From contig JVKM01000062.1 of assembly GCA_001072465.1 (NCBI GenBank), forward strand, positions 6,874 through 40,134: a stretch of DNA of 33,261 nt, written 5' to 3'. The position numbers were made by a program, and so were the translations under genes. The notes beneath the pieces were generated by a model that worked only from the letters and a program-made list of their open reading frames with translations, was not told the origin of the DNA and searched no databases. The stretch is from Xylanimonas cellulosilytica. Its GTDB lineage: Bacteria > Actinomycetota > Actinomycetes > Actinomycetales > Actinomycetaceae. Below, piece by piece: positions 1 through 33,261 of the stretch. Positions within the stretch are counted from its first letter, which is position 1. Every line of letters starts with the position of its first letter.

Positions 1-1
1 G

Positions 2-691
2 GGCCGCCGTATCCGTGACGCCTTCGCGGCTGCGGGCCTCGTCGGTGCCGTCGGCTACGTCGAGCGCTGCAACCCGGCGCTCATTGATATGCGCAGGCGG
101 ATCGCGGAGGGCCAGCTCGGCGAGATCGAGCAGATCGCGACGCGCCGCCAATCGCCCTTCCCCGCCCGCATCAGCGACGTCGGCGTGGTGAAAGACCTGG
201 CCACGCACGACGTGGACCTGGCCGCGTGGGTGGCCGGTGCCCCCTACGAGAGCATCTACGCGCGCACCTCCGCGCGCTCGGGTCGAGAGCACGAGGACAT
301 GATGGTCGCCTCAGGCGTGCTTGCAGGCGGCGTCCTCGTCAACCACCTCGTCAACTGGCTGACCCCCTACAAGGACCGCACGACGATCGTGACGGGGGAG
401 CGCGGCGCGCTCGTCGCAGACACCGCGATGGGGGACCTGACCTTCTACGAGAACGGCCACGCGCCCCTGCAATGGGACGCCATTGCAGCGTTCCGTGGGG
501 TGAGCGAGGGCCAGGTCGTGCGCTACGCGCTCACCAAGCGCGAGCCCCTCGCCCTCGAACACGAGCGCTTCCGCGACGCGATCCTCGGCGTGGGAAGCGA
601 GCACGTCACCATGGACGAGGCCCTGGACAACCTGCGCGTCGTTGAGGCCATCCTCGCCTCGGCCGCCACCGGTCGCTCGGTCGACCTGTAG
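2..691 (+). CDS. Gfo/Idh/MocA-family sugar-nucleotide oxidoreductase, 5' truncated
   Basis: Only the C-terminal about 229 residues are present; the frame is open from base 2 and the N-terminal Rossmann fold with the NAD-binding glycines lies outside the window. The visible part has the block YVERCNPAL followed by PFPARISDVGVVKDLATHD, which matches the substrate-domain region of Gfo/Idh/MocA enzymes. The closest pattern known to me is the WlbA-like UDP-GlcNAc(A) 3-dehydrogenase group, whose members carry PFPPRI-DVGV-DLATHDID. The conserved His of THD and the preceding Lys (VKDLATHD) are the usual catalytic neighbourhood. Such enzymes oxidise C3 of an activated sugar before transamination in the cytoplasm. 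It probably belongs to the same polysaccharide locus as the UDP-sugar 6-dehydrogenase at 4508. The exact substrate is inferred. The stop codon is TAG at 689-691, and the oppositely directed glycosyltransferase ends 9 bp later. Confidence 0.85.
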   Translation, partial: GRRIRDAFAAAGLVGAVGYVERCNPALIDMRRRIAEGQLGEIEQIATRRQSPFPARISDVGVVKDLATHDVDLAAWVAGAPYESIYARTSARSGREHEDMMVASGVLAGGVLVNHLVNWLTPYKDRTTIVTGERGALVADTAMGDLTFYENGHAPLQWDAIAAFRGVSEGQVVRYALTKREPLALEHERFRDAILGVGSEHVTMDEALDNLRVVEAILASAATGRSVDL

Positions 692-700
692 AGCGCGGTG

Positions 701-1804
701 CTATCGCGTCACGTCGGCGTAGATCGCGCGCAGCTGATCCACGGATCCGCGCAGCGAGCGCTCGCGTGTCACCCACGCCCGACACGCCGACCCGCGATCC
801 GCGCGTTCGTCCTCGGACCAAGCCAATGCCTCGTCGATAGAGCGAGCGAGAGCGTCCGGCGAGCGCTCCTGTGTGAGCAGCGAGGCCTCGGGCGCGATCA
901 TCTCCGGCGTGCCTCCCGTGGAATAGGCGATGGTGGGAACGCCGCACGCCTGCGCCTCGAGGAGGATGAGTCCCGCGGCCTCCTGCCGCCCCTGCGTCGG
1001 CTTCGTGGGCAGGACGAGGACGTGGGCGCGGCGAATCCAGTCGCGCACCCGCTCGCGATCCAGCCGTCCCGCGAACGTCACGTGGGCAGGAGCGCGTTCG
1101 CGCAGACCCGCCTCCAGTGGCCCGTCTCCAACGAGCACGAGGCGATGCGGGCGGCGCCCCACGAGGGTGGCGGACGCCCGTGCCAGGTCGTCCACCCCCT
1201 TCAGACGGCTGAGCGCGCCCACGAACAGGACGACGGGCTCCTCGCGCGATTCTGCTGCGTTCGGGGTGGGCGTCCACCAGTGCGTGTCGACACCCTGATA
1301 GTGGACGCTCAGCCGCGCCGGATCGACGCCCGCACCCAGCGCAACGTCCGCCAGGTACCGGGAGACGGCCAGTAGCCGACTCGCGCCCTCGAAGGCCGCC
1401 TTCCGGTTGCGTGCGTTCCACGCGGCGCCCGCGCCGCGCCCGAGCCTCGGGTAGGCGTCCCCGCCGTGCAGCGTCACCACGAGGGGTGCGCCCGTGTCGC
1501 GTGCGGCCCCCACAGCCGGCAGGGACCAGGTCGCCTGATGCTGGTGAATGACGTCCGGATTCCAGGCGGCGATCGCGCGGCGCATCTGGCCCAGGCCTCG
1601 TGCCTGCGCGGCCACGCGAAGCGGGAGGGGACCGCCGAGCGCGCGCGGAGCGGCCTCGTCGATGGGGATCGTGGCGGCCGGATCGGTGATGCGCGCCGCG
1701 AGCGTGAAAGCCCGCCAATCGAGCTCCGGCATCGCGAGGGCGTGCGAGAGCGCGAAGTAGGTCGGGGGAACCAGCAGGGTTCCCTTCGTGAGGGCGACCC
1801 TCAC
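701..1804 (-). CDS. Glycosyltransferase family 4-like protein
   Basis: A GT-B fold retaining glycosyltransferase, likely adding a sugar to a lipid-linked surface glycan at the inner face of the membrane. N-terminal acceptor half: DVIHQHQATWSLP and VVTLHGGDAYPRLG. C-terminal donor half: VVLFVGALSRLKGVDDL, LVLVGDGPLE, then the E-x7-E-like signature in AAGLILLEAQACGVPTIAYSTGGTPEMI, typical of GT4 enzymes. The frame stays open up to a TTG at 1864, but the residues before VRVALTKGTLLVPPTYFALSHA do not look like the family. I prefer GTG at 1804, which has a GGGTGGA Shine-Dalgarno-like stretch just upstream; GTG at 1813 is the alternative. With this start the protein is about 367 residues, normal for GT4. 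It is divergent from the flippase at 1895 and convergent with the oxidoreductase at 2-691. Donor and acceptor cannot be read from sequence. Confidence 0.88.
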   Translation of the reverse strand: MRVALTKGTLLVPPTYFALSHALAMPELDWRAFTLAARITDPAATIPIDEAAPRALGGPLPLRVAAQARGLGQMRRAIAAWNPDVIHQHQATWSLPAVGAARDTGAPLVVTLHGGDAYPRLGRGAGAAWNARNRKAAFEGASRLLAVSRYLADVALGAGVDPARLSVHYQGVDTHWWTPTPNAAESREEPVVLFVGALSRLKGVDDLARASATLVGRRPHRLVLVGDGPLEAGLRERAPAHVTFAGRLDRERVRDWIRRAHVLVLPTKPTQGRQEAAGLILLEAQACGVPTIAYSTGGTPEMIAPEASLLTQERSPDALARSIDEALAWSEDERADRGSACRAWVTRERSLRGSVDQLRAIYADVTR

Positions 1805-1894
1805 GAGTTCCACCCGAGGGCGGGCGTGGATTGGTGAGCGGGCATGCCACCATCCTAGGGGCAAGCCGCGCGCCCCAGGTGATTAAATGAGTCC

Positions 1895-3178
1895 ATGACG
1901 AACGCACCTGCCCACCCCGCCCGCTCGGGCGTCCTCGCGCAGGTGCTCACCCTCCTTGGCGGCACCCTCCTCGCCCAGGTCATCGCCTTCGTCGCCCAGA
2001 TCGGCATCGCCCGCCTCTACACGGACACGGACCTGGGGTATCTGGGAATTTTTACCTCTGCGGCCACGCTCGGCGCCGCCGTTGCGGGCGCCCGCTTCGA
2101 CCTCAGTATCGTCCTGCCCGCCCCGGGGGACGAGGCCTCGGCCCGCTCCCTGGCCCGCCTCGCCTCGCGCTGCGTGCTCGTTGCCTCCGCTCTGGCCACC
2201 CTGATTGCGGCCGCCGCATGGCCGTGGGTGAGCGCGCGCTACGGAAGCGCGCTCGCAGGCTGGATGCTCGCCGTTGGCGTGTCCGTTCTCTTCCTGGCGC
2301 AGGGGCAGGTGTGCTCCTACTGGCTGACTCGCCACCGGCGATTCCAGGCGATCGCGAGCTCATCCGTGGTGCGTGCCCTCGGGATTGCGGCCCTGCAGCT
2401 GGTGTGCGGTTTCCTGGCTGGTGGCGGCTTGGGTGCGGCGATTGGGGCGACGATCGCGGGCCAAGGCCTCGCCGTCGCGTACCTGTCGTGGCGCGCCCGC
2501 GACGCCCGCGAGCGTCTGGACACCGATCCGACCCTGCGCGAGGTTGCCTCGCGCTACCGCAAGATGGCCCTCGTGGGCGTACCCAACGTGGTCGTTGATG
2601 CGCTGCGTACGAGTGCGATCCCGATGCTCATCGCGACGTATTCCGTGGCCTCGCTCGGCCAATTCAACATGGCGTGGCTGGCCCTGCAAGCCCCGGTCGC
2701 CCTCATCGCTGGGGCGCTGTCGCAGGTGTACCTGCCGCGCCTGTCGGACACCCCTCCCGGTGAGATGACCCGCGTCGCCCTGCGCGTCGGCGGCATCGCG
2801 CTGGCATGCTCGATCCCGGTGTTCGCCCTGCTCGCGTGGGTGAGCCCCGCGCTCTTCCCCCTCGTGTTCGGGGCGCGATGGGAGGCGGCCGGGTACTTCG
2901 CTCGATCCTTGGCCCCCTGGCTGGCCCTCACGGTCGCGACCTCGCCGCTGTCGAATGTGTTTGTCGCGACCTACCACCAGCGCCGCATGCTGGCCTTCGC
3001 GTGCGTGTACTGCGCGGCGCCGCTGGCATGGCTCGCGTGCAGCCCCTACGGCGTGGAGACCACGGTCGCGGTGCTCGGAGCCCTCATGGCTGTGCTGCTG
3101 GTGGGTATGCTCGTCATGGCTGTCCTGACTGCGCGCGCTTACGACCTCGGGGACGGGCAGCGGCCGCAGGCCTCGTGA
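1895..3178 (+). CDS. Wzx-like polysaccharide flippase (MOP superfamily)
   Basis: A 427-residue, strongly hydrophobic polytopic membrane protein with about 12 membrane segments. The family signature starts near the N-terminus: a helix with VLTLLGGTLLAQVIAFVAQIGIARLY followed by YTDTDLGYLGIFTSAATLGAAVAGARFDLSIVLP, the usual opening of oligosaccharide flippases. A second conserved block, PNVVVDALRTSAIPMLIATYSVASLGQFNMAWL, begins the second pseudo-repeat. Family members turn undecaprenyl-linked repeat units across the cytoplasmic membrane. Neighbouring glycosyltransferases fit a role in exporting the glycan they assemble. ATG at 1895 is taken as start because the signature helix follows about 15 residues later; no strong ribosome binding site is visible. 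The start is within about 90 bp of the divergent glycosyltransferase start, so the promoter must be in that short gap. Confidence 0.9.
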   Translation: MTNAPAHPARSGVLAQVLTLLGGTLLAQVIAFVAQIGIARLYTDTDLGYLGIFTSAATLGAAVAGARFDLSIVLPAPGDEASARSLARLASRCVLVASALATLIAAAAWPWVSARYGSALAGWMLAVGVSVLFLAQGQVCSYWLTRHRRFQAIASSSVVRALGIAALQLVCGFLAGGGLGAAIGATIAGQGLAVAYLSWRARDARERLDTDPTLREVASRYRKMALVGVPNVVVDALRTSAIPMLIATYSVASLGQFNMAWLALQAPVALIAGALSQVYLPRLSDTPPGEMTRVALRVGGIALACSIPVFALLAWVSPALFPLVFGARWEAAGYFARSLAPWLALTVATSPLSNVFVATYHQRRMLAFACVYCAAPLAWLACSPYGVETTVAVLGALMAVLLVGMLVMAVLTARAYDLGDGQRPQAS

Positions 3179-3186
3179 TGGCCCCT

Positions 3187-3312
3187 CCCCAAAAGTCGCA
3201 CGTAATTCCCATGCGGTCCGTTTGTGCGCAAGGTCAAAAGTGTTGATATTTCGCAGTTTTTAGTGGCACTAAGAAAAGTGAGTGAACCCAAATTACGTGC
3301 GAGATTTTGGGG
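3187..3312. repeat. 126-bp inverted-repeat element between convergent genes (MITE-like)
   Basis: The two ends are near-perfect inverted copies. The left end is CCCCAAAA (3187-3194), two bases, then CGCACGTAATT (3197-3207). The right end is AATTACGTGCG (3291-3301), three bases, then TTTTGGGG (3305-3312). The interior of about 83 bp is visibly AT-richer than the flanks and carries no ORF. It fills almost all the space between the flippase stop and the next glycosyltransferase stop. No clear target duplication is visible. A non-autonomous transposon remnant is one reading; a bidirectional terminator with a very long loop is another. Confidence 0.6.
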
Positions 3313-3315
3313 GAA

Positions 3316-4434
3316 CTATTGCTGTCGTGCTCGCGCGGCGAGGGCCCGCTTGTAGGCCTCATGCAGGCGCGCGGCGCCCTCCTCCCAGGTGGGGATCGTA
3401 GGAGGCGTGAAAGCCGCGATGTCCTCTCGCGTGATGCGCTCCAGGGCGCCGACGAGCTCGCGCTCCGGATCCTCCAGCACCCACGTGTTGGCCTGATCGC
3501 CCAGGTATCGGCGGGCCTCGGACAGGGGAGAACACAGCGCAGGTACGCCGGCCGCGAAAGCCTCCATCATCTTGTTGGGCGTGGACATGCGGTGCGACAG
3601 GCACCCGGACTCGATGAGACACAGCGCCACGTCAGCCCCGCGCGTCATAGCCAGAACCTGGTCCGGCTCCACGGGAGGCAGGCGGTGGATGTTCGGGTGG
3701 GTCGCAGCCGCACGCTCAACCTCGGGCAGCAGGGCACCCGCGCCGACGAAGACGACGTGCGCGCTCGGTACCTTCTCAAAAGCGCGCAAAATCAACGGAA
3801 TGTTGCGCCCCGGCGCCAGGTAGCCCGAATGCAGGTACAGGAGCGCGTCCTTCGGGACCCCCAGCTGCGCGCGCAGGTCGATGACGCCCTCCGCGCCCGT
3901 CGGCGCGTTCGTTACGACGACCGGATCGACGCCGGGGTAGGCCTCGCGGTACCACTGCGCGATCGACTCGTTGACCACGGACACCACGTCCGCGCGGCGG
4001 ATATAGCGGCGCTCGATGACGCGCTGGAGGCGCTGACGCAGCCCCGCCGACCCCACCGTCTCCGTCTCCAACTCGTGCGCGTTGTACGCAAACACCGCGC
4101 CCGTGCGCCGCGCCAACGCGTGCGCGAGGGGCAGCAGGAACAAGTTCTGCGCGGAGACAGCCGCGACGTGCTGCCTCGCGAACCGCCGGTACACGCGCGC
4201 CCCCCACGCGCCGACGACCCTCACCCCGCCCAAGGGCGCACCCAGGGACGCACCCCGAATCCTCGTGAGGTGCACGGTGGGGGCCACGGCCTCGTCCGTG
4301 GGGAGCCCGCCCTGATCGATCCCGACGACGTGGGTGCGCGAGAAAAGCGGGGACAGCGAACGCGCGATCTTCACCAGGCGACCGGGCGAGGCCAGGTTCG
4401 ACGGGTAGAGCAAGAGATTGAGCGCGCGATCCAC
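3316..4434 (-). CDS. Glycosyltransferase family 4-like protein
   Basis: A GT-B fold glycosyltransferase. The N-terminal half has GVRVVGAWGARVYRRF, VSAQNLFLLPLAHALARRTG and VFAYNAHELETE; the last is the HE/HD acceptor-site motif of GT4 enzymes. The C-terminal half has LYLHSGYLAPGRNIPLILRAF, VVFVGAGALLPEVE and ADVALCLIESGCLSHRMSTPNKMMEAFAAGVPALCS. That final block is the nucleotide-sugar site, with the usual P-K-x-x-E-x-x-A-x-G-x-P pattern. It presumably adds one sugar of the surface glycan exported by the nearby flippase. The frame stays open to 4536, but those extra residues overlap the divergent dehydrogenase gene. I choose GTG at 4434 (VDRALNLLLYPSNL), giving about 372 residues. A TACAAT hexamer lies 6-7 bases before this GTG, so the message may be leaderless. 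It converges on the inverted-repeat element at 3187-3312. Confidence 0.87.
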   Translation of the reverse strand: MDRALNLLLYPSNLASPGRLVKIARSLSPLFSRTHVVGIDQGGLPTDEAVAPTVHLTRIRGASLGAPLGGVRVVGAWGARVYRRFARQHVAAVSAQNLFLLPLAHALARRTGAVFAYNAHELETETVGSAGLRQRLQRVIERRYIRRADVVSVVNESIAQWYREAYPGVDPVVVTNAPTGAEGVIDLRAQLGVPKDALLYLHSGYLAPGRNIPLILRAFEKVPSAHVVFVGAGALLPEVERAAATHPNIHRLPPVEPDQVLAMTRGADVALCLIESGCLSHRMSTPNKMMEAFAAGVPALCSPLSEARRYLGDQANTWVLEDPERELVGALERITREDIAAFTPPTIPTWEEGAARLHEAYKRALAARARQQ

Positions 4435-4507
4435 GCCCCCATTGTAGGTGGGGCGGGGCACTACACTGGAGGGGAACAACGAGGCCGGAGACGGAAAGGG
4501 GAGCCGC
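4435..4507. promoter_or_regulatory. Divergent promoter region between glycosyltransferase and UDP-sugar dehydrogenase
   Basis: On the minus strand TACAAT occupies 4446-4441, just ahead of the GTG at 4434, at the distance expected if transcription begins on the start codon. On the plus strand TACACT at 4462-4467 is a plausible -10 for the dehydrogenase, followed by a leader of about 35 bases with GGAAAGGGGAG as ribosome binding site before ATG 4508. No convincing -35 boxes were found. The assignment rests on position and hexamer similarity only. Confidence 0.4.
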
Positions 4508-5812
4508 ATGCGCATCGCGGTCGTCGGCATGGGCAAGATTGGTTTGCCGCTGGCGGTGCATTACGCGCGCGGCGGGCACACCGTCGTCGGCGTGGACGTG
4601 AACCCCCGCGTGGTCGCCCTCATTAACGAGGGGGTCGAACCCTTCCCGGGCGAGGCACACCTGGCCGAGTACCTGCCCCCGCTGACCTCCTCCGGCGCCC
4701 TGTGCGCCACGACCGAGTACGCCGAGGCGATCCCCGGCGCCGACGCGGTCGTCATGGTCGTGCCCCTCGTCGTCGATGACGCGAGTCGCCCCGACTTCCG
4801 CATCATGGACGCCGCCACCCGCTCCATGGCCGCCCACCTCACAGCCGGCACCCTCGTCTCCTACGAAACCACCCTGCCCGTGGGCACGACGCGCGGACGC
4901 TACAAGCCTCTCATCGAGGAGGTCTCCGGCCTGACCGAGGGCCGCGACTTCGACGTCGTGTTCTCGCCCGAGCGCGTCCTCACAGGCCGCGTTTTCGCCG
5001 ACCTGGCGCGCTACCCGAAGCTCGTCGGGGGCCTCAGCGAATCCGGAGAGGCGCGCGGCGTTTCCTTCTACGAGGCCGTCCTCTCCTTCGATGAGCGCAA
5101 TGACCTGCCGCGCCCCAACGGCGTGTGGCCCATGGGTGGGGCCGAGGCCGCCGAAATGGCCAAGCTTGCCGAGACCACCTACCGGGACGTCAACATCGGC
5201 CTGGCCAACCAGTTCGCGCGATACGCGGACGCGGTCGGCATCGACGTCGCTCGCGTGATCGAGGCCTGCAACTCCCAGCCCTACTCCCACATCCACCGGC
5301 CCGGCATCGCGGTCGGCGGCCACTGCATCCCCGTCTACCCGCGCCTGTACCTGGCCGGCGACCCAGGCGCGACCGTCGTGTCCGCGGCCCGCGCCGCGAA
5401 CGCTGGCATGCCCTCCTACGCGGTCTCCCGCGCCGCCGCCCTGCTCGGTTCCCTCGAAGGGCTGCGCGTCGCGGTCCTGGGTGCCGCCTATCGCGGTGGG
5501 GTCAAGGAAACCGCCTTCTCCGGCGTCTTCGGCGTCACCTGCGCGCTGCGCGAGGCCGGGGCGCAGGTGAGCGTGCACGATCCGTTGTATTCCGATGAGG
5601 AGCTGGCAGCCTTCGGGTGGGAGGCCTACCACTTTGGCGAGCCGGTGGACGTCGCCATCGTCCAGGCTGACCACGTCGCTTACCGGGGCCTGGCCCCCGC
5701 TGACCTGCCCGGCGTGCGCCTCCTCGTCGACGGCCGCGCCATCACCTCACCCGAGGCCTGGGCCGGCACCCCGCGCATCACCATCGGCGGGGGAAGCGCC
5801 CCTACATGCTAG
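4508..5812 (+). CDS. Nucleotide-sugar 6-dehydrogenase (UDP-GlcNAc/ManNAc dehydrogenase-like)
   Basis: A 434-residue enzyme of the UDP-glucose/GDP-mannose dehydrogenase family, which oxidises C6 of a nucleotide sugar to a uronic acid with two NAD+. It opens with the Rossmann motif MRIAVVGMGKIGLPLA. Next come YETTLPVGTTR (about residue 119), SPERVLTGRVFADL, and the central helix block EAAEMAKLAETTYRDVNIGLANQ. The catalytic cysteine is Cys273 in GGHCIPVYP. The C-terminal UDP-binding domain has VLGAAYRGGVKETAFS, close to the GLAYK-GV-D-R-S family pattern. SPERV and GGHCIPVYP fit the WecC/WbpA branch better than plain UDP-glucose dehydrogenases, but the substrate is inferred. Start ATG 4508 has a good ribosome binding site. 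It overlaps the next glycosyltransferase by 7 bp, so the two are co-translated. Its product could feed the WlbA-like oxidoreductase at 2-691. Confidence 0.9.
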   Translation: MRIAVVGMGKIGLPLAVHYARGGHTVVGVDVNPRVVALINEGVEPFPGEAHLAEYLPPLTSSGALCATTEYAEAIPGADAVVMVVPLVVDDASRPDFRIMDAATRSMAAHLTAGTLVSYETTLPVGTTRGRYKPLIEEVSGLTEGRDFDVVFSPERVLTGRVFADLARYPKLVGGLSESGEARGVSFYEAVLSFDERNDLPRPNGVWPMGGAEAAEMAKLAETTYRDVNIGLANQFARYADAVGIDVARVIEACNSQPYSHIHRPGIAVGGHCIPVYPRLYLAGDPGATVVSAARAANAGMPSYAVSRAAALLGSLEGLRVAVLGAAYRGGVKETAFSGVFGVTCALREAGAQVSVHDPLYSDEELAAFGWEAYHFGEPVDVAIVQADHVAYRGLAPADLPGVRLLVDGRAITSPEAWAGTPRITIGGGSAPTC

Positions 5813-6987
5813 TCACTCTGGCGACCCGCACCTTTACACCCGAGCCGACGGCCGCTGCGCTGCGCCTCGGGGCGCTCGCCCGCGCGCTCGCCGCGGGCGG
5901 AGACAAGGTCCGGGTCCTCACCTCGCGCCTGGCTCCCTCCGTCGCCCGCGATGCGTGCCAGCTCGCAGACGGCGGCGTCGAGCCGGGGGAGGACACTGGC
6001 CTCGTCGAGGTTCGCCGCACTCCCGTCCTGCGCGACCGCACGGGAGCGGTACGCGGATACGTCTCCTATATGTCTTTCGACCTGCCCCTCCTCGCACGGC
6101 TGCTCGCCGGTCCACGCCCCGACGTGGTCGTCTCCGAGCCTCCGCCGACGACCGGCGTTGCCGTCCGCATTGCGTGCGCGGCGCGCCGCGTCCCCTACGT
6201 CTACTACTGCGCCGACATTGTCTCGGATGCCGCCGCGCTCGCGGGCGTGCCCAGCATCGTCGTGCGCACGGTCGCGGGGCTGGAGTCTTTCGCGCTGCGC
6301 GGTGCCCGCCGCGTCATCGCCGTTTCCGACGGGGTCGCTTGCCGCGCCCGTGACCTGGGGGCTCGGGACGTCACAGTCGTTCCCAACGGGGTACGCGTGC
6401 CAGACGCGGTGGCCACCGGCGCTCCCGAAAGATTCCCCACCTGCGACGGCCCCGTCTTCGTCTACGCGGGCACGGTCGCTCAGTGGCTGGCCCCCGAGGT
6501 CTTCGTCGACGCCTTCGAGCGCGCGCGAGCGCGGCTCGGGGACGCGCGCCTCGTGTTCGTGGGGCAGGGGAGCGGATGGGATGCCCTCGCCGAGCGCTCG
6601 CAAGGCGTGGCCGGCGTCGACATGATCCCCGCCGTCAGCGCCGAGGAGGCGGACCGGTGGATGGCGCGAGCCACCGCGACCCTCGCCTCGCTGCGACCGG
6701 GCGGATATGACTACGCCTACCCGACGAAGATCCTCGCCTCCCTCGCGCAGGGCACGCCCGTCATTTACGCGGGGCCTGGTCAGGCCGCCCGTGACATCGC
6801 GGAGGGGGAACTCGGAGTCGCATGCAACCTCGACGCCGATGAGGTCGCCGAGGCAATGGTTGGTCTCGCGTCGGGCGCTGCCGCCTGGGTGGGTGCTGAG
6901 GATGCGCGCGCCTGGGTGCGCGCGCATCGGTCAGTCGAGGCCTCGTCGCGCGCTGCGGCCGCGGTGGTTCGGTCGGCGCTCGCGTAG
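5806..6987 (+). CDS. Glycosyltransferase family 4-like protein
   Basis: A 393-residue GT-B glycosyltransferase. N-terminal TFTPEPTAAALRLGALARALAAGGDKVRVLTSR is the normal GT4 opening, in the style of WcaI/WbuB enzymes. RPDVVVSEPPPTTGVAVRIA and YVYYCADIVSDAA follow. The donor half has RRVIAVSDGVACRA, VTVVPNGV, PVFVYAGTVAQWLAPEVFVDAF, RLVFVGQGSGWDAL and the late block ASLRPGGYDYAYPTKILASLAQGTPVIYAG, with the P-[TS]-K-x-x-x-x-x-A-x-G-x-P-V pattern. The ATG at 5806 sits in ATGCTAG, so it overlaps the dehydrogenase stop by 7 bp and is read by translational coupling. It is the last gene of this polysaccharide block on the plus strand. The acceptor is unknown. Confidence 0.89.
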   Translation: MLVTLATRTFTPEPTAAALRLGALARALAAGGDKVRVLTSRLAPSVARDACQLADGGVEPGEDTGLVEVRRTPVLRDRTGAVRGYVSYMSFDLPLLARLLAGPRPDVVVSEPPPTTGVAVRIACAARRVPYVYYCADIVSDAAALAGVPSIVVRTVAGLESFALRGARRVIAVSDGVACRARDLGARDVTVVPNGVRVPDAVATGAPERFPTCDGPVFVYAGTVAQWLAPEVFVDAFERARARLGDARLVFVGQGSGWDALAERSQGVAGVDMIPAVSAEEADRWMARATATLASLRPGGYDYAYPTKILASLAQGTPVIYAGPGQAARDIAEGELGVACNLDADEVAEAMVGLASGAAAWVGAEDARAWVRAHRSVEASSRAAAAVVRSALA

Positions 6988-7157
6988 ACCTTCGGTTTTT
7001 CTCCCTCGGGCTGACGCCGCTGAGCGCGTTATTCCAGGCCATGAGTGCTTTCGATGGCGCATCGGTGCGTCCCGATGTGATTGCGCTTTGGCGGAGGAGG
7101 CTCCGGCCTCGTCTCACATGCGAAAAGCTATGATTTCAGTTCGTATCGGTTCATGCA

Positions 7158-7209
7158 TGTAACTATTCTCATGTTTACAGTTACAACATAAGCACCTACA
7201 ATCACGACT
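7158..7209 (+). promoter_or_regulatory. Promoter of the autolysin gene with overlapping inverted-repeat operator candidate
   Basis: TTTACA (7174-7179) and TACAAT (7197-7202) are separated by exactly 17 bp, a near-consensus housekeeping promoter. Transcription would start near 7209, about 28 bases before ATG 7237. An inverted repeat TGTAACT (7158-7164) / AGTTACA (7179-7185), arms perfect over 7 bp with a 14-bp spacer, straddles the -35 box. A dimeric regulator bound there should affect polymerase access. The GTAAC core resembles sites described for the actinobacterial response regulator MtrA, which controls cell-wall hydrolases, but those are usually direct repeats. That link is only a suggestion. 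Confidence 0.6.
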
Positions 7210-7236
7210 GTCACATCAGCAACTTGAAGGATTACT

Positions 7237-9297
7237 ATGCGCTCCTCGTGGAGGACCATCGTCGCCGGGCTCACCCTGGCCCTCGGCGCCGCCGCAGCGG
7301 CCCTGGTGCCGCCGGCGCACGCAGCAGGTATCACGATCGCCATCGACCCCGGGCATGGCGGCTCCGACCCCGGCGCGGTCGCAAACGGCCTGCGTGAGAA
7401 GGACCTGACCCTCGCGGTCTCGCTGGCGCTGAAGGAAGAGCTGGAAAGCTACGACGGTGTCCGCGTCGTCATGACCCGCACGACGGACACCCGTCCCTCG
7501 GAGAACATCAGCACCGACCTGTCCAGCCGCGTCGAGATGGCGGCCGCGGAGGATGCGGACGCCCTCGTCTCCATCCACTTCAACTCGGGCGCGCCTATCG
7601 CGAAGGGCGCCGAGGTGTGGTACCCGAATTCCTCCTCGTACAACTACGGCACCCACACGCAGGGACGTACCCTGTCCAACGCTATCCAGAAGCAGCTGAC
7701 CGGCCTCGGACTGGCCGATCGTGGCATCAAGACGCGTGACAACCCCTACTACGACTACCCGGACGGCTCGACCGGCGACTACTACGCGATCATCCGCCAG
7801 GCTCGCGAAGAGAACATGACCGGCGTCATCGTCGAGCACGCCTTCGTGACCTCCGCATCCGACGCAGCCCTCCTGCGCAACGAGAGCTTCGTGCGCTCCC
7901 TCGGTGTCGCCGATGCAACCGGCATCGCCCAGGCCTACGGTCTGAGCAAGGGCACCTGGCGCGCCACGGGCGACTCCTGGAGCTTCATCTCCAACGGCAC
8001 GGCCAAGACCGGCTGGTTCTCCGCCGGTGGCCGCTGGTACTGGGCCGGCTCCAACAAGCAGACGATCCGCGGCTGGTCGACCATCAACGGACGCCGCTAC
8101 TTCTTCGATGACTCCACCGCCATGGTGACGGGCTGGAAGAAGGAAGACGGCAAGTGGTACTACCTGCGTCCCGACGGTGACATGGCCACCGGCTGGGTGA
8201 AGGTCGCCGGCTCCTGGTACTACATGAACGCCGACGGCGTCATGCTCACCGGCTGGCTCAAGGATGGCAACAACTGGTACTGGCTGCGCGCCAACGGTGC
8301 AGCCGCGATTGGCTGGACCAACGTTGATGGTGCCTGGTACCTCTTCGAGGACGACGCGCGCATGCTCACCGGCTGGCAGCTGACTGAGGATGACAACCGC
8401 TGGTACTACATGCGATCCAGCGGCCAGATGGTCACCGGCTGGCTCCTCGATGCCGGCAAGTGGTACTACCTGGATGGTGAGGGCGCCATGATGACCGGCT
8501 GGACCAAGGTGGGCGACACCTGGTACCACCTGAGCTCCTCCGGCGCGATGAGCACCGGCTGGCTCCTGGATGGCGCCTGGTACTGGCTGGACCCGAACTC
8601 GGGCGCCATGGCGACGGGCACGGTCACCGTTGAGGGCCGCGCATCGAACTTCGCTTCCTCCGGCGCGTGGCTGGGCTACGCGGACGGCAGCGAGGCTCCG
8701 GCGGCCTCCCGCAGCGCCTCGCGCAGTGCATCCGTCACGAACGCGTCCGGTCAGCGCCTCATCATGAGTGCCCCCACCGCCTCGCGCGCGGAGATTATCG
8801 ACGCGATGGAAGACGCCTGGGATCAGGCCGGCTACAGCTACCCGAACGCCCTGGCCGCTGGCGGTGCGCCGACGATCCGCGACTTTGCGTCCATCGTCTA
8901 CGACGAGGCCGTGGCCGAGGGCGTGTCCCCCGAGCTGGTCTTCGTCCAGGCGATGAAGGAGACGGGTTGGCTGCGATTCGGCGGCGATGTGACCGTCAGC
9001 CAGTACAACTTCTCCGGCATTGGCGCGGTTGGCGGCGGCGCGAAGGGCGCCTCGTTCCCGGACGTGCGCACCGGCATCCGCGCCCAGGTTCAGCACCTGC
9101 GCGCCTACGCGGACTCCTCGGTGACCACGGCATCGCTCGCGAACACGGTTGTCGACCCGCGTTTCACCTATGTGCGCAAGGGCGCGGCCCCCGTGGTCGA
9201 GTACCTGGGCATTCAGGAGAACCCCAACCGCACCGGCTGGGCCGCTGCCAAGAACTACGGCTACGACCTGGTGTCCATGATGAAGGCGTACTTCTGA
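7237..9297 (+). CDS. Secreted bifunctional autolysin: amidase_3 + choline-binding-like repeats + glucosaminidase-like domain
   Basis: A 686-residue secreted peptidoglycan hydrolase. Residues 1-30 are a signal peptide ending VPPAHAA. Residues 31-235 are an N-acetylmuramoyl-L-alanine amidase domain (Amidase_3); zinc ligands are visible as His40 in DPGHGG, Glu54 in REKD and His114 in SIHFNS, with catalytic Glu200 in VEHAF. Residues about 240-475 are roughly ten 20-residue repeats of the GW-x-x-x-x-G-x-WYY-x-x-x-x-G-x-M-x-TG type, as in choline-binding/cell-wall-binding repeats. After a Ser/Ala linker, residues about 515-686 resemble endo-beta-N-acetylglucosaminidase domains; ELVFVQAMKETGWLRF carries the likely catalytic Glu575 and YNFSGIGAVGGG follows. 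It should cut both the stem peptide linkage and the glycan strand after binding a wall polymer. ATG 7237 has AAGG seven bases upstream. A strong hairpin follows the stop, so it is a single-gene unit. Confidence 0.92.
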   Translation: MRSSWRTIVAGLTLALGAAAAALVPPAHAAGITIAIDPGHGGSDPGAVANGLREKDLTLAVSLALKEELESYDGVRVVMTRTTDTRPSENISTDLSSRVEMAAAEDADALVSIHFNSGAPIAKGAEVWYPNSSSYNYGTHTQGRTLSNAIQKQLTGLGLADRGIKTRDNPYYDYPDGSTGDYYAIIRQAREENMTGVIVEHAFVTSASDAALLRNESFVRSLGVADATGIAQAYGLSKGTWRATGDSWSFISNGTAKTGWFSAGGRWYWAGSNKQTIRGWSTINGRRYFFDDSTAMVTGWKKEDGKWYYLRPDGDMATGWVKVAGSWYYMNADGVMLTGWLKDGNNWYWLRANGAAAIGWTNVDGAWYLFEDDARMLTGWQLTEDDNRWYYMRSSGQMVTGWLLDAGKWYYLDGEGAMMTGWTKVGDTWYHLSSSGAMSTGWLLDGAWYWLDPNSGAMATGTVTVEGRASNFASSGAWLGYADGSEAPAASRSASRSASVTNASGQRLIMSAPTASRAEIIDAMEDAWDQAGYSYPNALAAGGAPTIRDFASIVYDEAVAEGVSPELVFVQAMKETGWLRFGGDVTVSQYNFSGIGAVGGGAKGASFPDVRTGIRAQVQHLRAYADSSVTTASLANTVVDPRFTYVRKGAAPVVEYLGIQENPNRTGWAAAKNYGYDLVSMMKAYF

Positions 9298-9310
9298 GAG
9301 TTCTTCCGTG

Positions 9311-9360
9311 ACGAGGCCGGGGCCGGCTGCGCGATTCAGCGCGGCTGGCCCCGGCCTCGT
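9311..9360 (+). terminator. Long GC-rich hairpin terminator after the autolysin
   Basis: ACGAGGCCGGGGCC and GGCCCCGGCCTCGT form the base, extended inward by GCTGCGCG / CGCGGC around the loop ATTCAG. The hairpin begins 13 bases after the autolysin stop. There is no real T tract, as is common for actinobacterial terminators. The outer arm sequence recurs at 14317 and 22798. Confidence 0.7.
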
Positions 9361-9431
9361 TGTCCTCCGGTTCTGATTGTGGTCGCGCGGGCTGCGCATC
9401 ACTTCTGTCAAGTTGTGGTAGGTAGCCTTGT

Positions 9432-9459
9432 TTGACGAAAATATCAAGCAATGTACCCT
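9432..9459 (+). promoter_or_regulatory. Promoter candidate for the GIY-YIG-like gene
   Basis: TTGACG at 9432-9437 and TACCCT at 9454-9459, spaced by 16 bp, match the housekeeping consensus well. A leader of about 40 bases would follow, with AAGGAGAG as a strong ribosome binding site before ATG 9509. The AT-rich tract here contrasts with the GC-rich flanks. Confidence 0.5.
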
Positions 9460-9508
9460 ATGATGAGGGTGAGAAAGGCGGCGTGTGTCTATCGACAAGG
9501 AGAGTGCA

Positions 9509-10261
9509 ATGGCCGAAAAAACGTGGTTGTACATCTATGAGGGTGCGCCTCGCAGCGACGACGAGGAGCGCAGGCGCATCTACATTGGGATCGGTAAGAG
9601 CATGGAGCGTGTGTTCGAAGAGCACAATCCTGAGGCCGAGAGTCTCCGCAACGCGGAGGGAACCCTTATCCGTCAGACGGTTGAGCCGTTTTCGAGCCGT
9701 GAGGATGCGCTCAGGGCCGAGGCTGTTGCCATCCATGTCGCCTCTCTCATGGGGCTGGACCCGATCTATGCCGCTAAGGATGAGGACAAGCTGTTCGAGA
9801 AGGACGAGAAGGACGACAAGTCGGTCACCAACATTGCGGGGACGAAGACGAGCAAGCACCTGGGGCCGGCGATTCTCACGCGTGACGGTGAGGTCGCTCA
9901 GAGTGAGATGAGAGAGACGATCATCGTGCCGATCTCTGCGGACTCTCTCGAAGGGCGTGTCTCGGCGTTTGGAGGCAATGCCGGAGAGGTGTTTATCGAA
10001 CGCGCAGCACAGTATTGGAACGTCGCCTCTGACAAGCGTCCCAAGATCAGGAAGCTCGTTGCTGTGCTAACAAAGGCTCATGTCATCCTGGGGTCCTGGG
10101 AAGTGGATCCCAGCCTTGAATGGGAACTCGCCGATCCGGATAGTACTTGCATCCGAATTCCTGTTCCTCACCCCGAGAACGATAATGTCGATGATTTCAA
10201 GGGCAAGCGCTATGTGGGGACTCTCCAGCCACGAGGGGTCTATTCCCCGGATATCGCCTAG
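9509..10261 (+). CDS. Orphan protein with GIY-YIG-like N-terminal domain
   Basis: A soluble 250-residue protein I do not recognise as a named gene. Its first 80 residues fit the GIY-YIG nuclease layout: WLYIYEG (Tyr8/Tyr10), then IYIGIGKSMERVFEEH with Tyr25 of the YIG part, Arg34 and His39. SSREDALRAEAVAIH follows, with Glu71 where family members place the metal-binding Glu. The middle (about 85-125) is charged and probably a linker. The C-terminal half has RAAQYWNVASDKRPKIRKLVAVLTKAHVILGSWEVDP, a pattern of an aromatic-rich small domain sometimes attached to such nucleases; this is a weak impression. ATG 9509 follows AAGGAGAG; an upstream GTG at 9485 is open but less likely. Base composition is visibly lower in GC than the neighbours, suggesting acquisition. 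A 19-bp repeat array lies 110 bp downstream. DNA cleavage activity is inferred, not shown. Confidence 0.7.
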   Translation: MAEKTWLYIYEGAPRSDDEERRRIYIGIGKSMERVFEEHNPEAESLRNAEGTLIRQTVEPFSSREDALRAEAVAIHVASLMGLDPIYAAKDEDKLFEKDEKDDKSVTNIAGTKTSKHLGPAILTRDGEVAQSEMRETIIVPISADSLEGRVSAFGGNAGEVFIERAAQYWNVASDKRPKIRKLVAVLTKAHVILGSWEVDPSLEWELADPDSTCIRIPVPHPENDNVDDFKGKRYVGTLQPRGVYSPDIA

Positions 10262-10369
10262 CCTGGCCCTCCTCATGAGATGGTTACTAGGGGAGACCAC
10301 TCATGATCGATCAGTGATCGGTCTGCATGATGGGTCTAGGCTGCGGCAACTTGCCCGACGCCTGCTCGC

Positions 10370-10493
10370 ATCCGGATAGGTTGTGCGCATCCGGATAGGT
10401 TATGCGCTTCTGGATAGGTTAATAAGCTATCCGGATGTTCGTAACCTATCCGGATGTTCGTAACCTATCCGGATGTTCGTAACCTATCCGGAT
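10370..10493. repeat. Head-to-head array of 19-bp repeats (3 forward, 4 reverse)
   Basis: Three forward copies of ATCCGGATAGGTT start at 10370, 10389 and 10408, the third with two changes. Four reverse copies of AACCTATCCGGAT start at 10424, 10443, 10462 and 10481, the first with one change. The period within each half is exactly 19 bp. Six-base spacers are GTGCGC/ATGCGC in the forward half and GTTCGT, three times identical, in the reverse half. The two halves meet around AAT at 10421-10423, so the whole is a giant imperfect palindrome. The core ATCCGGAT is itself a palindrome. It occupies most of the 390-bp gene-free stretch 10262-10651, between two convergent genes. That stretch also has a small palindrome CGATCA-G-TGATCG (10308-10320) and the rmlCD hairpin. 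Confidence 0.95.
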
Positions 10494-10603
10494 ACCCCGC
10501 CCCCATTCGCAACCGTCGCGCTGAGGGCGTGCGCGGGCAGCCCCGGCTACGTGCGCAGGCACCGTAGCCCCCACGCACACGCAGTGAATGTGGACATAGC
10601 AAC

Positions 10604-10632
10604 GGCCCCGAGCACCGTCGGTGCCCGGGGCC
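10604..10632 (-). terminator. Hairpin terminator after rmlCD
   Basis: GGCCCCG and CGGGGCC pair at the base, with inner GCACCG (10612-10617) / CGGTGC (10619-10624) around a single T; there is one internal mismatch. It lies 20 bases past the rmlCD stop codon on the minus strand, so it most likely ends that transcript. Confidence 0.6.
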
Positions 10633-10651
10633 TGCCTCGTACGTGTAGAGG

Positions 10652-12079
10652 TCAGCCGCGCAGGGAAGCGACGTAGGAGTCGATGCGCTGCGAGGAATCC
10701 TCGGGGGTGAAGCCCGCGGCCTTGATCTTCGTCAGGTCCAGGACGGAGGACAGGGGGCGCGGAGCCACCTCGCGGCCCGCGAAGTACTCATCCGTCGTCA
10801 CCTCGGTAACATCCTCCGGATTGCGGCCGCACAGCTCGAACACGCGCTTGGCGATCTGCGCCCAGCTCATGACCGGTCCCTCGCCCGACAGGTTGTAGGT
10901 GCCAAACGGGGCGTCGCTGGTCAGCAGGTGAATGATGCCCTTGGCCAGGTCGGAGGTGAAGGTCAGGCGGCCCACCTGGTCGGACACGACCGAGGGGGAA
11001 GTGCCCTGATCTGCCAGGGACGCCATGGTCTTCAGGAAGTTCTTGCCGTCGCCCACAACCCAGGAGGTGCGCACGATGTAGTGCTTCGGCGTCGAGGCCA
11101 CAGCGGCGTCGCCGCCCGCCTTCGACTGGCCGTACGCGCCCAGGGGAGAGGGGGCCTCGTCCTCAACGTGCACGTCCTGCGTGCCATCAAAGACGTACTC
11201 CGTCGAGATGTGAACCATCGTCGCACCGTGAGCCGTGGCCTCGCGCGCCAGGATCGCCGGGCCCGTCGAGTTCGCCTGCCAGGTTGCGCGGCGACCCTCG
11301 GGGGTCTCAGCGCCGTCGACGTTCGTCCACGCGGCCGCGTTGATCACCACGTCGATGTCGTCCCACGGCAGCGCGGCCACCTGCTCGGCGTCGGAAATCG
11401 ACACCTCGGGCAGGTCCACGCCCGTCACCGTGAAGCCGGCCTCGGGCAGGGCGCGCATGAGCTCGCGGCCCAGCTGGCCGTTCGCGCCCGTCACGAGCGC
11501 GCGGCGACCCACGGGAGCCGGGGCAGGGAAGGGGGTCACGTCCGCCATGCGCGGGTGAGCCTTGTCCTTGTCGGACAGGATGGCGCGCTCGAGCGGGATC
11601 GGCCAATCCACGGCGGCCGTCTCGTCAGCCAGGTTCAGGAAGGTGTAGCGCGCGTCCGGCGACCAGTGGTCGTTCACGAGGTACGTGTAGGCCGTGTTCG
11701 GCTCCAGGGTCTGGTAGGAGTTGCCTACGCCCTTGGGGACGAACACCGCGACGCCCGGATCGATGATCGTCGTGTAGACGGTGCCGAAGGAGGGGCCCTC
11801 GCGCAGGTCCACCCACGCGCCAAACACGCGGCCGGTCGCGACCGACACGAACTTATCCCAAGGCTCCGCGTGAATGCCTCGCGTCACCCCGACCTCGTCG
11901 TTGAACGAGATGTTGTTCTGCACGGGCTGGAAATCCGGCAGGCCCAGCGCGACCATCTTCTCGCGCTGCCAATTCTCCTTGAACCAGCCTCGGTTATCGC
12001 CGTGAACAGTCAGATCAATGCGCAAAAAGCCGGGGATCGGCGTGGTCGTAATCCCCAGGGGCTTAGCGGTGGGCGCCAT
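10652..12079 (-). CDS. rmlCD: Bifunctional dTDP-4-dehydrorhamnose 3,5-epimerase / dTDP-4-dehydrorhamnose reductase (RmlC-RmlD fusion)
   Basis: A 475-residue fusion carrying out the last two steps of dTDP-L-rhamnose synthesis in the cytoplasm. Residues 1-185 are the cupin RmlC: NRGWFKENW, QNNISFNDEVGVTRGIHAE with catalytic-site His70, Lys76 in PWDKF, VFVPKGVGNSYQTL, and the likely acid Tyr133 in TYLVND. Residues 191-475 are the short-chain dehydrogenase RmlD: TGANGQLG (197-204) for NAD(P)H, VINAAAWTNVDGAE, ISTEYVFDG, and catalytic Tyr316/Lys320 in YGQSK. RGIHAE instead of the usual RGLHYQ is typical of fused forms as I recall them from Bifidobacterium and relatives. ATG 12079 is preceded by AAGGAAGAACC. 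It is divergent from rmlA; rmlB is not in the window. Both active sites look intact. Confidence 0.94.
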   Translation of the reverse strand: MAPTAKPLGITTTPIPGFLRIDLTVHGDNRGWFKENWQREKMVALGLPDFQPVQNNISFNDEVGVTRGIHAEPWDKFVSVATGRVFGAWVDLREGPSFGTVYTTIIDPGVAVFVPKGVGNSYQTLEPNTAYTYLVNDHWSPDARYTFLNLADETAAVDWPIPLERAILSDKDKAHPRMADVTPFPAPAPVGRRALVTGANGQLGRELMRALPEAGFTVTGVDLPEVSISDAEQVAALPWDDIDVVINAAAWTNVDGAETPEGRRATWQANSTGPAILAREATAHGATMVHISTEYVFDGTQDVHVEDEAPSPLGAYGQSKAGGDAAVASTPKHYIVRTSWVVGDGKNFLKTMASLADQGTSPSVVSDQVGRLTFTSDLAKGIIHLLTSDAPFGTYNLSGEGPVMSWAQIAKRVFELCGRNPEDVTEVTTDEYFAGREVAPRPLSSVLDLTKIKAAGFTPEDSSQRIDSYVASLRG

Positions 12080-12274
12080 GGTTCTTCCTTACGTGCGTGG
12101 TTTTTGTGCGGACGCAACATTCCATGTAAATACTATCCGATCTGCACCCCCGCGGCGGTGTGCGCCGCCCCATGGGCGCGCGGAGGGGCAAAGTTGTGGA
12201 AAAATACTGTTGTGTAGGGATAATTGTTAACGACGCGCGACCCACACGAGGACGCGCCGGGAAGCGGAGGCAAC
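12080..12274. promoter_or_regulatory. Divergent rmlCD / rmlA promoter region
   Basis: The 195-bp gap has an AT-rich core at about 12186-12232. For rmlA, GATAAT (12219-12224) is a good -10 and TTGTGG (12194-12199) a possible -35 with a rather long 19-bp spacer; GTTAAC follows. GGAGG lies just upstream of ATG 12275. For rmlCD, the minus strand has an AT-rich TAGTATTTACAT stretch around 12122-12135 as a -10 candidate and AAGGAAG as ribosome binding site. No riboswitch-like fold was recognised. Confidence 0.45.
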
Positions 12275-13147
12275 ATGAAAGGCATCATCCTGGCGGGCGG
12301 CTCGGGCACCCGTCTCAACCCGATTACGCTGGGGACATCGAAGCAGCTCGTCCCCGTCTACGACAAGCCGATGATCTACTACCCGCTGTCGACCCTCATG
12401 CTGGCGGGCATTTCTGAGGTCCTCGTCATCACGACCCCCCACGACGCTCCGTCGTTCCACCGACTGCTTGGTGACGGCAGCCAGCTCGGCGTCAACATTT
12501 CCTACGCTGTCCAGCACGAGCCCAACGGCCTCGCGCAGGCCTTCGTGCTCGGCGCCGATCACGTGGGCAACGACAGTGCCGCCCTGGTCCTGGGCGACAA
12601 CATCTTCTACGGCCCCGGCATGGGCGCACAGCTGCGCCGCCACGTCGATCCCGACGGCGGTGCCGTCTTCGCCTACCACGTGTCCAACCCGCGTGAGTAC
12701 GGTGTCGTGGAATTCGACGAGGAGTTCAACGCGCTGTCCATCGAGGAAAAGCCCGAGCACCCCAAGTCGAACTACGCGGTGCCCGGCCTGTACTTCTACG
12801 ACAACGACGTGGTCGAGATCGCCCGCAACCTCAAGCCGAGCGCGCGCGGCGAGTACGAGATCACCGACGTGAACCGCTCCTACCTCGAGGCCGGCAAGCT
12901 CAAGGTCGAGGTCCTGCCGCGCGGCACCGCGTGGCTCGACACCGGCACGTTCGACTCCCTCGCTGACGCCACCGCCTTCGTGCGTACGGTCGAGGCCCGC
13001 CAGGGCATGAAGATCGGCGCCCCCGAAGAGGTCGCGTGGCGTATGGGCTTCATCGACGACGAGGGCCTGCGTCAGCGCGCCGAGCCCCTGGTCAAGTCCG
13101 GCTACGGCGCCTACCTGCTTGAGCTGCTTGAGCGAGAGGGTCGCTGA
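12275..13147 (+). CDS. rmlA: Glucose-1-phosphate thymidylyltransferase
   Basis: A 290-residue enzyme that joins dTTP and glucose-1-phosphate to give dTDP-glucose, the first step of dTDP-rhamnose synthesis. It starts [18 protein letters not shown], the nucleotide-binding loop of the family. [45 protein letters not shown], the metal-site Asp in [35 protein letters not shown] and [10 protein letters not shown]-like [14 protein letters not shown] follow in the standard order. Length equals the usual RmlA. ATG 12275 has GGAGG at the right distance; the frame upstream to 12224 is promoter DNA. The stop codon abuts the GTG of the next gene, so the sugar-nucleotide enzyme and a glycosyltransferase are transcribed together. 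Confidence 0.96.
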
Positions 13148-13903
13148 GTGAGCCGTCCCAGTGCTCAGTCCCGCCTGCTCATCGTTATCCCCGCGTGGAA
13201 CGAGGAGGAGGTGCTCGGTGATGTCCTCGAGATGGTGAAGGTTGAAAAGCCTTCCTTCGCGGACATCCTCGTGGTCTCCGACGGGTCGACGGACGCGACC
13301 GCCGATATCGCGCGCGCCGCGGGCGTGGCCGTCCTCGACCTGCCGCTCAACCTGGGGGTCGGTGGTGCGATGCGCGCCGGCTTCCAGTACGCGCGGCGCA
13401 TGGGCTACGAGTATGCGTGTCAGCTCGACGCGGACGGTCAGCACGACCCGCGCGAGATCGAGACGCTCATCGAGACGGCCTCGAGCGAGCACGCGGACGT
13501 CGTCATCGGCTCGCGTTTCGCGGGTAAGGGCAACTACCACGCGCGGGGCCCGCGCAAGTGGGCGATGAACCTCTTCTCGTTCATCCTCTCGCGCGTGTGT
13601 GAGACTCACTTGAGCGATACAACCAGCGGTTTCAAGCTCTACGGTCCCCGCGCGCTCTCGCTCTTCGCGCACAACTACCCGGCCGAGTACCTGGGTGACA
13701 CGATCGGTGCGCTCGTCATTGCGGCGCGCTCGCACCTGGTCGTGCGCGAGGTCGGCGTGCAGATGCACCCGCGCGCGGGCGGCGAGCCCTCCCACAATCC
13801 GATCAAATCGGCGCTCTTCCTGGTGCGCGCGACGATGGCCCTCGCGGTTTCGCTGTCGCGCCCCGGAGAGAAGGTCACCCAGGCGCCGGAGGAGAATGCA
13901 TGA
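13148..13903 (+). CDS. Family 2 glycosyltransferase, DPM/GtrB-like
   Basis: A 251-residue GT-A fold enzyme resembling dolichol/polyprenyl-phosphate mannosyltransferases. Motifs: LLIVIPAWNEEEVLGDVL at the start, VVSDGSTDATADIA, PLNLGVGGAMRAGFQYA, and the metal-binding DAD at 94-96 in CQLDADGQHDP. VVIGSRFAGKGNY and a TSGFKLYGPRAL segment are also typical of this subfamily. It probably transfers a sugar from a nucleotide donor to a polyprenyl phosphate at the membrane. It begins with GTG directly after the rmlA stop and ends in ATGA, overlapping the DUF2304 gene by 4 bp. That pairing of a DPM-like GT2 with a small DUF2304 membrane protein is a common actinobacterial and archaeal arrangement. There is no long C-terminal membrane domain, so DUF2304 may provide the anchor. 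Confidence 0.92.
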   Translation: MSRPSAQSRLLIVIPAWNEEEVLGDVLEMVKVEKPSFADILVVSDGSTDATADIARAAGVAVLDLPLNLGVGGAMRAGFQYARRMGYEYACQLDADGQHDPREIETLIETASSEHADVVIGSRFAGKGNYHARGPRKWAMNLFSFILSRVCETHLSDTTSGFKLYGPRALSLFAHNYPAEYLGDTIGALVIAARSHLVVREVGVQMHPRAGGEPSHNPIKSALFLVRATMALAVSLSRPGEKVTQAPEENA

Positions 13904-14292
13904 GCCCCACGTACGTGCTTGGACTGGTGTTCGCGATCATCATCTTGGTGATGGTGTTCGTCAAGATGCGTAACTCGGGCCTGAAGGAACGCTACGGCCT
14001 GTGGTGGTACTGCATCGCCTTCTTCACGGCGCTGCTGTCGATCTTCCCGCCGATCCTGAAGTGGAGCGCGATCCAGCTGGGCGTCGTCGTTCCGCTGAAT
14101 CTCGGGTTCTTCGTGGCGGGTGTGGTGCTGCTGCTCCTGTCGCTGCGATTCTCGGTGGACCTGTCGCGTTCGGATGAGGATCGCCGTCGCCTGACTGAGG
14201 AGGCCGCGATCCTGCGCCTCCAAATGGAGGATCTGCAGCGCCGCGTTGACGCTCTCGAGGCGTCCCATCAGGGGGATGGTCAGTCCCGCTGA
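13900..14292 (+). CDS. DUF2304 family membrane protein
   Basis: A 130-residue protein with three predicted membrane segments: about 5-22 (VLGLVFAIIILVMVFVKM), 35-52 (WYCIAFFTALLSIFP) and 60-85 (VVVPLNLGFFVAGVVLLLLSL). A charged helix that looks coiled-coil follows (about 95-122, rich in Glu, Arg and Leu heptads). This is the DUF2304 layout. No enzymatic motif is seen. The ATGA overlap with the preceding GT2 implies coupled translation and a shared complex; a scaffold or membrane anchor for the glycosyltransferase is the simplest inference. A strong hairpin follows the stop, closing the rmlA-GT2-DUF2304 unit. Confidence 0.85.
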   Translation: MSPTYVLGLVFAIIILVMVFVKMRNSGLKERYGLWWYCIAFFTALLSIFPPILKWSAIQLGVVVPLNLGFFVAGVVLLLLSLRFSVDLSRSDEDRRRLTEEAAILRLQMEDLQRRVDALEASHQGDGQSR

Positions 14293-14316
14293 GGCGCGCG
14301 TTTTCTCAACGATCAA

Positions 14317-14363
14317 CGAGGCCGGGGCCCGTCAGGTGGAAACCTGACGGGCCCCGGTTCTCG
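14317..14363 (+). terminator. Hairpin terminator after the rmlA operon
   Basis: The left arm runs from CGAGGCCGGGGCCC into GTCAGGT; the right arm is ACCTGACGGGCCCC continuing to GGTTCTCG. The loop is GGAA at 14338-14341. The lower stem has minor mismatches. It lies 25 bases after the DUF2304 stop and shares the CGAGGCCGGGGCC arm with the hairpins at 9311 and 22798. Confidence 0.7.
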
Positions 14364-14410
14364 ACATGGGAGCGCCCCCGGGTGGTCGGTCCGCGGGTGG
14401 AGCGGCGCGG

Positions 14411-15592
14411 TTAGCGCAGCAGCGTGCCGTCGGGGCCGAGACTGAGGCGCTCGGTGGGGGCGGCGGGGTCGACCTCGCCCTCGGCGAGCTTGCGCTTGAG
14501 TGCGGAGGCCGGGCGCGACACGGGGACGGTGGGCTCGTCGGAGTCGTCGTCGGCGGCGTCCTCCGAGGCGCTCGGGGTTGGTGCCGAGGCCTCGATCGGC
14601 GAGGCTGAGGGGGACTCGACGGGGGTCAGGGAGATGCGCGCCCCCATCGCGGATGCGTGCGAGGGCAGCAGGGGCTCGCCGTCGAGGTCCTTGGCCAGGT
14701 CGTCGAGCATTGAGCGGGCTTCTTCGACGATGGAGGGGTCTTCGGCATGCAGGCCGTGCACGAGCCAGCGCACGAGCGCGATCTCGGATAGGAGCTGGGC
14801 GCGCGTGAAGACGTGCAGGTCGGTGGCGCGGCGCTCGTGGCCATAGGTCTCGCGGAAACGGTCGAGGAATGCGTCGGAGGCGGTGGCCTGGACCCACGCG
14901 ATGTCGAGTGCGGGGTCGCCGACGTGTGCGCTGGTCCAGCCGCCGATGGCGAGGAGTGAGCCGCGCTTGACGGACAGGCAACGCTCCTGGATGTCGCCGT
15001 GGATGGGCGCGGAGGGGAATCGCCACAGGGACACGTCCTCGAGGGCTGCCTCCCAGCGGCTCCACAGGGCGGCGGGGATGGCGACTTCGCGGGCGGCCTC
15101 GTCGAGGAGCGCGAGGTTGCGGTCGCGGCACTCGATGGCCGTGTAGCTGGGCAGGCCAATCGAGGAGAATACGGTCTCGGGGAGGTTGTGCAGGGCCGCG
15201 AGGGCGCGTCCGAGGGACGCGGGCAGCAGGGGATCGGTGTCGAGGTCCTCATCCGTGGGGGCGGTGCCGCCCGGGTCGCGGTGGACGTAGATGGTACCGC
15301 CGTCGCTGGTCTTTGCCTGGCCTGCCAGGCGCGGCACGTCGAAGGGAATGTAGTCGTGGTCGTGTGCCTGGCCGAGCCGATCCAGGATGCCGGAGGTCGC
15401 CTCGAGTGCGGGTCCGGAGACCTCCTCGTGTGGGCAGGTGACGATCCAGCGGTGTCCGGCGGCGTCTTCGATGCCGGTCACGGTGGAGAGCTCGTCGCTG
15501 TAGGTGGGCGGGCGCAGGGCGGTGACGCGCATGCCGGGGACGGCCGCGGTGGCCAGGGCTGCCAGTTCGAGGGGGCTCTTTCGGGAGGTCAT
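14411..15592 (-). CDS. Phosphotransferase (APH-fold) family protein with degenerate catalytic residues
   Basis: A 393-residue protein with the aminoglycoside-phosphotransferase-like fold, judged from the C-lobe. LGRALAALHNLPE comes before PIHGDIQERCLSV and then AIGGWTSAHVGDPALDIAWV. In active relatives the first motif is HGDLHxxN and the second is IDW-x-x-A-x-x-GDP-x-x-D. Here HGD is kept (198-200), but the metal-binding Asn is Cys205 and the metal-binding Asp is Gly218. The second acidic residue, Asp226 of GDP, remains. This suggests a pseudokinase or an altered chemistry. The last 70 residues are a low-complexity Ser/Pro/Glu/Asp tail. ATG 15592 is chosen because the family-like region begins there; the longer open frame to 15766 would overlap the divergent Tad gene. 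Its substrate is unknown. It is divergent from tadA. Confidence 0.82.
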   Translation of the reverse strand: MTSRKSPLELAALATAAVPGMRVTALRPPTYSDELSTVTGIEDAAGHRWIVTCPHEEVSGPALEATSGILDRLGQAHDHDYIPFDVPRLAGQAKTSDGGTIYVHRDPGGTAPTDEDLDTDPLLPASLGRALAALHNLPETVFSSIGLPSYTAIECRDRNLALLDEAAREVAIPAALWSRWEAALEDVSLWRFPSAPIHGDIQERCLSVKRGSLLAIGGWTSAHVGDPALDIAWVQATASDAFLDRFRETYGHERRATDLHVFTRAQLLSEIALVRWLVHGLHAEDPSIVEEARSMLDDLAKDLDGEPLLPSHASAMGARISLTPVESPSASPIEASAPTPSASEDAADDDSDEPTVPVSRPASALKRKLAEGEVDPAAPTERLSLGPDGTLLR

Positions 15593-15735
15593 TGCCTTAA
15601 CGTATCGCGGCTGGGGCCCGGGCGCTCCTCCCCGCGCGGGCGCGAGGAGGATTGAATGGATGTGGGTTTGCTCCTTGCCGAAAAACTCTGTTACTTTCGA
15701 CACATGGGCTTGGTCTGTAGCAAGGAGGCGCAGCG

Positions 15736-16950
15736 ATGGAAGCCACGACGCGCGCACTCGCCGCACGGGTGCGTGAGGACTTAGCCGCGGGCGGAGTCGA
15801 TGCGGCCCGAGACCCTCGATCCGTGCGTCTGCTCATTCACCGCGCCATTGACCGTTTCGCGCCCGACCTGCTGCCCACGGCCCGCGAGCAGGTCGAAGCG
15901 GACCTCATGGACGACATCTGCGGCCTCGGCCCGCTTCAGGCCCTCATGGATGATCCCTCGGTCGAGGAAATCTGGATTAACGCGGCCTCGCGCGTGTTTG
16001 TGGCCCGCTCGGGTGTTGCCGAGCTGACCAGCCTGATCCTCACCGACGAGGACGTGCGCGCACTCGTCGAGCGCATGCTCCACCACTCCGGGCGTAGGCT
16101 CGATCTGTCCAGCCCCTTCGTGGATGCGATGCTCGCGGGCGGGGAGCGCCTCCACGTCGTCATTCCGCCCGTCACGGGATCGTCGTGGAGCGTCAACATC
16201 CGCAAGCACATCCAGCGCGCCCGTACCCTGGACGACCTGGTCGCGGTCGATATGCTCGCCCCTCCGATGCGGGATTTTTTGGCGGCCGCCGTCTCCGTGG
16301 GGCTCTCCGTCCTCGTCTCGGGAGGCACGCAGGCAGGGAAGACGACGCTGCTGCGCGCGCTTGCAGGAGAACTGCCCAGGTCGCGCCGTGTCATCTCCTG
16401 CGAGGAGGTCTTCGAGCTGGGGCTGGCCAACTGGGACCACGTCGCGATGCAGACGCGCCCGGCCGGCGCGGAGGGGACGGGTGAGATCACGCTGCGTGAC
16501 CTCGTGCGCGAATCGCTGCGTATGCGCCCCGAGTACCTGATCGTCGGCGAGGTCCGAGGCCCCGAAGCCCTCGACCTGCTGGTGGCCCTCAACGCGGGCG
16601 TGCCGGGCATGGCGACCGTACACGCGAACTCGGCCCGTGAGGCCCTCGACAAACTCTCGATCCTGCCGCTCCTGGCGGGGGAGAACGTGACGACGGGGTT
16701 CGTCACCCCGACCCTGGCTTCGTCCATCGATCTCGTGTGTCACGTCGAGCGGGGCGCGGACGGGCGGCGCCACGTCGCCGAGATCATGGCGGTCCCTGGG
16801 CGAGTCGAAGGAAATCGGATCGAGACAGCCACCCTCTTCCGCTTCGATGGGTGCCGGTGCGCACGAGGCACGGGCGGCCTCGACCTGCACGATCGTTTTG
16901 CCGCCGCCGGCTTCGACCTCGCGTCCCTTCTGGATTGGGGGCCGGCGTGA
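15736..16950 (+). CDS. tadA: Tad/Flp pilus assembly ATPase (CpaF/TadA family)
   Basis: A 404-residue type II/IV secretion ATPase that powers pilin polymerisation on the cytoplasmic side. The N-terminal part has the family signature GLGPLQALMDDPSVEEIWINAASRVFVARSG. Then come FVDAMLAGGERLHVVIPPV and SWSVNIRKH. Walker A is GGTQAGKTT with Lys202, the Asp/His-box region follows, and Walker B carries Glu272 in YLIVGEVRGPEALDLL. The block GMATVHANSAREALDKLSIL completes the CpaF pattern. ATG 15736 follows AAGGAGG (15722-15728). The stop overlaps the tadB GTG by 4 bp. No TadZ/Ssd-like ParA gene lies upstream, unlike in many actinobacterial Tad loci; a phosphotransferase-like gene is divergent instead. 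Confidence 0.93.
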   Translation: MEATTRALAARVREDLAAGGVDAARDPRSVRLLIHRAIDRFAPDLLPTAREQVEADLMDDICGLGPLQALMDDPSVEEIWINAASRVFVARSGVAELTSLILTDEDVRALVERMLHHSGRRLDLSSPFVDAMLAGGERLHVVIPPVTGSSWSVNIRKHIQRARTLDDLVAVDMLAPPMRDFLAAAVSVGLSVLVSGGTQAGKTTLLRALAGELPRSRRVISCEEVFELGLANWDHVAMQTRPAGAEGTGEITLRDLVRESLRMRPEYLIVGEVRGPEALDLLVALNAGVPGMATVHANSAREALDKLSILPLLAGENVTTGFVTPTLASSIDLVCHVERGADGRRHVAEIMAVPGRVEGNRIETATLFRFDGCRCARGTGGLDLHDRFAAAGFDLASLLDWGPA

Positions 16951-17813
16951 TCGCGATCGTGTGCGGGCTCGTGTTCGGCATCGGCCTCGTGATGGCCGTG
17001 TCCCCCTGGTTCACTCCACGCCCGGCGTGGCGCCCGTGGGGGCCGTGGAAGCGCCTGCGCGAGGACGTGGCCCGCGCCCGCATCCCCGGATTGACGGCCG
17101 TGCGCCTGGTCGCGCTGAGCCTCGGAGTCGGAATCGTCGTCGCGCTCGTCATCCTGGCTGCCACGGGAGCCTGGCCCGTCGCCCTTATCGTCTCCGTCGG
17201 CGTTGCGTTCCTGCCCTACGCGTGGGTCGTCTCGCGCCTGGGTGCACACGCGAAGACTGTTCGGGCCGCCTGGCCCGAGGTTATCGACGCCATGGTGTCC
17301 GGCGTGCGTGCGGGCACGGCGCTACCCCAGGTGCTCTGCGACCTGGCCGAAGAGGGGCCCGTCCCCGTGCGCTTCGCCTTCGAAGCGTTCTCGCGGGATT
17401 ACAGTGCTAACGGCCGTTTCGAGCTCGCCCTGGACAAGATGAAAGAGACGGTCGCCGACCCTGTCGCCGACCGCATCGTCGAGGCGCTGCGCATCGCCCG
17501 ATCCGTCGGCGGGGCGGACCTGACGCGCCTGCTTCAAGACCTCGCCTCGCTCCTGCGCGAGGATGCGCGCGTGCGTGGAGAGCTCGAGGCGCGTCAATCC
17601 TGGACGGTTGGCGCCGCTCGTCTCGGCCTCGCGGCCCCCTGGGTCGTCCTACTTCTCCTGTCGGGAGGAGGGGCCAGCGCACACGTGTGGAACTCGTCGG
17701 GCGGTGTCGCCGTCCTGTGCTCCGGGGCCGGTATCTGCGTCATCGCCTACCTGATCATGAAGGCCATGGGCCGACTGAGTACCGACCCGAGGAACCTTGG
17801 GGGCGTGCGATGA
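16947..17813 (+). CDS. tadB: Tad pilus inner-membrane protein TadB-like (T2SSF domain)
   Basis: A 288-residue membrane protein. An N-terminal hydrophobic helix (1-18) and a second pair at about 50-90 precede the cytoplasmic T2SSF domain. That domain begins near WPEVIDAMVSGVRAGTALPQVLCDLAEEGP and contains RFELALDKMKETVADPVADRIVEALRIARSVGGADLTRLLQDLASLLRED, the usual helical bundle. Two C-terminal membrane segments end the protein. It forms the platform on which the ATPase acts. The frame is open from 16737 inside tadA, but GTG 16947 in GTGA, overlapping the tadA stop by 4 bp, fits both the family length and the operon. The stop overlaps the tadC start as ATGA. Confidence 0.9.
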   Translation: MIAIVCGLVFGIGLVMAVSPWFTPRPAWRPWGPWKRLREDVARARIPGLTAVRLVALSLGVGIVVALVILAATGAWPVALIVSVGVAFLPYAWVVSRLGAHAKTVRAAWPEVIDAMVSGVRAGTALPQVLCDLAEEGPVPVRFAFEAFSRDYSANGRFELALDKMKETVADPVADRIVEALRIARSVGGADLTRLLQDLASLLREDARVRGELEARQSWTVGAARLGLAAPWVVLLLLSGGGASAHVWNSSGGVAVLCSGAGICVIAYLIMKAMGRLSTDPRNLGGVR

Positions 17814-18706
17814 ACCCGTGGATCATGCGCGCCTTCGACCTGGCCGTCGCCCTTATCGCAGGCGCGGGCCTCGTCCTCATCCTGGCCGCCGCCCTCGCAC
17901 GCCGCCCCTCCTTCGTCGACCGCGTCGCGCAGGGCCGCGTGCAGGAGCGCCCGACCTCCATACTTGCCGCGTGGGCGCGCCGCGTGAGCACCTCAGCCCT
18001 TGATTCCCTGGGATCCACCAGCGAATCCGTCGCCCGCAGGCTCGCCCTGGCCGGTATGAACCCGGACGTGTCCGTCTTCCGGCTGCGCCAGGCGGTCGCG
18101 GGGGTCGCCGGCCTCGTCGCCGCATGTGCCCTCGTTGCCGCGCGCCACGCATCCTCCCTGCGAGCCTCTCTCATTCCCCTGTGCGCCTGCGCGCTCGTCG
18201 GCACCCTCCTCGGGGTCGCCGGCATGGACCGCTTCCTCACCATGCGCGCGAACGCCCGCCAGCGCGCGATCGACGCCGCGGTGCCCGACTGCTCGGAACT
18301 CCTCGCGCTCGCGGTGGCCGCCGGCGAGTCGATCCCCGCCGCCATCGAGCGCGTCGCCGGCTGTGCGGGAGGCCCCCTCGGGGCAGAGCTGTCGCTGACA
18401 GCCGGGCACATCCGCAACGGCACGCCCTCCGTGCGCGCTCTCGCTGACCTCGTCGAGCGCACCGAATCCCCGGCCCTCACGCGCCTGAGCCGCACCCTCA
18501 CGACGGCGATCGAGCGCGGCTCGCCCCTGGCCTCGGTCCTGCACGATCAGGCCCGGGACCAGCGCGAACGATCCCTCGCCGCCCTCATGGAAGAGGGTGG
18601 GCGCCGCGAGATCGCGATGCTCCTGCCCGTCGTCTTCCTCATCCTGCCCGTCACCGTCATGTTCGCCCTCTACCCGGGGCTCATCGCCCTGGATTTCACC
18701 CCGTGA
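17810..18706 (+). CDS. tadC: Tad pilus inner-membrane protein TadC-like (T2SSF domain)
   Basis: A 298-residue partner of TadB. N-terminal helix at about 8-25 (LAVALIAGAGLVLILAAALA), a basic soluble stretch, then hydrophobic segments at about 88-105 and 115-135. The T2SSF part begins at AIDAAVPDCSELLALAVAAGESIPAAIERVAG and includes RLSRTLTTAIERGSPLASVLHDQARDQRE. The C-terminal IAMLLPVVFLILPVTVMFALYPGLIAL is the characteristic TadC ending. ATG 17810 overlaps the tadB stop by 4 bp, and the longer upstream frame lies inside tadB. With TadB it should form the hetero-oligomeric platform of the pilus machine. Fifteen bases separate it from the small pilin gene. Confidence 0.9.
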   Translation: MNPWIMRAFDLAVALIAGAGLVLILAAALARRPSFVDRVAQGRVQERPTSILAAWARRVSTSALDSLGSTSESVARRLALAGMNPDVSVFRLRQAVAGVAGLVAACALVAARHASSLRASLIPLCACALVGTLLGVAGMDRFLTMRANARQRAIDAAVPDCSELLALAVAAGESIPAAIERVAGCAGGPLGAELSLTAGHIRNGTPSVRALADLVERTESPALTRLSRTLTTAIERGSPLASVLHDQARDQRERSLAALMEEGGRREIAMLLPVVFLILPVTVMFALYPGLIALDFTP

Positions 18707-18721
18707 AGGAAGGAAACAGTC

Positions 18722-18892
18722 ATGAAGAAACTCTTTCTCAGGAAGGCTCCCCTCGGGGATCGCGGCGACGTGCCCGGGTGGGTCCTCATCACCCTCATGA
18801 CGGCCGCGCTCGTCGTCCTCATCTGGGGTGTTGCCTCGGAGCGGCTCGTGGAGATCTTTAACCGTGCGATGGACTCGATTGCGGGCATCTGA
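18722..18892 (+). CDS. Small Flp-type pilin
   Basis: A 56-residue ORF starting ATG 18722 behind AAGGAAGGAAA. A short basic leader with an RGD segment (residues 14-16) comes before a single hydrophobic helix (about 18-39, WVLITLMTAALVVLIWGVA) and a short amphipathic tail. This is the plan of actinobacterial Flp/DUF4244-like major pilins, cleaved after a Gly by a TadV-type prepilin peptidase; Gly15 followed by Asp is the likely site, though the canonical Glu at +5 is not obvious. Position between tadC and the TadE-like genes is the standard pilin position. It overlaps the start of the next gene. The family call rests on size, topology and context. Confidence 0.75.
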   Translation: MKKLFLRKAPLGDRGDVPGWVLITLMTAALVVLIWGVASERLVEIFNRAMDSIAGI

Positions 18893-19253
18893 GGAGGGAT
18901 CCGAGGTCGTCTCGACGGTCCTCGTCCAGGGCCTCGTCGTCCTCGTCATCCTCCTGCTCATTCAGCTGGCCTTCGCTTCGCACGTGCGCACGATGAGCGT
19001 GAGTGCGGCGTCCGAGGGCGCGCGCCGAGGCGGCCTCCTCGGAGGGGATGAGGACGAGGCCCGGGCGCGCACGGGCGAACTCCTCGACTCTCTCGTGGGG
19101 GCCGCGAAGGATCGCGAGATAGCCGTGGATCGCGAGAGCGACGGCGGAGTCGACGTCCTCACCGTCACCGTGCGCACGCGCCTGCCGCTCGTCGGAGGAC
19201 TCGGGCCGAGGTGGCTGACCGTGCGCGGGCGTGCACTGGTGGAGGGGCCGTGA
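18864..19253 (+). CDS. TadE-like pseudopilin
   Basis: About 129 residues with one N-terminal membrane helix: EEGSEVVSTVLVQGLVVLVILLLIQLAFASHVRTMSVSAASEGARRGG. The small-residue/Glu start before the helix and the later AASEGAR block are the TadE signature. Such proteins are processed like pilins and needed for pilus assembly or stability. The rest (about 65-129) is a small extracellular domain with a beta-rich VDVLTVTVRTRLPLVGG ending. The start is uncertain: GTG 18864 has a GGAG some ten bases upstream and is used here, while TTG 18879 would give a shorter leader. Either way it overlaps the pilin gene in another frame. The TGA overlaps the next GTG by 4 bp. Confidence 0.8.
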   Translation: MRWTRLRASEEGSEVVSTVLVQGLVVLVILLLIQLAFASHVRTMSVSAASEGARRGGLLGGDEDEARARTGELLDSLVGAAKDREIAVDRESDGGVDVLTVTVRTRLPLVGGLGPRWLTVRGRALVEGP

Positions 19254-19648
19254 GCGAGCGCGGAGACGCCAGCGTCGAATTCCTTGGGATTCTCGTCGTC
19301 GTCGTGATCCCGGTGCTCTACATCGTGCTCGCGATCGGCCAGGTGAGCGCGGGGGCGATGGCAGTGGACGCGGGGGCGCGCGAGGCTGCACGTATCCTCG
19401 CCGAGGACCCGGATCGAACGGCCGATGCGTCCCACGCCGTCGCCCTCATCGTCGAGGATTTCGGCGTGAACGCGACCCCCGAGGTGGCCTCGACGTGCGA
19501 GAACTGCCAGCAGGGAGAAGGAGCTGTTGACGTGCGCGTGTCCGTGCAGGTCCCGCTGCCCTTCATGCCCTCCTGGCTCGGCGGCCTCGGCGTGGGTGTC
19601 TCCTCGAGCGCCCGCGCGCCCGTGCGGGAGGTGGTCGCCCGTGAATGA
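19250..19648 (+). CDS. TadE-family pilus-associated protein
   Basis: A 132-residue protein with a hydrophobic N-terminal helix: SERGDASVEFLGILVVVVIPVLYIVLAIGQVSAG, then AGAREAARILAEDP, which matches the TadE domain (small residue, VEF, helix, then A-x-REAAR). The Glu of SVEF is at the +5-like position after a possible Gly cleavage site. The outside domain contains a closely spaced cysteine pair in CENC, possibly a disulfide, and a PFMPSWLGGLGVGVSSSA tail. GTG 19250 overlaps the preceding stop by 4 bp; the longer frame to 19211 is inside the upstream gene. It is a minor pseudopilin by context. Confidence 0.82.
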   Translation: MSERGDASVEFLGILVVVVIPVLYIVLAIGQVSAGAMAVDAGAREAARILAEDPDRTADASHAVALIVEDFGVNATPEVASTCENCQQGEGAVDVRVSVQVPLPFMPSWLGGLGVGVSSSARAPVREVVARE

Positions 19649-20084
19649 GGGGGAGGAGGGACGCGTCGGGATCCTCATGTGCGCGGGCTGCGCCTTCGTG
19701 TGCCTGCTGCTCGTTGTGTCGATCGCGCTCACCGAGGTCGCGATGCAGGATCGTCGCCTTGTGTCCTGCGCCGACGCCTTGGCCAGCGCCGGGGTGTCAG
19801 GAGCCTCCGCGTCAACGGTCTTTGCGGGAGGAAACCTCGGGGTTGACGAGGAGACGGCGAGCTCTCGCGTCGACCGTGCGCTCGCGGGTCTGTCGGACTC
19901 GACGTGCCGGGTCGGGGACGGGGTGAGCGTCTCCTGGGTCAGTGTGAGTAGTGGGGAGGTGGAGGTTGGTGTCAGGGCGCACCCCAGGGTCTCTCTCCTG
20001 CCTCCGCTGCTGCGCAGCGCGGTGGTTCCCGAGCTGGTGAGGACCTCGAGTGCACGCCTGCGCGGGGTGCAGGGGTCACCCTAA
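19641..20084 (+). CDS. Rv3654c/TadG-like secreted protein of the Tad locus
   Basis: A 147-residue protein with an early membrane helix (about 10-30, ILMCAGCAFVCLLLVVSIALTEVAM) followed by QDRRLVSCADALASAGVSGAS. This resembles the small actinobacterial TadE-like proteins at the end of Tad loci (Rv3654c type), where the helix is followed by an ADLAALAAA-like segment. A second Cys in STCRVG could pair with that in SCADAL. The C-terminal half is predicted extracellular. GTG 19641 overlaps the previous gene by 8 bp, and the ORF upstream of it is a shadow. It is the last gene of the operon. The function beyond pilus association is unknown. Confidence 0.72.
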   Translation: MNEGEEGRVGILMCAGCAFVCLLLVVSIALTEVAMQDRRLVSCADALASAGVSGASASTVFAGGNLGVDEETASSRVDRALAGLSDSTCRVGDGVSVSWVSVSSGEVEVGVRAHPRVSLLPPLLRSAVVPELVRTSSARLRGVQGSP

Positions 20085-20131
20085 AGTGGCGTCCGCGACG
20101 GTCACATTGTGGGACGGCGAGGGAAGGTCGG

Positions 20132-21518
<1,387 letters not shown>

Positions 21519-21531
21519 TCCTCTCTCTTTC

Positions 21532-21565
21532 GGTGCCCCGGCGTCCTGTGCGGCGTCGGGGCACC
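21532..21565 (+). terminator. Hairpin terminator after gdhA
   Basis: GGTGCCCCG (21532-21540) pairs with CGGGGCACC (21557-21565), with a partly paired upper stem. It starts 13 bases past the gdhA stop. No T tract follows apart from a short GTCGT. Confidence 0.7.
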
Positions 21566-21642
21566 GTCGTATCTGAGGCCGGCGGGGGAGTAAACCCCGC
21601 CACCGTCGCCCCTTAGCGTTCCTCGTTGGGCGTCCGATCCGC

Positions 21643-21654
21643 TACCCTGGGTGC
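21643..21654 (+). promoter_or_regulatory. -10 element of prfB; probable leaderless GTG start
   Basis: TACCCT at 21643-21648 lies six bases before the GTG at 21655, the spacing expected when transcription begins at the start codon. No Shine-Dalgarno sequence fits in the gap. The -35 is not clear. Confidence 0.4.
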
Positions 21655-22776
21655 GTGGCCATTGAATTTTCTGAAGAGATCCCGTCCCTGCGCACCACGA
21701 TGGAGAACATCGTCGCGGTCGTGCAGCCGGACAAGCTGCGCGAGCAGATCGCCGAGCTGAACGAGAAGGCGGCCGCGCCCGACCTGTGGGACGACCCGAG
21801 CGCCGCCCAGGCCGTCACGAGCGCACTCAGTCACCGCCAGAGCGAGCTGGACCGCATCACGCAGATGAGCGAGCGCATCGACGACCTGGAGGCCATGGTG
21901 GACATGGCCGCCGAGGACCCCGATGAGGGCGCTGACATCCTCGCCGAGGCCGAGGCCGACCTGGAGAAGCTGCGCAAGGACCTGGGAGACCTGGAGATCC
22001 GCACGCTGCTGGACGGCGAGTACGACGAGCGTAACGCCGTCATCACGATCCGAAGCGGCGCGGGCGGTGTGGACGCCGCCGACTTCGCCGAAATCCTCCT
22101 GCGCATGTACCTGCGCTGGGCGGAGCGTCACGGCTACCCGACGAAGGTTATGGACACCTCCTACGCGGAAGAAGCCGGCCTGAAGTCGGCGACCTTCGAG
22201 GTTCAGGCGCCCTACGCGTACGGCACGCTGAGTGTCGAGGCCGGCACCCACCGCCTCGTGCGCATCAGCCCCTTCGACAACCAGGGCCGCCGCCAGACGT
22301 CCTTCGCGGCCGTCGAGGTCATCCCCCTCATCGAGACCACGGACCATATCGAGATCCCCGAGTCCGAGCTGAAGGTGGACGTTTTCCGCTCCTCGGGCCC
22401 CGGCGGCCAGTCCGTGAACACGACCGACTCGGCCGTGCGTATGACCCACATCCCCACGGGCATCGTCGTGTCCATGCAGGATGAGAAGTCCCAGATCCAG
22501 AACCGCGCGGCCGCCCTGCGAGTCCTGCAGTCCCGCCTCCTCGTGCTGCGTCACGAGGAAGAGCAGGCGAAGAAGAAGGAACTCGCCGGCGACGTCAAGG
22601 CCTCGTGGGGCGACCAGATGCGCTCCTACGTGCTCCAGCCGTATCAGATGGTCAAGGACCTGCGCACCGAGTACGAGTCCGGCAACCCCCAGTCCGTCTT
22701 CGATGGTGACATCGACGGCTTCATCAACGCCGGCATCCGCTGGCGCAAGAACGAGCAGAAGGCTGCTCAGGACTGA
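21655..22776 (+). CDS. prfB: Peptide chain release factor 2
   Basis: A 373-residue class I release factor that recognises UGA and UAA stop codons and triggers peptide release on the ribosome. The RF2 anticodon-like tripeptide SPF is at 205-207 ([17 protein letters not shown]). The catalytic GGQ is at 250-252 in [24 protein letters not shown]. The N-terminal helical domain and the [14 protein letters not shown]-terminal region are normal. The reading frame is continuous: there is no early in-frame UGA, so the autoregulatory programmed frameshift of many bacteria is absent. GTG 21655 starts directly after a -10-like hexamer. It lies upstream of ftsEX and smpB, a usual actinobacterial order. Confidence 0.97.
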
Positions 22777-22797
22777 GCGACGCCCATACGCGCTACC

Positions 22798-22837
22798 CGG
22801 CCCCGGCCTCGTCGATTCATGAACGAGGCCGGGGCCG
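22798..22837 (+). terminator. Hairpin terminator after prfB
   Basis: CGGCCCCGGCCTCGT (22798-22812) pairs perfectly with ACGAGGCCGGGGCCG (22823-22837) around a 10-base loop. It lies about 20 bases after the prfB stop and separates prfB from ftsE. The rest of the 190-bp gap up to 22966 holds no ORF; the AT-rich stretch at about 22920-22945 probably has the ftsE promoter. Confidence 0.75.
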
Positions 22838-22966
22838 CGCGTGTGTCCAGGCGCCCACAGCGGAGGGCTGAGCGCCACACCGGCGGTTTTCCGCGTGTCG
22901 CAGCCGGGTCGTGACCCGATCGTTACCTAATCTGACAGGGACTATTGACCCCGATCGGACGGTCCC

Positions 22967-23656
22967 ATGATTCGTTTTGAAGATGTCACCATGGTGTACA
23001 CGCCAGGTGCCCAGCCCGCGCTGGACCACGTCTCGCTGGAGGTGGAACGCGAAGAATTCGTGTTCCTCGTCGGCAAGTCAGGTTCCGGCAAATCCACGTT
23101 CCTGCAGCTCGTCATGCGCGAAATGAAGGCGACCAGCGGGAAGGTGTGGGTGCTCGGCAAGGATGTGTCCAAGCTGTCCACGTGGGCCGTTCCGAAGCTG
23201 CGCCGCCAGATCGGCACGGTCTTCCAGGACTTCCGACTGCTGCCCTCCAAGACCGTGTACGAGAACGTCGCTCTGGCCATGCAGGTCATCGGCAAGCCTC
23301 GCCACGCGATCGAGACGGCTGTCCCGGATGCCCTCGAGCTGGTGGGCCTGTCCGGCAAGGAATCGCGCCTGCCGCACGAGCTGTCCGGCGGTGAGGAGCA
23401 GCGTGTCGCGATCGCGCGCGCCATGGTCAACCGCCCCGAGCTGCTGCTCGCGGACGAGCCCACCGGCAACCTTGACCCGGAGACGTCGCTGGGCATCATG
23501 CGTCTCCTCGACCGAATCAATCGCACGGGCACGACCGTCGTCATGGCTACCCACGACGCGGACATCGTGAATCAGATGCGTAAGCGCGTTATCGAGCTCG
23601 CCAGCGGCGACGTCGTGCGCGACCAGAACCGCGGCGTCTACGGGGCCGGGAGGTAA
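22967..23656 (+). CDS. ftsE: Cell division ATP-binding protein FtsE
   Basis: A 229-residue ABC ATPase that with FtsX drives cell-wall hydrolase activation at the division septum. Walker A is GKSGSGKST (36-44), preceded by [11 protein letters not shown]. The Q-loop region is [18 protein letters not shown], an FtsE hallmark. The signature LSGGE is at 139-143 and Walker [14 protein letters not shown] starts at 159, with the switch His in ATHD. All catalytic residues are present. ATG 22967 lacks a strong ribosome binding site. The FtsX gene begins 6 bp after its stop. This is the first gene of ftsE-ftsX-M23 peptidase. Confidence 0.96.
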
Positions 23657-23661
23657 GACCA

Positions 23662-24576
23662 GTGAAGCTTCGTTTTATTCTGTCCGAGGTCGGCAAGGGC
23701 CTGTCGCGTAACCGCGCGATGAGCGTCGCCGTCATCCTCGTGACCTTCGTGTCCCTCCTTTTCGTGGGCATCGCGGGCCTGACCCAGATGCAGGTGTCCA
23801 AGATGAAGTCGGAGTGGTACGACAAGATCGAGGTCACGATCTACATGTGCGCCATCAACGACGCGGCCGCGAACTGCAACGCGACCGAGGCGACCGACGC
23901 GCAGATCGACGCGGTGCGCCAGAAGCTGGCGTCCGCTGAGATGACCCCGTACGTGGCTCACGTGTACGAGGAGACGAAGGAAGAGGCGTACGAGAACTTC
24001 CAGCGTCTCAACGGCAACAACGCGCTGACCCAGTGGACCACTCCGGACATGCTCCAGTTCGCGTTCCGCATCAAGCTGGTCAACCCCGAGCAGTACTCGG
24101 TGGTCAAGGAGGAGTTCTCCGGGACCGCGGGCGTGTCCGAGGTACGTGACCAGCGCGAGGTCGTCGAGCCCCTGTTCCGCGTGCTGGGCGCAGCCCGCAC
24201 GGCGGCCCTCGGCCTCGGTGCGATCATGGTCGTCGCCGCGATCCTGCTGATTTCGACGACGATCCGCCTGAGCGCCATGAGCCGCGAGCAGGAAACCCAG
24301 ATCATGCGTTACGTGGGCGCCTCGAACCTGTTCATTCAGGCTCCCTTCATGATCGAGGGCGCGCTCGCCGCGCTGGTGGGCGCCGCCTTCGCGATCGGCA
24401 CCCTGTTCGCGGGCGTGCACTTTATCGTCCAGGGGTGGATGGCCCCCGCATTTAAGTGGACGAACTTTATTGGCATGGGTGAGGTCGCGATCATGACGCC
24501 GATCCTCGTCCTGGCGGCGGTAGCGCTGGCGGTTATCGCCTCGGCGTTCTCGCTCGCGAAGTACACGAAGGCGTGA
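23662..24576 (+). CDS. ftsX: Cell division permease-like protein FtsX
   Basis: A 304-residue membrane protein. The opening MKLRFILSEVGKGLSRNRAMSVAVILVTFVSLLFVGIAGL is the standard actinobacterial FtsX N-terminus, with the first membrane helix at about 20-42. An extracellular domain of about 130 residues follows, in which two cysteines (CAINDAAANC) could form a disulfide. Three C-terminal helices follow (about 170-195, 215-245 and 265-300), with IRLSAMSREQETQIMRYVGASNLFIQAPFMIEGALAALVGA, the FtsX-domain signature. The external loop of FtsX is where hydrolases or their activators bind in known systems. GTG 23662 has GGGAGG upstream. Its TGA is just before the start of the M23 gene, supporting a joint function. 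Confidence 0.95.
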   Translation: MKLRFILSEVGKGLSRNRAMSVAVILVTFVSLLFVGIAGLTQMQVSKMKSEWYDKIEVTIYMCAINDAAANCNATEATDAQIDAVRQKLASAEMTPYVAHVYEETKEEAYENFQRLNGNNALTQWTTPDMLQFAFRIKLVNPEQYSVVKEEFSGTAGVSEVRDQREVVEPLFRVLGAARTAALGLGAIMVVAAILLISTTIRLSAMSREQETQIMRYVGASNLFIQAPFMIEGALAALVGAAFAIGTLFAGVHFIVQGWMAPAFKWTNFIGMGEVAIMTPILVLAAVALAVIASAFSLAKYTKA

Positions 24577-24581
24577 GTCTC

Positions 24582-25856
24582 ATGTCCCTCTCCTCGCATC
24601 GTCCCGGTCGTCGCGCGTTGCGCGCCGGCGCGCTGGCCCTCGCGGTCGCCTCGTTTGCGGCGATGAGCCAGGCCCTGCCCGCGCGTGCGGACGATGAGCG
24701 CGACGCCGCCGCGAACGCGGCTGCCGAGGCCGAGGCGACGGTCAACGCCCTGCAGTCGCAGCTGGAGGGCATCGACGCGTCGCTCGCCCAGGTGTTCATC
24801 GACCTGCAGGCGCTGAACGGGCAGATCCCGGTGGCGCAGGCCGCCTACGAGAGCGCGACCGCGACCTACGACCAGAAGTCTCGCGAGCACGCGACGATCA
24901 TGGGTGAGCTGAGCGCCGCTCAGGGCGAGCAGAGCCGCATCGGTCAGTCGCTGAATCAGGCGACCACGCAGGCCGACGACGCGCAGCGCGCGATCGCTGA
25001 CCTCGTGCGTCGCAAGTACCGCGAAGGCAACGTCGACCCGGTCGCCGTCGCCCTGACGGCGGGCGGCACGGAGTCGATCACCGACCGTGCGGCGGCCGCC
25101 GACATGGCGCTGCGCACGGAGAGCCAGACGATGACGGCCGCGCTGGACGTCTCCTCGTCCCAGCGCACCCAGGCCACGCGCCAGGACGCCATCACGGAGC
25201 GTATCGCCGACCTCGAGGAGAAGGCCGCGAAGGCCGAGGCCGAGGCTGAGGCTGCGAAGAATGAGGCCGACTCCAAGCTCACCGAGCTCAACAACCTGAA
25301 GACGCAGGCACAGGCCAAGCAAGCCGAATGGGACGCCCAGAAGGGCCAGGTCGAGGCCTCCCTCAGCCAGGCGGAAGCCGACTACCAGGCGCGCAGCGCC
25401 GAGCTGGCGGCCATTGATGCGGCGAACCGCGCGTCGGGCGCCTCCTACGTGTCGGCCTCGGGCTTCCGTAACCCCCTCGACATTCCGATCGTGGTCACCT
25501 CCCCGTTCGGCATGCGCTACCACCCGGTGCTGGGCATCATGAAGGGCCACTCGGGCACCGACATGGCTGCCGACTGCGGCACGATCATCCGCGCCGTGGC
25601 CTCGGGCTACGTGAACGCCGTGTCTTCGGATGTGTCGGCCGGCAACTACGTGGATATCAACCACGGCCTCGTCGGCGGTAACTCCGTCATCACCGAGTAC
25701 CTGCACATGCAGGCGCAGTACGTGTCCCCGGGCCAGTACGTGAACGCGGGCGACGCGCTGGGTGAGGTCGGTTCGACCGGCTACGCGACGGGCTGCCACC
25801 TGCATTTTGGTGTTCTTCAGAACGGAAGTTATGTTGAACCGATGGATTATTTGTAA
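24582..25856 (+). CDS. Secreted coiled-coil M23 (LytM) peptidase, probable FtsEX-controlled hydrolase
   Basis: About 424 residues. The N-terminal signal peptide (about 1-33) ends ALPARA. Residues about 38-120 and 160-265 are Ala/Glu/Gln-rich coiled coil (DAAANAAAEAEATVNALQSQ-like heptads). The C-terminal LytM domain starts near 295: VTSPFGMRYHPVLGIMKGHSGTDMAA, with zinc ligands His323 and Asp327, then CHLHFG with His406 and His408. All ligands of active M23 enzymes are present, unlike EnvC-type activators that have lost them. It should cut peptidoglycan cross-links or stem peptides. It directly follows ftsX, so it is probably the enzyme gated by FtsEX through the coiled coil, as in PcsB, EnvC and RipC systems; this is inferred from position. 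ATG 24582 is preferred (GAAGGC nine bases upstream) over GTG 24573. Confidence 0.93.
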   Translation: MSLSSHRPGRRALRAGALALAVASFAAMSQALPARADDERDAAANAAAEAEATVNALQSQLEGIDASLAQVFIDLQALNGQIPVAQAAYESATATYDQKSREHATIMGELSAAQGEQSRIGQSLNQATTQADDAQRAIADLVRRKYREGNVDPVAVALTAGGTESITDRAAAADMALRTESQTMTAALDVSSSQRTQATRQDAITERIADLEEKAAKAEAEAEAAKNEADSKLTELNNLKTQAQAKQAEWDAQKGQVEASLSQAEADYQARSAELAAIDAANRASGASYVSASGFRNPLDIPIVVTSPFGMRYHPVLGIMKGHSGTDMAADCGTIIRAVASGYVNAVSSDVSAGNYVDINHGLVGGNSVITEYLHMQAQYVSPGQYVNAGDALGEVGSTGYATGCHLHFGVLQNGSYVEPMDYL

Positions 25857-25870
25857 TCCGCGTTAGGATT

Positions 25871-25903
25871 GACCCTCGTAGCGATTTCGCTGCGGGGGTC
25901 TTT
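25871..25903 (+). terminator. Intrinsic terminator after the ftsEX operon
   Basis: GACCCTCGTAGCG and CGCTGCGGGGGTC form a stem with small wobble/mismatch positions around ATTT, followed by TTT. It starts 14 bases after the M23 stop and lies before the smpB ribosome binding site. Confidence 0.75.
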
Positions 25904-25942
25904 CCGCATGAGCCGCGGAAACCGAGTTTGAAAGGAGGCAGC

Positions 25943-26470
25943 ATGCCCAAGGAATGGAAGAAGCCCAAGCCTACGGAGGGGCAGCGCGCCAAGGCTGCCT
26001 CCGACGCGAAGAAGACGATCGCCCGTAACAAGAAGGCGCGCCACGACTACACGATCGAGGAAACCTGGGAGGCCGGCCTGGCCCTCATGGGCACTGAGGT
26101 GAAGGCGCTGCGCATGGGTCGCGCATCCCTCGTGGACGCCTGGGTCGAGATCAACGGGGGAGAGGCGTGGCTCTACGGCGCCAACATCCCCCTGTACTCG
26201 CAGGGATCGTGGACGAACCACGCGCCCACGCGCAAGCGCAAGCTGCTGCTCCACCGCGCGGAGATCGACCGCATGCAGGACCGCGTGGCCGCGAAGGGCT
26301 ACACGATCGTGCCCCTGGAGCTGTACTTCATCGGCGGTCGCGTCAAGGTCGAGATCGCCCTGGCCAAGGGCAAGCAGGAATGGGATAAGCGTCAGGCCCT
26401 GCGCGAGAAGCAGGATCAGCGCGAGGCCGAGCGCGCGATGCGTCGCTACGTGAAGCAAGCCCGCAGGTAA
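25943..26470 (+). CDS. smpB: SsrA-binding protein SmpB
   Basis: A 175-residue RNA-binding protein that delivers tmRNA to stalled ribosomes. Conserved parts: IARNKKARHDYTIEETWEAGLALMGTEVKALRMGRASLVDAWVEI, then GEAWLYGANIPLYSQGSWTNHAPTRKRKLLLHRAEI, and GYTIVPLELYFIGGRVKVEIALAKGKQEWDKRQALREKQDQREAERAM. The basic C-terminal tail is the part that enters the empty A site. Length is slightly above the usual 155-165 because of an N-terminal Lys-rich extension. ATG 25943 has a perfect AAAGGAGG (25931-25938). Its RNA partner ssrA is about 5 kb downstream in this window. Confidence 0.96.
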   Translation: MPKEWKKPKPTEGQRAKAASDAKKTIARNKKARHDYTIEETWEAGLALMGTEVKALRMGRASLVDAWVEINGGEAWLYGANIPLYSQGSWTNHAPTRKRKLLLHRAEIDRMQDRVAAKGYTIVPLELYFIGGRVKVEIALAKGKQEWDKRQALREKQDQREAERAMRRYVKQARR

Positions 26471-26488
26471 GGGAAAGAAGGCGGTTGC

Positions 26489-29179
26489 GTGCGAGGTTCC
26501 GTCAGGATTTTTCGTCGTGATCTTCTGAGGCTGCTGCGTGTTCCGGCCGCGTGGATCGTCATCATCGGTATGGCGTTCGTGCCCGCGCTCTACGCGTGGT
26601 TCAACATCGTCGGGTTCTGGGATCCGTACTCGCAGACCTCCCACATTCGCGTCGCCGTCGCGAACGAAGACGAGGGTGCGACCAAGGATCAGATCGGCAC
26701 CGTGAACGTCGGTGCGATGCTCGAGACTCAGCTCAAGCAGAACGATCAGCTGGGCTGGCACTTCGTGAGCGCGCAGGAGGCGCGCGCCGAGGTGGAACGT
26801 GGCGACTCCTACGCGGCCTTCATTATCCCGGCGTCGTTTTCGCGTGACCTGACGGGCATCGTTGACGGCACGTACGTCAAGCCGAATATCCAGTATTACG
26901 TCAACGAGAAGAACAACGCGGTGGCCCCCAAGATCACGGGGGCGGGCGCGACGACTCTCGACCGCCAGATCAACTCCACCTTCGTCTCGACGGTGGCCAA
27001 GGTGCTGTCGGAGAAGGCATCCGAGGCCGGGGTCAGTATCGCGGACAACGCTGACCAGAAGCGTTCGGAGGTTTCTACATCGGTGTCCGAGGCCTCGGCC
27101 AAGCTGGGAAGTGCCTCGCAGACCCTGGACGGCATGGGGGAGAAGATCGACGCTGCGAAGGCATCGGTGGCCTCGGCTCGCACGACCCTGAGCGATCTAG
27201 ACGCGGCCGTCTCCGAGATGTCGACCTCTCTGGACCAGGCGGACCAGCTGGTGAGCGACTCGCGCACGTCGCTGGCGTCCTTCTCGAGCCAGATGGGAGG
27301 GGCCCTCGACGGCCTATCCTCGAACGCGGCGAGCGCCCTGGCGGGCGTGTCCGCGAACGCGGGAACCCTCGACGGCGCTGTGCAGGGCGCCTCCGGGCGC
27401 GTGGGTGGCCTGCTCACCGAGGGAACGTCGATCAACGACTCGGTGGGCGACGTGCTGGCGGAGCTGAATGCCCTGGGGATCGGGAACCTGCCCGCCGCGG
27501 GCACGGCGCTGACCGACCTGACGAATCAGAACGCCGCGCTGTCGACGACCCTGGGCAGCCTGACGACACTCAACTCCGACCTGTCGGCCACGTCCACCTC
27601 GATTTCGAACGCGCTGACGTCAGCCTCCGACGCGTCTGCGGCCGTGTCGACCGCGGTGACGAACGCGCGTAGCGGAGTGTCCGCCCAGCTGCCCGCGATC
27701 TCCTCGGCGCTCGATGACTTCTCGAGCGCATCCTCGTCGATGCGCGGCTCCCTCGACACGCTGCGCAGCCAGCGCGATCAGGTGTCGGGCCTGCTCGACC
27801 AGCTCGATTCCCTCCTGGACGGGGCGAAGACGGCGACCCAGACCAGCTCGACGAACGTCGCCGCGATCAAGACCGACCTCGACTCGGTGGCCACGGACAT
27901 TTCGTCGCTGTCCTCCTCGAACACGCTGCGCGACCTCGCGGACTCCCTCGGGGTCAACGCCGAATCGATCGCCTCCTTCATGGCCTCGCCGACGCAGATC
28001 GAGACGAAGGCCGTGTACCCCGTGGCCGCGTACGGTTCGGCGATGGCACCGCTGTTCACGAACCTGGCCCTGTGGATTGGCGCGTTCTCGCTCGTCCTCC
28101 TCCTGAAGCTCGATGTGGATGAGGAGGGCATCGGCCCCATGTCCTCGGCTGCCAAGTACATGGGCCGGTGGATGCTTCTCGCCTTCTTCGGGGTCATTCA
28201 GGGGCTCGTTGTGTCGATCGGCGACCTGATTATCGGCGTGCAGACGGTGTCGCGTCCCGCGTTCATGGGGACGGCGATGATCATCTCGCTGGTGTTTGTG
28301 TCGATCGTGTACATGCTCTCCACGTGCTTCCAGCACATCGGCAAGGGCCTGTGCGTCATCATCATGGTCATGCAGATTCCCGGTTCCGCCGGCCTGTATC
28401 CGATCGAGATGCTGCCGTCCTTCTTCCGTTTCCTGCACCCGCTGTTCCCCTTCACCTACGGCATTAACGCGCTGCGTGAGATCGTGGCCGGCTTCTATGG
28501 GCACACCTACCTGTCGTGCCTGGCGGTTCTCGGTGCCGAGGCGCTGGTCGCCTTCGCGATCGGCCTCGCGCTGCGTCCGTTCTTGGTGAACCTGAACGCG
28601 ATGATCACGCGCGACCTGGCGTCCTCCGGGCTCTTCCTGGCCGAGGCGACGCGCGTTCCTTCGAACCGCTATCGCCTGACGCAGATCGTGGCGGCCCTGG
28701 CCGATCACGACGGCTTCCAGCGCTCGGTGAGCGGCCGTGCCGCGCGTTTCGAGCGTCGTTACCCAAGGATCCGCCGCGTGGCGATCGTCGTCGGCGTCAT
28801 CGTGCCGGTGGCTCTGGCCGTGCTGTCCGTCGCGAATGTGGCGGAGGTGCCGATCGTCCTGGGCGCCTGGATCGTCTGGGTCCTCCTCGTGATCACCTTC
28901 CTGATCGGCCTGGAGTACCTGCGCGAGGCCTTGGCGCGTCAGCAGCTCCTCGGCGCCATGGACGAGCAGGACGTGCGTTCCCTGCTCACCCGCCGCGTGC
29001 AGGGCGCGCGATCGCGTCTCGCGCTTGGCGCGGCCGCCGTGGGCGCGTCGATCTCGTCGGCGCTGGCGTCCTCCCTCGGTGAGCGTGGGGGAGAGGACAC
29101 GGACGAGGCCGCCCCCGACCTCGTCGATGAGGCTGTCGCGGGCGACGCGTCGGAGGCGGCGAAGGGAGAAGAACAGTGA
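26489..29179 (+). CDS. YhgE/Pip-family membrane protein, long form
   Basis: An 896-residue protein of the YhgE/Pip (phage infection protein) family. The N-terminal helix is at about 18-40, ending FVPALYAWFNIVGFWDPYSQT, a family signature, then IRVAVANEDEGA. Residues about 60-180 form a soluble domain with PNIQYYVNEKNN. Residues about 185-510 are Ser/Ala/Thr-rich heptad-like helices, a long extracellular stalk. Residues about 520-715 have the ABC-2-like membrane bundle (MAPLFTNLALWIGAFSLVLLLKLD and later helices). Unlike its neighbour it goes on about 180 residues with two more helices (about 765-815) and an acidic tail. Relatives act as phage receptors or in secretion of WXG/type VII-like substrates; here the role is unknown. 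GTG 26489 follows AGAAGG, 18 bp after smpB. It overlaps the next gene by 4 bp. Confidence 0.88.
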   Translation: MRGSVRIFRRDLLRLLRVPAAWIVIIGMAFVPALYAWFNIVGFWDPYSQTSHIRVAVANEDEGATKDQIGTVNVGAMLETQLKQNDQLGWHFVSAQEARAEVERGDSYAAFIIPASFSRDLTGIVDGTYVKPNIQYYVNEKNNAVAPKITGAGATTLDRQINSTFVSTVAKVLSEKASEAGVSIADNADQKRSEVSTSVSEASAKLGSASQTLDGMGEKIDAAKASVASARTTLSDLDAAVSEMSTSLDQADQLVSDSRTSLASFSSQMGGALDGLSSNAASALAGVSANAGTLDGAVQGASGRVGGLLTEGTSINDSVGDVLAELNALGIGNLPAAGTALTDLTNQNAALSTTLGSLTTLNSDLSATSTSISNALTSASDASAAVSTAVTNARSGVSAQLPAISSALDDFSSASSSMRGSLDTLRSQRDQVSGLLDQLDSLLDGAKTATQTSSTNVAAIKTDLDSVATDISSLSSSNTLRDLADSLGVNAESIASFMASPTQIETKAVYPVAAYGSAMAPLFTNLALWIGAFSLVLLLKLDVDEEGIGPMSSAAKYMGRWMLLAFFGVIQGLVVSIGDLIIGVQTVSRPAFMGTAMIISLVFVSIVYMLSTCFQHIGKGLCVIIMVMQIPGSAGLYPIEMLPSFFRFLHPLFPFTYGINALREIVAGFYGHTYLSCLAVLGAEALVAFAIGLALRPFLVNLNAMITRDLASSGLFLAEATRVPSNRYRLTQIVAALADHDGFQRSVSGRAARFERRYPRIRRVAIVVGVIVPVALAVLSVANVAEVPIVLGAWIVWVLLVITFLIGLEYLREALARQQLLGAMDEQDVRSLLTRRVQGARSRLALGAAAVGASISSALASSLGERGGEDTDEAAPDLVDEAVAGDASEAAKGEEQ

Positions 29180-31380
29180 GGACCATCTGGGCCATCTACC
29201 GCGCCGACCTGCGCCGCGCGCATCGGTCCCTGATCGCCAGCGTCGTCGTCTTCGGACTGGTCGTCATTCCGTCGCTGTTCACGTGGTTTAACGTGGCGGC
29301 GTCGTGGGACCCGTTCGGGAACACGAAGAGCCTGCGCATCGCGATTGCGAACACGGACGCGGGCTACAAGTCGGACCTGGTGCCGCTGCGCATCAACATC
29401 GGCGATTCCGTGGTCTCCGCACTGCGTAAGAATGACAACTTCGACTGGGTCATTGCCTCCGAGGATGAGGCAGTTGAGGGGACGCGCTCGGGCGAGTACT
29501 ACGCGGCCATCGTCATCCCCACGGACTTCTCCCAGGAGATGCTCACCTTCTTCGACGGGGGAGCATCCTCCGCGCCGATGACCTATTACGTCAACGAGAA
29601 GAAGAACGGTATTTCGCCGAAGATCGCCGGGCAGGGCGCCGAGGCCGTGAGCGCCCAGGTGAATCAGATCTTCGTGCAGACGCTCTCCGAGGTCGCCCTC
29701 GATACGGCAACGTCGGTGGGGGACGCGCTGTCGTCGCCCACAGCCGTCAATACGGTGACGGCGCTCGATAACCGAGTGCAGACCGTCGCCTCGCGCCTGC
29801 GCACGGCGGCGGATAGCGCGGATGCCTACGCGTCGCTCGTGGGATCCTCGGTGACACTCATCGACTCGACGGCCACGCTCGTGGACGGGCTGGGGAGCGC
29901 GAAGGGACCTGCGCAGTCCGCGGTGTCGAGTGCTCAGGCGGGGGCCAGCGGCCTCGGATCTGCTGCGTCGGCGGCGGTCTCCTCGGTGTCCGACGCGATC
30001 TCCTCGTCCAAGTCCTCGCTGTCCTCCCTGTCGAGTGCCGTCGAGAGCGTGTACACGAACGGCTCGACGAGCGCGTCGGATGCGGCCTCGACGCTGCGTT
30101 CGCAGGCCTCCGTGCTGGACACGCAGGCCACCAGCTTCGCGTCCATCAAGTCGACGCTCGAGGCGCTGCCGGGCTCGCCCGTCTCCCAGTCCTCGCTGGA
30201 CCGCCTGCAGGCGGCCTCCGACCGGCTGACCGAGGTTGCGAACGGGCTGCGCGCCGCCGCCTCCGAGCTGGACTCCAAGGTCGCGAATGCCGAAGCTGGG
30301 CACGCGACGGTCAACGGCCTCATCGCCCAGGCGCGCTCCGCGGTCGACGGGCTGTCCTCCGACTACGAGAACAACCTGCGTCCTCAGCTTGAATCGCTGG
30401 CTGCCACCCTGGCCTCGGCCCAGTCGTCCCTGAGTGCCGCGCGCACGTCCCTGGAGGGTGCGACCTCCACTGCCTCGAATGGGAGCGGGAGCGCGCGCGA
30501 GGGGCTGACCCAGCTGCGCGACAACCTGAGTGGCGCGGCCACGAGCCTTCGCGAGGCTGCAGGCAAGCTCGACTCCCTGCACGCTTCGATCAGCGAGGCG
30601 CTCAACAGTGGAGACCTGACGACGCTCGGGACCATCATCGGGAATAATCCCGAGGCCCTGGCTGCAGCCATCGCGGCCCCCGTCGGCGTGGAGAAGACTC
30701 CCGTTTACCCGGTCGCGAACTTCGGCTCCCAGATGGCGCCCTTGTACACGATCCTGGCGCTGTGGGTGGGCTCCATCCTGATGGTCGTGTCGCTGCGCTC
30801 GGACGTCACGGACGCCACCGTCGCCGACGGTCTGCCGGAAGGCGACCCGCTGCGCGCGACCCTCACCGCGAAGCCCGTCGGCCTGGCCGCCGGATACCTG
30901 GGGCGCTACCTGATCTTCGGGACAATCGCTCTCACGCAGGCGACCCTGGTGGGGCTGGGCGACCTGTACTTCCTGAAGGTCCAGCATGCTCACCCGTTGC
31001 AGTTCATGGGCACGCTGTGGCTGACGGCCGTCGTGTTCTCCTTCCTCCTGTACACGCTCATCGCGACGTTCGGAAACGCGGGTAAGGCCCTGGGCGTGTT
31101 GCTCCTGGTCCTGCAGATTTCGGGCGCCGGGGGAGCGTTCCCGTTGGCGATCCTGCCGTCCTTCTTCTCGTCGATTTCGCCGTTCCTGCCGGCCACGCAC
31201 GCGATCACTGCGCTGCGTGCGTCGATCGCGGGGTACGCGGGGCATGAGTACGCGGATGCTATGTGGTTCCTGGCTTCCTTCATCCTGTTCACCGCGTTCC
31301 TGGGGCTGGCCCTGCGCCCGCTGCTGGTGCGAAACAATCGGCGCATGGTGGAGAAGCTGGAGTCGACGAAGCTGCTCTGA
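29176..31380 (+). CDS. YhgE/Pip-family membrane protein
   Basis: A 734-residue paralogue of the preceding gene. It has the same plan: N-terminal helix with VVIPSLFTWFNVAASWDPFGNTKSLRIAIANTDAG, then a domain with MTYYVNEKKNGISPKIAGQGAEAV, and a long Ser/Ala/Thr-rich helical stalk (about 200-490). A C-terminal membrane bundle begins at MAPLYTILALWVGSILMVVSLRSD and ends with LALRPLLVRNNRRM. The gene begins with GTG 29176 overlapping the previous TGA by 4 bp, so the two are made together and may form a heterodimer. It lacks the C-terminal two-helix extension of the first protein. Its stop is 16 bp before the ssrA promoter. Transport of an unidentified substrate is only a guess from the ABC-2-like membrane fold. 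Confidence 0.88.
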   Translation: MRTIWAIYRADLRRAHRSLIASVVVFGLVVIPSLFTWFNVAASWDPFGNTKSLRIAIANTDAGYKSDLVPLRINIGDSVVSALRKNDNFDWVIASEDEAVEGTRSGEYYAAIVIPTDFSQEMLTFFDGGASSAPMTYYVNEKKNGISPKIAGQGAEAVSAQVNQIFVQTLSEVALDTATSVGDALSSPTAVNTVTALDNRVQTVASRLRTAADSADAYASLVGSSVTLIDSTATLVDGLGSAKGPAQSAVSSAQAGASGLGSAASAAVSSVSDAISSSKSSLSSLSSAVESVYTNGSTSASDAASTLRSQASVLDTQATSFASIKSTLEALPGSPVSQSSLDRLQAASDRLTEVANGLRAAASELDSKVANAEAGHATVNGLIAQARSAVDGLSSDYENNLRPQLESLAATLASAQSSLSAARTSLEGATSTASNGSGSAREGLTQLRDNLSGAATSLREAAGKLDSLHASISEALNSGDLTTLGTIIGNNPEALAAAIAAPVGVEKTPVYPVANFGSQMAPLYTILALWVGSILMVVSLRSDVTDATVADGLPEGDPLRATLTAKPVGLAAGYLGRYLIFGTIALTQATLVGLGDLYFLKVQHAHPLQFMGTLWLTAVVFSFLLYTLIATFGNAGKALGVLLLVLQISGAGGAFPLAILPSFFSSISPFLPATHAITALRASIAGYAGHEYADAMWFLASFILFTAFLGLALRPLLVRNNRRMVEKLESTKLL

Positions 31381-31395
31381 GGCGTCTGTTTTCCC

Positions 31396-31424
31396 TTGAC
31401 GGGCGGGGGCTGCGGGCGTAAACT
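31396..31424 (+). promoter_or_regulatory. ssrA promoter
   Basis: TTGACG (31396-31401) and TAAACT (31419-31424) with an ideal 17-bp spacer. Transcription would start near 31431, leaving a 5' leader of about 50 bases to be removed, presumably by RNase P, before the mature tmRNA end at 31480. Confidence 0.75.
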
Positions 31425-31479
31425 GATGTGTCCGACGGTCTGCGGTTTCGTAGGGTGTCGGTGGGTTGAAAACTCAAGA

Positions 31480-31854
31480 GGGGATGATCGGTTTCGACAG
31501 TGGTCGTCGATCGAAGTGAAGCGAGCCGAGAATGTACGCTCAACTCGTTAACGATGCGTGCAAACCAATAGGTGCCGAACAGAATCGCACCGACTACGTT
31601 CTCGCTGCCTGATATCGCAGCCTGAACCTTTAGTCCGTCAGCCCGGGAGTTGCTTCCGGCCCGGTGTCTGGCGTCGTCTAGGGAGCCACTGGGAGTCGCC
31701 CATGTTGGTGGGGCGCCTCCGACACTTAATCAACTGAGCCTATCTGGCGGTGTGTCTACGCAATGCTAGGGGCTGAGAAATAAAACCGTAGACTGCGCTC
31801 GGAGAAGAATTCGGGGCCGGCCATTGGACGGGGGTTCGATTCCCCCCATCTCCA
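31480..31854 (+). ncRNA. ssrA: Transfer-messenger RNA (tmRNA)
   Basis: The mature RNA is about 375 bases. The 5' end GGGGATG (31480-31486) pairs with CATCTCC (31847-31853) as acceptor stem, with one G-U pair. It is followed by the highly conserved ATCGGTTTCGACAG. The T arm is GGGGG-TTCGATT-CCCCC (31830-31846). The discriminator is A31854, and the next bases are CAA, so the 3' CCA is not encoded. The tag ORF starts at the GCC at 31574 and reads AEQNRTDYVLAA, then TGA at 31610-31612. The downstream stretch of 200 bases holds the GC-rich pseudoknot region. The RNA rescues stalled ribosomes with SmpB (25943-26470). The 3' end is next to an integrase gene and is the likely attachment site of a mobile element. 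Confidence 0.95.
31574..31612 (+). other. tmRNA tag-peptide reading frame
   Basis: Twelve codons from GCC 31574 give AEQNRTDYVLAA and a TGA stop. The hydrophobic end VLAA is the expected degradation signal for ClpXP-type proteases; many relatives end ALAA. The resume codon is inferred from the frame and the Ala start. Confidence 0.85.
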
Positions 31855-31858
31855 CAAA
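31830..31858. other. Probable attachment site (att) at the 3' end of ssrA
   Basis: An integrase gene in the same orientation begins about 180 bases past the tmRNA 3' end. Tyrosine recombinases that sit next to ssrA normally use its T-arm/acceptor 3' segment as the crossover core. The far copy of this segment is expected beyond the window, so the repeat itself cannot be seen and the exact core is inferred. Confidence 0.55.
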
Positions 31859-31860
31859 CA

Positions 31861-31891
31861 CCCCGGAGTCTCATTGAGATTCCGGGGTTTT
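31861..31891 (+). terminator. Intrinsic terminator after ssrA
   Basis: CCCCGGAGTCTC and GAGATTCCGGGG pair fully, with one G-T wobble, around ATT, followed by TTTT. It lies 6 bases past the mature tmRNA end. Confidence 0.88.
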
Positions 31892-31935
31892 CGTTGCCCT
31901 CATGCGATTTTCGCCGTCTACCCATGCGCTCATCT

Positions 31936-32014
31936 ATATATCAGGATGCAGCAGGATATATCATTGGCAGTGGCGCAGGCGTGGCGCAGTGTGTGGAAAA
32001 AGATTCTGCGCCAC
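31936..32014 (+). repeat. Repeat cluster in the integrase leader (possible arm or operator sites)
   Basis: ATATATC (31936-31942) and GATATAT (31955-31961) form an inverted repeat. GTGGCGCAG is directly repeated at 31970-31978 and 31981-31989, 11 bp apart. Its perfect complement CTGCGCCAC lies at 32006-32014, so the second copy can form a 9-bp hairpin. No gene is seen in 31862-32035. Position between att and int suits recombinase arm, excisionase or repressor sites; this is inferred. Confidence 0.6.
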
Positions 32015-32035
32015 TTCCCCGACGAGGAGACATAC

Positions 32036-33193
32036 ATGAGCGGACGCAGAGCCTTCGGCTCGATCAGGAAGGCTCGAAGCGGGCGCTTCGAGGTTCGATA
32101 CACAGGGCCGGACGGCGGCAAGTACACCGCCGGGCGGTCGTTCGTCCGCAAGGCCGACGCGAGCGCCTTCCTCGCACACGTCGAGGCAGAGATCAGCGAG
32201 GGCACCTGGACCAGCCCAAAGGAGAGCCGCGAGCGCGAGCGCGCGCAGGAACTCGCCGCTGAGCGTGCGGCGATGACCTTCGCGGCGTGGTCGGAGAGGT
32301 GGCTCGCGTCGCTCGAGCGACTAGGCCGGACCCCTCAGACGATCCAGACGCACACCTATCGGATGCGGCATCTCGTCCCCACCTTCGGCGCGAAGCCCCT
32401 CGGGGCGATCAGCGTCGACGACGTCGATACCTGGTATCAGAGTGTCTGGCAGGCCAAAGGTCCGGGCGTCGTGCGGCCTCTCTATATGACGCTGTCGACC
32501 TGTATGAACGCCGCGGTGAAGAGTGGCCTCATTGAGGCGAGCCCGTGCAAGGTGCCCGAGGGACAGAAGCATCGGCCCGTCCGCGAGCGCGAGCGCCAGG
32601 TCGCTACACCCGAGGAGGTCCGAGCCGCCGCAGACGCCATGCCCGCACGCCTGCGCATCGCCGTCCTACTCGCCGCGTGGTGCCAGACGCGGCTCGGTGA
32701 GCTGACCGGCCTGCAACGCCGCGACCTCGACCTCGACTCCACGCCCGCGACTCTCCGTATCGAGCGACAGGTCCAGTATCTAGCGGGGGAGGGGCCGGTC
32801 GAGCTGCCGCCGAAGAGCGCCGCCGGCGTCCGCGAGATAGTCATCCCCGCGTCGCTGATTCCGGCGCTGCGCTCTCACCTTGAGTCCTTTGTTGAGCCTT
32901 CGGGCACGTCCTGGCTTCTAGCCTCCGAGCGATCGCCGCGCCTGCCGCTGCACCCTAATAGCCTGCGCGGGGCCTGGGAGCGTGCACGCCAGGACGCGGG
33001 CATCCCCTGGTTCAAATTCCATGATCTGCGGCACACTGGCCTCACGATCTTCGCGCAGCAGGGCGCCACGCTCGCCGAGCTGCTTCACCGTGGCGGGCAC
33101 AGCGACGTCGACGTCGCGCTGCGGTACCAGCATGCGACCCGCGAGCGCGACGCGGCCTTGGCGGCACGTATGGACTCGCACGTCCTTATCTGA
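32036..33193 (+). CDS. Tyrosine recombinase / phage-type integrase
   Basis: A 385-residue site-specific recombinase. The N-terminal about 1-55 looks like an arm-site DNA-binding domain (AFGSIRKARSGRFEVRYTGPDGGKYTAGRSFVRKADASAFL). Residues about 80-175 are the SAM-like core-binding domain (TFAAWSERWLASLERLGRTPQTIQTHTYRMRHLVPTFG). The catalytic domain has Arg219 in CQTRLGELTGL, Lys260, His329 and Arg332 in FHDLRHTG, His355 in HRGGHSD and the nucleophile Tyr364 in ALRYQHAT. All six expected residues are present, so the enzyme looks active. ATG 32036 is chosen for its GAGGAGA (32024-32030); the frame is open to 31874 but that part covers the tmRNA terminator and leader repeats. It points away from ssrA into the element, which continues beyond 33261; 33194-33261 shows no gene. 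Confidence 0.93.
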   Translation: MSGRRAFGSIRKARSGRFEVRYTGPDGGKYTAGRSFVRKADASAFLAHVEAEISEGTWTSPKESRERERAQELAAERAAMTFAAWSERWLASLERLGRTPQTIQTHTYRMRHLVPTFGAKPLGAISVDDVDTWYQSVWQAKGPGVVRPLYMTLSTCMNAAVKSGLIEASPCKVPEGQKHRPVRERERQVATPEEVRAAADAMPARLRIAVLLAAWCQTRLGELTGLQRRDLDLDSTPATLRIERQVQYLAGEGPVELPPKSAAGVREIVIPASLIPALRSHLESFVEPSGTSWLLASERSPRLPLHPNSLRGAWERARQDAGIPWFKFHDLRHTGLTIFAQQGATLAELLHRGGHSDVDVALRYQHATRERDAALAARMDSHVLI

Positions 33194-33261
33194 GTGCTAT
33201 TGTTTTGTAGATCACATTCATTCCAGGTTGCACTATGCGTCGCGCGCGATGTATAGTTAAG

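Follow-up and report, generated by a model that had tools for sequence, protein, structure and literature searches.

An inverted array of 19-bp repeats from a dispersed family in the Schaalia odontolytica group, and its possible role as a six-site protein-binding platform

The window, by which we mean the whole analyzed stretch of 33,261 nucleotides, carries an array of short repeats that face one another across a single base and lie between two convergent genes. Its features are as follows:

9509..10261, + strand: left neighbor of 250 aa, resembling GIY-YIG proteins by eye only and standing outside the array system
10370..10493, no strand: whole array, three forward and four reverse units at a 19-bp period, from the unit search of the window
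10370..10474, no strand: canonical 3+3 core, center ±52 bp, from the profile of 199 arrays and the model R1 match
10370..10382, + strand: forward unit 1, exact
10389..10401, + strand: forward unit 2, exact
10408..10420, + strand: forward unit 3, 2 mismatches
10422..10422, no strand: dyad center base (TTA-A-TAA)
10424..10436, - strand: reverse unit 1, 1 mismatch
10443..10455, - strand: reverse unit 2, exact
10462..10474, - strand: reverse unit 3, exact
10481..10493, - strand: reverse unit 4, exact; outside the canonical 3+3
10652..12079, - strand: right neighbor, dTDP-4-dehydrorhamnose 3,5-epimerase/RmlD fusion, at whose 3' end the conserved array locus lies

The 13-bp unit of this array is ATCCGGATAGGTT, repeated in 19-bp steps, with both arms meeting at 10422. 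A preliminary description of the locus had reported the coordinates, the 19-bp phasing, three forward and four reverse copies, their head-to-head junction, identical GTTCGT spacers throughout the reverse half, and a position between convergent genes, all of which were borne out; the genes are the forward ORF 9509-10261 and the reverse rmlC/rmlD-type fusion. Two points needed correction: five of the seven copies, but not those at 10408-10420 and 10424-10436, are exact, and the junction placed at 10421-10423 is indeed the meeting point, but the dyad is the single base 10422. With at most one mismatch, the 13-mer had 53 matches in its own genome (G000) and its reversed control none. Within the window, 10 matches with at most three mismatches stood against a shuffled mean of 3.8, a count reached by 1 of 100 shuffles; three of the 10 are scattered outside the array, and the shuffles do not cover the phasing. 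A profile built from 36 diverse arrays (model R1) matched the core at G000:C62:17244-17346, corresponding to window positions 10371-10473, with an E value of 8.4e-27. Elsewhere in the window lie a tmRNA gene (31480-31857, Rfam RF00023) and, upstream of the GIY-YIG-like gene, a choline-binding N-acetylmuramoyl-L-alanine amidase/glucosaminidase gene (7237-9297).

The left-neighbor ORF sits inside a longer open frame starting at 9485 and gave no Pfam match at 0.001 and no PADLOC match at 0.01. The array had been suggested as a possible target of this protein, to be checked by whether the unit always lies next to homologs of its gene. The gene adjoins the array in G000 and G021, as a target or operator relationship would predict, but among the loci checked for it, homologs stood beside the rmlD arrays of these two genomes only. 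Sorting the 200 arrays with usable flanks gave 60 locus groups, of which 27 have a single member, and G000 alone has at least 14 arrays. Most arrays lie elsewhere, without the gene; moreover, the window array sits downstream of it. We therefore give almost no credence to the array being a target or operator of the adjacent protein, and arrays present without the gene, the outcome named beforehand as refuting such a link, refute this as a general explanation.

In one group of oral bacteria, about 15 to 50 similar six-site arrays were found in intergenic positions along the chromosomes. Of the 35 genomes of the genus, 10, belonging to the Schaalia odontolytica group, had the exact center pattern and many arrays each, and the profile search (E up to 0.001) extended this to 13 of 35: the same ten, G007, and G010 and G019 with one array each. 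Both of these single arrays have as neighbor a hydrolase gene, apparently the one that also adjoins an array pair of G000, and they may have originated by local exchange. The center pattern gave 14 arrays in G000, at the least, and its 36 profile strand-matches imply somewhat more; distinct sites read off the model matches numbered 17 in G005, 21 in G006, 32 in G013, and 18 in G018, the last without weak partial matches. Across 213 genomes of the bacterial family, the center AGGTTANTAACCT matched in 21, 12 of this genus and nine others; the latter had one or two matches each, none of them an array by inspection or scan. A scan of a public genome collection returned at least 100 stretches with the pattern. 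Among the 80 listed by title, 16 came from other organisms; these look like chance matches, with one unit per side except in L107 (one and two). Of 12 viral stretches, 11 had a single unit per side, and L164 had two on one side and one on the other. Matching site offsets identify G001 as A. bouchesdurhonensis and G026 as Schaalia sp. ORNL0103. The NZ_JVOJ records (G023), titled Sanguibacter keddieii 250_SKED, are classed within this genus and bear Schaalia-group arrays, and this label looks wrong. A literature search, judged by title or abstract for part of the matches, returned no publication on these arrays.

For a profile of the family, 234 center matches were reduced to 199 arrays oriented by the center base, 35 being dropped for having fewer than four units or a short flank. 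Information was high from -52 to +52 and at background beyond, and conservation stops at about ±53 bp. The canonical form comprises 3+3 sites over 105 bp; exactly 3+3 was the commonest form (106 of 199), and 157 of the 199 had at least three units on each side. Each unit is an asymmetric site of about 14 bp, ATSYGGATAGGTTA, three per arm facing a one-base dyad, and the two central 14-bp units stand one base apart. The unit core is GGATAGG, with adjoining TTA and ATSY, and the five-base spacers drift. The possibility of a plain tandem repeat with freely varying copy number, raised at the outset, has this much to it that copy number slips by whole units: one G005 array exceeds its G006 counterpart by three 19-bp units (57 bp). 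However, copy number centers on 3+3, and this prevalence rules out a plain tandem repeat.

A variant unit, ATTGGGGYAGGTTA, with a 20-bp period and the center AGGTTAWTAACCT, was found in G007 and G008. It shares its center with the 19-bp type, the contrast being GGATAGG at 19 bp versus TTGGGGYAGG at 20 bp. The variant arrays of G008 were missed by the profile; with them, the multi-array genomes number 12: ten of type I, G007, and G008. The unit of G007 and G008 would represent a network-wide change of specificity. When 400 kb from G009, G029, and G011 were scanned de novo, without shuffles and with controls recovered in 10 of 10 loci, five hits resulted, none taken as a third array type; four resemble coding repeats rich in G+C, and the fifth (L394) seems to be a different sort of repeat.

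Arrays favor convergent gene ends over divergent promoters. Two called neighbors were available for 188 of the 200 arrays, of which 97 lay between convergent, 76 between co-directional, and 15 between divergent genes, versus 27, 99, and 54, respectively, among 180 background gaps of at least 150 bp at the same loci; both counts rest on simple composition-based gene calls. Five arrays overlapped a called gene by more than 30 bp. Counted per locus (n = 55), 23 were convergent, 25 co-directional, and 7 divergent. Together with the 3+3 profile and the conservation at rmlD described below, the divergent deficit supports the earlier statement that the array is not an ordinary promoter operator. The DtxR/IdeR iron box has similar AGGTTA half-sites, separated by three bases; it was rejected, since one base separates the half-sites here and the arrays avoid divergent promoters.

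The same placement might suit a local transcription insulator or roadblock, with a bound protein parting convergent units or absorbing supercoils at gene ends. Both the convergent excess and the divergent deficit speak for it, but the 76 of 188 arrays between co-directional genes do not fit, and the apparent scarcity of arrays near the terminus (see below) would be left unexplained. In addition, rmlD seems to have a terminator of its own, as G+C-rich stem-loops were seen by eye between rmlD and the array in several genomes. We consider this role improbable. A search of 9400-10800 for intrinsic terminators (G+C-rich stem plus T run) found none, a weak test given 0.6 in shuffles.

Some array neighbors look like guaB, ponA-rplI, pknB, and adenosine deaminase genes, and others are accessory genes. 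In eight genomes (G000, G001, G005, G006, G013, G018, G021, and G026), a DUF559/MTES_1575-like gene has an array on either side, with nuclease-domain matches that are weak and below Pfam cutoffs (e.g., L046:5305-6800). In G001, G005, and G021, array pairs flank a HepT-like/HTH-nucleotidyltransferase pair of the toxin-antitoxin type (L234:2469-3872, L142, and L176) beside an adenosine deaminase-like gene. Pfam was run on the G000 and G005 copies of the flanked genes and, for the HepT pair, on L234. Other array pairs enclose other genes, and the arrays were thus rejected as a general accessory-gene cassette.

Arrays were retained at fixed loci. For pairs from different genomes with both flanks in common and the same orientation, mean core identity was 0.85 (458 pairs), versus 0.70 for all array pairs; another 115 pairs shared both flanks in opposite orientation. 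Beyond the 3' end of rmlD, an array was present in 10 of 10 genomes, nine fetched through the rmlD gene and G005 through its array (L205), 1.6 kb from rmlD with an IS-like insertion in between. The array of G018 has partly decayed, with part of one arm gone, and no array was seen at the rmlD locus of the four next relatives viewed (G007, G029, G009, and G011). Without G018 (36 pairs), the rmlD arrays differed at 1.9% of unit positions, 0% in the outer units, and 33% elsewhere in the array; with G018 (45 pairs), the values were 6.6%, 7.1%, and 39%. This comparison used the best-scoring array per locus, which favors intact units. Units diverged less than spacers at all 23 orthologous loci compared, with means of 0.016 versus 0.24; pooled over 310 between-genome pairs (core identity 0.55 to 0.97, at least 3+3, same orientation), the figures were 2.0% and 23.8%, for arrays retrieved with a pattern in which the central units were fixed and only good outer units counted. 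Apparently, the arrays are kept by selection, to judge from this comparative pattern. Near-identical arrays occur at unrelated loci, however, and part of the conservation of units may come from gene conversion or copying.

The 3+3 architecture, the retention of loci with free spacers, and the placement at 3' ends favor a six-site binding array. With a confidence just short of even, we propose that the arrays are a dispersed, selected six-site binding platform for an oligomeric DNA-binding protein, with a role perhaps at the chromosome level. The initial suggestion of a cooperative site for a multimeric protein is thus supported by profile, context, and rmlD conservation, from which we infer binding. 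Plasmid iterons and repeat-based partition sites likewise consist of direct repeats of about 19 bp that are bound cooperatively; unlike them, the arrays described here are chromosomal and occur at many loci, and no rep or par gene was seen beside the few annotated loci. The ends of Mu, Tn7, and IS21 resemble the arrays in carrying several transposase sites per end in opposite orientation, but here the arms are one base apart and enclose nothing (no gene fits in 105 bp), and no target duplication was seen by eye.

A long RNA hairpin or DNA cruciform had also been suggested, and for the window copy it is possible: this copy folds at -80.3 kcal/mol (z = -12.6). The fold is strong because such a palindrome must fold, and across the family no spacer pairing is kept. 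Among 43 dereplicated arrays, mirror complementarity exceeded expectation by 0.008, against 0.084 for the identity of neighboring units; the mirror signal lay mainly next to units and was negative at the center and at spacer positions 4, 17, and 39. In 36 diverse arrays, the covariation score was above that of 498 of 500 shuffles, and paired cells made up 75.3%, more than in 482 of 500, both in favor of a hairpin. However, some spacer pairs formed in as few as 5 of the 36 arrays, and pairs changed on both sides numbered 24, below the shuffled mean of 25.5. An excess of pairing near the units is what homogenization of units would be expected to give. Rfam at gathering thresholds, applied to the whole window, returned only the tmRNA, and the array matched no family. 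Since spacers are unpaired across the dyad, a conserved hairpin is unlikely, and we regard RNA hairpin or cruciform as the working form as very improbable.

The main rival to a selected binding array is a REPIN-like nonautonomous mobile element, copied by a vertically inherited transposase and persisting as a population of sequences whose individual sites need serve no function for the host. We rate it as unlikely, but several observations speak for it. Within genomes, a few arrays at different loci are near identical: of 1942 pairs, 2 reach 0.95 and 9 reach 0.90. The best, L226/L221 in G013, has 3 differences in 105 positions, and its flanks agree over some 25 bases to the left but only a few to the right. 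In the second pair, L125/L078 in G026, much of the left flank is common to both arrays. Arrays also form local clusters in G021, e.g., four within 0.9 kb. Published accounts describe REP/BIME/REPIN elements with RAYT as inverted, intergenic between convergent or co-directional genes, locally tandem, and clade confined (PMC3733652, PMC8049555), and the 173 of 188 arrays in convergent or co-directional positions match this placement. The REP palindromic unit is described as carrying a GTAG or CGTC tag (PMC3733652). Against a REPIN-like population, the consensus of 199 arrays has neither tag, spacers are unpaired, each arm has three direct units, and copies number only in the tens. Furthermore, from species to species the units at a given locus remain intact although its spacers drift, and no target-site duplication was seen by eye in the near-identical pairs. 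Six G006/G005 comparisons were checked for empty sites; both flanks were recovered in two (L373/L367 and L371/L368), and neither had a clean empty-site junction. The final count of near-identical pairs weakened self-copying as the main theme and slightly lowered our rating of the REPIN-like population. The family seems to duplicate locally and now and then to reach new loci, and a selected binding array and a REPIN-like population may both hold.

The distribution along the ori-ter axis was assessed in five genomes with dnaA as the origin and site lists from pattern and model matches, the G021 list being partial. In the terminus-proximal 30% of the axis, 11 of 104 clusters were found versus 31 expected, about threefold fewer, where the expectation has no null for intergenic space and the genomes share loci. 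By genome, the terminal clusters numbered 3 of 14 in G005 (P = 0.36), 2 of 20 in G006 (P = 0.035), 2 of 26 in G013 (P = 0.007), 1 of 16 in G018 (P = 0.026), and 3 of 28 in G021 (P = 0.016), four of the five being below 0.05. The depletion is incomplete and is absent in G005; a first count gave 6 of 84, and the fuller site lists weakened it. With each locus counted once, 4 of 42 fell in the terminal 30% (P = 0.0015), and merging loosely linked loci left 1 of 18 there (P = 0.014), for pattern-found sites at approximate positions, with about three model-only loci near the terminus omitted. The largest array-free gap was significant in two of five genomes (G006 and G013), and a pull toward the origin in one (G021). 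Orientation relative to the replichore was slightly biased, 51 to 29 with 4 ties, which speaks for the REPIN-like population; none of the genomes reached significance by itself and G018 showed the reverse bias, and a strong replication-linked orientation was not borne out. The order of arrays in G005 versus G006 suggests a large rearrangement on one side of the chromosome.

Returning to the selected binding array, a single DNA-binding protein would occupy the units, one monomer per unit. At the center, two monomers would face each other head to head, and the remaining ones would follow head to tail at 19-bp intervals, so that a symmetric, hexamer-like complex results. With less assurance, we propose that such complexes may act at the chromosome level and not on the neighboring gene: like SlmA or Noc sites, they would mark DNA near the origin and in the arms, to time division or to serve segregation or folding. 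New copies would seem to come from local duplication and rarely from copying to distant loci. In our view, a chromosome-level function is the most likely single role. According to one published article, Noc and SlmA have about 70 and 24 to 52 sites, respectively, under-represented near the terminus (PMC4726725). Like those sites, the arrays are dyad symmetric and dispersed in tens over the chromosome, and they may likewise be scarcer near the terminus; unlike the palindromic Noc and SlmA sites (14 bp for Noc), they comprise six sites of about 14 bp, 3+3. The likeness is one of site pattern and not of any protein homolog.

More doubtfully, the arrays might constitute an Actinomycetaceae chromosome-marking system not described before, in which a dedicated oligomeric protein on 3+3 arrays, sparse near the terminus, times or places division or shapes the chromosome, with its specificity switched network-wide between two lineages. 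The arrays point to a sequence-specific chromosomal protein, in a common group of oral commensals, whose sites can be counted in each genome and follow a strict geometry. To our knowledge, actinobacteria have no equivalent of Noc or SlmA, and the chromosome-level reading, if true, opens the question of how they keep division off the chromosome. The two unit types permit a direct test of a binding network changing specificity together with its protein. Neighbors common to both array types were examined for a candidate binder; the three candidate loci contained no DNA-binding candidate protein, and at one of them, the 3' end of a DUF1266 gene, the placement of the array was similar.

By eye, insertion-sequence-like transposase genes lie close to arrays at L273 (G005), L279 (G001), and L179 (G021). 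Also seen by eye, often near arrays, was another dispersed repeat, some 150 bp long and inverted at its ends (CGCACGTAATTCCC ... GGGAATTRCRTGCG), in L272, L274, L275, and L278, all from the rmlD locus, as well as in L012, L014, and L015.
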